Part shown: positions 1-64,000 of the stretch, piece after piece
Position numbering within the stretch: the stretch's first letter is position 1
How the letters are laid out: each line of letters begins with the position of its first letter
Source of the DNA: Pseudovirgaria hyperparasitica
Lineage: Eukaryota; Ascomycota; Dothideomycetes; Acrospermales; Acrospermaceae
Length of the DNA stretch: 64,000 nt
Assembly: GCF_010093815.1 (NCBI RefSeq)
Contig: NW_022985563.1
Span: 65,446 to 129,445, forward strand
Direction: 5' to 3'
Notes under the pieces: model-generated
Seen by the model: the letters and a program-made list of their open reading frames with translations, nothing else
Told to the model about the DNA's origin: nothing
Databases searched by the model: none
Position numbers and translations under genes: made by a program

Positions 1-640
1 GGTTCTAGTTAGACTATCTTAACTATAGTACTATATAGAGAGTAATTCGAATATAAGAATAGAGTTATTAGATAGTAGTATAGTTAGATAGAATAATAGG
101 GTGTATTCTATTATAGAACGAATTACTACTAAACCCTTTTAGTAGGAATCCGAGAGTATATATATAAAGGGACGCTAATCTATCTAGTATATAACTATTT
201 ACCGCCCTTCACGTTATCTCCTAACCCTATTAGCTAAGGTACGTATAGATCGGGTCCTATCTAAGGCTAAGTCCTAACATTATCTATCTTCTTATTACCT
301 TCCGTAATATTAAGTATATAAATATACTATATAATCTACTAGAAATATATATATATATATAAGACTATAGATATAGCCTTCTATACTACTTTAGAGATAA
401 ACTATATTCTTACTAGAAAGATTTATTATAATAGAAAGAAGGAAGTTTTTTCTCTTAGATTTCTTCTTATATAATAGCTTATACTAGAGAAGATATATAT
501 CTATAGAGTATTACTCTACCTAGTTATATAATAATAATATTATTATTATTATTATACTATTTTAATCTCTTCTAATATTTTATTAATTTACTAGATAGAT
601 ATTCTATACTCTTTTCAAGAGAACGGAGGTTATAGTAGTT
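1..640. repeat. TA-rich, RIP-like tract
   Basis: This stretch is strongly AT-rich, crowded with TpA dinucleotides, and has no long reading frame on either strand. At about 522-553 it contains a near-palindromic run of ATA/TAT triplets. Such composition is what repeat-induced point mutation leaves behind in repeated DNA of filamentous ascomycetes. No terminal repeats or recognisable element parts are visible, so I do not assign a family. The composition changes sharply near 640-660. Confidence 0.6.
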
Positions 641-1052
641 ACTCTCTATTACGCTTATGTTACCGGACTTATGTCGGCTGATAGCCCGCCCTATCACTTG
701 CATATGCAGGCGCCAAAGGATGTATACTACTATATAATTTCGGTCCTAGAATCTTATTGGAGACGGCCATGAGTCATTCATGCATCAATACCTAGCTAGT
801 AGTCCTATAAATAGAGATTTGTCAGTCGTATTTGTATGTATGGCTCATAGGTAGCTAGGTTAGCGGAAGACAACAAGGTCTTCATTCCTGGGTGCTAAGG
901 AGATTTGTATTTATTTAACCTTGCGCATTTCCCTTGCGAGCGAAGAAGCATTATCGATCATTCGTTTTTTTTCAACTCAATCTACATATACACCCACTTA
1001 TATATATTCTCCTATCTATAATCAGGACCTCTGCTTTAGACTCTTTACTATC
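641..1052. other. Upstream region of the tryptophan-rich gene
   Basis: The base composition returns to normal here, between the TA-rich tract and the first gene. It presumably holds the promoter and leader of the gene starting at 1053. I see no other coding potential. Confidence 0.4.
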
Positions 1053-1607
1053 ATGTCTAGCCAACTCAAGTCCTCATTGGCAGTAGCCATCAGAGCTATC
1101 GACCCTAGCTTCCGAGAGGGCGCTCAAACATTTGTCGAGCGTGTTGCCACCCAAGTCCCAATCATCAAAGCAATCCAGCTAAATGGGAACCGACCCCATA
1201 GGTCTCATGATGACCCGACTGATACAAAACTTGTCATATCCTTCGCTCTCTACAAATCGGCCACGACAAGCAGCCGAAATCGTGTGGGAAGTGGTCACGT
1301 TCACGCGGACGGCACTGGACATGTGAACTTCCCCTCCAAGTATAAACAATATCGCGCCGTTACAGGAATGGAATATAGAGCTCCAATAGGCCAATTGATC
1401 AAGTCGGGTGACTCTAGCTCTAAAGAGTCCCAGTCCGGTGACTCCAGCTCTAAAGAGTCGAAGTCCGATGACCTTACATGGAGAACCAATGAGCAGACGG
1501 GGTATGCAGAATGGTGGGACGGTACAAATTGGGTAGCAGGGGCTTGGTCTGACCAGAATCAGAGATGGTATGCTTTCTACAATGGCCAATGGTATCATCA
1601 GAAGTAA
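1053..1607 (+). CDS. Small tryptophan-rich protein, function unknown
   Basis: The product is 184 aa. The start is the ATG at 1053; the frame runs upstream to about 921 but with no other ATG. There is no signal peptide or membrane segment. The middle carries two copies of a 10-residue repeat (SGDSSSKESQ, SGDSSSKESK) encoded by a 30-bp tandem repeat near 1405-1464. The last 45 residues are rich in Trp, Tyr and Gly, with the paired motifs EWWDGTNW and YNGQWY. The WDGxxW pattern resembles short Trp repeats known from bacterial DUF2510-type and surface-binding modules, but that is only a resemblance. The gene is an island of normal composition between TA-rich flanks (1-640 and about 1620-1780), a setting often occupied by lineage-specific genes. 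No function is assigned. Confidence 0.6.
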   Translation: MSSQLKSSLAVAIRAIDPSFREGAQTFVERVATQVPIIKAIQLNGNRPHRSHDDPTDTKLVISFALYKSATTSSRNRVGSGHVHADGTGHVNFPSKYKQYRAVTGMEYRAPIGQLIKSGDSSSKESQSGDSSSKESKSDDLTWRTNEQTGYAEWWDGTNWVAGAWSDQNQRWYAFYNGQWYHQK

Positions 1608-1787
1608 TTATTGACCTGCCCATTACTTCAATACTATATATATAAGTATTGGATTATATCTCTACTTTTCTCTCTTCATATATTTATAGACTATAGTTTA
1701 GAGCTAATCTATACTGAAATAGTCATATATAATATAAACTAGTCCTTGCTCTATACTAATCGTTTATAATCTTATCTATTTACCTAT
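1608..1787. repeat. TA-rich spacer
   Basis: This short AT-rich stretch of the same TpA-rich character as 1-640 lies between the tryptophan-rich gene and the 3' end of the mannosidase gene. It has no coding potential and may be the trailing edge of the RIP-affected region. Confidence 0.4.
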
Positions 1788-3662
1788 CTATGTGGGCTGC
1801 TTTGCTGCTACCCGTATTGGATGCGCTTCTGTGTTATATACGAATTGGTTTACTCCGTCATGCACCGGCTCCCAAATACCCTTCTTCGGACTTTGGATCA
1901 TGAATTGATACTTCAGTACCTCAGCCAACATGTAGCTTGCCATGAAATTACTCGTGCCGCCTCCAGTAACGGTAAGCACATTATTTACACTACTGAATCC
2001 ACTGTTTGCACGCTCCGTACGATTCTGTGCTAGGGTATACGCCCATGCTACATCTCGCCCTGTACCAAGTTAAAGGGGTCACCTAATATTAGAGCGTCAC
2101 AGTCACTTACAATAACTATTCCCAGTTACTTGGAACGCGTAGTACCAGCTCTCGACGGCTTCAGGCGCCATGCCATTACCGAATGCACGATTGTCATCGA
2201 TGAACCAGCCAGCTTTGTTGTACAAATCAGACTGGTTCACGAACTGAGGCCAAGCAAGCTCGGTCGTGTTCCAGGAGTAAATGATCGGACCAATGCCTGC
2301 AGCTGCATAGCGATAACCATTGGCACAAAATTCCGATAGTTTGAGACCAAATTCGAGGTAATCAGGACGATCTAATGCTGCAGAGCCAAGAATATAGGAG
2401 CCACCCGAGAAGCATGCGAGTTGCTCGGAGTAGTTCTGTACGGCGGTGCCAGCGAACGAGCCGATCATAGTGAGGTCCGGACGCGTACTCGGCGAAGATG
2501 CGAGATATCGCATACCAGAGTCAGCTGCGAGAATGAACCGTTCCGAGTAGTTCGCATAGCGCTCCGGGTCGTACACGTACATCTTGATCAGATACTCATA
2601 CGCGCTGTCGTTACCAGAGGTCCAGCCGCCATATTGATCGAGAATACGGCCAGTATCCACGCTAAAGTTTCCACCAGTAAGACCGGGAAAGGGTTCTGAC
2701 TCAGGAGGCGATGGTGAAAACCAATACTTAGCAGCTTCTTGAACCAGTGTACCGTATTCTGGATCACCAGTAAGGTCGCTCAAACGCTGCCATTCCAACT
2801 GAAGGGTCCCAAGCTCGGCGAGGCCTGCCGTACGCTGGCCATCTTGCTGTAAGCCCCGACCGGAGAAGGAGTGGTTGCTAAGGAATAAATCATTAACAGG
2901 GATACCAGTCCTAGTATTGAAAGCAAACTTCAGAGCATCGGCGAGGTTTCTCGCTTGACTGAGCAGGGCGTCAACGTTGGTAGAGTTTACCCTTAGATGT
3001 GAGAATGGGCCCTTAAGAAGGTCGTAAGCGCTAAGCAACCCGCCCAGGTAGCGAATGTTTGTCTCAAACAAGCTGACAACAGAAGGTTGCGGCGTGTTTG
3101 TCTTTGAGAAGTCAATGGTCGGAATGAAATCTACAATCACATTGACGATGTCTTCAAGCTCCATGATAATGGCAGTGCTCAAAGCGTCGACGGCCTAATG
3201 CGCAGGTTAGAGAAGGTTCTACCTCTAGAATATATCCATCGATACCTGGCAACCCCAACCATTCCGTGAGTTTTGGAATGTGTTGGTCACCGGCTCCAAG
3301 TCATCATTGGGGAACGCGTATTTGTAGTACCCGTCCCATGCAAATCGAAACATGTCCACGATGGCATCGGCACGGACCTGTTGGTCTTTCTCAAAACCAG
3401 TATAATCGTAGCCTGGACCCTTCTGTTGTGGATAATCGAGAGTGTCATTGTCCCAGCTGGGTTGCATATTGGTCAAAGCAAGCACGAAGGAAGAGAATGA
3501 AGAGAGGCATAGTGATCCTCTCAGGACAGTGATCAAGCCGACAAGACCGCTTTGGCCAGAGATCGAAGGGAACATGTCTTCCAGCCAGAGTAAGTCTGTT
3601 AGGATGAGGATGACAATGAAAGAGAATACGAAAGCCAGTCGTGGAAGATATATAATGTTCAT
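1788..3662 (-). CDS. Class I alpha-1,2-mannosidase (GH47)
   Basis: Glycoside hydrolase family 47 enzyme that trims alpha-1,2-linked mannose from N-glycans in the ER or Golgi. There are three exons: 3662-3246, 3194-2111 and 2059-1788, with introns of 51 bp each, giving 590 aa. The start is the ATG at 3662; the frame extends a little further but only from a TTG. Residues about 1-22 form a hydrophobic signal anchor (FVFSFIVILILTDLLW), as in type II Golgi mannosidases. Family signatures follow in order: RADAIVDMFRFAWDGYYKYA, then SRNGWG joined across intron 1 to AVDALSTAIIM, and near the C-terminus the typical ending NFMASYMLAEVLKYQ with YNTEAHP. The family core looks complete. It shares a 545-bp intergenic region with the divergent acyl-CoA dehydrogenase gene. 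Confidence 0.93.
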
Positions 3663-4207
3663 TGTGTCTGTTCCTGGCACAGGACGCTGCAACTAGTCGA
3701 AATATTAGGTAGATCAGGCGGGGTTCTATGTCAAGTGGTATGATGGAAATGAGGGAACTCGTCCTAGACTACCTTGAGTTGCACCGCGTATAATCAGCCG
3801 TAAGAGGAAATAAAGTATCCTGGAATGGCAGGTGGTAGCAGTAGGGATTACATCTGTACCAGATGGAGAAGATATCATCAAGGGATGTTGCTGGAGGTCA
3901 TCAGAACGATTTCAATAATTGCATGGTAATTAATTATTGATAACCGATGATTACTCCATAACGGGGGCATCCAGATGCCTTATAGAGATGACTGACGCCT
4001 GACGACTGCAGGCCGAGGCTAAATGTTTGGACTTCACGGCACACATCAAAGATCCGGCAATACACATCTCAGGCATAATACTGACGTTTATATACCATAA
4101 CACCATGGTTCTCATCCCGGAAAATATGCTTCTATCTCAATCCTTACTTCTGTCCCTGCCAACTTGAAACTCTCGACCGCTCACATACTCACCAATTCCT
4201 CGCCACG
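3663..4207. promoter_or_regulatory. Divergent promoter region (mannosidase / acyl-CoA dehydrogenase)
   Basis: The 545 bp lie between two head-to-head genes. A TATA-like stretch (TTATATACC near 4087) lies about 120 bp before the dehydrogenase ATG. No other element can be assigned. Confidence 0.4.
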
Positions 4208-5512
4208 ATGCCTTCCGATAGCTTCAAATCAACCGCCAAGCTCGATCTTTCTCCTTGGGCAGAACCTCCATGGTCGCAAGGCATAGCTTCTCCTTATTAC
4301 AACGACTCCCACCGCGCCCTCCGCGACTACGTCCGCTCCTATGTCGACGAACACATCCTTCCAGCACACCTCGAATGGGAGAACGCGGGTGCTGCTCCAC
4401 GTGAACAACAACTCGCGTGGGCGCAATCCGGCATACCCTTCGCTGAGGTTCCAGCAGCCTATAGGCCCACGCATATCCCCGGTCCAGCAGGCATACCCGC
4501 CGGCGAGTTGGACGCTTTCCACCTGCTCGTCATGACGGACGAGACAGCGCGGGTCCAGGGAGGCGTGATGAGTAGTCTTGGTGGAGCCAGCGTCATTGGA
4601 CTGCCTCCAATACTGGTGCATGGCACGGAAGAGCAGAAGCGCAAATGGGTACCTGGTGTGTTCGATTGGCAGACGTCATTCTGTCTAGGTATCACCGAGC
4701 CCGGTGTTGGTAGCGACGTAGGAAACATAGAAGCGTCCGCAATCAAGAGTGCAGATGGGAAGTCGTACGTGGTGAATGGGATGAAGAAATGGATCACAGG
4801 TACACCATGGGCAACCCATATGACGACCGCCGTGCGTACAGGCGGACCTGGCCACAGCGGCATCAGTGTGCTTGTCATTCCAATGAACAGTAAAGGCCTA
4901 ACCTGGCGTCGCATTGAGAACAGTGGACAAAAAGCTGGCGGCGCAAGCTTGATAGAGCTCGACGACGTGCACGTTCCGGTCGAGAACCTGCTTGGCCGCG
5001 AGAACGACGGCTTTAAGATCATAATGACTAACTTTAACAAGGAGCGCTTCATCATGTCGATAGGTTGCAACCGGCACGCGCGTACCTGCCTCTCGCACTC
5101 TCTTGCATATGCACACAAACGTACTACATTCGGCAAACCACTCATTTCCAATCAAGTTATCGCAGTCAAACTCTCTACGCTCGCGAGGTATATCGAATCG
5201 CACTGGGCGTGGCTCGAGCAGATCGCCTACGCGGTCCAGAACAGCCCGCACGGCTGGCAGGATCCGGACTTAGCGGGCCGCATTGCCTTGGCCAAAGTGC
5301 AAGGTGGACGTCTCTTGGAGCTGGCGAGCAGGGAAGCTCAGCAGGTTTTTGGTGGCGCTGGTTATCAGCGTGGGGGAGTTGGCGCAATTGTCGAGCAGAT
5401 CAGTCGCGATTTGCGGATGATGGTCGTTGGAGGCGGAAGTGAGGAGATCATTGCTGATTTGGCAGTGAGGCAAGAAACAGCGTTGGCAAAGAGAAGAGGT
5501 TGGAAGTTATAG
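4208..5512 (+). CDS. Acyl-CoA dehydrogenase family protein
   Basis: An FAD-dependent dehydrogenase that introduces an alpha-beta double bond into acyl-CoA or a related substrate. It is one exon of 434 aa starting at ATG 4208. The N-terminal helical domain (about 25-150) is followed by the middle beta domain with the flavin/substrate signature ITEPGVGSDVGN (about 160-172) and the KKWITG segment. The C-terminal helical domain has RTTFGKPLISNQ and the ending motif QVFGGAGYQRGG. Length matches the family. There is no clear mitochondrial presequence, and the C-terminus (WKL) is not a canonical peroxisomal signal, so localisation is unclear. It is closer to the dehydrogenases of about 430 aa found in fungal catabolic loci than to short-chain mitochondrial enzymes; the substrate cannot be told from sequence. 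Confidence 0.93.
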   Translation: MPSDSFKSTAKLDLSPWAEPPWSQGIASPYYNDSHRALRDYVRSYVDEHILPAHLEWENAGAAPREQQLAWAQSGIPFAEVPAAYRPTHIPGPAGIPAGELDAFHLLVMTDETARVQGGVMSSLGGASVIGLPPILVHGTEEQKRKWVPGVFDWQTSFCLGITEPGVGSDVGNIEASAIKSADGKSYVVNGMKKWITGTPWATHMTTAVRTGGPGHSGISVLVIPMNSKGLTWRRIENSGQKAGGASLIELDDVHVPVENLLGRENDGFKIIMTNFNKERFIMSIGCNRHARTCLSHSLAYAHKRTTFGKPLISNQVIAVKLSTLARYIESHWAWLEQIAYAVQNSPHGWQDPDLAGRIALAKVQGGRLLELASREAQQVFGGAGYQRGGVGAIVEQISRDLRMMVVGGGSEEIIADLAVRQETALAKRRGWKL

Positions 5513-6173
5513 CGGCGTAGTACGTAGTGAAAGACCTGCCCTACGCTATATTACGAATTAATACATGCCAAGTATCAACATTGGACTTCAGTCTTCGTCC
5601 GCATAAAAGCACGTGAAGCGGGTTGAATGTCGTACGATCAAACATAACATCATTTACCTACATCAAGTATACCAATCTTAGCATTCATATATGTGCGTTT
5701 GCTCGCTCTCTTCATCTCTGATTAGGGTCTTTTATGGATATATATGACGGATCTATGTATGTATACGTGATTCTATAAGCTTATCTATTTACATGGACTC
5801 TATGAAGAGATAGAGACAAGAATCCCATGATATTTAGACTCTATCACCCGCAGAGGTGAACATGGAAAAATATAGGTCAACTTGTAAGGAGATAAACAAA
5901 TCAATAGTCATTGACTTTATGTAGTCCCAGCACGGGATAGAGCATGACAGCCCTCATGCGCGATCCATACCACTAGAAAATGCACATCAATCACACATAT
6001 TTGATCTCATTCTTTAGATAAAGGAAATAACGTATTCGACTTTAGCCGCTACTGGATATTTTTGCCATACTGAACTCTTGGAAATCATGCTTGGCCAACA
6101 AATGCTGTCTAGATAGATATATTCATCATAATTGTAATCTTGGTCCTCAGAGACAGAATGCATAATAATACAT
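5513..6173. other. Intergenic, convergent 3' ends
   Basis: AT-leaning spacer between the 3' ends of the acyl-CoA dehydrogenase and the Bcs1-like gene. It should hold both terminators; no gene is seen. Confidence 0.5.
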
Positions 6174-8135
6174 TTACTGTACTGCAACGACTTTGCTCTT
6201 TTTCTCCTTTGCTTTCATCATTCCAGTCCGCCAATCATCTACCTCTTCCAGGGCCCTTCGCGGCTCCTTCTTACGGATCAAAAGGAACCCCTGAACCTCC
6301 GCCGGTGAGAAGGTGTCCTCGGGTAGCTTGGCTGCAAATGCATCGCCCATGACTCGAAGTTGCGCCGGAGACAGCTGTTCCGTCTCTGTTCTGGCGAGGA
6401 ATGGAGTTATTGGGGACGTAGGACTTTTGCTAACAGCAATATTTGGTTTTATGACCCCATTGATCTTGGCGATTGCACTCAAAGGCGAGGCAACATTGCT
6501 GGGCCTGACTTTAAGGACGCCATTGACGAGACGGTCTGACGATGTTTTCTCACCAGTATGGGCCGTAGTCGCACCAGGCTCATCTGTCAGGCCGTCATCG
6601 ATGTCACTGTTTGAGCTGGTCCGGTGGTCTTTCAGTTGCATCCTTTGCCCCTGGTCATGATGCTCCCTTAAACTCCTCATCGAGGCGTCCGTACCATCAA
6701 ATTCAATAGAGTACATTCTTACGAAGATATCTCGCATTTGTTCATGCGTCGCCAAGCTAAATTGCACCTGTAGGTCAACTCTTCCTGGACGTATCAACGC
6801 TTCGTCTAGCTTTTCTGGATGGTTGGTAGTCATCACCAACACACGCCCTTCATGTGATGCCACACCGTCAATAGCGTTCAAGAGTCCAGATAACGAGATG
6901 CCCTGCTTGGCATCATCCGTCTTGCCACCCTTACGCGAGGCAGTCTTCAGTGCCTTAGCAAGGTCTTTGGCTGTAAGCTGGGCGTCGTCGTCGGATGCTG
7001 TTCTTGACGTATCTTCGTCCTTGTCGCTCTTCTCATCCCGGAGAAGTCCTGCAGTGTCAATATCTTCCAGAAGGACGATGCAACGGCGAGGCAGGTTGCT
7101 GAAGAGACGATTGAGATCGCCTTCGGTGAGAGTTGGCTCGAGAAGAGAGATGACGTAGATATCTAGGCCAAAGAGTCCGGCAAGTGCAAACGATAGCGAT
7201 GATTTTCCGGTTCCTGGTGGGCCGTGGAAGAGGTAACCACGACGCCATGGTATTCCTCGTGAAGCGTACCAGCGAGGGCTTGCGGGATGTAAATACTCGT
7301 TGATGTCAGCGACGATTCTGGCTTTCTGCTCCTTATCGAGTGAAACAGTCTCCATGGGACGAGAAGGCCTGGAACTAACACGATCCCAAGCGCCAGATCG
7401 TCGAGACATGTCTTTCGGTGCGGGTCGTCGAATGTTTGTTAGCGACTCCTGTTTCTGCAAGGACCGGGCTTTGATATCACTTAGCAGAAGCCGGAGTGGA
7501 TTGGTCGATCGCCCAATACACGATAGCTTTATCAATTCCTCGTCTGAGCCTCGTCCTGTCCATGGATTTGACTGAACCTCGCGGCGACTTCTATCGAAGA
7601 TGTATAGGCTACCCTTATGCCAGAATCTGTGCACCCCGAAATAGGGCTCATATCGAGGTGGCTGGCGGGCTGCATATTTGCCGTAGTGGAATATGCCATG
7701 TTCGTCGAGGGCGGCATTTTCGTCAGCTTCGTCCTCGTTAGAAATTTGACTATAGCGGGTCACTGCCTTGATGGAGCGGGACTTTTTCGCCATCTGTTGT
7801 TCACCAATCCACGAGAGAATACTATCAAACAAGTCGTCTCCATCATCGATGTAGATATTGGACATAAGGTACTGTCTGAACCAGGAATACACTCTCTGCC
7901 AGATATAAGTTCCTACATGGACTGTAGCGAAGATGATTACGGCAGCAGATACTAGAATGCTGACATCAAAACCGAATACATCCAAGATGAAGCCGGAGAT
8001 AAGACTATAGCCTGGAATGAATGTCTCCAATATTGTTGTTGGCAGTTCGGTTAGGTTCGGGCTCATGCTAGGACCTGTTCCATTGCGGTGGGTTTGAGGG
8101 AGCTCAAGCTTTCGACTTAGTTTGGAGAAAGCCAT
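6174..8135 (-). CDS. Bcs1-like AAA ATPase
   Basis: AAA ATPase of the mitochondrial Bcs1 family; yeast Bcs1 moves the folded Rieske protein across the inner membrane. It is a single exon of 653 aa with ATG at 8135. A membrane segment lies at about 56-80, followed by the BCS1_N region (about 85-275) with the WHKGSLYIF and PWTGRGSDEE blocks. The Walker A motif GPPGTGKSS is at 305-313 and Walker B IVLLEDID at about 353-360. A charged insertion (DEKSDKDEDTSRTASDDDAQ) precedes the second half of the AAA domain, which carries TTNHPEKLDEALIRPGR. The long C-terminal tail (about 545-653) is low in conservation. Fungi carry several Bcs1 paralogues; this longer version with insertions is probably a paralogue rather than the orthologue of yeast BCS1. 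Confidence 0.92.
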   Translation of the reverse strand: MAFSKLSRKLELPQTHRNGTGPSMSPNLTELPTTILETFIPGYSLISGFILDVFGFDVSILVSAAVIIFATVHVGTYIWQRVYSWFRQYLMSNIYIDDGDDLFDSILSWIGEQQMAKKSRSIKAVTRYSQISNEDEADENAALDEHGIFHYGKYAARQPPRYEPYFGVHRFWHKGSLYIFDRSRREVQSNPWTGRGSDEELIKLSCIGRSTNPLRLLLSDIKARSLQKQESLTNIRRPAPKDMSRRSGAWDRVSSRPSRPMETVSLDKEQKARIVADINEYLHPASPRWYASRGIPWRRGYLFHGPPGTGKSSLSFALAGLFGLDIYVISLLEPTLTEGDLNRLFSNLPRRCIVLLEDIDTAGLLRDEKSDKDEDTSRTASDDDAQLTAKDLAKALKTASRKGGKTDDAKQGISLSGLLNAIDGVASHEGRVLVMTTNHPEKLDEALIRPGRVDLQVQFSLATHEQMRDIFVRMYSIEFDGTDASMRSLREHHDQGQRMQLKDHRTSSNSDIDDGLTDEPGATTAHTGEKTSSDRLVNGVLKVRPSNVASPLSAIAKINGVIKPNIAVSKSPTSPITPFLARTETEQLSPAQLRVMGDAFAAKLPEDTFSPAEVQGFLLIRKKEPRRALEEVDDWRTGMMKAKEKKSKVVAVQ

Positions 8136-10213
8136 TCTGATGAAAAGTCAAAGACTGTGCCCAAGTATCAGAGGGTCTTGTAGGCAGCAGTGCGTATATA
8201 TTGGAGGATAACCGGTGGACGATGTTGATTGCCGAGATACGTATATGGGTGGCGAAAGTTCAACCCGTAGCAACCATTCGCCGCCGAACAATGAAAACAC
8301 TGAGACAATGTTCGGCCCCAACAACAATCCAGGCACAGAGAAACGTTGATGTTTGTTGCAGCAATGGACCACCTGTATTTGATGAGGAGAAACTCGACCA
8401 CTCTGGACCACTACGTTGCTTGTTATAATGATTTAGTACAGTATGTTGCCTAAAATAGAGGCCTTGGTGATGCCTAAAAAGCAGTTGGCAACACCTTGGC
8501 AGAGGGTAGTAGTCAATGGATGACCGGTGTGACCTGTGGGGCAAATGTGATATACAAAGGAGAAAACCGGTGTGGATGACTAGAAGCGGACTTGTCAGAT
8601 TGAAGGCAAACGCACAACGAATGGCCTAATGAGCTACCAATAACAGGAGACGCCGTGGTCAGGCACCAACGACTTTCGAGTCAGAGTGACCGAGTGGGCC
8701 TGTGGTGAGCATGTATATCGTGCAGTATAATAGTGTCGGTTGAAAATGTCCGAATGAGTAAACGGAAAGAGGTGTAAATAAGTAGTGACGTCGCCAGGGT
8801 CAAGGGCACCAGGCTGCAGCGTTGCTCTTTCGCCACAACCAAGACTGGAATGTGGTAATGACTGGTGCAGCGCGTAGTGGTGGTATGTATGCGTCAAACG
8901 TGAGGTACACCCGCTAGAGCAATATGTATGGCATGAAGATGGTAATACTGCGCAAGGCTTGGAGAGATGGTCAGCTACCTATCTAGCGATATAAATAATG
9001 AACAAGGCTGTGTTGAAGACCGATCGCTGTGTCTGCCACGACTAGTTCTATTCTGACTACCTATTGTGTGGACGCCAAAAGTCGCGCCGGCTGGACAAAC
9101 GCGTGAACCTTGTGAGTCCGTCCCCTACCTGGTATGCGTCACGACAATTGTCTGCGACAGGAAGATGATGACGAGAACGAGGATGAGGGCCATAGAACCG
9201 ATAGATTGGGAGTATAGATAGATACATAGATGCCAGATGGATTGAATGTCAGGGAGGCCCTAACCCTCAGTGGCGCAGCAAAGGCCTCTCTGCGGGCTGC
9301 TCCCAATTTCTGTTAGTTTTTGATACTAGAAACTGCTGGACAGGTTGATCCATAGGCTGATATGTCGCCACGCTCTTTGCTTCTATACTAATACCCAATT
9401 ATCGTGCACATGCGCAGGCCTCGACAGCTCTTCTTTCGCATGGCAAGCGGCGGTACTACAGGCATTGCCTGGCTGTTGCGATTGGAGGAACAGCATGACG
9501 TGTAAGGTTAAGATTATGATGAGAGGGTTTCAACTGGGTCTGAACGATACCCATGAATACTTATGAGGTCGTTTAGGGCTACGGATTCCTGGCCCGTTTG
9601 TCGGGAGACGTGCATGGATGTGGTTCGCTTTGATTAAGTGACCTGCTTATCCGTTGTCCTACTGCACACGCACGCGCCCACATCGTGTCGTGTAACTATC
9701 TATATCAAAAGAATCCGATGTATTTACACGCGTGGGTTGTGTGCTAATGGGTTTGGTCGCCAGTACTACTCCCTCGAGGACATTCGGCCTCTAGGCATTG
9801 CGGAAATCCCAACATAGCTTTTGCGGATGCATCAGGGGGAGGTCCTAGACATTCAATGCTACACAGCCTTGTCTTGCGCGTTCCGCAGTCTATGTATGTC
9901 GGGAACCATGCGAGAGATTGCCCAGATGACTCGAAGGCATACGCGAAACTTGAAATGCAGTCGCCGCGGTGCATATACACGAGGATGCGAGCCAATCTGA
10001 AGGCTGCGTCCAACATGGTATTCTATCAATGCGACTGGACCATGCGTGCTCATACACCGTGGCTAAAAGAAACGGCCATGTAAACCGCCACATTTACCGG
10101 TCACTGTCTTGATTCGCTCTCACTGACATGAGCATCGCGGATTCCTTCAGGACTCCCTGAGCTCTGTGACACACGCACCGGCCGCATGGTTTACCTTCTC
10201 ATGCAGTACAACC
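8136..10213. other. 2-kb gene-free interval
   Basis: It lies between the 5' end of the Bcs1-like gene and the 3' end of the aminotransferase gene. Only short unrelated frames are present on both strands, none with a recognisable motif or convincing splice structure. The part next to 8135 presumably holds the Bcs1-like promoter. A short non-coding transcript cannot be excluded. Confidence 0.4.
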
Positions 10214-12123
10214 TCAGCAATAGCCGGTCAGCTTCGCTACGGCTGGGTCACCCAGACTTGCAGCGAATTCCTTGCCAGGATCTTCATCGTACCCTAGAAG
10301 ATCATCGATCTTCTCCTCTCTCTTGATGCTCCAAAACGCGTGCGCTCCAGCCACGAACCTATCCCCGATTGGTTTGAGTTCATTTTCACCGACAGCAGAA
10401 TAAGACATTCGGAAGTATTTCCAAGCATCCTGATCCTGGACCTCCGGTGTCGGTCCAAATATCGTACCTATCAAGCCAGACTTTAGAGAAAGAGAAAGAA
10501 AAGTGAGAGGGCAAAGAGGTATAAACTCACCTGGCCCGACCAGTACCAAGTAAGGCTTCGTAGTCCAAAAGATCCAAAGTGCACGCGCTAAACGTTTGTG
10601 GTCTACCGTTCTGGCAAGCGGGTGTGACTTGAAGTTGAATTTGACCCATGCGAACATGCCACCCATTGGCCTCGTGAAATGATAGATCTTTGTCGTCTCG
10701 ACAACAGACCACTCAGTACTCACCAAAGACCCGCGCCGTCCAGCTTTAACAATTGTCTTCCCTGCCTCGAGACGGTCACAGAGTATATTCATGCGACGTT
10801 CGTAGTTACCACGAAGCCCTTCGAGCCAGCGGACCCACCCTGTCATCTCCCATCCACTCCCGTCTTTGTTACCGCCACTACCATCACCCGATTTGTATGG
10901 ACCCATGACCATCTCTGCAATCATAGCCTGTACAAAACCAGACGGCTGTGCAGTGGTAGTTTCCGTAATTCTTGTTATGCGCTCTATCACCCTGGGCTGA
11001 GCCGTTATCCAGCCTAGTCTGCACCCAGGAGCAACAGTCTTGCTGAACGTATCCAGTCGTACGACTCTGCCTTCATAATCAAGGGACAAATACGAAGGTA
11101 CCAGCGAGTCTAAGAAGTCGAAACCAGAAGATTTTGCATTCGTGTCGTGGAAAGCGTCCTTTTTGCTCGCTGTTGGAAACTGAAGAAACCAGTACGGATC
11201 GTCTTCAATGAGGATGATGTCGTACTTGACGCAAAGCTCGTAAATTGCGCTTTTACGCTCTACACTCTGGACCCCACCCGTTGGATTTTGTCCAATCGTA
11301 ATTGTATACAAAAGATGGGGTCGTCTGCCTCTTGAATAATCCCAATTCTCTAATATATCTTCCAGTCCACCAGGACCATCTGATTTCATACCCTGTTCGT
11401 CGAGCTCCACGGTAATAACATTCATTCCTCTTGGCAGGACAGCCTGTATAGAAGTCATGTACACATACTTCTCCACTAAGATGCCTTCCCTGGCCGACAC
11501 AGGATCCCGGTCTGGGACCCATGTGTTGTTGAAGGCTTCTATGGTCTTTGAGTAACCATCCGTATTACCGCACGAGAGAACAATGTCTGGACCGCCCTTG
11601 TATGGCACGCTTGGATGCATGTGTTCAGTCGCGAACTGCTTTATCCACGCAGCGAGGGGTGCAAGGCCCGTAGCCTGTCCATATTGAAGCGCCGTCGTGA
11701 CATCTATTCTACTTGTAGGACTTGGAGCGCCGGAGTCTTTTGGGACAACAAGACGCGAGTTCGAAGGTCTCGTTATGCAGGCCTTTTGAAGCTGCGTTGC
11801 GATGTTCGCAGAAGGGTCGCCTACGGTGATTGGGTCACGGTGTGATGGTGTCCATCTGTTCTGTGGTGCAGTCCTCGCCTCAAGCGTATCGAACGGAAAA
11901 TAGTCGGGGCTTGGTAGTCCTACAGGCACCGTAATATCAGCCACCACTTCTTGAATGTTCCTTTCTTATCGTGACACGGCACCATACCTCCTGCGAGCTG
12001 GCCAATACCGGGGATGAGAAAGTACTTGTAGAATGCCTTGATATCAGAGGGTTTTCTCGACTTAGTCACTTCTGATAGGTGGTGAGATAGATCAACAGGG
12101 CAGGGCAACGAGTGGGTGACCAT
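10214..12123 (-). CDS. Aromatic/aminoadipate-type aminotransferase (class I/II, PLP)
   Basis: PLP-dependent transaminase related to yeast Aro8/Aro9 and 2-aminoadipate aminotransferases. Three exons: 12123-11988, 11919-10531 and 10467-10214, 592 aa. The first exon supplies the N-terminus (DLSHHLSEVTKSRKPSDIKA, FYKYFLIPGIGQLAGG) that joins to LPSPDYFPFDTLEA; without it the frame begins at a GTG inside intron 1. Other signatures are QYGQATGLAPL, NPTGG, EDDPYW, and FSKTVAPGCRLGWI with the PLP-binding lysine. Intron 2 (10468-10530) is 63 bp, a multiple of three, and has no stop, so retained transcripts would insert 21 residues after VGPG, where the family continues with TIFGPTPE. The intron has a normal donor GTGAGT and a TAG acceptor, so splicing is expected. 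Confidence 0.92.
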
Positions 12124-13377
12124 ATTGCCCAGTATAGGTGGGCCTTCAGAAATGGTAGTGTATATATCATATAGAAGGCTCTGTCCGGATGGCAGGCGGT
12201 GGTGGCCATGGGATCCTCAGCCTTTAATATCCATGGGCACTCTCGACAGCGTCATTGATTGATAAGACGGCAGCGGCTGCGGTAGCGGGATAGAGAATGA
12301 TGAGGGACTTCGTAATAGTACCGAGGCCGTTTCTAGTTCACGCCTTAGCAGGCAGTAAGAAGCTTATCTTATCTACAGTACTACAATACCTAGTATGTGG
12401 TCGTATAAACGGTAGAGGCACCTATAGTACTGTTGTAGCAATAGGCTCTGTTAAGTATTTGTCGATGGTAGTTCCGAGTGTGTCGTATCTTACGCTACAG
12501 CTCGGTTGGTAGTAGTAACATAAGCTGTTTTTGAGGGATATCTAGCAAGAGGGAACTCTAGGGCGACATATGGAGTTCCAATCTTCTCTGAACGAAGATA
12601 TATTTCCATAATCCGATCTGAATCTACTCGTTCTGCTGTACTACACCAAGACTGTCGCGTTCATTGTGCTAATCGTCGGGGAGAGATACCAAAATGATGT
12701 TGGCATCCGCTCTCATCGGTCCAGCCCATCAATCCAGCGAGGGCGACTTTCCAACCGCATAGGCTGGGTGGTTTCAGACCTCTCGTCTTTTGAGCAGCTC
12801 GCTGGCGCTAGATCCTGGTTAGATATACCGACCATAGGCAGCTTCGCGAGCACGTCTAGGTAATAGTAGTAGCGACCAGTATCTATGACCAGACGGAGTT
12901 TTGGCCAGATTGAGTAGCATAGATGCAGCGTGCATGGTTATGTTGTTGTGGTCACTGATGGCAAGATGCTACTGGGATCATAGACCGGGGTTCCACTGTC
13001 GTGTTTATTGTTTACTGTTTACTGTGTACTAAACACAGTGATTGGGTACTTAGGTAGAAGATTTGGCGTGCTCTCTAGCCGGACCCCCGGACCAGTCCTA
13101 GCCGGTACCGCCTCATGACGATGCAGGTCCAGGTCCAGGTCCTTGGAAATGCTGCATCTCTTGTTGCGTGTCTGCCCTACGCACTTCACAAGCCTCTCAC
13201 CTGTATAACTAACTATACCTTTTGTATTACTGCTTGCATGATCTGTATATCTGCATTCCTAGCATTGTACTGTTACTGCTCCTCTACATATCCGCACACT
13301 TCCGCTGTCGAGCATCGTTCCCAACCCATCCACACTCGCATGCGATCGTGGCTTTGAACACCTTTGAACCCGATCCC
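12124..13377. other. Divergent intergenic region (aminotransferase / LCCL protein)
   Basis: A 1.25-kb spacer between two genes transcribed away from each other. A TATA-like stretch lies near 12160-12175. A CAGGTC hexamer is repeated about three times at 13124-13142 and a TGTTTACT-like repeat lies near 13003-13030. No convincing coding frame is seen. Confidence 0.45.
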
Positions 13378-15363
13378 ATGGCGCACCGACTCGAGAACAC
13401 CAGCAATGAGCCTGCTCGTCCATCAGAGTACCGCGACGACGAAGCGAGCGTGTCAAGTGACACAATAACGCTCGACGACAGTGCTCTTATCGCACTCTCC
13501 GAAGCTTCCAATGACGAGTACTTTCGTGCATCACAGCCCCGATGGAAACGTTATGTCCCTCGTATCTCCTCCAGCTCGCGTTTGAGTCGCTACGTAAAGG
13601 CCGTGGACAAATGGATCAAAGGCCCTCAACCCCCAAGAAGATGGCACATTACCCCGTTCTTCCCGGCCGTACAAGAATTCCCCATTGTCTTACTAGAACG
13701 GTACTGCCCGAAGCGAAAACAAAAGGTCGCGGCCCTCATTCTTGCATATCTTGCCTGGTTTATCTGCTTTGCCTCTATCTTGAGGAAGTCTGCCTTTTCC
13801 GCGGATGTCCCGGGCTATGGATCGCCTGTCAACTATGGGTGCGAGGATAGGTTCTGGTAAGCTTTACAAAGTCTTTCGAATGGAAGTATCTAACTAAGAG
13901 CTAGGCGAGACTTTAATGGCTGTGGTCTCAATGGAGACCTATGTCGCCCTTTCGCGAATCGCACGATACCGTTCCGATGCCCGGCGAACTGCAAACGCGA
14001 GATAATAGCAAATGATCATGCGGTCGGAGATCAGGAAATCAACTATCAGTCTTTGGTCATTGGTGGTGCTGATGGTGATCAGAGTTTGGATCATGCACGC
14101 TATCGTGGGGACTCATTCATCTGCGGTGCGGGGATTCACTCAGGCTTTATTGGGGATGAGAAGGGTGGATGCGGCGCTCTTCGTTTGACCGGCGAGGCCA
14201 ACCACTTCCCGGCCTCCAAGAGAAAGGGAATATCGAGTGTTGGGTTTGATTCAGACTTTCCTCTATCCTTCACCTTTATCGATGGGTCGCAGGCCAAATG
14301 CGCAGACCTCAGGTGGCCGCTCCTAGGTGTATCTGTTATCTTTACGGTCATTATCTCCCTCTTCACGACGTCACCTGCCGTCTTCTTCTGGACCATGTTT
14401 ACCGGCATGTTCTTTCACACAGCACTTGTATCCGACCCTCCTACCCAACGCGACTATCACGCACTTATCAGCGTAACGCTCGAGCGCTTCCTCCCCGCCG
14501 CGTTTTGCGCATTTGTCATGTACAAATACTGCGCCAAACGGACGCTTACTGGCTTAACTGCCCAATTCGAGAAGACTATATTGTGGGTCGGCGGCTGCTG
14601 GGTCGGATCGTTGAACAACTACACATTTGACAAGATTCCCATCCAGCGCCTCACCCCGCACGATATCAAACAGCAACCCGGCGCCATTCCTGCGCTCCTT
14701 ATCGTAATTTTTAGCCTCCTCTTCATCGCCCTCGGCCAGGCTTGGGCACTACGAGTCGAGGGTCGTTTACCGCGCTACCTCGCCCTGTACGGCACATACG
14801 TCGCCGGCATCCTGATTATGGTGGCCATTCCCAGTATGAATGTCCGGATTCACCACTACATCCTCGGACTGCTCCTCATCGCCGGCACATCAATGCAGAC
14901 TCGGCCGTCGCTGCTCTATCAGGGAATACTGGTAGGGTTGTTCATCAACGGCGTTGCCCGCTGGGGCTTTGCATCGATCCTCGAGACACCATTCGCCCTG
15001 CGCGGCGACGCTAAGCTCGGCACCCTTCTCCCGCATATTCTGCCACCAATAATTCACGCCAACAAGGGCCTGTCGAGGCACGGCGTGAATCCGAACATCA
15101 CCTTTGAATGGAAGCGACCGCTCCCGGAGACGCCAGATCGCTGGGAGGGCGTTAGTGTGCTGGTCAACGACGTGGAGCGGTTTAGGGGCTACGAGGACAT
15201 GGGCGAGACGAGCTTTACGTGGGAACGCGAGGCGGACAAGCTGGACCTGCCGACGTACTTCCGATTCGGCTACCTGAGAGGTAGCGGCGTAGGCGACTAT
15301 TCGCGCGCAGGCGTATGGGGCAGCGATGGTGGCTGGACGGAGATGGAGGCTGGACCTAGCTAG
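13378..15363 (+). CDS. LCCL-domain multi-pass membrane protein
   Basis: Two exons, 13378-13856 and 13905-15363, with a 48-bp intron whose removal joins CEDRFW to RDFNGCGLNGDLC; 645 aa. The start is the ATG at 13378 (MAHRLENTS); the upstream frame lacks an ATG. A disordered N-terminus and a basic segment lead to a first membrane helix (about 120-137). A luminal LCCL domain (about 145-270) follows with its cysteines and the signatures FRCPANC, YRGDSFICGAGIHSGFI and GGCGALRL. The second half has about six further hydrophobic helices. Proteins of this architecture are common in filamentous ascomycetes; LCCL domains are thought to bind lipids or lipopolysaccharide. The exact role in fungi is not established. 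Confidence 0.92.
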
Positions 15364-18300
15364 TTGGGGCATGCGCAGCTTTTGTTTTTGTCGTCGGTTC
15401 TTGCGGAAGGCTCGGATTTGGATGTGGTGTGGGCGCCGTGAGATGCATTGGATATATACTCTGGCATAGGTGTAGTGTAGTACACGAATAGTAGACGGAC
15501 AAACGAGCTTGTGCTATAGCGTCTAAAGCTAGAATTCAAATGTTGAGAACAGTGTCAACGTCAACGATAGCAGTATACAACTATCCCCAATCTAACCTGC
15601 CTGTCTGCCCAGCGGTGATCATGCTACGTAACAAATATCGAATTATGCAAAATACTATGTGTTGGCGTACCATCCATTCATGATACAGCTTCAAGAGTCC
15701 AGCTTGGGGACCGACACGCCGCTATCGTTATATCGACCCAGGCCGCGCACGACGGTCATGTATATATATATAATCATTCTACATCGTCTGCAACACTGTA
15801 TATACGCATGTATATACACATACACTAATAATCCATCCACACAATGCGGCGATTTCCCTTTCGATTGGTATATCATCACACGGCGTGGGACACATATGGG
15901 GAGCACGGCGGAGCAGTCAGTGAGAGATATTTTGGGTGTCTGGACTCGTCGCCTGAGGCGGACCACGTGAGATGGATGCATAATGGCTGTTTTGAGGGGT
16001 TACTAGTAACTATGGTAATGCATTGGATGCATGTATTGAGTCTGGTATGCGGATGGAGGCTGGCGTTTTGCCTTGGGAGGGCTAGCTTTTACTGTTGTTT
16101 CGTGAGGGCAGGATGCTATTTCGTGAGTCGGTCGGTCAGGCGGATGGTGGCTGCTGGTTGGTGGTGTGGGCTGGCATGCTGGCTGGCTGGTAACGATGGT
16201 AGTGGACCAGGAGATCTCAGTACGTAGCGTAGCTTACGGCGGGTATGAGGTTGTTCGTCCTAGGCGCGCTCGAGGAGGAGAGGAGAGGAGAGGGCACCGA
16301 GGCAAACGCATGCATGCATACATGGGACGGAGAGCCGTTGAGCATCTGTGGCGTGCATGAAGGTGGTATGGTATGTGTGGGATAGATGCGACGGAGATGC
16401 GGACGACGATAAACTTCTTATGGTGAAGGCTGCTACCGTTTCACTTGGTCGAGTGGCTTTCACAGTCCCTTTATTAGCCGGACCACGTGCTCGAAGGTTC
16501 GGATGGAGAGACAAGCATGTTGATGTGTGACTTGCTGCTATCGATAGCAAGCCGCAACCTTATCGTACCGAGAAAGCGCCCTCTCTCTCTCTAATTAAGC
16601 CTCAAGGTATATATAATTATAATCCTGGGCCTGTATATAGCACAGGATGCCTCGATCAGTGGGACAACGATGGCCAGTGAGTGGCCAGTGAGTGGCCAGG
16701 GTAGTATGATAAAAGTGTCTCATATGATACGAGGGAAATAGAAGGGTGCACAGCTCCATGCGCGGCTCGGTAAATGCAACCCTTTCAAAGGAGCATGCGC
16801 CTGTGCGTTTGAGAAGCGAAACAAATCATGTACGTATGAACACGCGTCAGGACTCTCTCTCTCTCTCTTCCGTACAAAAATCTTGTGCAAAGATCACGGT
16901 GTCATTCAACAGACTCAAATCGCAGCGCGGCAAAGGGGGCGACTCTATGGGATTCCCTTTTTTGCATTGCTCCGGACACTCGGAAAGATCGGAGGATAAG
17001 TCGACACGCTTCTGCTGATCATCATCTTGTCAGGTCGAATACCAATTGAGCGATGAGGTCTTCCATTATCTATCCTACCGTTAGTCCTGCGATGATCTAC
17101 TCCATGACTAAAACTTTTATATTGTGTGATATAACCCCCAAGTCCCAAGTGTCTATCTACACCAGAGCTGGTGAGCAATTGATGGTGGCTACGTGCTGTG
17201 TCTGGGATCTGCATGGAACGTATTAAGTACCGCACAGTGAATCCATAAAGCTCGTGGCAGGCAACGGACATCCGTGACAGAAAGGGGAACGGAGTAGATT
17301 GGAGAAGAGTAAGGAGGACTTGGGGGAGGATAGTTAGCTAAGGGGTTAACAGTTGCCCACGACGGCGACGTCATTACTCCACTCGGAAAGCATGATCGTC
17401 AGCGGCATCGTCATCGTCTTCTCCATCCTCTCGCCTTCATCGTCTTCTTCAGCCTTCAGCCCTGAGGTAAAAGGGGGGAGGGGGCTCGATGCTGGGTGCT
17501 GTGTGAACGGCGGACGATATACACGACTTTCGTCCTATCTTGCTCCGCAGATGTGCATGTGCATCTTCAGCGAGTCGAAGACGTAGGTGAATCACAAGGC
17601 TTTTGATTGCACAGAACCATGCAGGATAGGCACAGACAGGATATGCATGCGTCGCGTGTTATAGATGAAGAGAGATGTCGGACGGTTTTTCCCTCAAACA
17701 CAAGCACAAGGAGGGGGGGAGGGGGTAAAGGTAAGTATACAGCCTGAGCATTGTCGAGCTTGTGCCTGAGGCTGGTCATGCTTAAGGCCATATGCGCGCG
17801 CTGATTGGCTGTTGCGCTGACCACCCCCTAGTTTCCACGGTTTCATGATTTCATACCAGCCCTAACACTGACTCCCTTCAATTCCACGCCGGCACCATTC
17901 ACTGTTAGTCTGTTCGTCTTCGAAGAGGTACTATGTACTTAGTCGCCCATCACAATCATTCCGAATCATCCCCCCGCGTACGTCGCAGGTTTCACGACGT
18001 CTTAGTGAGCCCATCTCCATCTTGTTTCCCTTCTTTCCCACAACCTTTTTCTGGCCACTCTTTTGATTTTTTTTTGCATCTCCCAGCTTTCACCTCTATC
18101 ACCCGCAGTCGTTCATTCTTTCTTCCATTCACTCGTTTCAGTCCCGAGCTCACACTCCTTCTGCCATCTCTCGTTCACATATACCCGGTTGACGCGCGAG
18201 TTCCGTCTACCATCCCGTCGTGTGCATTTCGGAAATTGTTCTGAATGCAATAAGCCTCTGGAGGTCTCTTCCGTATCCTCACTTCCACGGCATACAGTTC

Positions 18301-18404
18301 GCCTGGTGCTCTTTCTTAGGTTGAGGGAATTCACTCTCGCAAACCAAAGAAAACCACTCGCATCTCTTATCCTCATCCAAAGACTTTTCTGCAGGATATC
18401 AGTC
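15364..18404. other. 3-kb low-complexity intergenic region
   Basis: Between the LCCL and DUF1996 genes. It holds CT microsatellites (about 16578-16592 and 16853-16868), three copies of an 11-bp unit containing GGCCAGTGAG (about 16671-16702), and a strongly pyrimidine-rich leader at about 17985-18240 just before the DUF1996 gene. Open frames on both strands are short and show no motif. No gene is called. Confidence 0.45.
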
Positions 18405-20009
18405 ATGTCGAGCTCCATCCTTCTCAAGGGTGCGGCATTGCTGGCGCTCGTCGCCCAGGCGTCTGCATTCTGGCGCATGGAGTGCCATTCACCCATTGGT
18501 CTCGCCCGTATCGATCCGCTTGTTGAACCTGGTGAGGTCTCAACTCACGCCCATACAATCCATGGCGGCAAGAGTATGTTGTCCGAAGCAAGTGCGATAT
18601 GATCTTACTGACCCTGGGCAGACTTTGGCTTCACCACCAACACCGACCAGCTCATGGCGTCAGAGTGTACCTCATGCCGTGTGCTTCAGGACAAATCAGT
18701 GTACTGGTAAGCCGCTGCCACTTGACGTGGTATCAACATCAACTAACCGCCTCTTCTCAGGACTCCCAGCCTGCACTTCATCTTCAAGAACGGCAGCTCC
18801 ACCGTCGTCCCACAGGTTGGCGGAATGCTAGCGTATGTCAACTTCTTGTCGTGACTCCTCTTCGGCACCTGACTCTGACCTAGATACTACCTTCTCTATG
18901 GCGAAAATGTGAAAGCTTTCCCCAAGGACTTCAAGATGCTTGCGGGCGACACCCGCCAGCGTAACTTTACGTGGCCTGAGCCCGATCCACCGAAGCCATG
19001 GTCTGGCGATCAAGCTAGCCAGTTTGCCTTATCACAAAAGGCTATCGGGTTCAACTGCCTCGACTACTCTCATAATCCGGAGTCTACGCTGTACCGCCAC
19101 CGTATGCCTGAGAAGGAGTATCTTGACGCGCACTGTAAGGACGGTATCCGCATTGAACTGATGTTTCCATCGTGCTGGAATGGAAAAGACACGGACTCGG
19201 CAAATCACAAGGACCACATGGCTTACCCCAGCCTGACCATTGATGGAGACTGCCCGAAAGGTTTTGAACAGCGTGTCCCTTCACTCCTCTACGAAACCAT
19301 CTGGAACACGTATGCATTCAAGGACCAAGAAGGCGAGTTTGCGCTTGCCAACGGCGACACGACTGGCTGTGGCTACCATGGAGACTTTATTACTGGGTGG
19401 GATGTCGGGTTCCTTCAGAATGCAGTCAATACTTGCACCAACCTGTCCGGAAATATCGGGGACTGCCCCATCTTCACGCTACAGAGCGAGACGGAGGCAG
19501 CGAAATGCAAGATGGACATGCCCAAGATGCTGAATGACGATGACTGCAAGGGACCGCGTCAGGGTCTTCCCGGTAACGTGGCCGTCCAGGCAGGACCGGA
19601 GTATGCTACGATGAACTCTGGCAACAAGCCAGTATCGCTATACACGCCTCCAGCCATCAACACCAAGGCACCAGTCCCAAGCTTCCAGCAGGCTACCACT
19701 GCTCTTACAGACGCGTATGGCGGTGGAATCAGCGTTGCCGCGGTCAACCACGCCGTGTCGAATCCAGTACCGAGTCCGGTAGTCACGCCTGCTCCAGTTG
19801 CTCCAGTTGCTCCAGTAGGTCCAGTAGGTGGCGCCGGAGCACCGAGAATCTTGTCAACGTCTACGTACACTAGCGCCGCAGCGGTGTATGAGATTGTGTA
19901 CGAAGAGGTGGACATTACAGTGACGGCAAACGCGCCAGCGCCAAGTGCGCCAAAGCACGTGGCTCCCCGTCACAATCACAATCACCATCGCCGTGACGGA
20001 CACTTCTAG
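18405..20009 (+). CDS. DUF1996 secreted protein
   Basis: Four exons (18405-18573, 18622-18706, 18761-18832, 18884-20009), introns of 48, 54 and 51 bp, 483 aa. An N-terminal signal peptide (LLKGAALLALVAQASA) runs directly into the DUF1996 domain, which begins FWRMECHSPIGLARIDPLVE. Typical blocks follow: STHAHTIHGGKNFGF, CTSCRVLQDKSVYW, VPQVGGMLAYYLLYG, GDTRQRNFTWPEPDPP, LMFPSCWNGKDTDSANHK and TTGCGYHGDFITGWD. The C-terminal 130 residues are a low-complexity Pro/Val/Ala linker ending in a His/Asn/Arg-rich tail. The family is abundant in fungi, is predicted extracellular or wall-associated, and has no proven activity. The long pyrimidine-rich leader suggests strong expression. Confidence 0.93.
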
Positions 20010-21829
20010 GTACGACATGGGGGTTGTAGGGTAGCAGGTTTTGATATGTTGCTGCATCAGCATGCATGGTGGCGTTTTGTTCTTCTCTTCCTTGTATGTA
20101 TGAGATTTCGTCTTTTTTTCCCTAGTCTCTTCTTTTCTGGCATATCAGTAGTGCGGCGCAGGCTCAGCTGTTCTTACCGAATCGGGAATGCCGCCTGTAG
20201 GGTAGTACATACTGAGGTACGTACGTACATATGTGGTTGACACATGGACGCTGTAGATACAGATACTTGCGGTGTGACAGATAGATTGGCAAGCCAGGCG
20301 CATGGCACGTCGAATAGGCAGGAAGACAATGGAAATCCAAATGCAAGCTTGAACGTGAGTGCAGGCAACAAGTGACAGACATGCCAATTGCAGCCTCTGT
20401 GTCCGAGTCCGTGTCGGTGGTGGTGTAGGAGCAGGCGAAAGGCGGAGAAGGAGGAGAACAGAGATGAAACTTGTTAGTGGTAATTATGTAGCAAAAGACG
20501 TCGAGGATAGCACAAGGGGGGTATAAGAAGGTATATATAATAGTAGAATATGTGATGGATGCGGCGCAAGACACGAGTCCAGGAGAAGATAATAGTGATA
20601 CTGTAATTAGCCTCTCTTGTACTGTAATCGATTGCTACGCCTAATTATTATTACTACTGACTGTCTGGACTGAGGTGGGCTGACTGGACCAGGACTTTTG
20701 GGGGGAAGTTTGGGGGGAATGTTGGCGGGCTTGGTGGGCGGGTCGGGACGGCTAATCAGTCAGCTGTGGGCTGGGGGGTTCTGGATTCTGGGCTGCTGCT
20801 TGCCGCTCAGTCCGCTTTCAGGTAGGGAGTCACTCACTGGCCGCCTACATCTAGCTGACTACCTGCCTACATTTAGCTGATTACCTGCCCAACTACGTGC
20901 CTAACTACGTGCCTAACTACGTGCCTAACTACCTGCCCACACATCTACCCGCTAACTACTGACTGCAGCTGGCTCCCGGGCTCCTGAGCTCCCTGCCGGC
21001 TGCTGCCCTCCCCACTATCCGGCTGCGCCAGTGCCAACTACCCGCTAATTTACGCATTGCCTGCTGCCCGCTGGCTTCCTGGCTGACTTCCTTCGTACTT
21101 GACTGCTGACTGCTGACTGCTGACTGCTGACTACTAACTTACTACCACCACCCGCAGAATCACATGCCCTCGGCTGTTGCATCTCTCTCCCACTATTAAT
21201 TAATTCCCTCCCTGATCAGCCAAAAAGCCGCAGCCACAGGTAGTAATTAGTAGTTAGCAGTAGTGCTACATATAGTAAATAAGCTACAGTATAAACCTAT
21301 CTACTACCTACCAAGGTACTGAGGCACCTCTAGTATTACTAAGTAAGTAATAGCCTTGGAACACACCCACTTACGCTTTACCTAGGTAGAGAAGCTACCT
21401 AGCTATCAATTTAATTGACTAGTAATGCAGGCTTAGCCATGCCTGCAATCCCTTCATGCTGTACCCCAGACTCCCTACCTGCATCAATCATCTTCAATCT
21501 TCCTCTCTAATTACCATTTGACCCTCCTCCTCCACTTCCACTCTTGCTTTTTTGCCCACCTGTTCTCTCTATCTCTCTCTCTCGTCAACGCCCTTCCCCC
21601 GAGCCCTCTGCTCTCCCTCGTGCCGGCCCGTTCCTCCGAGAGAGTGAGCTACGAATTGATGTCGCCGTCTTGCAAGAGCTGGGGAAGCAAGGATACCTCA
21701 TCCTAAGCTTGCGTCTGACACGCACGTCGTCGTACTGCAGTGTGCTGTGCTCCTGAACCGAACCTCAGCCGCCCACGCCACCCGCTGCTCCTCCTATACA
21801 TAATACCTACCTACCTACCTACCTACACA
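20010..21829. repeat. Low-complexity spacer with tandem repeats
   Basis: There is no gene here. It contains a 12-bp unit AACTACGTGCCT repeated about 3.5 times at 20891-20938, a 7-bp GACTGCT repeat (about five copies) at 21100-21135, and a TA-rich patch at about 21240-21425. A run of CTAC tetranucleotides lies at about 21805-21826, just before the acyltransferase start codon. Pyrimidine-rich sequence from about 21490 on is probably the 5' leader of that gene. Confidence 0.5.
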
Positions 21830-23251
21830 ATGGCAGTCGCCGGCTTGCTTCAATCCCTGCAGCCGTCTTTCATGTCATGGAGAAAGGCCTCAGCGTCCCC
21901 GCCGCTCAGGAAGACTGCCTACCTGGATGGTCTGCGTGGTTTCGCTGCTTTTTTGGTCTACATCATGCATCATGAGCTCTGGGCACATAGCGCAACTCAG
22001 ACTGCCAGCATCATCGAGTTTGGCTGGGGCTACGACGACAAATATGCCCTCGTCTCCTTTCCTTGGATCCGCCAGTTCTTCTCTGGCGGTCACTCTGCCG
22101 TCGCGTGTTTCTACGTCATCTCTGGCTACGTCTTGACGTACAAGCCACTACAACTCATCTTGTCTGGCAACGTCGAGAAGCTTGCCGACAACGTCGCTTC
22201 TGCCATCTTTCGGAGATGGCTGCGACTATATCTTCCCATCGTCGGTGTATCGCTTGTCTACGTCTTCACTATCCACATCTTTCATCTCGAGGGCAATGGC
22301 CACCACATGTTTGAGACATACTGGGAACAGCTGCTCGATCTTTACAGGGAGTTCATGGCATGGAGTTATGCTTTCCAGTCAAAAGGCTTCGTCATCTTAT
22401 GGCTGACCTATAATCCCCATACATGGAGCATTACTTACGAGATGAAGGGCTCGCTAGTCATATACATGACCGCGCTGTGTACTGCGCGCTTCCCCCGTAC
22501 TCGTCGATGGACACTGTATGCCATCCTGATCTTTTACTTTATGGTCCTCACAGATGGCTGGTATATCGCCATCTTCGTGACCGGCATGTGGCTTGCTGAA
22601 CTCGACATGCATCTCGAGGCCGGCACACTTGAACCTCCCCCCTTCCTCACCGAGAATAGCACCACCCTGTTCTACGGCCTCTTCATATCTGCCATCTTCC
22701 TCAACGGCATACCCAATGGTGCCGACAACGAGATGCTTGGTCGTTCCTTTGGCTGGGGCTTTCTACGCCATCTCCACCCGCCAATGGAAGACCCAAAGTG
22801 GTTCTACCTCCTATTCTCTGCTCCCGCTCTAGTCGCATGTATCCCACGTATCTGGTGGCTCCGATCCTTCTTCGATTCCCGCTTCTGCCAGTATCTCGGC
22901 CGCATCTCCTACTCCTTGTACCTCATCCACGGTTACATTCTCAGTCTCTTTGGTGCACGCATATATGCCGCCGTCGGATTCTGTCGAGAGGGTGTAGACG
23001 ATAAAAACTTTCCATGGTGGTGCAACCGAACTCCCTTGCCACAGTGGGGCATCATGGGTTTGGAACTGAACTTTCTAGTTGCTCAATTGATCCTCTTGCC
23101 AGTCACGTTCTGGTTAAGTGAGATTGTGACCAAACTCATCGACGAGCCAAGCGTGAAATTCGCCCAGAACACGTGGCGCTGGTTCCTCGAAGAAGACTCA
23201 AAGCCAGATGCTAAGCCTGCCTCGCTACCAATGTCGACTTTGCCACCGTAG
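21830..23251 (+). CDS. Acyltransferase-3 family membrane protein
   Basis: Single exon, ATG at 21830, 473 aa. The family transfers acyl groups to carbohydrates, lipids or small molecules using a multi-helix membrane domain. The N-terminal signature YLDGLRGFAAFLVYIMHH (about 32-49) contains the conserved arginine and histidine, followed by the helix with FFSGGHSAVACFYVISGYVL. About nine to ten further hydrophobic helices follow, and the domain ends with GRISYSLYLIHGYIL and a last helix at about 430-450. Length is normal for fungal members. Substrate is unknown. The leader directly before the ATG is a CTAC repeat. It stands alone, with no biosynthetic cluster around it. Confidence 0.92.
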   Translation: MAVAGLLQSLQPSFMSWRKASASPPLRKTAYLDGLRGFAAFLVYIMHHELWAHSATQTASIIEFGWGYDDKYALVSFPWIRQFFSGGHSAVACFYVISGYVLTYKPLQLILSGNVEKLADNVASAIFRRWLRLYLPIVGVSLVYVFTIHIFHLEGNGHHMFETYWEQLLDLYREFMAWSYAFQSKGFVILWLTYNPHTWSITYEMKGSLVIYMTALCTARFPRTRRWTLYAILIFYFMVLTDGWYIAIFVTGMWLAELDMHLEAGTLEPPPFLTENSTTLFYGLFISAIFLNGIPNGADNEMLGRSFGWGFLRHLHPPMEDPKWFYLLFSAPALVACIPRIWWLRSFFDSRFCQYLGRISYSLYLIHGYILSLFGARIYAAVGFCREGVDDKNFPWWCNRTPLPQWGIMGLELNFLVAQLILLPVTFWLSEIVTKLIDEPSVKFAQNTWRWFLEEDSKPDAKPASLPMSTLPP

Positions 23252-23647
23252 TACAGGCTATATCTGCTTTATCATATAAATACTGTAGTTCATTGTAAAT
23301 ACTGACCATGTATATTCCTGAAGAACGCCCAGCGATGAATTCTTCCTTATAATCGATATTCAGAAACGAGATGTTACTAAAAAGACAAGTACATCTTCAT
23401 AATACTATTTTGCAGTCTCACTTGGCGCCGAAGGCTTCCAATCATATCAGTACCTAGGTACTTTACCTATCGTACGTAACTAGCTCTTTTCAACGGCCTC
23501 CCTCGCCTTACCAAAAGCAGACATTTTGGGGGCCGAAAAGCCGTTAAGACATGTGGGTCCAGTCGCAATGAACTGTGCATTATATAACTTCTCTTTGCTG
23601 CAACTTCTGTCACGACGGCACAGCATACAATTGCCATTGTGCTTCTC
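23252..23647. other. Intergenic spacer
   Basis: AT-leaning sequence between two genes of the same strand. In the frame of the downstream gene a stop lies at about 23585, so that gene cannot extend upstream without an intron. Nothing else is seen. Confidence 0.5.
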
Positions 23648-25141
23648 ATGCCCTCGCAGCAAGCCACATTAGTCGATCCACCTCAAGCCGCTCGAGCGGC
23701 TGGATCAGAGAATGATGTGTGGGTTTCTTGGACCCCCGGAGTGAAGGGTGGCGGCAGCCGAGGCTCTGGTGACTCGACAACAACAAGCAGTGAACTTGCG
23801 CTTCGAAGGAGGAAAGTAAGAGCACAGGCGTCGAGATCGAGTGCGCCACAACGCAAGGCCACCATGGCCGAGAGGCTCCAACGCCAGATTCGTCAATCTC
23901 AGTCTGCGTCGCCTGATAATCCCCGAGACGTCAACCGGGTCCTCAGTCAAGCCAAAAGTCTAATCATGGCACTAGAGACTACTGCACCCATGAGCAAGGA
24001 AAGCGTCGATTTCAAGAATTTTGTGCAGGTCTTGCATCAGCTTGAAGATCAAGCTCGGTGGCTGCGGGAAACACTGGACCAGACAACTCTCTCGCAACAA
24101 GCCATCAGGTCACTCTTAGGCGACGCCATGACTATCAGCCCGTCACTCTTCCAATCGACCTTGTTTGTCTCGGGCACGTATAGTAACACGTGTGGACTAG
24201 CTCCGAGTGAAGTTCAGCTCGGCGTCGGTATGTTGTTCATGCGAGGGAGTTCGCTGCATGCGGTCAACGAAGCACTAAAGGCCGCTACCGAAAAAGAGCA
24301 TTGGACGTCAATGGCAGTGGCACTTCTAGCAGGTTGGGAATTGCAGTTTGGGGACAAGCAAACATACGAGATACACATGGAAGCATGGCGCCAGCTCTTT
24401 GACGCACCTCCCGACCTGCACGAGAATAGCATATCACTACTGCGAGACGTTGCTTTTGAGACCCTCAGAGAACGACTCAACCAGCTTTCGGCGACCATAT
24501 CAAAGGCCACCATCCAGCGAGCTCTGCCGCCCGGCTTCCTGGTTCTGGGGGCTACGCGACCGGAGACGATCAGTCTTCTCTCCCTCACGCAACAAGCCAT
24601 GCAATACGACCTGACCACGGACAACCCTCCCTCGCATATTCGATATCTTGGTTTGCAGACGATTTCCTGGACTCCGCATCACAGCGACACCCTTGTGCCA
24701 TCTCCAACATTCGAGGGCGCCTGGGAGCAGCAGGAGCTCATTGCTCTCTACCACCTTCGCGCCGCTCTGATATCTATCGTCGCCCTACACTCGTACCACG
24801 CACACACGCTTCACAATGCAGTCTCGTATCTCGACATCATGCATGCCACGCTGATACATGCTCAATCCTGCCAGCATCTCCGGACACAGTCCTTGATCGG
24901 GACAAGGTATCAGTCGATGGCACTATGGGCCCGCTACGTTCTGTGTTCGATCTCTGAAGTGCCCGGCTCCGAAACGCTGCTTAGACACTGGCTGATTGGT
25001 GCTGGTATCACGACGTGGGAGCAGATCAGCAGCCTGCTGCGTGCACACCTCTTTCTCGGCACCTTTGCGACGTCAGCGCATCATCTCTACCTGAGACTGT
25101 TTGGGAGGCTTGAGGTGGAAGCTGGGCTACAGACCTGGTGA
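23648..25141 (+). CDS. Fungal transcription factor-like protein without zinc cluster
   Basis: Single exon of 497 aa from ATG 23648; the frame extends three codons upstream only through a GTG. The N-terminal part is basic and Arg/Ser-rich (LALRRRKVRAQASRSS, APQRKATMAERLQRQIRQ) after a VWVSWTPG segment, a layout I recognise from fungal proteins that keep the fungal-specific transcription factor region (PF11951-like) but lack an N-terminal Zn2Cys6 cluster. The rest is mostly helical (about 100-490) with the block LIALYHLRAALISIVALHS. No cysteine cluster is encoded upstream in frame. It may be a regulator acting through partners or a relic of a zinc-cluster factor; the function is not known. Confidence 0.75.
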   Translation: MPSQQATLVDPPQAARAAGSENDVWVSWTPGVKGGGSRGSGDSTTTSSELALRRRKVRAQASRSSAPQRKATMAERLQRQIRQSQSASPDNPRDVNRVLSQAKSLIMALETTAPMSKESVDFKNFVQVLHQLEDQARWLRETLDQTTLSQQAIRSLLGDAMTISPSLFQSTLFVSGTYSNTCGLAPSEVQLGVGMLFMRGSSLHAVNEALKAATEKEHWTSMAVALLAGWELQFGDKQTYEIHMEAWRQLFDAPPDLHENSISLLRDVAFETLRERLNQLSATISKATIQRALPPGFLVLGATRPETISLLSLTQQAMQYDLTTDNPPSHIRYLGLQTISWTPHHSDTLVPSPTFEGAWEQQELIALYHLRAALISIVALHSYHAHTLHNAVSYLDIMHATLIHAQSCQHLRTQSLIGTRYQSMALWARYVLCSISEVPGSETLLRHWLIGAGITTWEQISSLLRAHLFLGTFATSAHHLYLRLFGRLEVEAGLQTW

Positions 25142-25860
25142 ACAGACATATTGGCATCATTACGTCGGTTCAGCTATCTGACGGGGATTTTTACTCGTCG
25201 ATTCTCTGTCTATCGGGACGCGGACTAAGATATCACTCTCGTACAGAACGCCTGAAGTTCATGCTATGCGCAGATGATGGGTCTTGCTAGACTATGCGTA
25301 GGTATGTACTGGTACACTGCTGCGCCATTTGGTATGTACAAGTTCTGGCACGACTTGGCTGTACTTGATTTCAACATATATAGCCTTGTCCATCCTGTAC
25401 AGGGCAAGTGCCAATGGTTATATACACTTCAAGTGAGAATAGCCGCCGCAGGAACTCGGATCATCAACATATACCGCTCTATGGCTTTCAGCGCATGCCG
25501 GATGCCCACAGAGAGAGACACAGAGTAAAAGCGGCCACTGGCTTCCGACATATGTATTTTAGCCGATCTGGATGTCAGCACGTCGCTGCCGATAATTTTT
25601 GAACGGACGCCTTAGTTCCTAGTTCGGAAGCCTAACCACTCTCGGGTTGACCTACTACCTACGTACCTACAAGGCTAAGCCGAGGCCGAGGTCTGGACGT
25701 TCACCTGCCTCCACAAACGCTACCCTATAAAACCAAGTACAAGTTAATTCACACACATGTAACAACTTTGTCAGTGTAAAGCAATCAATCCGATCTCCAA
25801 CTCAAGCGACGCCATAACCAGGTGAAAGAAAAGAAAACCCCAGGTCATCCCGAACCAGCA
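25142..25860. other. Intergenic spacer with MAPEG promoter
   Basis: No convincing gene. A CCTACCTACGTACCTAC run lies near 25650-25670, and a TATA-like CTATAAAA at about 25723-25731 lies 130 bp before the MAPEG start. Confidence 0.4.
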
Positions 25861-26515
25861 ATGTCATCCGAGGGCTTCTTCGCCGCCCTCGCAGCAGGCA
25901 ACGTCAATCTCTCCATCGCCTCGCTTCCGCTGACGCTCCTGCTCGCCGCTCTGCCGCACTGGTACTCCATCTACAAGGCCGAATCGAGCAAGGTCCAGGG
26001 CGGCTGGACGAACCAGAACCCACGCGCCTTTGTCGCGCGCCTCAACGCCAGAGCCGCGTCCGGCAAGAAGTTGAGCGATGTCGAGGAGCTGATCCTGCGT
26101 GGCCAGGCCGCGCAGCAGAATGGCTTCGAGCACTGGGCGATCTGGGCTGTTGCTGTGGTGAGTCTTGATCGTCCTATTTTGACCTAAACCTAACCCTTGC
26201 GCTTTCTGGCCTGGGGATGTGTGGCAGGACGGAAGGAAGGAAGCAATGAGGCAATGTTATAATCATCGCAAGTGTGCTGTGCTGTGCTGTGGTGGCTGAT
26301 CATATATCCAGGTCTTCGGACACCTCGCCAAGATCCCCAAGGCGGACATGGATCGCTACACCACCATCCACATCGTCTCGCGCGTGCTGTTCTACTACTT
26401 CTATCTGACCATGGGCACGCGCCGCTCGAGCTATCTCCGCACGGCCGTGTTTCAGGCCACGCTGTACCCGGCTATTGCGGTGTTTTTGCATGCTGCTAGG
26501 GTGGTTCCTGCGTAG
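25861..26515 (+). CDS. MAPEG family membrane protein
   Basis: Two exons, 25861-26157 and 26312-26515, separated by a 154-bp intron that is long for this window; 166 aa. MAPEG proteins are small four-helix membrane enzymes related to microsomal glutathione S-transferases and eicosanoid synthases. Hydrophobic segments lie at about 15-32, 88-108, 116-133 and 146-163. The family signature is RGQAAQQNGFEHW (about 80-92), preceded by NPRAFVARLNARAASGK. The donor GTGAGT follows AVAV and the acceptor CAG precedes VFGHLAKI, keeping frame. It is probably involved in glutathione-dependent detoxification or lipid peroxide metabolism, based on family alone. Confidence 0.9.
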
Positions 26516-26564
26516 GGTGGGCGGGTAGGTAGGTAGATCGGGGAGCTTGGAGAGGTGTATGTGT

Positions 26565-26620
26565 GGATCAGTGTGTGTGGATCGGTGTATGGGGATCAGT
26601 GTACGGGGATCAGTGTATGG
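26565..26620 (+). repeat. 14-bp minisatellite, four copies
   Basis: Four consecutive 14-bp units of the form GGATCAGTGTATGG, with one to three differences each, begin 50 bp after the MAPEG stop codon. They probably lie in its 3' UTR. Confidence 0.8.
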
Positions 26621-29521
26621 AATGGTTTGTAGCAATGTGTGGTGTTTTGGAACCTCGAGCATTTGCAGGATGAAAAACAGGGTTTAGATGGAGACATAAA
26701 GACGTCTTGTAAATGATATAGCCTGGGAAAAATGAAGAAAGACGACGCTATCACGTCCCGAATCGAGGCGTATACGGCGGCATCGGGTGATTAGAGGGCG
26801 GAGCAACCCGTGGAGATGACCCTCGTTCGTCTCTGACAATGACAGCTGCCAAGCAGTGATATCTCGACGTTCTTCTTTCTTTTTTTGACTTTATTCAAAT
26901 CATCTCAAGTCATGATCTGGGATTACCCCGGTTAACTTTTTCCTCCCGGGGGTGGGGAAACGCTCTGCATTTGGTGAAAATGATGACTACTGTATGTCGA
27001 TGGCTTTTTTTTTGGAAAGATAGACTGCTTTTTGTATTGTTTAGTAGGTACGGTACGTAGTAGTTTACGGTCGCTTGCGATTAATGGGAATGATATCGGG
27101 ATGATGATGATGATAGTGATGACGATGATGATGATGATGTCTATTTTCCCCGTTTCATGAGCCGGGTATTGAGTGACAAAAGGCTCGGAGCTGGATTGGT
27201 AGTGGTGGTGGTTAGATGTCTGGGAAAGAAGTAATTGGAATCAGACGGACGACAAGGAGACTTTTTTCCGTTAGAGTTCCAAGTTGCCTGTCATAATTAT
27301 CGTGTCAAGACTCGAGACTCGAGACTGAGCAAAGAAATCTGCGACCGGGTTTGTTCGAGCTTGCGTAACAAGTCCCGGCCGGGCTCTTTCAAGGGTTTCT
27401 GTTCGCTTGATTTGCTTTTCGGGTACGCCCTCGACAGAGTCAGACAAGCTCGGCAATCTCGCGTAGTCGAGCATTGAATCTAGAGGCGACGAGTAGACTT
27501 CGCAAGCCCACGTTACACATGGTGGATAAGCGCAAGACACCACGTGAATCGCCGAAGCAGGCAGGCTAGATAGATAGAAGGGAAGAAAGCTGCGGTGAGG
27601 CGGCAATTTCAGCAACTGTATTTTTTTATGGGGGTGGATGCCCAGTGGACGCGGCACTAATGATGACTGATTTGGCACCGCATCGCAAGGAAAAGAAAGA
27701 AACCAGCCAAAAAACAACGTCAGGGTTCTTCTCATCGGGTCGTTCATATCAAAGCCCACTCTTCAAACTCAAAGGGAGTTTTTCTTCAATTGCGGCGAGG
27801 GGGCTTGACTCGCCGAGACTTGCTCTTGTCCGACAGACATCATGGACGGTCGACGACTGCGCACTTACTGGTGCGATGGCGGTAGATGAGCAATTGGGAC
27901 AACAGCCCGGTAACGGCGACGCGACGTGCGGAAACGTTGACGTGGTAGTAATCATGGCGGAGACGTGGATAATTGTCATGGTCTGCCAGAGAGACATTCG
28001 AGAACCCCCCCCCCCTCCCTCCGGAACAGCCAATCAGCGAATCCATCCGTCCCGAGAGCAGTGTTTTAGAACCACCGGAAAGCGCAGTGTTGTCTAGACC
28101 CGAGATGTCAAATAAAAGTGTCAGTCTGTCAATCTGTCGTCAAAGATGTCAATGTGTCAAGCGGTCATGGGTGCCACGCCTGCAGATTCTCTACAATTAG
28201 ACATCATTCTATGTATCCATATCGCCGGCCCAGGGGTGGTGCTGGGCTCGGGATGCATTTGCATCTGCATTCACCAATCTGTCGGAACGATGTGTTGAAT
28301 GATGCATGCCATCTGATAGTAGTGCGTTGTTCGCGAGTCATAAGCGCGCGGACTTTTTGGTCGGTTGCCTTGGAGAACATCCAACTCGTTTACCGGCGGT
28401 CGGTCACATATGGAGATGCTGATGTCAATGGTGTTTTCCAGCCTCAATCCATCCATTGCCGCTGTTGGTTTGGGTGGAGAGCAGTCTTCACTCCATGCAT
28501 GTCGACAGTACTCAGGCCTCTCCGTAAGGCTTCACGGATTACCGGTCATGTTGCATCTGTACTTGCAGTTGCAGTTGCAGTTGCATGGATGCTGCGCTGA
28601 TGACATGGCACCTCCAGGTTTACTGGGTCAAAGGGAGCACTTGGGAGGGGCGTAGGCATCTGCTATTTGGAATATATCACCATGCTTCTGTGTTTTTCCC
28701 CCCAACAGCATCGTCTGCCCTGGTTCTCCAATGCCCATTGGAGTCGTTACAGGAAAGATTCGCCTAAGAATCCCGCCGACTCTTGTGTCTGTCTCTGTCT
28801 CTGTCTCCGTCTCTCAACATCTGTCCTTGACGACTCTGCCAACTCAACCCCGATCTCTCTGCAAACACCGCCGCCCTCTAATCAAGTCCCGAGCCATTTT
28901 TATTCGCACCCACGGCGACCACGCTCTTCGGCATGTCTGCCATCATCTCGGGACAGCATGCCGATCCACAATTCTTTTAAACTCTGCCTTGAAGTTCTCT
29001 CCTGGCTCCCCTGCTTCATCATATGCAGTCAATTTGTCAGAATGCTGCTGCTAACGCTCTATTGTCCATTTCTCTGATCCAGCAAGGCCTGATTTGTCCA
29101 CACTCTTTGTGCTCCCTCCATTGGCTGGATCCCGGTCCGTTACAAGGCAAACAATGCCTTTCGTCATCCCAACTGTCCAGCTCCAACTCTCGGTATTCAT
29201 TCAACGGGTCCGAGACATGCTGAAATCGCACATACGTGCTCAACAAGCTTGCAGCTAGCTCTATCTCTTTAGACGCCTGTGATCTTAAGGGTCCGCCGGG
29301 CGTGTACCTAACCCAACCGGACATTCTCGTGCCGATACTATTCACGCGTTTGTCATCTTTCCTGGTACCGGATCGAGATGTCATGCAGGTGTTTCAAATT
29401 ACTATTCATTCTCCATGTTTTCATCCCCCCCAATATATATGATAATGCCTCCCCTCCCTCCCCCTCCCTGCCTCCCATCCCATCTTTATGTAAACATTGC
29501 ATCTTTGTGAGTTTGCCCAGC
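26621..29521. other. 2.9-kb gene-free region
   Basis: Simple repeats dominate: GAT/GATGAT trinucleotides at about 27099-27138, a C-run at about 28007-28020, TGCAGT repeats near 28564-28585 and TCTGTC repeats at about 28787-28815. The last 700 bp are pyrimidine-rich and may be the promoter and leader of the small gene at 29522. Frames of up to about 160 codons occur on both strands, but the ones examined lack an ATG start or any motif. Confidence 0.4.
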
Positions 29522-29731
29522 ATGGCTACGCAAACATCGACTGCCTCCAGCGCTCAATCTACCTATTCCGTATCGTCAAATCACCCAAACACTGTGGAGT
29601 CATGGGCTCATTCAGTGCCTCCGCGATCCGCTCACGGCAACGCATATGCCACCGCCAGTCCCAATGACCCAGCTGTCAAAGCATACTACGAATACAAGAT
29701 GGCCATGTTCAGTCGGAAACCAGGAACGTGA
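29522..29731 (+). CDS. 69-aa small protein, function unknown
   Basis: Short frame with ATG at 29522 in good context (CAGCATGGCT). The product is Ser/Thr-rich in the first 35 residues (MATQTSTASSAQSTYSVSS) and ends in a more ordered block, NDPAVKAYYEYKMAMFSRKP. Codon use looks coding and the residue pattern resembles small cytosolic stress-type proteins of filamentous fungi, but I cannot name a family. It is preceded by a long pyrimidine-rich stretch typical of strongly expressed fungal genes. It stands alone between two gene-free intervals. Confidence 0.55.
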   Translation: MATQTSTASSAQSTYSVSSNHPNTVESWAHSVPPRSAHGNAYATASPNDPAVKAYYEYKMAMFSRKPGT

Positions 29732-30843
29732 CCGCAAGCATGCGCGTGTGTCTTGAGCGACACTCTCACACTCCTCCCTCCTCTTTATGGAATGTACCGT
29801 CCATATGGAATATACCCTCCCAACATCCAAATATCCGTCTCCGGTCCGCCTTGATGGCATACATGCATACATACATCCTGCGCGACAAGAAGCCTGCCTT
29901 GTGTGTATGTGTGTGGCTTTTTTGGTCCTGCATGGACTACTCTCCTCAAGCCGCCGGAGTAGCACGATCCGACATCGCGGGCCCTAACAGACGCCATTTG
30001 GGGAAACTCATTTCTGTATCACCACTCAAATCGCCTCAACACGGATCGATCCAGGTGTTCGGAAACTTCCGAGTCCAATTGCATTTAGCTTGGGTCCTCG
30101 GATGCCACAACACCACCAGGACCGCGGCGTGTTTTGTTCAAAGCGGTACTCTAATTAATCTTGTTGTATGTTTACTTGCCGCATCTCCGCGGAGTATACA
30201 TTACGACAATTGATCGACATGTCCTACCATTGTTCGGTGGAATCTGTCTCATGAGAGAACGAGATGGCGCTAAAGTATGTAAGATAAGATGCTGTTGATA
30301 TGGGTGAGGCACATTGATGCCGTGCAGTTACCGATATATGGGATAATTGAGAAATCTGAAAGGCGTCGCAGTTCGATATAGGTCATCGTCGGATGGGCGT
30401 GGGACTGCAAGGAGGACATTACCGTCGTGGTACTTATGCATAGCACCTCTATAGAAGAATGTCTGCGTCCGGTAGAACGCATGTAACAACACATGATAGA
30501 TATATATATTGTTGACAATTGATCACCCTTGCTGCCAGACTGCATTACTTTTGGCGTCTGTAGCAAGTAATTGAGATTTCACGATGTTATTCCCATCTGC
30601 CATTGACCTGTGAGATCTTCAGGTAAATATAACCCTCTTAAACAAAAGCACCCAAGTGTACGAATCTTTCCAAAGGTCTGCGCAGTAATCAAAGGCAGAT
30701 TTCTGCTGTGCATCTCCACGTGATCTCGTCGTCCTTCGGGTGTGCATGCACGGACCCTACCCAAGTCCGATTCTTTAATCGTCTGCGAATAGCAGCTGGT
30801 AGTCTTTTCCATCTCCCACAGCGCATCACGTTCTACGAACCTG
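29732..30843. other. Intergenic region
   Basis: It separates the small protein from the bL27m gene. Only short frames without motifs are seen. The segment near 30700-30840 should hold the bL27m promoter. Confidence 0.4.
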
Positions 30844-31761
30844 ATGCTGCTCCCACGACGGCTCTGGACGCCCATCCGGGCCTCGAATCTGACCACCACG
30901 AAGACGATCCCCAAAACCCTCTCCCCAAACTCGCGAGCGCTCGATGACATACGCACCGCCGCGCTCACTCCTCTCTCCCTAAACCTCGTCCGCCATGCCA
31001 CGCACGCCTCCGAAGGACGCGCAAACGGAGCCAAAAACGGGCCTGGAAAGCGATTGGGAGCAAAGGTGACTGCCGGTAAGCTTCCGAATCCATCCTTTTT
31101 CTCCCCCCATAAAAGGCTTCATATCACCCACCATCCGTCAAACACACGAGCTAGCCACGACGACGGAGTTTGGCTGTGCGTTTCTTTCGATCATTGATTG
31201 AATGCTAACCACACATCATGAACAGAGGAATGGGTCGTTCCGGGCAACATCATCTACAAGCAGCGCGGCACGCTCTGGTTTCCCGGCGAGAACGTCGAGA
31301 TGGGCCGCGATCATACGCTGCATGCGGCCGTGGCCGGCTACGTGAAGTACTACCGCAACCCGGCCCTCCATCCGAAGCGCAAGTACATCGGCGTCGTCTT
31401 CAACCGCGACGATACGCTCCCGTACCCTCCCAATGCGGCGCGAAAACGTCGTTTGGGCATGGACGCGGTGCCGATTGTGGAAAGACAACACTCTATCGCG
31501 CAGGACATGACTATGGAGGTTGGAAGCCATAGGTTTGTGGCGAGGGATATACCGAGGAACATGAGGGGCACAGCGGGCACAACGAGACACGGGTATGCGC
31601 CGAGAATGGCTAATTGGGAGATTGGACGGGAAGCGGAGAAGTCTGCGGCCAAGGTTGAGCCGTTTGTGAAGGGTGATCGGTGGGCAGCATGGCGGAAAGC
31701 TGATGCGAGGGGACTGCGGATTACACAAGCTAAAACGCTGAGGAAGAGAAAGAGGAAGTGA
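30844..31761 (+). CDS. MRP7: Mitochondrial large-subunit ribosomal protein bL27m
   Basis: Two exons, 30844-31075 and 31226-31761, with a 150-bp intron; 255 aa. The N-terminus is a typical mitochondrial presequence (basic, Ser/Thr-rich). Mature bL27 begins at about residue 50: [20 protein letters not shown], with [20 protein letters not shown] following across the intron, then [20 protein letters not shown] and [12 protein letters not shown]. This matches bacterial L27, whose N-terminal tail reaches the peptidyl transferase centre. The C-terminal extension of about 120 residues ([16 protein letters not shown]-like helix and a basic end KTLRKRKRK) is a fungal mitoribosomal addition, as in yeast Mrp7. 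It is convergent with ubc7. Confidence 0.95.
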
Positions 31762-32079
31762 AATGGTGCGTCTGATACGGGTGTAAGATACGGTAGACCT
31801 GCGAGGGCATAGACTTCTCCTCTCGTGGGATATACGCTTCCTTGTGTATAAGATATGAATATATGGCTACGTTTTGCATGCCAATCGAAAGCTTCAACAA
31901 TTGAATAAAGATTCCTCCCAGTTCTTGGAAGTAGTTTTGGTCCCCCAAGTATCGTAGCCTCTTCAGCCCAATCTACCAGACCGGGACGCACATTGCTGGA
32001 CTGATCAGCACCAAGCAGCATTCGCAACACCGTCGCCTCACGTCCACCACCCTAGCTCTTCATTCCCAACCATCTCTCC
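31762..32079. other. Convergent intergenic spacer
   Basis: 318 bp between the 3' ends of the bL27m and ubc7 genes. It should contain both polyadenylation regions and no gene. Confidence 0.5.
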
Positions 32080-32580
32080 TCACAGCCCAAGCCCCTTCCT
32101 CACACCATCCCTCACAATCCGTTCATACTCATCCCTCCTCTCCCTCCACATCCTCGCCGCATCCACATTCGCGGGACTCTCATCATTCGGCTCAGCCAGC
32201 ATACTCATCACACTAATCAGAATCTTCTCCACGCTCTGAATCGGACTCCACCGCTCACTCGCCTTCTCATACATCATCGGATCATCCCCGGGCGGATGCA
32301 ATATACTGATACACACCGCCCCGTTCGGATACACATTCGGGTGCCAGATATCGCAGGTGAAGCGCATCGTGGGCGGCGCAAGGGGGTAGTCCTTGGGGAA
32401 CACCAGCGTGGCCGGGAAGATGCCGCCTTCGAAGGGGGTGTCGGCGGGCCCGCTGATGAGGGCTTCCCAGGTGAAGAGGTCGTCTTCGCTGAGGGGCCCG
32501 GCGGTGATGCCGTCTGGGGGGTCGGTGGTCAGGGTGCGGTATTCGTGGAAGAGTCGTTTGGAGGCGACGGAGGTTGCCAT
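32080..32580 (-). CDS. ubc7: Ubiquitin-conjugating enzyme E2 (Ubc7/UBE2G type)
   Basis: Single exon of 166 aa, the same length as yeast Ubc7 (165). It carries ubiquitin as a thioester and serves ER-associated degradation together with membrane E3 ligases. The catalytic cysteine is Cys90 in [15 protein letters not shown], and the acidic-loop insertion that marks the Ubc7/Cdc34 group is present just after it ([17 protein letters not shown]). Other family blocks are [24 protein letters not shown] and [17 protein letters not shown]. The coding region is GC-rich. Confidence 0.96.
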
Positions 32581-33187
32581 GCTTGGTTTGTATATATGCC
32601 TTTTGGGGAGTGAGAGGTTTTGGAATGTGGGAATGCGTGGGGTGGGTTGGAGAGTTGTAGGGCGGAGTTGGGTTTAGAGGGCTGTTCTGACGTAGTGTTG
32701 GGTGAATACTGGGATGGTAGTGAGGTGGTGTTGTAGTGATTGTGAGTAAGTAGGTACCGATTGCTTGTAGGTAGGTAGGTACAACGTGGCGCGTGAGAGA
32801 GACATCCATGAATGGCAGGAGGCGGCTTGGAAGGGTTTGGTGGGGAGCTTGACGTAGCTTTGGGTGGGTTGCAAGTGCCCGCGCAGCCCCTACCTAATTA
32901 GCTGTAATTACTTCACGAACAATTCTTTCAATAGCAATCGTTAATTGCACGACCTGGTGTGTCTGTAGACGCTGCAAACGAGACGTCTTTATCTGCACTC
33001 TTTGTGTATTATGTTCCATGTCTCTAATCTCTGGGCCAAGTGCCCGCCTTACAATCATAGCTGAACATGCGGCAGCTCTTCAATATCTAAGCCCGACAAT
33101 ACCATGCAGTGTATGCCCCAACTCCACGCTATGCTGTACTATACAAAAAAGTACTTCTGTCGCCCGCGTCTCCCTCTTGTAGACTAC
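32581..33187. other. Intergenic region with ubc7 promoter
   Basis: Between the ubc7 start and the 3' end of the PQ-loop gene. It has short GTAGGTAGGTAGGT repeats near 32766-32780 and no gene. Confidence 0.45.
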
Positions 33188-34167
33188 TCATTCGTACCCC
33201 TTCTCTATCTCCAGAGTCGCATCCTCCGTGCCCTCTCCGTACATCCAATATTGAATCCCTAGACCGCAGTCACACATGGCTTGAAACGCGCCACCCAGCT
33301 TGAAGGCCCAAGGCACACCACCCTCTCCTGAGCCAGAAGCGAAGAAGAACCACATCTTGAATGCATCTCCTACTAGCCAATTGACAAGGACCGAGAACCG
33401 GAACCCCTTGCAGCTCTTGCGCTGGTAGTTGGACAAAAGTTGTGGAATAGGAAGCATTGCCTCCGTTGCCAGTGCGGCGTATCCCTGCACCGTTGTATAG
33501 GACGAGAAGCTGCCCAAGACTATCTGCAGCACGAGGAGTGCGCCGGTATAGGAGGTGAGAAAGGCCCAGTATGGCCGGGTGGCTTTCCACTGCCAGAAGT
33601 CGTATGGTCGTCGAGTTTGCTGTTGTTGGAATGGTAGATGCGAAGGAGGAGCGCGGTATGTGAGAGCGACTTGAAGCAGAGCAACTTGGACCAGTATCAT
33701 CAATATTGCTTGAAGCAGGAGGGAGTAGGCGAATCGAGAGCCAAGCCACCAGAACAACCTACAGGTAGCGTTAGTCGGATGGGTGCGGATGATGTATTCT
33801 TATGCAGTTGGCTCACTTCAGTATTGACGCGACAAGCATGATGAGAGGGATATCAAGAGAGAAGCCTGCTGAGGTGCGGGTGCGGTGTATGGAGTAGATC
33901 TGGTCGGCATATGAGGTTATGGGTGATGTGACAATACTAAAAGAGGCCATATGTTAGTCAAAGCCCTAAATATCTGATACATCTTTCGCGTAGAGCAGCT
34001 TACAACACAGGCGCAACATGCGTTACAACCGCATTGAGGAAGCCCATATCTGCAGACAGATGCACGATGGAAGTGACGACTCGGGAGTTGCGGAATAAGC
34101 CCCAGAACGAGTCAGGGCGGATGGTGGTTATGGGTACGTTCGATGCGTCTTCCGGAGTGACACTCAT
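33188..34167 (-). CDS. PQ-loop repeat membrane protein (SLC66A2/Any1-like)
   Basis: Three exons: 34167-34004, 33936-33817 and 33758-33188, with introns of 67 and 58 bp; 284 aa, start ATG 34167. The first PQ-loop lies across exons 1 and 2: HVAPVFIVTSPITSYADQIY followed by SIHRTRTSAGFSLDIPLIML and ASILKLFFW. A second PQ-loop is near 180-215 (AMLPIPQLLSNYQRKS and KGFRFSVLVNWLVGDAFKMW). About seven hydrophobic helices are present. Relatives are Golgi/endosomal proteins (yeast Any1, human PQLC1) linked to phospholipid flippase function or small-molecule transport. It is divergent from the gamma-glutamylcyclotransferase-like gene. Confidence 0.9.
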
Positions 34168-34665
34168 TGGGACTTTTCTGGATTCAGCCGTGCGAGTCGC
34201 GTGGTAGTCGCGATCTGTCTGTGGTGTTGACCGCGACGTAGACAATTTTCGAAGGGATAACGCGAAATCGAGAAGAAGACCGGACGCCGGAATAGATTCA
34301 TGTCGATCAGGCCTAATTGTGTGTCTAGTGAGAAGTACTCCCCTTTGGTACCCGTACCTAGTCGCGTCTGCCAAGGAACAGAGGACCTCAGGCTCCGACC
34401 CAAACAGCACTAATTAATTATGTTCTTGATCTGCATCATGCCTCCTCATTGTTGGAGATGACAATAGCCTCAAATCATGGTGTTGTAGATCCTCTGTGGT
34501 CGCTGTCAGGAGGCAATAAAAATCACTATCACCGTGACAAGCACGCGTTCAAGATAAGCGGCCGTTATCGGACTGGCTTGGAAGTTAGAGCTCCTGCTTT
34601 CATGCTAAAGTTTTATTATTTTCATGCTTGATATCAGATACATCCGTCATCAGCAGGCTGCTCCA
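34168..34665. promoter_or_regulatory. Divergent promoter region (PQ-loop / AIG2-like)
   Basis: About 500 bp between two head-to-head genes. An open frame on the minus strand runs upstream of the PQ-loop start but adds nothing conserved. No specific element is identified. Confidence 0.4.
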
Positions 34666-35358
34666 ATGGCTAGTCATTCAGCCTTCTTTTATGGCACGCT
34701 CATGGCGCCCGCCGTGCTCCATCGAGTGATTCACGGCTCATCAAATCCTCAACCATGGCAGCGAGACCTACTCACTATACGCCCAGCTATGTTATACGGA
34801 CATCATCGACACCGGGTAGCACATGCTGACTACCCGGCTGTGATCCCCTCATCCGAACCCAAAGCTTGCGTCAGGGGAACGCTCGTGACCGGGCTGACTG
34901 AAGGGGACCTATGGCGTCTCGATATCTTCGAGGGCGACGAGTATGAGCGCAGAAACATCCGAGCGAAGATATTGGTCGAAGAAGACGGTGAGAGTGTTGA
35001 GACTGACGAGGTCGAAGCACAAACATACATCTGGATCGCCGGGGAGAGTCTCCTGGATGAGACTGAATGGGACTTTGACGAGTTCGTCCGAGACAAGATG
35101 TCCAGATGGGTTGGTGCAGAGGGCGATGGTGAATACGCTGGTAGGCCTTCAATCATTGGTATTCGACGTTATTTTCTCCCCTCTTGCATCGTCGAATTGG
35201 ACAACTTCACACGACCTCTAACATAGGCAACAGAAGTAGACGAGGCCGTCAAAGCGCAAGACACAGATCCTACTCGTGGACGTGGACTGAACGGGAACAT
35301 CACTCGAGCATTACAGCAACACAGCAAGTCGAATGGGATTGTAGGCAGCGCCACTTGA
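34666..35358 (+). CDS. Gamma-glutamylcyclotransferase / AIG2-like protein
   Basis: Two exons, 34666-35140 and 35234-35358, with a 93-bp intron; 199 aa. An in-frame ATG at 34624 could add 14 residues; I prefer 34666 because the fold begins immediately with SAFFYGTLM. The GGCT fold is seen as FFYGTLMAP (substrate-binding loop), YPAVIPS, CVRGTLVTGL and LWRLDIFEGDEYERR, the last holding the probable catalytic glutamate. After the intron the C-terminus continues EVDEAVKAQDTDPTRGRG. Family members cleave gamma-glutamyl amines or peptides; fungal AIG2-like proteins are mostly uncharacterised, so the substrate is unknown. Confidence 0.88.
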
Positions 35359-35744
35359 GGTAGCGCCACCACTCATACGGCGCGATAGGTTGCATCACTA
35401 GGATGAAGTGTGCGGTTGATTGAGATTTAGAGGGTTTTAGCGAGTGTTAATACGACTTCTCCGTGTAGTCGTGAAGTAAGGCATGCCACACGACAGATGT
35501 TTCAACATAATGCCAACAGTTGCAACATTTGTTGGCCCGAATTGGAAATACAGCGCGGTTTGTGGCGTCACGGCTCCCCACATAATACCGTGCCACCACT
35601 AGATGCTTGTAGTGAACACTACCTAGGAAAGTAATCAGCAAGTCACTCTGACCATTTTTACTGTCATTATGCGCAGCTCCGTCTAACCACTTCGCTTGTT
35701 CTGAACAACTTTACATTTCCAATCATATACAACGCACTTTAATC
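35359..35744. other. Intergenic spacer
   Basis: 386 bp between two same-strand genes, with no coding signal. Confidence 0.5.
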
Positions 35745-36510
35745 ATGGTTCTTGACGAGGAAAAAGCAATGAGGCTCAAGGCCACCCCAACAGTCCCCGT
35801 CAACTATGTCGCAGCTAAAGCGGGTGAGACTTTCAAGCTTGGGCAAATCACGATCAGGATCATGGAAGATGGGTATGGAAATATGGTCATGGTATAGGTC
35901 AACTCGCTGATGATATCAACAGATCGCGAACAGGTGCAAAGTCCCTCGTCATATTTCGTCCACGTCTCAACACTAATACCGGAGTCTACAGACAATAGAA
36001 TTGGATCCGCAGAGTTTACAGTGCCTGCTAAGACAAAAGGTCCACCAATGCACTGGCATGAGATGCACGGTATGGTGATGGCCCTTTTACTTCAAATCCC
36101 GATCTAACATTCTATCATCGTAGACGAAACATTCCTCGTGACACAGTAAGACTTGACATTTTGTAAACCACCTATTGCTGAGAATACTTAACACACCCAG
36201 GGGTACACTACGATTCAACGTGCTCGAAGACAAAGTCGTCGACGCCGCAACTGGCGATTATGTGGTAGTGCCGCCACGTGCACCGCATACATTCGAGAAT
36301 CCCTTTGACGAAGATGCCAAGTTCTTCAACACATACACGGTACAGTCGCTCATGAAGCCTCCCGGAGGATACGCACTGACTTCTCAGCCTGCATACTACA
36401 TCAACTATTTCAAGCTGCTAGCAACGATGGCAGAGGATGGGAAACCGATGTCGAAGGAGGCCAATATCGAAGCCATGGCCCGATACGCAACCCTGCCAGT
36501 CAAACAATAG
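35745..36510 (+). CDS. Cupin-fold protein with two micro-exons
   Basis: Five exons: 35745-35872, 35923-35933 (11 nt), 35992-36069, 36124-36145 (22 nt) and 36201-36510; introns of 50, 58, 54 and 55 bp; 182 aa. The 11-nt exon supplies SRT in EDGSRTDNRIG; without it the frame fails. The cupin motifs are MHWHEMHDETFLVTQGTLRF (metal-binding His, His and Glu) and, later, GDYVVVPPRAPHTFENPFDE (the third His). The C-terminus YYINYFKLLA is typical of small fungal cupins that resemble quercetin dioxygenase-type or sugar isomerase-type proteins. The metal ligands look intact, so an enzymatic role is likely, but the reaction is unknown. Confidence 0.88.
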
Positions 36511-37457
36511 TTTTGCCATCGACTTTTCCTTTCTCTTACTCATGAATGCCAAAAGGGTAGCCTCTTCTCTCTGTTCTCCACGTCCTTGTTCTCGATAACC
36601 TGCGTTCTGCTGTGCACGATGTTTGGCATCCACAGCACGCAACATCATCTCGCAAATCTCACTTCACAATTTTCCCAAGCAGGCCATAACGTCACAGTGC
36701 ATTCAAAACTCTCCTACATCCCAGAATGTCCACAAGCAACGCCATTCCATGACCTCCTCTAACTACCTGCGAGGTCCCATAACTCCATGATAATCCTTAA
36801 TCCTTCCGAACTCACTTACATCCTATCCTTGACCCGAACTAGAACAAACCCAGTCATATTGTTGCTCCGCAACACAAACATAACTTCTACAAGCTCCTGC
36901 AACTGTAGTGCACCGGATTTGTCTGCATACTGCCTATATATCGACTCCATCGTCAGAACCAACGTTCTGGACCGTGTATCGAGGGTGATGTGAAACCAGA
37001 TATTGGGTACAAGGGCAGGAGGATTTTGTTGAAGGTTAGGGACATAGGGTTGCACAGCGGTTGAACATGCAATGGGTAATGCTTGGTGCGGGCGCTATAC
37101 GGGATGAAGTTGATAGACGAGTCTCGCGGTGTTGCCGGTGTTAGGAATCAGAATGACAAATTAGGTCCGAGGTCAAGTAGATCGACATACGTAGAGTGAC
37201 GATAGGCTTGCTAAAGATGTTCTGTGTTTCAGCTTACCCTACATACCTAGACTATTCTTGCTTTCATAGCTGACAGTACTACGTGTCGTAATCGAGAGAA
37301 TGATGAATGAACCTATACGTGATAAGGACAGTAAATCTGCTTGCACTGATCAGAAGGCAATTGCAGCAATTCCGCTATAATAGACCTCCAGCTTGCGCCG
37401 TACGCCTCTTAGCCTTTCTTCAACCGTACCCTTCCATGTGGGTGTGAGATCCAATAT
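36511..37457. other. Convergent intergenic region
   Basis: About 950 bp between the 3' ends of the cupin and Glc8-like genes. Frames are short and unremarkable. Confidence 0.45.
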
Positions 37458-38373
37458 CTACTGGCCGTTTGGCATTTGAGGAAGATCACCCTCCTCATCT
37501 TCGTCTTCGTCAATGTTTTCTGGATGTCTAACAATATATCAGCACGTCAAAGCTCAGAATTCACGAATTTTTTTCCATACCCTAGCAGATCCTTAACATT
37601 TTTCATTTCATAATGTTTCCTCCGCGTTTCCTCGAACTTCCTGTGTTTCTCCTTCTCTTCGGGAGTCCAATGCTTCATTTCCTCCTCTTTCTGTGCCGCA
37701 AGGCTCTCTTCATCTACAAGCACCTTTTTCTCTCCGTCATGGTCCATTGGGTCGTCAATTTCCGGCTCACCAATGTCTAATCCCGGTATATCGTCCTCGT
37801 GGGTAGCAGTCTTCCCGGTCTTCTTCGAGTCTAATTCGTCAACATTGAGCTGGTTCGCGTCCAACATGCTAATCTCCTCCTCATCCTCCGACGGATCATA
37901 CTGCTTGGCATACGGTGTTTTGGGCTCCGTGATCTTCATTGTAGAGTCCTGCTGCTGCTCGTTGAGGTACAGGTTCGCTTCGTCCCATTTAAGGCGTGGA
38001 GAGTTCTCGTCTGCGATGTTTGGTGTACCAGATTGACGGCGTGAGGCTGGACCACGCGGGTTTGAAGACGAGCGGCGGTGTGGGCCGGCGTTTTGCATGG
38101 TGTTTTGCATGACTATTTCTTTCTCGGTGAGTTGGCGCTCGAGATCCGGCCGCTCTGTGGAAGGGATAGCTTCAAGAGGTGCGGCAGTGACGGGTGGGGA
38201 GGTCTGAGATGCGGTGCGTTTGAAGGAGTCGCTATTCTTGAGAATTCCTGATGAACCTTCGTTAAGAGATGGCTGGATGATATTTGAGCGTGTTGCCTAC
38301 CTCTGGGTCTTTGAGGAGGGCTCGCCGCATACTGCGGCGGTGAGTGAACCGCAGTTTCTCCTTCTAGAGTCAT
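37458..38373 (-). CDS. GLC8: Protein phosphatase 1 regulator, inhibitor-2/Glc8 type
   Basis: Three exons: 38373-38301, 38256-37581 and 37527-37458, introns of 44 and 53 bp; 272 aa. The product is a largely disordered regulator of PP1. The three inhibitor-2 landmarks are present: GILKNS (from KGILK), assembled across intron 1; [10 protein letters not shown] (the KVxW-like docking region); and [12 protein letters not shown] with the PxTP phosphorylation site. A C-terminal helix, [20 protein letters not shown], precedes [13 protein letters not shown], which is reached only after intron 2. Yeast Glc8 activates Glc7 after phosphorylation of the equivalent threonine. A frame-based call would miss both terminal exons. 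Confidence 0.9.
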
Positions 38374-39311
38374 CTCACAGGTGTTGTGTGTGTGTGGTGA
38401 TGGTGGTGAAGCAGTAGAATGCGCGTTCTATCGAACAGATACAAAGATGAGAGCCTAGACAGGAATGCGACAGGGACGAGCAGCTCTGTTGGAGTAGATG
38501 TATTGGTGTGCTAGTTCCGTAGCCTTCGAAGCGAATAGTTTATATGTAGAGGGAATACTCTCAGGTCTGAATCAAGCTGAGATAGAGGTGATAGAGAAGA
38601 TCAGTAGTGAAGAAGTCGCAGCTGCCAGTTTCCCACGCGACAGGGCGTGTGTCCAGTGACACTATCTTCTACCGAACCAGCAGGGACTAGAACCACGTTC
38701 GAGATAGTCAGTACGCTTCACATGTACTGTTTGCGGTAGACTGTGTTGGAGATTCTGGAGATCTTTTGGAGATACCGAGAATGTCGATTGCGAATATGCC
38801 TAAGCTGTCATTTTTCCAGTGAAGCGGAGGCAGTAAGTTCTGTCGCTGCCCACGTGCGGAGGAGCTGCCCGCACGCGTTTAGATGACGTAGCAGATCGTT
38901 GACCCTGCAACAGCCCAAACTTGCCCTGAAAAGGCAAGGTAAAAGGCCCTGAAACATAATATTCCATATACGAGTCCCAGTATCACTGCAGCGCATTGGC
39001 CTGAGGTTCCGACGGCGAGATATACATCAAGGATTTGCCCACAGTGTGCTCTAATTATCAATAATGACTCTAGGATATTATCGGAAGTGGATATCAATCA
39101 TAACAGGCCCACGCATGGAGCAGAGAAGTCTCGTCAGTCAGCGCCCTTATTTACATCGCTCTTCGTCGCCTTTAGTCCTACTATACAGCCACAGCGACCT
39201 TGAAATCATATAATGTCGCGATTCCAGATCTACCCTATGTCGTGGCGCGCGGTTTGATCATATCAATGTTTCGATCCGTAGCCCGTATCAACCTCATTCC
39301 ATATCATTATC
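38374..39311. other. Intergenic region
   Basis: It separates the Glc8-like start from the 3' end of the Ugo1-like gene. Nothing is recognisable beyond the presumed Glc8 promoter; a GTGGTGATGGTGGTG run lies near 38394-38409. Confidence 0.45.
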
Positions 39312-40989
39312 TTAAAATTCTCCACCCGCGTTACTTCCGAATGCTGCAGCACCCCATACACCCACGATACCCCAGAATCCTACTCTCCAGCCTCGCCACA
39401 GACCCGTCACACCTTGACCCTTTTTCATTCGACCGAACGCACGGTTGTACCCTTGCGATGAGGTCGCACCTCTAGGTCCTGTAACAGTAATACCCTCTTC
39501 CCGAGCAATAAACCACATGGTACCCAACACACCTTTGTAAGGCCCAGTCTCGACGAGGGTTTTGAACTTCTCGGAGCCATCTCTCTGTCGGCGCATTTCG
39601 ACGTAATGCAGGCGCTCCCGTTCGTGTTCCCCGTCCCTCAGTACTTGGACTTGGCCGCGGCGGAGAACAGTCTCGAGTGGTAGGCGCAGAAACAGCTCAG
39701 CAGATGAAGACAGGAATGTGGAAATTGAGTATGCTGATGGTGTCAGAACGGGGTCTATGCTTAGCATTGAGCGGAGGAACATCGGTGTGCTGGCAGAGAA
39801 CAGAGTCGGTAGCGTGCTGTGGAGGAGTGTGATAGGTAGGATACTGGTCGGAAGTGAGAGTGATGGGAGGGACATGAGAGATTGAACGATTCTTCGTGGC
39901 GTGACCGAAGATGGTGTAAGGATGATGCTGCGGTATGTTAGCGAAGAAGTCTAAGCAAAATATATGCAAGTCCTACCGTGTCTTTATAAGGTCCAAGGGT
40001 GCGAGGACAAAGCCTGCAACGCCTGCGGCGGCTACGGCTACAGCTAAACTAAAGAAAGGATTTGGACTATCTACTACGTCCAGTCCCCCGATGCCTGATC
40101 CGAAGCTTCCATGGAGTCCGGGGTCAGGTACGTTGAGTAGTGCGGAGAGCATACTCCGTGTCCAGCTTTCAATAGTCTTGAGCAGAAAGTTGTAAACAAA
40201 AGTTGCGTTGGTCCCTCTCCAGACACCAAATACGCTCTCTTTCTGCCAAAGCTGCGATAATACCTCAAACAAAGAGTCGTTTTTCTTCAATTCCAGCTTG
40301 TTAGAAGTCCTCAAATTTGTGCTTCCGGGCGTCGGTGTCGAAGAGTGTGATCGATTGTGGAGCTGTTGTCTACTCCTTTCCGGACTCCTCGAATGACTAC
40401 TCGAGGTCGGGGCAGTGGATGTGAAATAGCTGGGTGAGTCCGCATCGGAGTCGTCTTCGTCAGAAGGGTACTGAGCGCGGTGTTAGCCCACAGTCCTTCA
40501 CAGTACATAGAAAACCAGGCGAGAATTGACACTCATCCCCTCCCCTACACGCACAGTGATCACAACACTCACATCCTGAAACTTCCCGCTCGCATAGCTG
40601 CTTGGCCGACTTTTTTCACCCTCGTTCGCAGACGCTACAGCTGTCGTAGCTGGGTCCTGCGAGGACGCCATGTGGACCTGCAGTATTGTCTTTGCGACTT
40701 CGAATGGCTGTGCGAGCAGGACTGTCGTGTAGCTCCACAAGGCCTGGTCCATTAATTTTTTGGCCATCTCTGCAAGACTGGGCGATGAATCCGAGAGATA
40801 ATCGCCATAGTCAATATCTGATAAGTAATCCCGCGCAGTACTGCCGAAGCTTGCTTTCTTTGACGAAGATGGGTATGAAGGGCGACTGGTTACGGAACTG
40901 CTGCTGGCGAGTTGGTCCGGCGGAGGTCCGATGGATGGAGGAATGTAGTAAGGCCGGAGTGGGTTAGGGGCATCTCTTGAGGTTGCCAT
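39312..40989 (-). CDS. UGO1: Mitochondrial outer-membrane carrier-like protein (Ugo1-type)
   Basis: Three exons: 40989-40573, 40470-39977 and 39927-39312, introns of 102 and 49 bp; 508 aa, start ATG 40989. Ugo1 links the fusion proteins Fzo1 and Mgm1 in yeast. The N-terminal region is proline/serine-rich (NPLRPYYIPPSIGPPPDQL), then comes ALWSYTTVLLAQPFEVAKTI, a mitochondrial-carrier repeat with the PFEVAKT signature. A second repeat has SVFGVWRGTNATFVYNFLLK and GFVLAPLDLIKTR, and a third has ELFLRLPLETVLRRGQ. The middle linker is acidic and serine-rich. Carrier signatures are degenerate (PFEVAK, PLDLIK, PLETVL), as in Ugo1-like proteins. It is divergent from the ferredoxin gene across 288 bp. 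Confidence 0.87.
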
Positions 40990-41277
40990 AATGGCAAGGT
41001 GTAGAGGGCGCAGAGGCGGGTCGATGTTGTTGTTGAAAGGGTCAAAGACAGAAATCAAGGACATAGCCAGGGTAGTTAGTGTTAGGGCAGCCGGAGACCC
41101 AGCGGTGACGATGATGATCGCTCGGTTCGATATGGCAGGTTGATGCGAGAAATCTTTCTGGAGCTCCGTCACCCGCCAACACCACTACCTCTCAATTGAA
41201 ATTTCACTCTTCAGTGACCTCAGTGCATTTCTGTATTGCTGGGCGTCGTGCCATAGTTCCTGGCTCTCGCTTTAGCA
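40990..41277. promoter_or_regulatory. Divergent promoter (Ugo1-like / ferredoxin)
   Basis: 288 bp separate the start codons of two mitochondrial-protein genes, so they probably share regulatory sequence. I find no CCAAT box here. Confidence 0.45.
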
Positions 41278-41972
41278 ATGTCCTTGTTGTCTCCTTCCGC
41301 ACAAAGATTACTAGTATCGTCCTCACGCGCTCTACGACTACCTTGCTCTCAGCGCGCATCAACGTTATGCAGTCGACAATACAATAGCAATGCAGGTCGC
41401 CATTCGATTCGTGCACTAAGTCTGGAACGAAGTGTATTGTTGCGCCAGGAATCATGGCGTTTGGGCTCATCACAGCAAGCTCGCACAAGAAGGCGGTTCT
41501 CGACCTCTCTAATCTCGCGGCATGGTCACCTTGATCCGCCGAAGCCTGGTGAAGAGTGAGTTCTCTTCTTATATTCTTATTTCGCAACTCTTATGATGCA
41601 TGTCTAATTGTGATCAGGCGTCGGGTGACATTCATCGATAAAGAGCTCGAAGAGCACACGTTCGCGGTCGCAGACGGAGATAATCTTCTGGATATCGCTC
41701 AAGCCAATGATATAGAGATGGAAGGTGCCTGTGGTGGTTCTTGCGCATGTTCGACATGTCACGTCATAGTTGAAGGCGATGAGTTCTACGATAAGATGGA
41801 CGAGCCAGACGATGATGAGAATGACATGTTGGACCTCGCATTTGGTCTGACAGAGACAAGCCGACTTGGATGTCAGGTGAAGATGTCAAAAGATCTGGAC
41901 GGTATGAGAGTCAAGCTACCATCGATGACGAGGAACCTGCAGGCCAGTGATTTCGAGGAGAAGAAACGTTAA
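41278..41972 (+). CDS. YAH1: Mitochondrial [2Fe-2S] ferredoxin (adrenodoxin type)
   Basis: Two exons, 41278-41555 and 41618-41972, with a 62-bp intron; 210 aa. The long Arg/Ser-rich N-terminus (about 1-80, including TRRRFSTSLISR) is a mitochondrial presequence. The ferredoxin domain starts at RRVTFIDKELEEHTF. The cluster ligands fit the adrenodoxin pattern C-x5-C-x2-C-x37-C exactly: Cys131, Cys137, Cys140 and Cys178 (EGACGGSCACSTC and LGCQ). An acidic surface segment, DKMDEPDDDENDMLDLA, is the partner-docking region. Yeast Yah1 supplies electrons for iron-sulphur cluster assembly and haem A synthesis. It is convergent with the HapX-like gene. Confidence 0.95.
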
Positions 41973-42302
41973 AGCTTAGGCGCTTGGGGGTTTTATTCTG
42001 GTATACTGTGTACGATGTGGCAACATAGACATTTTCAACCAAAGTTAACATGCCTATTGCAACCTCACGGGCCGGCATTGTAATATTATTGTTGGAGAAA
42101 CACAGCTCAAGATAAATGTACAGTTTGAGCTTTTCATTGATGACTACAGAGTATTGATCGTATAAAGGAATACAACCCATATGTTGCTCCAACACGTAAC
42201 CACCTCAAATTACAGCTGGTGCTGTTTGGTGGTGCACTGTTCCGACTGCGACCTACCGGATATCATAACGCCGTTGAATGATGTGTGTTTGCATCCCATT
42301 CT
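41973..42302. other. Convergent intergenic spacer
   Basis: 330 bp, AT-leaning, between the ferredoxin and HapX-like 3' ends; no gene. Confidence 0.5.
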
Positions 42303-43835
42303 CTAATTCAATATGTGACCGATTGAGCTTCTAGAGTTCGACGAATGTCCATCTTCTCGTCCATGACGATCGTGTGTAGTCTGCTGCGGCAACTCCTCCA
42401 GGAAGCGCACAGTTTTCTGAAGAACTTGATCCGTTTTCTTGTCAGAGGAGTGGCGACGATCGTGGCGAGTCAAAGCAGTCAAGATGCTGGCACTGTCAAT
42501 CTCCACAGCTGTGTACTTGCGATCCTGTGGTGGAGGGGCTTCCTTGTTCTCTCCATGAAGATGAGAGAAGTAGATTTTCCTCGATGCACCGGGCGGCAGA
42601 GTTTCCAGATCTGAGGTCCAGTCCATTCGTTCGTTCGTCGATGCCATCGGAACGCGGTTGTTGAAAATATGGAAAGCATCTGTGCATCCAACAGAGTAGC
42701 GATTGGCAGGGTTGGTTGCCTGGGAGGGACTTTGAATAGTATGAGAGGATGCAGGAGACTGGGCATCCCTAGATACAGACTTGCACCACTCTTGCTGACG
42801 AGGGTTTTTCTGGCAATCCGGACAGGTCCCTGGAGCTCGTCTTTGCTGCGTTGAATCAGCAGACGACATTTGAGCCCGAGGAGGTCGGGTTCGCATAGGG
42901 GGGAGTGTTCGAGTCGTCTGTTCGATCGAAATCTTAGCTTCAGCAGCACACACGCAGTTGCTTTCGTCGGTACAGAAACCACATCCGTCCATGGACTGCT
43001 CAGTAATGAATGCAACAGAGGGCCTCTTGTCTTGCCCTGCTTGCTGTGTGGTGAAATCGATCTCACGATCATCATAGTTCGATCTTTCGTCAACATCCTT
43101 CATCTTAACGTCAGACATGGGTGATAACGGAGCTTCTAGGTTGACAGGGTCTGCGAAGGCATTGATACAAGCACAATTGCCTCTTTCTGGCTCACAATCA
43201 TCACATCCCGACAGGATTGACTTCGACCGATTGTCTACACTCATCGCTGAATTGGTAACAGGCGTAAGGCCAAACGCTGGTGAACTAGCCGAGGCACCGG
43301 CCAGGGAGCCCGGAGTAGACACTTCGTTTCTGTAGCCAGCCCGTAGCGAGGGTGTATTCGACGACTCGTATAATGATCGGTAGTGATCGCGCTCATCTTC
43401 GGCTCTCCGAAGGTTAGCAAGAGCCTCTTGGAGTTGTCGTTGGGCATTCTGTTCGTTTTCGGTGAGCAGGGCCAATTCCTGGTTCAGTGACTCGATCTGC
43501 GACTGTAGATGTTCCGTTTCTTCCTGATGCTCCCTATCTTTCTGCTCCCGCTCTCCCTCAAGTTCAGTCAATCTCTGTGCCTTTCTCTGACGAAAGTTTC
43601 TCTGAGCTTCTCTGTTCTGGGCTTTGCGCTTGGTCTGCGGTTCATCCGTCGCGGGCTTCCGGCCAGGCTTGGGCCGCGGCGGAATCTTGTACGTCGCACC
43701 TAGGGGCCCGCTCGGTCCGGGTACCGCGATGCCATATCCAAACGTATTCTGGGTGGACGGCGAGGGGAGAATGGAAGGGCTGGCAGCGGCCGCAGGCGAC
43801 GGCTGCACTAGATCATCAAAGTCAAAATAAGACAT
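42303..43835 (-). CDS. HapX-like bZIP transcription factor (iron regulation)
   Basis: Single exon of 510 aa, ATG 43835; an in-frame stop lies directly upstream. A conserved block KIPPRPKPGRKPA (50-62), as found in the Hap4-like CBC-binding region of HapX, leads into the basic region KRKAQNREAQRNFRQRK (about 69-85) and a coiled coil to about 150. Three cysteine-rich regions follow: CDDCEPERGNCAC (211-223), CGFCTDESNCVC (285-296) and CPDCQKNPRQQEWC (338-351). HapX uses such regions to sense iron, probably through [2Fe-2S] binding, and works with the CCAAT-binding complex to repress iron-consuming genes. The residues before IPPRPKPGRKP differ from the usual KEWVIP, so a HapX paralogue is possible. 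Confidence 0.75.
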   Translation of the reverse strand: MSYFDFDDLVQPSPAAAASPSILPSPSTQNTFGYGIAVPGPSGPLGATYKIPPRPKPGRKPATDEPQTKRKAQNREAQRNFRQRKAQRLTELEGEREQKDREHQEETEHLQSQIESLNQELALLTENEQNAQRQLQEALANLRRAEDERDHYRSLYESSNTPSLRAGYRNEVSTPGSLAGASASSPAFGLTPVTNSAMSVDNRSKSILSGCDDCEPERGNCACINAFADPVNLEAPLSPMSDVKMKDVDERSNYDDREIDFTTQQAGQDKRPSVAFITEQSMDGCGFCTDESNCVCAAEAKISIEQTTRTLPPMRTRPPRAQMSSADSTQQRRAPGTCPDCQKNPRQQEWCKSVSRDAQSPASSHTIQSPSQATNPANRYSVGCTDAFHIFNNRVPMASTNERMDWTSDLETLPPGASRKIYFSHLHGENKEAPPPQDRKYTAVEIDSASILTALTRHDRRHSSDKKTDQVLQKTVRFLEELPQQTTHDRHGREDGHSSNSRSSIGHILN

Positions 43836-43959
43836 CTACATGTACGCGACCAGGCGCAAGACGGAAATATGAGACGCCAATGCGTATGTCAGAAATTCTA
43901 GGGATACACAGGCTGAAGCGAGCGGAAGATGGACCAGGACAGAGACACAAATAGACATG

Positions 43960-44154
43960 TCATAGAGAATTCCGGCAGTGTGTGACGGGAAAAGCCTCAG
44001 GAGGGGCATGTGGAAAAGCTTGGCACTTACAAGACAGGTTGCGAGACCGATTGATTGGATTAGTTGCTCCAGGCGTCAATGGTGAATTCCTCTCACAGCA
44101 ATCATCAGGCGAGTGTACAGGCGAGATGCGACTGATTTCGAGCTTCCCAGCCAT
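43960..44154 (-). other. Possible upstream ORF in the HapX-like leader
   Basis: An ATG-initiated 64-codon frame ends 125 bp before the HapX-like start codon. If the transcript begins upstream of 44154 it would be translated first and could dampen HapX synthesis. A donor-like GTAAGT at about 44027-44032 inside it allows a leader intron that would remove its end. It has no recognisable domain, so I do not call it a gene. Confidence 0.3.
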
Positions 44155-44310
44155 CGTGTAGGCCGTCGTGAGGTGGGAAGGAAAGCAATGAGGATGTAGC
44201 TGGAAGAAATCTAATCATATCAGATGTGGAGATAATCAGAGTGCCGAGATCGCACGGGACTCCGATTGGCCTCAGGCTCGGGCTTCGCACGAAACTCGGC
44301 CTCGGCCAAT
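44048..44310. promoter_or_regulatory. CCAAT boxes and GATA site upstream of the HapX-like gene
   Basis: Three CCAAT pentamers lie here: complement strand at 44054-44058 and 44265-44269, plus strand at 44306-44310. On the minus strand 44225-44217 reads ATCTGATAT, one base off the ATCWGATAA site known for the iron-responsive GATA repressor SreA, and GATAATC follows at 44231-44237. In Aspergillus SreA represses hapX, so this arrangement fits, but binding is inferred only. Confidence 0.35.
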
Positions 44311-44526
44311 GCAAATAGACAGACCATAGAATTCTGTTTGAACGCTTTCATATGCCAGAGACCACGCCACACCTAGGCATTGTCACAGCGAAGAGATGTT
44401 CGTAATCTAGTTAGTGCTTGATTAGTCTTTACACCTGCGTTCTGAGACCATTTACGACTCCTGGAGCTAAATTCCCATACGACATGCCAGGGGCGATGCT
44501 TTGCGTACAACAGTCTTTACTTCGTC

Positions 44527-46266
44527 CTATCCAAAAAAGTCGGAGAAGAAATCAGACAGTCCGCCACCCTCTGAGCTACCGCTACCGCTATTGCTATTGC
44601 TATTGCTATCACTGCCGCCGTCAGAATATGGTGATTGTCCACCAGGCTTGTCATCCCAATGCGAGCTCTCACCCCATACGTCCTCAGGTTGTGACCCGTG
44701 CTGGGAAGCCTGAGGCGAAGGTACCCGATCATCTATGTCTCCTGGGGCTTGAGGCGACGCATCGTCGAATGGTTCGTTACTCTGGCTTCCTCGTCCTCTG
44801 TGCATGGCTTCGTATCCGGCCATAGTGCCGACTCCGGCAACAGTCGACTCTGATCCCCACGCTCCAGCAGCACCACGCCCTGCATTCGCGAGGCCTCCAG
44901 CACTTGCACCAGCAAGTCCTGCTTCCTCTGTTGCACCAACCATTCCGCCAGCTCCAGCGGCACCTACTGCACCAGCTTCGGCACCGGCTGCACCAGCCTC
45001 CGCTCCACCCATTGGTATCCAGAAGGGTATTGGCAAACCTCCGAAGCCACTCTTTCTGCTGAAATAATCAAAGTCCACACTGACCGCAGTCGCCAACATA
45101 ACTGCACGTTGGTCCAGAGTCATCCCAGGGGCTTGAGTAGCAGATTCCCCTTTGTCAGAAATTGTCTGCGCAGAGTCCATTCGAAGCACATAGGTGCCTG
45201 CGTCCGCAAAAATCTCTCGTCCAAGATTCCCGAATTCACGATTGACAGACCCGATCACCTCGCTATCAGCCGACTTGAGTGTGAAGTCCCATGATAAGAA
45301 GGGTTCGTCTACCCTCGCAAATTGTGACATATTGAGTTGTCTCTTGTCGTCTTCGCGTATCTCCAATGCCTTGGAATTAGAAAGGGGGAGCTGCCCTGAG
45401 GTAAGCTGAGGCGTGTCACGTTCTTGCTCGGAGTCGCGCGGAAGAAAGAGGTTGTACTTGCGTCTCAAAGGGGCCCATTCTTGAGATGCTTCACCGATGA
45501 TGCGCATCTCGGAATGTGGTAGCTGGGACACGTGTGCGGCCCCTTCACTACTTTCTAATCTCGCGATGTCGTTTGACTCCTCTGTGTTTGCCTCTGGGTT
45601 CGGACTTACACAGTCGTACACTCTAATTGTGGAATTGACCCAGCTAAAGGGTCTGTGGATCCTAAGAACTTCTTTTTGCTCCCGATCGAACACGTGTGCT
45701 GTAAAACTACGATGCGTTCTGAAGGCCTGTCGAGCAACGGCTTTTCCTAGTCCAAGATCTTGTTCTACTAGATATCCTATGGTTTCCCCGTGAGGATCCA
45801 TAATCACGTATCGGTTCGCCTGCTCGAACCCTACTAATATGCTGCCCCACTCTAGCTGCCTTTTTATCAGGATAGCTGAGTTTGCGAGGATTGAAAGTGC
45901 TGGATGGTCCCTTGGAAGTATACCATTTGGGTCATCTGGGATGTTGATGGGCGCTACGAGTGGATTCGCACCTTCTGCGTCTGCCTCCTGTAAAGCTTCT
46001 GATAGTGTTCTACTGGAGTTCGGTTCTTTCTGTGGCTCTTGTGATGGCTTCTGAAACGACTCGGTCGACTGAGGCTCCACTACGGCCGGAATGGAAGGCT
46101 TGACGCCATCTCTCCTACCAGTAGTGTTATATGGGCCACGCGAGATAGGGTTCGGGATTCGTCTTGAATTGGGCAGCTTGACCTTTGTCGCAGAGCCTTT
46201 CCTCAATGTCGCATAAGATCGGGTACTTTCAAAGGCCAGTCTGACAGACGCGCGAGGTGCGGCCAT
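44527..46266 (-). CDS. Mitochondrial phospholipid scramblase family protein
   Basis: Single exon of 579 aa from ATG 46266; the frame continues upstream but only from a TTG. The N-terminus is a mitochondrial targeting type (AAPRASVRLAFESTRSYATL). The scramblase domain spans about 140-440: LERQLEWGSILVGFEQANRY-type start (here IKRQLEWGSILVGFEQANRY), IGYLVEQDLGLGKAVARQAF, HRSFTAHVFDREQKEVLRIH and the end SVDFDYFSRKSG. An Ala/Gly-rich segment (about 455-500) and a Ser/Asn/Gly-rich tail ending DFFSDFFG follow. Yeast Aim25 is the closest named relative by architecture. Family members bind or move phospholipids, possibly cardiolipin, in mitochondria. It is divergent from SEN2. Confidence 0.88.
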   Translation of the reverse strand: MAAPRASVRLAFESTRSYATLRKGSATKVKLPNSRRIPNPISRGPYNTTGRRDGVKPSIPAVVEPQSTESFQKPSQEPQKEPNSSRTLSEALQEADAEGANPLVAPINIPDDPNGILPRDHPALSILANSAILIKRQLEWGSILVGFEQANRYVIMDPHGETIGYLVEQDLGLGKAVARQAFRTHRSFTAHVFDREQKEVLRIHRPFSWVNSTIRVYDCVSPNPEANTEESNDIARLESSEGAAHVSQLPHSEMRIIGEASQEWAPLRRKYNLFLPRDSEQERDTPQLTSGQLPLSNSKALEIREDDKRQLNMSQFARVDEPFLSWDFTLKSADSEVIGSVNREFGNLGREIFADAGTYVLRMDSAQTISDKGESATQAPGMTLDQRAVMLATAVSVDFDYFSRKSGFGGLPIPFWIPMGGAEAGAAGAEAGAVGAAGAGGMVGATEEAGLAGASAGGLANAGRGAAGAWGSESTVAGVGTMAGYEAMHRGRGSQSNEPFDDASPQAPGDIDDRVPSPQASQHGSQPEDVWGESSHWDDKPGGQSPYSDGGSDSNSNSNSGSGSSEGGGLSDFFSDFFG

Positions 46267-46806
46267 GGTTAATGCATAAGTTTTGTCAAAAAAGACTGCG
46301 GACAGAACAGATATCCAAAGTTGCTCCAAGATGTTGACTGCGCTAAGGTAGAGCTCGGGCCTCCTAACTGTGGGCGGAATAAAAATTCTTGTGGACTTCC
46401 ATTGTCTCAAGGCTCCATCCCAACTTCTTCCGCCGACTTCAACGAACGACAGCGTGGAGTTGACCGCCCAGTTCGACTTCTGTCGATGGACTCTGGTGTA
46501 TAAGAGTTCCTAAGTTCGCCATGTAGCGTTGATCCTGACACTGGCGACCAATTCGCCAGCAATTTTCCAAGTGAGTCAGTCTGCCTCATCATTTCCTCAA
46601 TGCGCATCTCTATGATGACAACTCCGACTATGGAACCTAGGGGTGCTTCAACTTCGCATTCATTTGTGCTGTTGCTGCTTCCTATGCTGGTACATTAATA
46701 GACTACAACGGTATCTGAGTATATTCGAATTGACACGTTTTGAATTGCTAATGTTCCTGGATCACGCTGACCTACGCAACCAGACTACTTCGTCCCGATA
46801 TTAGCG
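46267..46806. promoter_or_regulatory. Divergent promoter (scramblase / SEN2)
   Basis: 540 bp between two head-to-head genes. A 66-codon minus-strand frame inside it is not convincing. No specific element is assigned. Confidence 0.4.
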
Positions 46807-48162
46807 ATGGCTATGGATAACGACACTGTCCATCTCAAACCCAATCACCTAGCGTCCGTTCATCAAAGCCGAAATACGAAACATTCGAAGCGAAGGCTTC
46901 ATGAGATATATGAGCTACCACTTCCTGTAGTCTGCCACCCACTACCCGCTCTTATCCCTCACAATCCACTGTCGATACTCAGAATCGCCTACGTGGTTGT
47001 ATCTGGCTTGATTTGGCCACAATCATCACACCCTTCCGCGCTGTTCAGAGGCTCTTTGTCTACCATCACGCAATCTGTCCACATTACAGATGCAAAGGCG
47101 ATCCGTGCACTATGGGAGAAGGGCTTCTTTGGAAAAGGCTCTCTGAGTCGTAGCGACCCAAGTTGGTTGGCTCGTGAGAAGCGCAGACTTGGCCTCATGG
47201 CAGCGCAGACCAGTGAAGACAACACTCGCGCTAGGCGAGTCGAAAGACGACAGATGAAGTACGAGAGAGCACTAAAGGAAAGAGAAGCCATCGAAGAGCA
47301 ACTCCGCGAAGAGGCTAAAAAAGATGGGTCGCTCAGCTCAGTCGTGGATACAACTGGAAATTTCGCTTGTGTCGAGACTGCGACGCATGAGAACGTACCA
47401 AGCGAAGAAGACATATCAACATCTTCCCCTGGCAAGCAACCTGGCCAGCACGTCCCGAAGATTGCGATGAATGGTCATGATATCTCCGAGCTACCGTTTG
47501 AACCACCTGTCCGTGGCACTGTGATGGTACCCGAGGACATTGACGATGAAGAGCTCGGGCTCGCGAATGAGGAGCATCTTCAGTTATCCCTTGAGGAGAC
47601 GTTCTTCTTGGTCTTTGGACTAGGCATTCTTGAGGTGTTCCCCGAAGACAAGTCAGATCCCCTCACCGCCCCTGAACTGTTCGACCTATGTCGTTCACTA
47701 TCATATTACCCGGCCGCGAGTGCGACCTTACTCGCTCCAGACGACCCGTTCCTTGTCAAATATATAGTGTATCATCACTTTAGATCTTTGGGTTGGGTTG
47801 TGCGACACGGAAACAAGTTTTCGGTCGACTTTCTCCTATACAACCGTGGCCCTGTATTCTCCCACGCTGAATTTGCGATTATGATACTACCATCATACTC
47901 TCATCCTCACTGGAGATCGACGGTAGAGCTGACGGCAAAAGTAGATGAGAAGGAAAGGAGGGACTGGTGGTGGTTTCACTGCATCAATCGGGTCCAGGCG
48001 CATGTTAGGAAGACGCTCGTGTTAGTCTACGTAGACATTCCCCCGCCATCTGCTATTAATATCGCACCGGGCGAGACTCGCAATATTGGGTCTGTACTCA
48101 AACAATACAGAGTTCGCGAGTTCGTACTGCGGCGATGGCTCATGAACAGAAGTCGGGATTGA
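46807..48162 (+). CDS. SEN2: tRNA-splicing endonuclease catalytic subunit Sen2
   Basis: Single exon of 451 aa. Sen2 cuts the 5' splice site of intron-containing tRNAs within the Sen2-Sen34-Sen15-Sen54 complex. The N-terminal fungal domain contains VHITDAKAIRALWEKGFFGK and LSRSDPSWLAREKRRLGL; a charged coiled linker (about 140-200) follows. The C-terminal nuclease domain has VYHHFRSLGWVVRHGNKFSV with the catalytic triad Tyr345 (DFLLYNRGP), His353 (FSHAEFAI) and Lys402 (AHVRKTLVLVYV). All three residues are present. It is tail-to-tail with the MFS gene, with only 46 bp between stop codons. Confidence 0.95.
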   Translation: MAMDNDTVHLKPNHLASVHQSRNTKHSKRRLHEIYELPLPVVCHPLPALIPHNPLSILRIAYVVVSGLIWPQSSHPSALFRGSLSTITQSVHITDAKAIRALWEKGFFGKGSLSRSDPSWLAREKRRLGLMAAQTSEDNTRARRVERRQMKYERALKEREAIEEQLREEAKKDGSLSSVVDTTGNFACVETATHENVPSEEDISTSSPGKQPGQHVPKIAMNGHDISELPFEPPVRGTVMVPEDIDDEELGLANEEHLQLSLEETFFLVFGLGILEVFPEDKSDPLTAPELFDLCRSLSYYPAASATLLAPDDPFLVKYIVYHHFRSLGWVVRHGNKFSVDFLLYNRGPVFSHAEFAIMILPSYSHPHWRSTVELTAKVDEKERRDWWWFHCINRVQAHVRKTLVLVYVDIPPPSAINIAPGETRNIGSVLKQYRVREFVLRRWLMNRSRD

Positions 48163-48208
48163 AAAAGTCTACGCTAAGGCCAAAAACAAAAGGACATCAT
48201 GGATTTGA

Positions 48209-50057
48209 CTACGCCCTTGCTGTATCCAAAGCTTCTTCAGTTGTTAATGGTATCATTTCCGCTTTTCTTTTCAGACCTGTCTTGGTCTCAACGTGCTGGT
48301 TTCTCAACACACTTTTAGACACACACGCTCCAGCCACAACACCTAGGACAGCTACTACTGTGAACATTATCCACATGTTGCTCAAGCTCCATGCATAAGC
48401 CTCTTTGATTGCGTTTTTATGCTCGATGTTCTCGATGTCTGGAATGCGCAGCACGTTTGCAGCAGCCTCCTGACCGGAATACTGTTCCGCAAGGGACAAA
48501 GGTAGTCCCTCTGCGAGCAGATACTTGACTCTTGCCTCCATACCATTTTGAAAGACCACACCACCAATAACAATAGACATGGCAGTCGCAATGGCACGAC
48601 AGAACCCAAACGTCGCGGTAGCAGTAGCAGTATCCTCCTGCGGAACAAGGTTTTGCATGGCAATCAGGGGCGGCGCAAATAGCATACCCGCGCCGAAGCC
48701 CCCAACAAGCTCAGACCCAATAAACAGACCAAAAGACGAGTCTGCTTCGAGCGAGATATACATCCCCGTGCCAATAGCCATCAGTGTACAACCGGCGTAG
48801 ATGAGCTCCAGATAGCGGCCCGTATAATGAATGTAGAAGCCTGCCACAATGCCCATTACGCCCTCGCCTACAACAATCGGCAGCGTAAACAGACCTGCGT
48901 GTAGCGGCGAAAGTTCCTTTGTACTCTGCAGCTGCAGTGGGATATAATATTCGGCTGCGATGAATACAAACCCATGCGCAAAGCCAACAAGCACGCACGC
49001 CACATTCGATCGACTCTTGAATATGCCCAACGGCATTAAAGGACACCGCGCAAAACGCTTCTCCACATACACAAATACTAGGCTCATCAACGCGCCCACC
49101 ACAATCAGACATACCACTTTCGGCGAGCTCCACGGCGCGATCGTCCCGCCGAAGTCCAATCCAAGGAGTAGCATGAGTGTGAGGCCAATGATAGACAGAC
49201 TACCCAGCCAGTCGATGGCCTTGAAGCCCTCGAGGAAGGCTGTGCGTGGGTTGTGCACATTCAGGAATATTAGGAGAAGAATGAACGCGCAGCCGCTGAT
49301 GGGTAGATTGATCCAGAAGATCCAGCGCCAGTTGTACTCGGCGAGGGCGCCGCCGATGACAGGGCCGATGCCACCGGCGAGACACCACATTACTTCTGTG
49401 ATGCCCATCGCGAGGCCGCGTTGTCTATATGATGTATTATTATGTGCACCAAGTGTATAAGGGATAGGGGTTCTGCTTGCCGGACACTGAATATGTCGGA
49501 TTGGATACTGAGGACAAGCATGAGGATGCCCCCAGCGGCTGTTCCCTGAAATGCTCGACCGATGATGAGCATCTCGATGCTCGTGGCTTTAGCACACACT
49601 ATGGAAGCACAGAAGAAGAAGATCACCGACGTCAGGATCACAGGTTTGCGGCCCCAGATGTCAGATATTGTGACCCAGATTGGTCCTGCGGCGGCATTTG
49701 CCAGCAGGTAGGATCCACCGATCCATTGGTAGCCGTTCGCTGAGTGAAAGTCTGATATAATGCTGGCGATGGCTGGAGCGATCGTTGTTCCTTCGAGGGC
49801 GGCGATGAATATGGCGAGCTAAGGGAAAGATTCAGGGTTTAACAATTTGATCAAACATGGGGTTTTCTACTCACGTTCAGGCCGGCTAGAATCGCAGCAA
49901 CTCTGAAAGTGCTTCGCTTTGTGGGTGAGTCAGGAACGGCGGGCTCTTCAATACCATTGTCCTGCGACCTCTGCTTGGGAATCGATATCGCTGATGGTGA
50001 TACTCCGGGATTACTGACAGCAGAGCAGGAATTTATCCTGATATTGTCGCTGACCAT
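48209..50057 (-). CDS. MFS transporter, DHA2 drug:H+ antiporter type
   Basis: Three exons: 50057-49875, 49818-49481 and 49424-48209; 578 aa. The second intron uses a GC donor (GCAAGC, 49480-49475 on the minus strand) and a normal AG; only this restores the MFS signature SDIFSVRQRGLAMGITE. The first intron is a normal GT-AG (56 bp). About 14 membrane helices are expected: LAIFIAALEGTTIAPAIASI (TM1), WGRKPVILTSVIFFFCAS, motif C-like GGIGPVIGGALAEYNWRWIF, and the late block GFGAGMLFAPPLIAMQN. The DHA2 family exports drugs or secondary metabolites. The divergent neighbour is the NmrA-like gene. Substrate unknown. Confidence 0.91.
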
Positions 50058-51000
50058 ATTGTGCTCACTGTTCTGTAGTCTTTTGGTCCCAGGTTTCCAG
50101 TGGTCTGATTACGACTAAAGGCCTTCGACCTCGTTGGAAATCCTACGCGAGTGGCTAGATATACGAAGTTTGCTCATACGGAGTCATACTACACAAGGGC
50201 AATGCTGACACCTTTTCAGCCTTCACCCGATCTGTCAAGGGTTACAGTTTGTGCCGCAATGCCGCTGCGAGTCCGTGGCGGTGAAGATCTATCCCTGATT
50301 GAACGCGGCTACGGCTGCGGCTACGGTTGCGGCAACCTCCGAACTGTGGAGATCAGATTTGGCAGTAATTATATAGAGTACCGAGAAAGGGAGAAAATAT
50401 GCAGCTACGCCGAGAATTTGGTGACAACAGCACTCATTCAACTAGTGCTTCTCATCGCACAGTAGAGCATCGACCCCCTGATAAGGCGAGATTAAGTCGA
50501 CATCCATACGACCCAAGGAGATCACCGTAATTGCGCAGCTACAAGCATTGCACATAGCTCTCAAAACGGCGACTTGGACTCCTGGTAACGTCGCTAGCAT
50601 CATTTATACAGCCGCTCGTGACTCACTCATCGGTATATGCGCAGTGTGATCGCTGTTATGAACAGTATCAGAGGTTCTTACATCGTAAGTGGTACAGAAC
50701 AGGACTGGTCACACAGCAGCATGACTTTGCTGTCCGTAGCTCATGAGTCATCATCACTGGCAACCCTTGGGAACTCAAGCCGCAACATTGTATGGTCCTA
50801 GGCTTTCAGCTTTTCTAGAGCTCACGGATTAGGAATGTTGAACGTCATTGAGGACCGGTTATAGTGATTTATCTGTAACTCGGCCTTTACAGAGTCCGAC
50901 GAGCGAGTCCAGCTTTCCTTAGGTAGAGCCAAAATGTGGTATATATAAGCGATGCATACTTACGCTTGTGCGACCAAAGCCACGCGAATATCATATCAAA
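50058..51000. promoter_or_regulatory. Divergent intergenic region (MFS / NmrA-like)
   Basis: About 940 bp between two head-to-head genes. It has a GGCTACGGCTGC repeat near 50307-50335 and a TATA-like ATATATAAGC at 50940-50949, 50 bp before the NmrA-like ATG. No gene is seen. Confidence 0.45.
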
Positions 51001-52508
51001 ATGCTGATCCTCGTCGTTGGCGCCACTGGAAATCTAGGACAACTCCTCGCCCAAGCCGCCCTAGACCGTGGTCATCGTGTTCGAGCTCTCGGCCGCTCTC
51101 CTGACAAGCTATCAGCCTCACTCGCCACACAGCTCGAATCGTTCGTTCGCAGCGAGAATTACTATGATATCCCCGCGCTTGATCGCGCCTGCCACTCTGT
51201 TGATGCCATAATAGTCGCATACCAAGGTATTCCTACCCTTCAACTTGAAGGCCAACTACTCCTACTACGCAGCGCCGAAAGGGCTGGTGTGAAACGATTC
51301 GTCAGCACAAGCTGGAACTATGACTGGCGAAACACGAGCTTAGGGCAGCAAGATAGCTACGATGCGTATATATCATTCCGGCGGCATGTAGAGCTCTCTT
51401 CGAGCATCAAGCCGATATACATCTTCACAGGTGTGCTCGCTGAGGTTCTGTTCTCTGTGGACGGGCATGGGGATTTCTCGCCGAGGAATCATGGCGTGTG
51501 GGATCCCGTGGCGAAGAGCATTGCGATGTATGGGACTGGCGAGGAGACATGGCCAGACTTCGGCACATACAATCCGAATCCATGCAAGCTCAATCTGCTC
51601 AAATATTCTAATAGAGAATACAAGCTCAATCTACGCCTCAAAAATGATTGCCAAGACAGTACAATCTTAATCCGATTAGTCAGATTGCTTGTATTAGATT
51701 GAATATGTGGGGTGTATATATATTAATCGATTTTAGTAAGGTTCTAGTAGTAAGTTTCTTATATATACGTGACTCTATAAACTAAGGGAGGTTATCTACG
51801 CGGAGACGTGTAACTTAAGGCCCTACATATACTTATATTAGTTAAATATTAGTTAAATATATACCTAATAACGTCATGACTTAGCTACTTAGTCTCCCTA
51901 TCTCCTTCCTAATCGGGTAATCTTATATAATATAAGCGATTCAATTTAACATAAGCAATCTCAATCCCTTGGCTTAGATTCCAAGCTCAATCCGTAATTT
52001 TAGGGTGACTAATCATACAATCCTAATCTAGGCCCTCGGATTGTATCCGATTGTATATGCCGAAGTCTGGACATGGCATTGGACGACGGAGAGCGATGCC
52101 GCGGAGTTGACGCTTGAGATTCTGGGAACGGAGGGTGTTGAAGAGGGTGGGTTCTGGACGGTGTATTCCGGAGAACATACACTGCCGCAGATCGCGACTA
52201 TCTACGAACAAGTCCGAGGTACAAAGGTCACCATTGACCGCTTGGGCAGTGTGGAGGATTTGAGACGTACTGCGCTTGAAGCAAGAGCTGCTGGGAATCC
52301 ACAGAACTATTGGGAGTACATTGGATACCTATATCAGCTGTACACTTTGGATCGGACGTGGACGTTAGGAAATGCCGACTACGAAAAGATTCCGAATTTC
52401 AAGCCAACAACTTTGGAGGATTCCTTGGTCGTAACCCGAAAGTATAACGGACTAACTTCAGTTGAGTTCTTCCATGTGCAAGAATCTCTCTTGACCCGCA
52501 TTCCGTGA
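51001..52508 (+). CDS. NmrA-like NAD(P)-binding protein, split by a transposon
   Basis: NmrA-type Rossmann-fold protein with the N-terminal dinucleotide-binding motif VVGATGNLGQLLA (about 5-17). ATG at 51001. The host reading frame runs 51001-51553, then a 516-bp hAT-type element intervenes (51554-52069), and the frame resumes at about 52078 and ends at 52508. Leaving out the element and one target-duplication copy gives a continuous 327-codon frame that reads GTGEETWHWTTESDAAELTL across the junction, as expected for this family. Both halves are otherwise free of stops. Read straight through, the first half ends in a stop inside the element at 51700-51702 (234 aa), which would remove the C-terminal half. 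Possible splicing of the insert is discussed in the findings. It may be a NmrA-like isoflavone-reductase type redox sensor or reductase; the substrate is unknown. Confidence 0.85.
51546..51553 (+). repeat. Target-site duplication, left copy
   Basis: The 8 bases GACATGGC immediately precede the element and recur exactly at 52070-52077. An 8-bp duplication is the hallmark of hAT insertions. Confidence 0.9.
51554..52069 (+). mobile_element. Non-autonomous hAT-type MITE (516 bp)
   Basis: Plain DNA transposon without coding capacity. The ends are inverted repeats: both start CAGACTTCGGCA and match at 22 of 24 positions (left 51554-51577; right, read inward from 52069). An 8-bp duplication GACATGGC flanks it. 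Subterminal regions on both sides carry many CAATC/GATTG copies (for example near 51571, 51588, 51624, 51661, 51683 and, on the right, 51957, 51987, 52018, 52040 and 52050), like the transposase-binding repeats of hAT elements. The central 250 bp are TA-rich and non-coding. No second copy is seen in this window. An autonomous hAT elsewhere in the genome must have moved it. Confidence 0.88.
52070..52077 (+). repeat. Target-site duplication, right copy
   Basis: Second exact copy of GACATGGC, directly after the element. Together with the left copy it fixes the element's boundaries to the base. Confidence 0.9.
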
Positions 52509-55169
52509 CTTTACTCCTATGTAGTCGCTTATAGCCTTATAAGCCTATTATCTTCGTTGACCAAAGAATAGTCATATACGCCATACCGTATCACAATCCG
52601 GCTTTTACCCACGTTGATAATCGCGCCTTCACTTACTGTTTGTGAAACTAAGAGTCTATATATTACAGTTGATCACAAGTTTTGAAGACTCTTCAGTGCG
52701 CGCGCAGCGTCATTTGTTTGTCTGTCATGGGTTTACATATATCGAAAAAATGCGTCGCAAAGAACTCGTGACTCAAACTTTTATACTTTGGCACAACAGT
52801 CTAGCCTTCGTATCAGACAGATTTAGCAGATCTTTGAATGCTCAACTTGCCGGGAGGATGATTGGTCACATCGGATCTAGCTCATACTCCGGAAGACATT
52901 TGCTTTTTACATTACCCCTGGGTATTGCTTACGGTGGTCTCAGCTGTTCTCTTTGACCGCGCAACGCCTGCAGATATATCTCCCGTGCCATGCGGTAACT
53001 GGTTATTTCCAGGAAAGTATCACGGCTCGATGGATTGTATTAGCACATGTTAAAATGGGCACGTTGCTTACTATCTCGTAGTAAGTACCAGCAGACACGC
53101 CGTATGACAACATAATAGAATGATAGGATCCCGCCTTCTTGATCGACCTTTCGGGAAAGTGTATTCAGGAGACATTTCTGGTGGGCAGTGTTGCTACATC
53201 TTCAATTGCGCTTAGAACTTGCATTTTCTCTGAAGACCTATCGTCCCACCTGAAGTCCGGCCATGTACGATCCATCATAGATGTCATCAACGACCTAGAA
53301 CCTTGCTCACTCTCCGTAGTTGATAGTAGCAAAAGCGTTATGAAGCTCGGCTCTTTCGCTTTTAGATCAGGTGATATCAGTGAGAAATCCACAATCCTGT
53401 GTGAACACGGAGGCTTCTTATCGAATGATAGAAGATTTTTGACATATTCGAAGCAAGACTTGAAGCTGTGTTGACAGGGTTTGGTGAATCCAAGTGGATA
53501 CTGGCGAAACACGGGATGCGTCTCACCATCGAACAGCTATTGGGACGAGACTTTCTCTGCGTACATTGCTGTGTAGACTGAAGAGTGAGTGAGTCACTAT
53601 TGTGTCTACGAAGGAGTGGTTGTATTTAATGCAGCACACTTTGATCGGCGCAAGGTGTTACCATGGAACAACACTAAGAGCGACAAGACTGACGACGTCC
53701 GGTACTCTAAAGTGGCGTACACAGAGGTCGCATCATCTAGAGCTGGGCGTCTTGGAAACGTAGCCCGATCAATCTGATGTATCATCAATTGCGGTCTTAT
53801 TCTATATTTGGAACCTCGTGGCTATCACACCTGGATCATTCGCTTAACTCGCCAAAAAAGGTTAGCGTTTGTTTGGAGTGTCAATCTCTGCCGGGTATTT
53901 CCTGTTGTAGAAGTCGAAGTACTTTGTAGTTGGAACCATCACTAATAGTCAGAGTCGCAAATTGTTTCAATATCGTTGCGTGTGACTTCTAGGAGCACGA
54001 TCGATACATGATCTGAGTATTGAGTTCATATCATCAGTCCGCACTTCCATAGAATCAGCTACAAGCTACCATACATCGGAGTCAGCACAAGATAAAGGCC
54101 CATCAATTCACAGGTCGTAAGAAAACTTGACCAACAGAATATCTTCAGGAAACAGTATTAGACTAGCGCATTATTACAAGGGTATTCCAAGACCCGGGAA
54201 AGCGTTATCTCTAAATTTATTTTTTCATCATCCATGACCAAGAGAGCGTGTTTGTGGGGTGACGATCTTGGTGTTTCCATCAAGGCTGCCTGCGCCAGGA
54301 TCCTTCGTGCCGGCCCAATGTCATCATCGTTGACGTGTGGACGCTTGATATCGCGCACATCCACTGACGTGCTGTCAGTAATTGGTGTGAAGTACTTTCG
54401 TTTCGTCACTGGCGCCATCGCGCGTGCCTTTATAACGTCGTAGGACGGATACTTTTAGACGTTTCGTATCCTCCACGGGCTAAGGACTTGTACTCTATGT
54501 ATGTAGCATTGAGGTACGGACAATGTTCGATGAATGGGCAGACTGAGGCTTCAGCGCATGCATGTGACGCAGGTTGAAGAACAGTGGTCCGAGCGACGGA
54601 CATGAACACTTTAATAGTAGCATTTTACATCTTCTTCCGAAATGTCACAAGAGTAGTCTGAAGTGCTGAACCGAACCAATGCGGCCGCTCAGGGTCTGAC
54701 GACGATGTGGAGTTTGGACATCTGGATTGCTGTCGCTGGACTAAATTACCTTGTCCTGCAACCAACGAAAGTGCACGGACTGATCCATCCCAATCCTCCG
54801 CTCGACACAGACACACCCCTTGCTCCTTTGTGCGGTATTACACAGTCCCTTTTCCATTCATCATCCACTCCTCCACTAGTTTAGGACTAGCAACGTCTGT
54901 GCCGGAAGTGAAAACATGGCGCTGCCTGTCGTCTCGTTTCATGTATCCAGCCAAAATGACTCTCCGTAGCCCCCAATGCCCGTGTGCTTCTATATGATAG
55001 ATCACACCAACGCCTTGACTGCTCCGCTGATGATCCCTGCTCTCACCAGGACTCATTATCGAAACGATCCCCACGTTCTAGCAGTCAGTCCGCTCCCTTA
55101 TGAAGACGAGGGTTTCAGTTTCCTTCCTTACTTGCTTCCAAAGCCATCTGGGTGAAATTTACTCACAGG
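52509..55169. other. 2.7-kb gene-poor region with frame fragments
   Basis: It lies between the NmrA-like and rhodopsin-like genes. Several frames of 60-115 codons occur, including 53139-53474 (+) and 53589-53777 (+). The latter encodes a plausible protein end (VVVFNAAHFDRRKVLPWNNT, then DDVRYSKVAYTEV). They do not join into a gene with normal splice sites that I can see. This may be a decayed locus or simple background. Confidence 0.35.
54158..54418 (-). CDS. Possible 86-aa protein, weak
   Basis: ATG-initiated frame that begins MAPVTKRKYFTPITDSTSVD and continues with a mixed charged sequence (DDDIGPARRILAQAALMETP). The start resembles short nuclear or regulatory proteins, but no family is recognised, there are no supporting introns, and it sits in an otherwise gene-poor interval. 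It may be chance or the remnant of a longer gene. Confidence 0.25.
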   Translation of the reverse strand: MAPVTKRKYFTPITDSTSVDVRDIKRPHVNDDDIGPARRILAQAALMETPRSSPHKHALLVMDDEKINLEITLSRVLEYPCNNALV

Positions 55170-56655
55170 ATGAGTTCTGAGCAAACTCCACCTGATATCG
55201 CGGCTGCGGGAGACGTCCCGACACTGAATAAGCCGGCCTCAATATTGACCCTTATGATCCTTTTCAATGTCAGTTGGATAGTCTTCATCCTTCCTAAATC
55301 TGCTTACTGACCTTCCACAGGTACTGACTTGGGTAATATTTGTGGTCACAGTGTACACTCAAACATAGTGCTGATGATATTGATCTAGATCGCTGTTGCT
55401 CTACGTGTCTGGTCCCGGATAAAACCAGTGAAAGCTCTATACTGGGATGATCTATTCGTAGTATTGACATCGGTACGTCTCTGAACTTGACTATGCACAT
55501 TATAGCCTGAACTAAGAACTGGCAGATAAGTACGACAATAGGGACGGCGAATGCCTGCGTCGGTAAGTTGTATGCTGCATGGGTATCAACACACAGGCCT
55601 TACAAGCTTCTAGAGGTCAGATATGGTCTTGGTCAGCACTGGAAAACGCTGTCGACTGATGAATGGGAACCCTATCTCTTCGTAAGTCACAGCAACAGAC
55701 GTATACCGCTTGTTTGCTCATTGACTATAGTGGACTTGGCTCGCAAACCCGTTCCTCGCATTATCATTGACCCTGGTCAAACTCTCCGTCCTGTTCCAAT
55801 ATATGCGTCTCTGTTCTGGAAGCTCATTTCGCGTATTCCGCAACGTCTGTGTCGGTCTCATGGTCGTTGTAAGTGCATGGGGCATTGCGTACATCTGTCT
55901 AATGATCTTTGCGTGCGACCCAATCAGGGCCTTCTGGACAGCTGATGGCCCTAGAAAGTGCATCTTCTTTGGTTCAGACAATCCCGATGAGAAGATTCGG
56001 GCTTACCTATCGCATACTGCCTCGAACATGGTCCTCGACGCCATGATATTCTGCCTCCCTTTACATATATTCTACAAAATGCAGCTGGAGAAGAAGAGCA
56101 AGTGGGGTTTCGCAGGCATTTTCCTCAGTGGTTCAATGTGAGTGCCTCATACCAATTATACACCACCAGGCCTAACGAGATCACAGTATCGTTGTCATCG
56201 CGATTGTACGCTTTGCAAATCTCCTCAAACACGAACTTGGCCTCACCAGTGCTCATTTCGACGTGACGTACTATGCCACTGCTGCGGTGGTACTATCTGC
56301 CCTCGAAGCAGCAGTCGCTACCGTGGCGGCCAGTATTCCGGTCTTCTGGCCGCTCGTAATCTCGTTGAAATCCAACGTAATCCTGATCATCAGCGAAGTC
56401 AGCGTTACCCACGAGAAGCGAGCCGATAGCACTACCGGCCTCCGAAATAGCGATTGGCAGCCCTTAGAAGACTTCAGCACGAAAGGCAAAGACGAAGATC
56501 TCGAGAGTGTTCACAGCAAGAAAGACTACAAAGCCCCGCGTCCGTCTACGGGTGCCATTCCACGAAATCTCGTCTTTCCAGAGACCAAGCTGGATGATGA
56601 GCCCAGACTGAACCAAACGGAGACGACTGTTGTTGCTGGCGATCTGAAACGCTAA
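55170..56655 (+). CDS. PTH11/rhodopsin-like seven-helix membrane protein
   Basis: Heavily split gene with six or seven exons. Well supported: 55389-55472, 55526-55562, 55614-55681, 55731-56137 and 56187-56655, introns about 49-53 bp. The N-terminal exon begins at ATG 55170 and runs to 55268; a tiny exon starting at 55321 (12 or 30 nt) may follow. The product is about 391 aa. Family blocks include ALRVWSRIKPVKALYWDDLF, VRYGLGQHWKTLS, NPFLALSLTLVKLSVLFQYM, GIAYICLMIFACDPIRAFW and FFLPL-type LDAMIFCLPLHIFYKM. These belong to the fungal integral membrane (rhodopsin-domain, PF20684-like) group that includes PTH11-related receptors. The C-terminal tail of about 95 residues is hydrophilic. A CFEM domain is absent. 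Ligand unknown. Confidence 0.82.
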
Positions 56656-57645
56656 GGAGAAGCATGTTCTTTCGATTATGACGAATGGAGTTCAATTTTG
56701 TTTCAAGCATATACCCAACAGATCTCATCTATAGATACAAAATCATAATAGTCAGGAGACGACATACCTGATATAAAAGATATATTGGGTACTAGTCGTC
56801 CTTTGCAATAAGCTTCGTATTATGGCTACTGCCCTGAAATCTCAGCCCCCTACATATATCTAGAACCAGCGGTAACTAGGCCTACATGTGGAATTGAGAA
56901 TGTATGTATGTGTGGCTAGGGTGCATGCAAATGCTGGTGGTGCAGATGTGATCACGGAGAGCTCACTTACAGCACGCGAGCCTACGAGTCGTAACCGCCG
57001 AACTTCTCCTAAGCCAGACCCTGCTTTGCACCATCAATCCCGGACTTCAGAGAAATGTGACATACCACTCGCTGATACCAGTAACAAGCCCATCCCGTCC
57101 ATCTCCACAGAACCAGAAACTTCCTTCACCATAATCCATAGCCCTTAAGCCACATGATGCTCCAAGCCTGAATCCTTCAGTTCAGCCTCGCGGTCCACAA
57201 TTCGTAAAGGTTTCCCAAGTGTCTCATAAAATCCCTGCTCCTAAATCTTTAGATCACCAAAGATCCCTTCCTTACGCTGAACCGCATCCAGAACTCCATG
57301 TAGACCCACCGCAACCGAACACTCCACCAAGATTAGGATGCATGCGGTATACCGCAAACTGTATGTGGCATCTGCGGGTAGCTTCGACCTGTCCGTACGC
57401 CGCATGCTCTGTCACATGAACAGCTGGACGGCTAAAGAAGCAGCAAAGACAAAGACGATCTCCGTGGAACCAGTCTCATTGCTGATCTGTGTCGAGAGGT
57501 AAGCCGTCTAGCGAGCAGTGACCGCGAACCGCGCCCTAGAATGGGCGCATAGAGAGAAAAAGCATATAAATGCTAGGAGTGGAGTTTTGACTATAAGCGA
57601 GCTCAATCAAGTCCACGATCGCTCTCTCGTCGCTTACGATCAAGA
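56656..57645. other. Intergenic region with Pro/Ser-rich frames
   Basis: About 1 kb between the rhodopsin-like gene and the 3' end of the acidic protein gene. Two overlapping frames (56888-57148 and about 57150-57420) are Pro/Ser-rich and could be a fragment of an unknown gene, but there is no good start or splice evidence. Confidence 0.35.
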
Positions 57646-58827
57646 TTATCTCCAAAACCACCCCCCCTTACCGTCTTCCTTCCTCTCTTCTGCTCTGATC
57701 ACTCGGTCCGACATGCTCTCACCCTGAGCTGACGTATCGTGCATACATTCGTCAGTCTGCAGTCCTGTGTGTGTCGTATGCACGGTCTCCGATGTTTCTT
57801 CTTTACCATTCGCAAAGTGCTTCTTCAGCACGACTTTAGTGGTGATTGTGCCATCGGGGAGAACAGTGCGCTCTGTTGTAGTCATCGACGATAAGACGGA
57901 TGGTTTGTGGCTCGAAGGGGTGGGGATTTGTAACGCGTTGGATGCTATTTTGTGAGAATTGTTGGGATGTTCCAAAGTGTCCGAGCTGCTGTTGGAAGCC
58001 TTACATGTGATGCCGAAGTGCTTCTCGTATAACTCTTGCTCTGTGGACGGAAATTCATCTTCGATGTCATTATCGTAATCATCATCCCCGTCGCCCTCGT
58101 CATCGTTCTCGTGCCTAGACTCCTCCTCCTCCTCCTCATCCTCCTCCTCCTGCCATGGCTGTGTCATAGGCCACAATGCCGTTTGCGACCCCCAATGCCG
58201 ATCGAAAGTGCGCGTCACTAAATTATCTGCGTGCTTCATAACTGCGAAAAGTCCAACCCTCTCTCTTAATCCCTTTGACCACTGTTCCGGATTCTCCCAT
58301 CTGTGGTCAAGCAAATCTTCCGGTGATACTCTTGAGGTAGTCATGGTATGCCACACCAGGTCCTCGAACGCTGCACGCCACTGTATGCCCGGTATATCTT
58401 TTTCTAGCTGAACCGGCGAGTAGTCACTATGTAGTAGCCAATCAGGCTTCAGGAGTTCACCGTGAGTTTTGTCCAGATATCTAGTCAGGCCGTTGAGTCC
58501 GGGATCGGAGAGACTCTGGTTCTGTTCATTTCTAAACGATGCTTCTATGTCTGCTGCTTCTTCCATAAGGCGAAACATTTCTTTCTGAAGAGGTGTGAGG
58601 GCATCATTTTCACTCGGTCGTGGAGTTCGGCGTGGATGAGGCATGTGTCGTGAAGCAATGTCGTTGGACAAGTCGCGGAGGAGACCGAAAATTGAGTTGA
58701 TCTGCTGATCGGCAAAGCGACGAAAGGCGATAAAGGGATTTTGATTTTGGGTCTGATGCTCGTCGGGAGAGGAGGAATAGGACGCGGGATAGTCTTTCCC
58801 GTCATCGTCTCGGGAAGGGGACGTCAT
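57646..58827 (-). CDS. Uncharacterised acidic fungal protein
   Basis: Single exon of 393 aa, ATG 58827. The N-terminal 30 residues are disordered, then NPFIAFRRFADQQINSIFGL suggests an amphipathic helix. A central ordered part (about 75-225) contains LTPLQKEMFRLMEEAADIEA and ALWPMTQPW. A run of about 25 acidic residues (QEEEDEEEEEESRHENDDEG) follows. Near the C-terminus, after a Ser-rich linker, is the block TTTERTVLPDGTITTKVVLK followed by KHFANGKEETSETVH. I recall similar blocks in conserved but uncharacterised proteins of filamentous ascomycetes, without certainty. No catalytic motif is visible, and no function is assigned. Confidence 0.75.
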   Translation of the reverse strand: MTSPSRDDDGKDYPASYSSSPDEHQTQNQNPFIAFRRFADQQINSIFGLLRDLSNDIASRHMPHPRRTPRPSENDALTPLQKEMFRLMEEAADIEASFRNEQNQSLSDPGLNGLTRYLDKTHGELLKPDWLLHSDYSPVQLEKDIPGIQWRAAFEDLVWHTMTTSRVSPEDLLDHRWENPEQWSKGLRERVGLFAVMKHADNLVTRTFDRHWGSQTALWPMTQPWQEEEDEEEEEESRHENDDEGDGDDDYDNDIEDEFPSTEQELYEKHFGITCKASNSSSDTLEHPNNSHKIASNALQIPTPSSHKPSVLSSMTTTERTVLPDGTITTKVVLKKHFANGKEETSETVHTTHTGLQTDECMHDTSAQGESMSDRVIRAEERKEDGKGGWFWR

Positions 58828-59185
58828 GGTGGGAGTTTGTTCGATTCTAATGATAGGGGTGTGTTCGTGCGAGCTGAGAGGAGGATGTGAGTGAAGCAGG
58901 TCCGCGGGTGGAATGAGTATGTATAGTCATGTATTATGAGTTAGTAATTAAGCCCACCCGGTCTACACTGCGGGCGGCCCCATGGTGGTAGCCGCGGCGC
59001 TACCCCACAGCTAGCGACAGTTGCTTACAGCCAATCGTTCACACGTGCGCTTAAAGAGTCCAACGTTATCATTGGGAACATGTTTCATTCTGATCCTATC
59101 GTAGCTATCGTCTATACAAACTTGTTTATAGTAGTCCTGTGTCTAGTTATATGATTCGCAGTCATCAAAAGCCCTGTGTCTATGT
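58828..59185. other. Intergenic spacer
   Basis: 358 bp upstream of the acidic protein gene and downstream of the PhoD-like gene; no gene seen. Confidence 0.45.
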
Positions 59186-61155
59186 CTAGAGTGTAATCTG
59201 AGACCGCATGACGCGCGCGGATGGCGGCGTCGTTAGTGTGTGAGTCCACGCTTCTTTACCGTCTATGATGAGTCTGTATGTTAATAATCCTTGGTCACTT
59301 GAATCCGGGTTCGTGATCTCGATCGCGCCAAACTTGGAGTTGCCGTCCGGAAGATACCTTTGAGTGTCAGTTTTTTGCTTCAAAGCTAGGAACCGGCTGG
59401 CTCACTTTATTTTTACGTCTTCCAAATCAGTCTGTTTATAAGTACGATACGGGAGATAGAACATCGAAAGCGGCGATGTGCTGAACTCATGAACTGTACT
59501 AGTGGCGGGCCATTTGCCTCCAGCTGGGGGTGGAAAGGCCGTAGCTGCGAACTCGTGCCGGTCGCCGCTCAAAACGATGACACCGACGCCGCCTTTGAGA
59601 CCGACATCCCACATTGCTTCAAGAATCTTCTGGCGTTCTACAAGGTATCCTCCCCATGTATCTTCTCCTCCGAAATGCCAGTTTTTGGTAAAAGGGATAC
59701 TGGAGACAATGACTTTCCAATGAATTCCGGCTGGGGTCGGCGACGCTAAGAACTGGAGCAAGTCAAAGAGCTGTGCATCTCCTAGCATCGATTTTCTCGT
59801 ATCGGTTGCGTTCTTTGAGTTTGTGGTTCTGTAACGGCGCGTATCCATCAAAAAGAAAGAGGCTAGACCTTGGTTGAATTCGAACCATGTGTGGCCTGCA
59901 CGGGAAGCTGGTGGATTTACAGCGGCGTTGTAGTGATGCCAGGGGTCAATAGCAGACTGGTATAGACCTGTTGTGTTTTTATCCCAATCATTGCTGATCT
60001 CGTGGTCATCAATTACATGTAACCAGGGCAAGTCATGTGAGGCAGCTGGCCAGTCGGGGGAGGCATAAACTTGGCGATACTCTTGTCGATAAGTGCCAAC
60101 ATCTGTGCCAAGTCGCAATGGCACGTCAACATAGATGAAGTCTCCCAAGAATAGCATAAAGTGAGCTTGGAGTTTGGGAATCCAGCTTGCCAAGTGGTTG
60201 AAACCAGGGATATGCAGTGGGTGGTCAGTTGGATTATATGGCACCCGGGGCTTGATGCAACTTGAATGAACAAAGGTGTACTTCCCATCAGTGTGTTTGG
60301 AAGTCTTGCCTATTCTTGGAGCGGTAGTGAAATGGCCAGTTTGATTGTTTGATAGCATATATTGATAGCGAGTGTCTGGACTTAGCCAATTGATCTTGAT
60401 AGTTGCCGTGTAATCAGTGTCATCAGTAAGGTCCGACGGCTCCAAAGTTGAAGCAGTCTTCCAGGAGCCGTCATCAATGCCTAAGAAGTGTCCGATGTCG
60501 GAGGATGCGTTCGGATCGAGTCGTCGATATTTAATTGTAAGCGGGAGCTGGTGAAGATGTGGCTCCCTGACCAATAGTTTTGCGCTTGAATCAGAGACAT
60601 AGCCAACTCTTATAAAGGCCAGGTCATGGGCTTGGTGTAATAGCGGACCGTGATAGACGTGATCGTAGCACATCAACACTAAAGCTATGTTGATGAATAA
60701 TGTCACATAACTCCACAGTGAGGACGTCGGGCTAGGCAGGCCAGTCAAGAGTGTTCTCAAAACGCGTGGTTTTGGCTTGACCTTTGCCACGACTACTGTC
60801 TCGGTCTCTTCCACAGCTTCATCCTCGCCATCACTATCCGTTATAATCTCTTTTGTATCAATAATTCTAACGATATCCCTGTATGGTGCGGTTTCCTGGA
60901 ATGCGGCGATAAAGGAAGTGAGGTAGATGCCAATCAGGGCAGGGAGAACGGGTGGAACGCCCTTGACATGTAGTGAGAAGCTGCTATGAGAACAAACCGA
61001 GCAAAACTTACGGGAACAGGTATCTAAGCGTCATTCATTAGCAGAGCACTTCGCTACATAGCTGTGGGCTTTACCCATCGCAGAAAAACATAAGTACTCA
61101 ACCGTAAGACGACTGAGCTGCTCAGAGCTGTGTACTTCACGAAAGTAGATGGCAT
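59186..61155 (-). CDS. PhoD-like membrane phosphatase
   Basis: Four exons: 61155-61075, 61023-61012 (12 nt), 60961-59406 and 59357-59186; introns 51, 50 and 48 bp; 606 aa. The N-terminus is assembled only across the first two introns: VLRLSTYVFLRW + IPVP + GVPPVLPALIGIYLTSFIAA, giving one or two membrane helices. A further helix lies at about 115-140 (SLWSYVTLFINIALVLMCYD). The PhoD metallophosphatase domain has MLFLGDFIYVD, LPWLHVIDDHEISNDWD (metal-binding Asp/His) and IVLSGDRHEFAATAF. The last exon supplies YLPDGNSKFGAIEITNPDSS. Fungal membrane PhoD proteins are about this size; the substrate (phosphodiester or phosphomonoester) is not known. Confidence 0.92.
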
Positions 61156-61681
61156 TTCGATGGAGCAGACATGCTAATTCAGACTTGAGATCGCTGCGTA
61201 AGATCGTGTCCACCGGTGTATGGCTCGAGCGCGCTATGACGTACTAGTGAAGCCATCTTGGATCTGACAGCGGCAGACATCCCAAGCTTCATCAAATTAG
61301 AGCCAATCAGATGCCTCCATTTAATCAGCGTTAACACGTTAACACGTCAACGTTTCTGCCTCTACCTTTCACTGTGATCTTCCTAGTCCTGAAAGCTGTT
61401 GATTGACTCAGTTATGCATAAATGTGTATAAGAACGATAGTTGTCAGTTGAAGAGTTGCCAGAGCAAGACCAAGACACGCTTCTTCAGATTTGTTCATAG
61501 GAGCTAAATAGTTGTTCACAAACAAACAAAGTGACATTGATTAGGCATTCGTACATACGTACGTTGTTGCCATAGCGTATCCCAGTAGCCTGTCCGTAGT
61601 AGTACAGCCGATAGCTATCTGCCTTAATCCATCAATTGTAAACAGACCGGTCACGAACATCTCGCTATAGAAACTCGGTAC
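61156..61681. other. Intergenic region with PhoD-like promoter
   Basis: 526 bp; includes ACACGTTAACACGTCAACG near 61333-61352. No gene. Confidence 0.45.
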
Positions 61682-62797
61682 CTAGTGCCAACCCCGTTTC
61701 TCGGGAGGATACTCGCCAGTAGCGTTCCTTCGATAGGCCGGAGGTTGACCCACGGGTGGATCAGCTGCGCTGGAATTTACGTCAGATCCTCGTCTACAGC
61801 CATCCTCACGGGACGATGCCGGTTGCTGTGTGATGTTGCCGTATGTCGAATCACTGAACCCGCCAAAGGTAGGAGCCACAGGAGCTATACTGTCACCCTG
61901 TGCTGGAGCCGAACCAGCGTGTGCATCGTATACTGGAGGTTGATTCACACCTGGACCGGTGTTGAAGTCTTCACGTCCGCCGCGGCCGTTGACGACTACA
62001 CCACGGTTCGGCATAGCGGCATGGCTACCGTTGTAAAGCGGGATTGCTCCTTGACTGTTTGGGTTCGGAGGTTCGTTCATGGGTATTGAAGGATTGTTTG
62101 CATTACTGAACCCCCCGAATTGTAATGGAGCGCGTGCCTGCGAGTCAGATGGAGTAACAACAGGAAAGTTATCGAGAGCGAGGGTTGCAGAGGGGGCAGG
62201 ACCTTGACGAGCAAGGAGTTCTGGCCCATTGCCTCCACAATGACAATGACCTTGGGCTTCGTGACGTCTACAGGAGCGGCGTCCTTCGGGTCTTGGGCCA
62301 GAGTAGATCCCATTGCTGTCGTTATCGTCGAAATCGTAATCGTCATATAGTTCGTCGTAATCAAAGTATATAGGCGCGGCTATGCCATCGATAAAGAGTC
62401 CAAGCCGTGGATCTAAATGCATTCTACCGTAGCCGGTCCGGTCATAAATGATGTCCCAGCATCGATAGAGAAGAAGAATCTTGAAAGCGTGCTCATCGAA
62501 CGGAATCAAGCGTCTCGCCAAACTATGAGGGTCGCCGTACAGCTCATACGCCACAAACCACAACTCTGTCGAAATCTGTACGATAAGTTCATCTGGACAG
62601 CGTTCGAGAACGCGATATGAGAGTGGCATATCTACCCATAGAGTCTCATCGCCATAGTAGACAGGTGGGATTTCCAGCTTGCTGATAATCATCCCCACGC
62701 CTCGGCGCGTCAGTTCATGCTCGATATCTAGGGCCTCGATGTCGTAACCTAGAGACCGAATCTCGATGATACCGGGTCCGATTAAACGGGATCCCAT
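61682..62797 (-). CDS. Uncharacterised protein with FGGFS repeats
   Basis: Single exon, ATG 62797, 371 aa. The first 150 residues look ordered and contain ERCPDELIVQISTELWFVAY and HAFKILLLYRCWDIIYDRTG. A short acidic Tyr/Asp stretch (YFDYDELYDDYDFDDNDSNG) follows, then a cysteine/histidine-rich spot (CRRHEAQGHCHCGG). The last 170 residues are disordered and Pro/Asn/Gly-rich with two short repeats, FGGFSNAN and FGGFSDST, about 90 residues apart. No family is recognised. The composition suggests a lineage-specific protein. Confidence 0.65.
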   Translation of the reverse strand: MGSRLIGPGIIEIRSLGYDIEALDIEHELTRRGVGMIISKLEIPPVYYGDETLWVDMPLSYRVLERCPDELIVQISTELWFVAYELYGDPHSLARRLIPFDEHAFKILLLYRCWDIIYDRTGYGRMHLDPRLGLFIDGIAAPIYFDYDELYDDYDFDDNDSNGIYSGPRPEGRRSCRRHEAQGHCHCGGNGPELLARQGPAPSATLALDNFPVVTPSDSQARAPLQFGGFSNANNPSIPMNEPPNPNSQGAIPLYNGSHAAMPNRGVVVNGRGGREDFNTGPGVNQPPVYDAHAGSAPAQGDSIAPVAPTFGGFSDSTYGNITQQPASSREDGCRRGSDVNSSAADPPVGQPPAYRRNATGEYPPEKRGWH

Positions 62798-63282
62798 GTT
62801 GAGCGTTTCTTGTAGTATGCCTTGGGATGTCGAGACTGTCGTAAGAAGGTTACAGCTTTGCAGGAAATATCAAGGTAGATGTGCTTATTGGTTATGAGCA
62901 CAAGAGGCTCGCCCCTATATGCTGTATCGACGACGCAGCTGTCACTGACCCCTGCGCTGGAGGATACCTCGTGTAAGATGTGTGCAGAAAATACTGGAGC
63001 GTGGCCCTAACGATATGCTTCAATGTTATCGACATGCTCTTGAACGCTGTGTCAAACGAGTGAATCACCTCTAGTCCCCATTTTGATAACGCTGTGGACT
63101 TCTTATGTGCCGCTACTGCCAGCGCATGAGCGTCGATGACAGTGGACCGTATATGAAGACCTTCACAGAATGGCTAGTATAGAACTCTCTTCCATAGACG
63201 GTGTGCTAGAAGTTAGGGCCAAAGACGTTTCTTTTGGGCTGACGGTGATTTGAACAGCAGAAATGATTCTGAAATTTAGAGT
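62798..63282. other. Intergenic spacer
   Basis: 485 bp without coding signal, between two minus-strand genes. Confidence 0.45.
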
Positions 63283-63960
63283 TCATGTCTCCGAGTCACT
63301 TTCCAGGGCTTGTAGTTTTTTTAACGCTCTCGCGCTCTCCTCTATGTGATAGGATAACGTGCGCCGGAGATGCACTATCTCAAGCTCCCTAGCCGGTGCC
63401 GGCATTGATGTAGCTGAGATTAGAGCTGGCCTTGCTCCAAAGCCTTTAACAGATCGCAACTCAGAGGGTGGGCCAGCAACAACCTGCGCTGCTTCGCCTG
63501 AAGAAATTGTTGCTGGACATCTACTTGGATCTGGAGTCGTAGGGGCACTATGCTTTCGACGTTTCGGTAAAGCAGATGAACAGCATTCTCCTGGAGACCT
63601 TGCATCTAACCAGGCGTGGACAGGTGCCGGGTCGAATATACCTTGGCGTGACCGGGATCGTTTCTTCTTGTATGACTGTTGAGGTGGTTGAGAGACCACT
63701 TCTTCTGCTTTGACCAAGGGCAGCTCAACCACGGCTGTACTGGTCTTTCCACATTGTGGCATGTCTGAGACCTTTCGCAGAGCCTCCTCTGTGGAGGGCG
63801 GTGTTGGTAGTGAGTCATAATTTGTAAATCTACTGGAAGGTATGGCATCTTTCGCTACTGTGTTCAGCGTGATTGACGAACTATGAATGTTGATCTCTCG
63901 TAATGCTGACGAGTTGGTATTGTCTGTTGGTCCCAGTCTGGCGATCCCAAGCTCTGGCAT
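63283..63960 (-). CDS. Uncharacterised nuclear-type protein, possibly partial
   Basis: Frame of 225 aa from ATG 63960. The frame stays open to the window edge at 64000, so the true start may lie outside. The sequence is Ser/Pro-rich with a basic cluster SYKKKRSRSRQGIFDPAPVH that could be a nuclear localisation signal, a second basic spot (LPKRRKHSAPTTP) and a C-terminal helical stretch ARELEIVHLRRTLSYHIEES that may form a coiled coil. No named domain is seen. A transcription- or chromatin-related role is only a guess from composition. Confidence 0.6.
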   Translation of the reverse strand: MPELGIARLGPTDNTNSSALREINIHSSSITLNTVAKDAIPSSRFTNYDSLPTPPSTEEALRKVSDMPQCGKTSTAVVELPLVKAEEVVSQPPQQSYKKKRSRSRQGIFDPAPVHAWLDARSPGECCSSALPKRRKHSAPTTPDPSRCPATISSGEAAQVVAGPPSELRSVKGFGARPALISATSMPAPARELEIVHLRRTLSYHIEESARALKKLQALESDSET

Positions 63961-64000
63961 GTCTGTGGTCGAGTATGATGAAGCGAAGGCTTCAATCGGC

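Follow-up and report, generated by a model that had tools for sequence, protein, structure and literature searches.

The window, by which we mean the whole 64,000-nucleotide stretch of Pseudovirgaria hyperparasitica DNA that was analysed, carries an NmrA-like, oxidoreductase-like gene that is split by an insert of 516 bp with a GC content of 0.35 (Table 1). The first 24 bases of the insert agree with the reverse complement of its last 24 at 22 positions, and with the flanks counted in, the inverted arms stretch to 41 nt at 80% identity. On either side lies the 8-mer GACATGGC, a perfect duplication (8/8); both the inverted ends and the duplication had been described in an earlier note on this DNA, and the description proved exact to the base. 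The whole window contains 1257 pairs of identical 8-mers spaced 100-1000 bp apart; with inverted ends defined as inversion of the bases just inside the pair at 9 or more of 12 positions, the GACATGGC pair, which scores 12/12, is the sole pair that has them.

Table 1. Features of the interrupted gene and its insert, in window coordinates.
Feature	Position	Strand	Remarks
NmrA-like gene, 5' part	51001..51553	+	184 whole codons and first base of interrupted codon
Target-site duplication, left copy GACATGGC	51546..51553	.	
Non-autonomous hAT element (MITE), 516 bp	51554..52069	+	from ends, duplication, copies and long relatives
Left terminal inverted repeat	51554..51577	+	24 positions compared, 22 match
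MITE part matching left end of C8 long hAT	51554..51849	+	element bases 1-296, 75% identity
Stop codon within element, terminating 5' reading frame	51700..51702	+	
MITE part matching right end of C8 long hAT	51831..52069	+	element bases 278-516, 81% identity
Right terminal inverted repeat	52046..52069	-	
Target-site duplication, right copy GACATGGC	52070..52077	.	
NmrA-like gene, 3' part	52078..52508	+	last two bases of interrupted codon, 142 codons, stop

The 5' half of the gene (51001-51552, 184 codons) matches NmrA (PF05368) with an E-value of 5.4e-17 and a score of 62.8 bits, above the curated cut-off of 27. The 3' half (52080-52505) matched no Pfam family at E 0.1; it is tied to the NmrA-like gene by a paralogue on contig C17, a 333-aa open frame without the insert, which runs uninterrupted across the joint. 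To this paralogue the 5' half aligns at residues 24-211 (52% identity) and the 3' half at residues 213-327 (28% identity), so that exactly one residue falls between them, as the joint codon, CAT, predicts. The earlier placement of the insertion within an NmrA-like gene thus holds, with the domain identified from the 5' half alone, as does the claim that the two halves have one frame in common once 524 bp are removed. With the insert present, the 5' frame goes 49 codons into the element before it stops, giving a frame of 233 aa (184 from the gene and 49 from the element), and we infer that gene function was lost through the insertion.

A full-length protein could still be produced were the element spliced from the transcript like an intron, and the gene halves do keep 326 whole codons with no stop or frameshift in either of them. 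A young insertion would, however, leave the halves intact as well: when substitutions alone were simulated, neither half acquired a stop in 48% of runs at 2% divergence, a share that fell to 5% at 8% divergence. A search of the stretch 51451-52250 for donors GTRNGH and acceptors YAG gave a single frame-keeping candidate over the site, which is 752 nt long, with a poor donor (GTGGGA) and no branch-site match. Intron-like removal was rejected as very improbable, there being no credible frame-restoring intron among these candidates; the suggestion in the earlier note that the product is still made is also not supported, given the stop codon inside the element. The same note had taken the lack of other damage to mean that the insertion is recent; the lack of damage stands, but the simulated rates indicate that intact halves say little on age.

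The ends of the element are present in more than one copy. A DNA search of the same genome (35.0 Mb, 59 contigs) with the element returned at least 62 matches, 40 of the 63 candidates being scored, and these gave at least 40 related places, window included, of which eight pair up as the opposite ends of four long elements; all 39 non-window places align with the element. Nineteen copies, the window copy among them, have both ends close together, and 14 of the 19 have 8/8 duplications. The duplication is 7/8 in L042 and 6/8 in L028, in L048 it reaches 8/8 only once shifted by one base, and L018 and L024 have none (1/8 in L024). When left and right flanks were mismatched as a control, 0 of 342 pairs reached 8/8 and two reached 6. 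The ends fall into two main groups, CAGACTTCGGCA, to which the window copy belongs, and CAGAGATGGGCA/CAGACGTGAGCA. The right flanks of L018 and L019 match over 67 bp at 95.5%, and L023 resembles L035 in its left flank; with flanks in common, each pair may be segmental copies that held the element already, not separate insertions.

Matches to the hAT dimer domain (PF05699) were found at eight places in the genome, each match with at least one stop. On contigs C26, C8, C10 and C25 the domain and the aligned right end of the MITE's family are 150-210 bp apart, and a fifth match falls inside the span on C3; the MITE was assigned the strand on which its right end corresponds to the one adjoining the transposase C-terminus in these long relatives. 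On C8, a left end at 1341432 and a right end at 1315883 both carry the window's terminal inverted repeat and have the common duplication CTGGTAGA (8/8), and the dimer domain of this longer relative scores 36.7 bits (cut-off 21.4) in a match that contains stops. The ends at C10:596781 and 677745 likewise have a common duplication, CGTGTAGA (8/8); those on C3, near 372974 and at 458418, are flanked by GTTACACC and GTCACACC (7/8), and those on C25 by TATATATC and TGCACACC (4/8), where all four differences are, by inspection, of the C-to-T or G-to-A kind. On C8, C10, C3 and C25 the region between the ends contains transposase pieces arranged in order. Alignments of the MITE to the C8 long hAT cover its left 296 bp and its right 239 bp with an overlap of 19 bp: the MITE consists of the two ends of such an element, joined by internal deletion.

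The earlier note had proposed looking for an autonomous hAT with the same ends, and this was realised in part: the long relatives have those ends and PF05699, but the genome yielded no copy that combined both ends with a full, uninterrupted transposase frame. At C55:1-2974 (L088, L023), a stop-free transposase frame of 347 aa adjoins a left end that belongs to the second group and shows no RIP signs; the copy is cut off by the contig end, inside the element. This piece, incomplete at the contig end, gave no Pfam or PDB match, and it is assigned to hAT by a 74% alignment with C26, where the dimer domain comes next. Among the 12 matches to the frame in the genome, C55 itself and a 56-residue fragment on C39 are the only stop-free ones, and the C55 copy is a candidate for a recently working hAT element. 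Places on C36, C38 and C39 that were matched by a C26 fragment have a different neighbouring repeat, not the hAT, in common and were discarded.

The long hAT copies are the outer shell of RIP-mutated nested islands, which was unexpected; for C10 and C3 this comes from samples. The C8 span (C8:1315883-1341432; L051, L061, L062, L020) measures 25.5 kb and is strongly RIP-like inside and normal outside. Inside it the hAT is broken into three pieces (about 1.07, 2.09 and 0.41 kb) by two oppositely oriented copies of a repeat of about 5.3 kb, and one of these copies is itself split by an 11.4-kb LTR element whose 375-bp LTRs are 95% identical. Subtraction of the nested repeats leaves about 3.5 kb for the hAT itself; the 8.8-kb span on C25 (C25:39601-48425), less one 5.3-kb repeat (5.3 kb aligned, reaching the edge of the stretch examined), gives about the same size. 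Parts of the nested elements of C8, the 5.3-kb repeat and the 11.4-kb LTR element, recur on C25, C3 and C10. Samples from the 81-kb span C10:596781-677745 are RIP-like in 8 of 9 cases, with one reading N, and those from the 85-kb span C3:372974-458418 in 8 of 10, with two reading N. Immediately beyond the C8 span, a frame of 586 aa gave no Pfam match. Within the window, positions 1-900 are AT-rich (GC 0.31, TA/AT 1.41, low CpA/TpG) and resemble the edge of a RIP-mutated island.

Left and right ends with a common duplication span 25.5 kb on C8 (8/8), 81 kb on C10 (8/8) and 85 kb on C3 (7/8), and could also be read as the termini of giant, cargo-carrying, hAT-ended transposons 25-85 kb long, of which the MITE would be a remnant. 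We consider such parents highly unlikely, and dropped them once the C8 span had been resolved into a hAT of about 3.5 kb, two copies of the 5.3-kb repeat and the 11.4-kb LTR element. Stop-to-stop frames of at least 120 codons number just two in the C8 span (132 and 162), and in the readable samples from C10 and C3 the longest open frame has 188 codons and the others 89 or fewer. For C10 and C3 the giant reading is rejected from the samples, RIP-like or reading N, and from the order of the transposase pieces. If the parents are instead ordinary hATs of about 3.5 kb, their single insertions may have seeded the large RIP-mutated islands, with later elements piling up inside the hAT. We offer this tentatively, as possible rather than probable; in all four islands (8.8, 25.5, 81 and 85 kb) the boundaries still fall at the ends of the hAT itself, with two duplications of 8/8, one of 7/8 and that of C25 at 4/8. 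If it were general, hAT ends would mark the origin of gene-poor, AT-rich islands, and growth of the islands could be ordered layer by layer.

The hAT superfamily is described as having an 8-bp duplication and terminal inverted repeats of 5-27 bp (PMC12506042). The window copy has such a duplication and short repeats (22/24 positions), with the similarity going somewhat further at lower identity. It is also short, multicopy and non-autonomous, its non-coding status being judged from its length and the list of reading frames, and it has its ends in common with a coding element, as is usual for a MITE. The element itself encodes nothing that names its superfamily, yet 14 of the 19 two-ended copies have 8-bp duplications and longer elements with the same ends contain a hAT dimer domain, which makes a MITE from another superfamily, for example Mutator (9-bp duplications) or Tc1/mariner (TA), scarcely conceivable. 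The duplications, the ends and the longer relatives with the dimer domain uphold the hAT type proposed in the earlier note, and we regard it as almost certain that the insert is a non-autonomous hAT MITE that breaks the NmrA-like gene.

As an element, the insert is a further example of a well-known kind and is ordinary in type: it has the same 8-bp duplications as MITEs of the hAT superfamily, short terminal repeats beginning CA and an internal-deletion relation to a dimer-domain hAT, with no structural difference from them. A text search of the literature for the letters of its terminal repeat gave no related sequence, a search that would miss sequences not printed in papers. The hATs described from Pyrenophora tritici-repentis (PMC3538342) are similar in being fungal, dimer-domain elements that occur as a long form, probably autonomous, and as a shorter one derived by deletion; there, the long form is 5.6 kb and the short form, at 2.3 kb, is still coding, and genes have been captured (histone H3-like), whereas here the long form measures about 3.5 kb, the short one 516 bp, and gene capture was not observed. 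The hAT-like elements reported from Fusarium poae measure 2.5-4.2 kb, with terminal repeats of 19-30 bp where given (PMC4994206); the size of about 3.5 kb deduced here lies within their range, the likeness being one of size. For Mycosphaerella graminicola, one of 13 MITE families is described with an 8-9-bp duplication, and MITEs are said to be more frequent in gene-rich DNA, with nested LTR elements in gene-poor DNA (PMC4522978). Both features are like those of the system studied here; in that account, however, the DNA transposon families proper yielded neither a terminal repeat nor a duplication, whereas here there are long relatives with the same ends. ToxhAT, or ToxTA, is likewise a fungal element with terminal inverted repeats, once linked with a hAT-like gene and found in repeat-rich, partly RIP-affected islands; it is described with 74-bp repeats and a TA duplication, and its authors took it out of hAT (PMC6737239; PMC12506042). 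The short 24-bp ends and 8-bp duplications of the window element differ from these in both repeat length and type of duplication, and membership of ToxhAT/ToxTA as so described was rejected.

The age of the insertion was considered from its nearest relatives. Three 462-bp copies (L025, L026 and L027, on C15, C13 and C5) are 99.4-99.8% identical, each with its own 8/8 duplication, and mark a recent burst of movement in a related sister subfamily; two more 462-bp copies differ from L025 mostly by C-to-T and G-to-A (13 of 17 and 14 of 18 changes). The nearest relatives of the window copy are L017 (92.7%), L018 (92.1%) and L019 (92.9%, partial), and with identities of 92-93% its own lineage shows no fresh burst. 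The active hAT family claimed by the earlier note therefore fits the sister subfamily, but less so the window copy: the family is plausibly active, a description that cannot yet be extended to this particular copy. In a three-way comparison of the window copy, L017 and L018, a change was counted as private to one copy if the remaining pair had the same base. Of the 10 private changes in the window copy, one is a C-to-T in CpA context (on either strand), as against ten of the 24 in L017; L018 has 25, of which twelve are A-to-G or T-to-C. Little RIP of its own fits a late insertion of the window copy; the L018 figures leave room for older RIP common to the window copy and L017, and private-change counts give no date for the insertion.

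The MITE is thus an internal-deletion product of a hAT of about 3.5 kb, and this 516-bp non-autonomous element has inserted in codon 185 of the gene, which is predicted to encode an NmrA-like NAD(P)-binding protein, has duplicated 8 bp of the target and has truncated the predicted protein. Mobilisation was most likely in trans, through cut and paste with an 8-bp staggered cut by a transposase of the parent hAT family, and we infer that the insertion was late relative to the hAT family as a whole. The locus offers a clean, base-exact disruption of a gene by a non-autonomous hAT in a genome strongly marked by RIP-like mutation, with the parent family found in the same genome. The RIP-like changes, together with gene content and genome size, point to a fungus. 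It also exposes a contrast within one family: short copies have sharp duplications, one of them within a gene, whereas long copies are RIP-mutated and filled with nested elements.

Open runs touching the edge of the element were measured in 790-bp flanks of the 19 copies with both ends. The runs at the window copy are 210 and 145 codons; the next-longest are those of L048 (97 and 196 codons) and then L033 (122 and 69 codons). L048 (C7:778203-778575) may represent another insertion that hit a gene or landed next to one.
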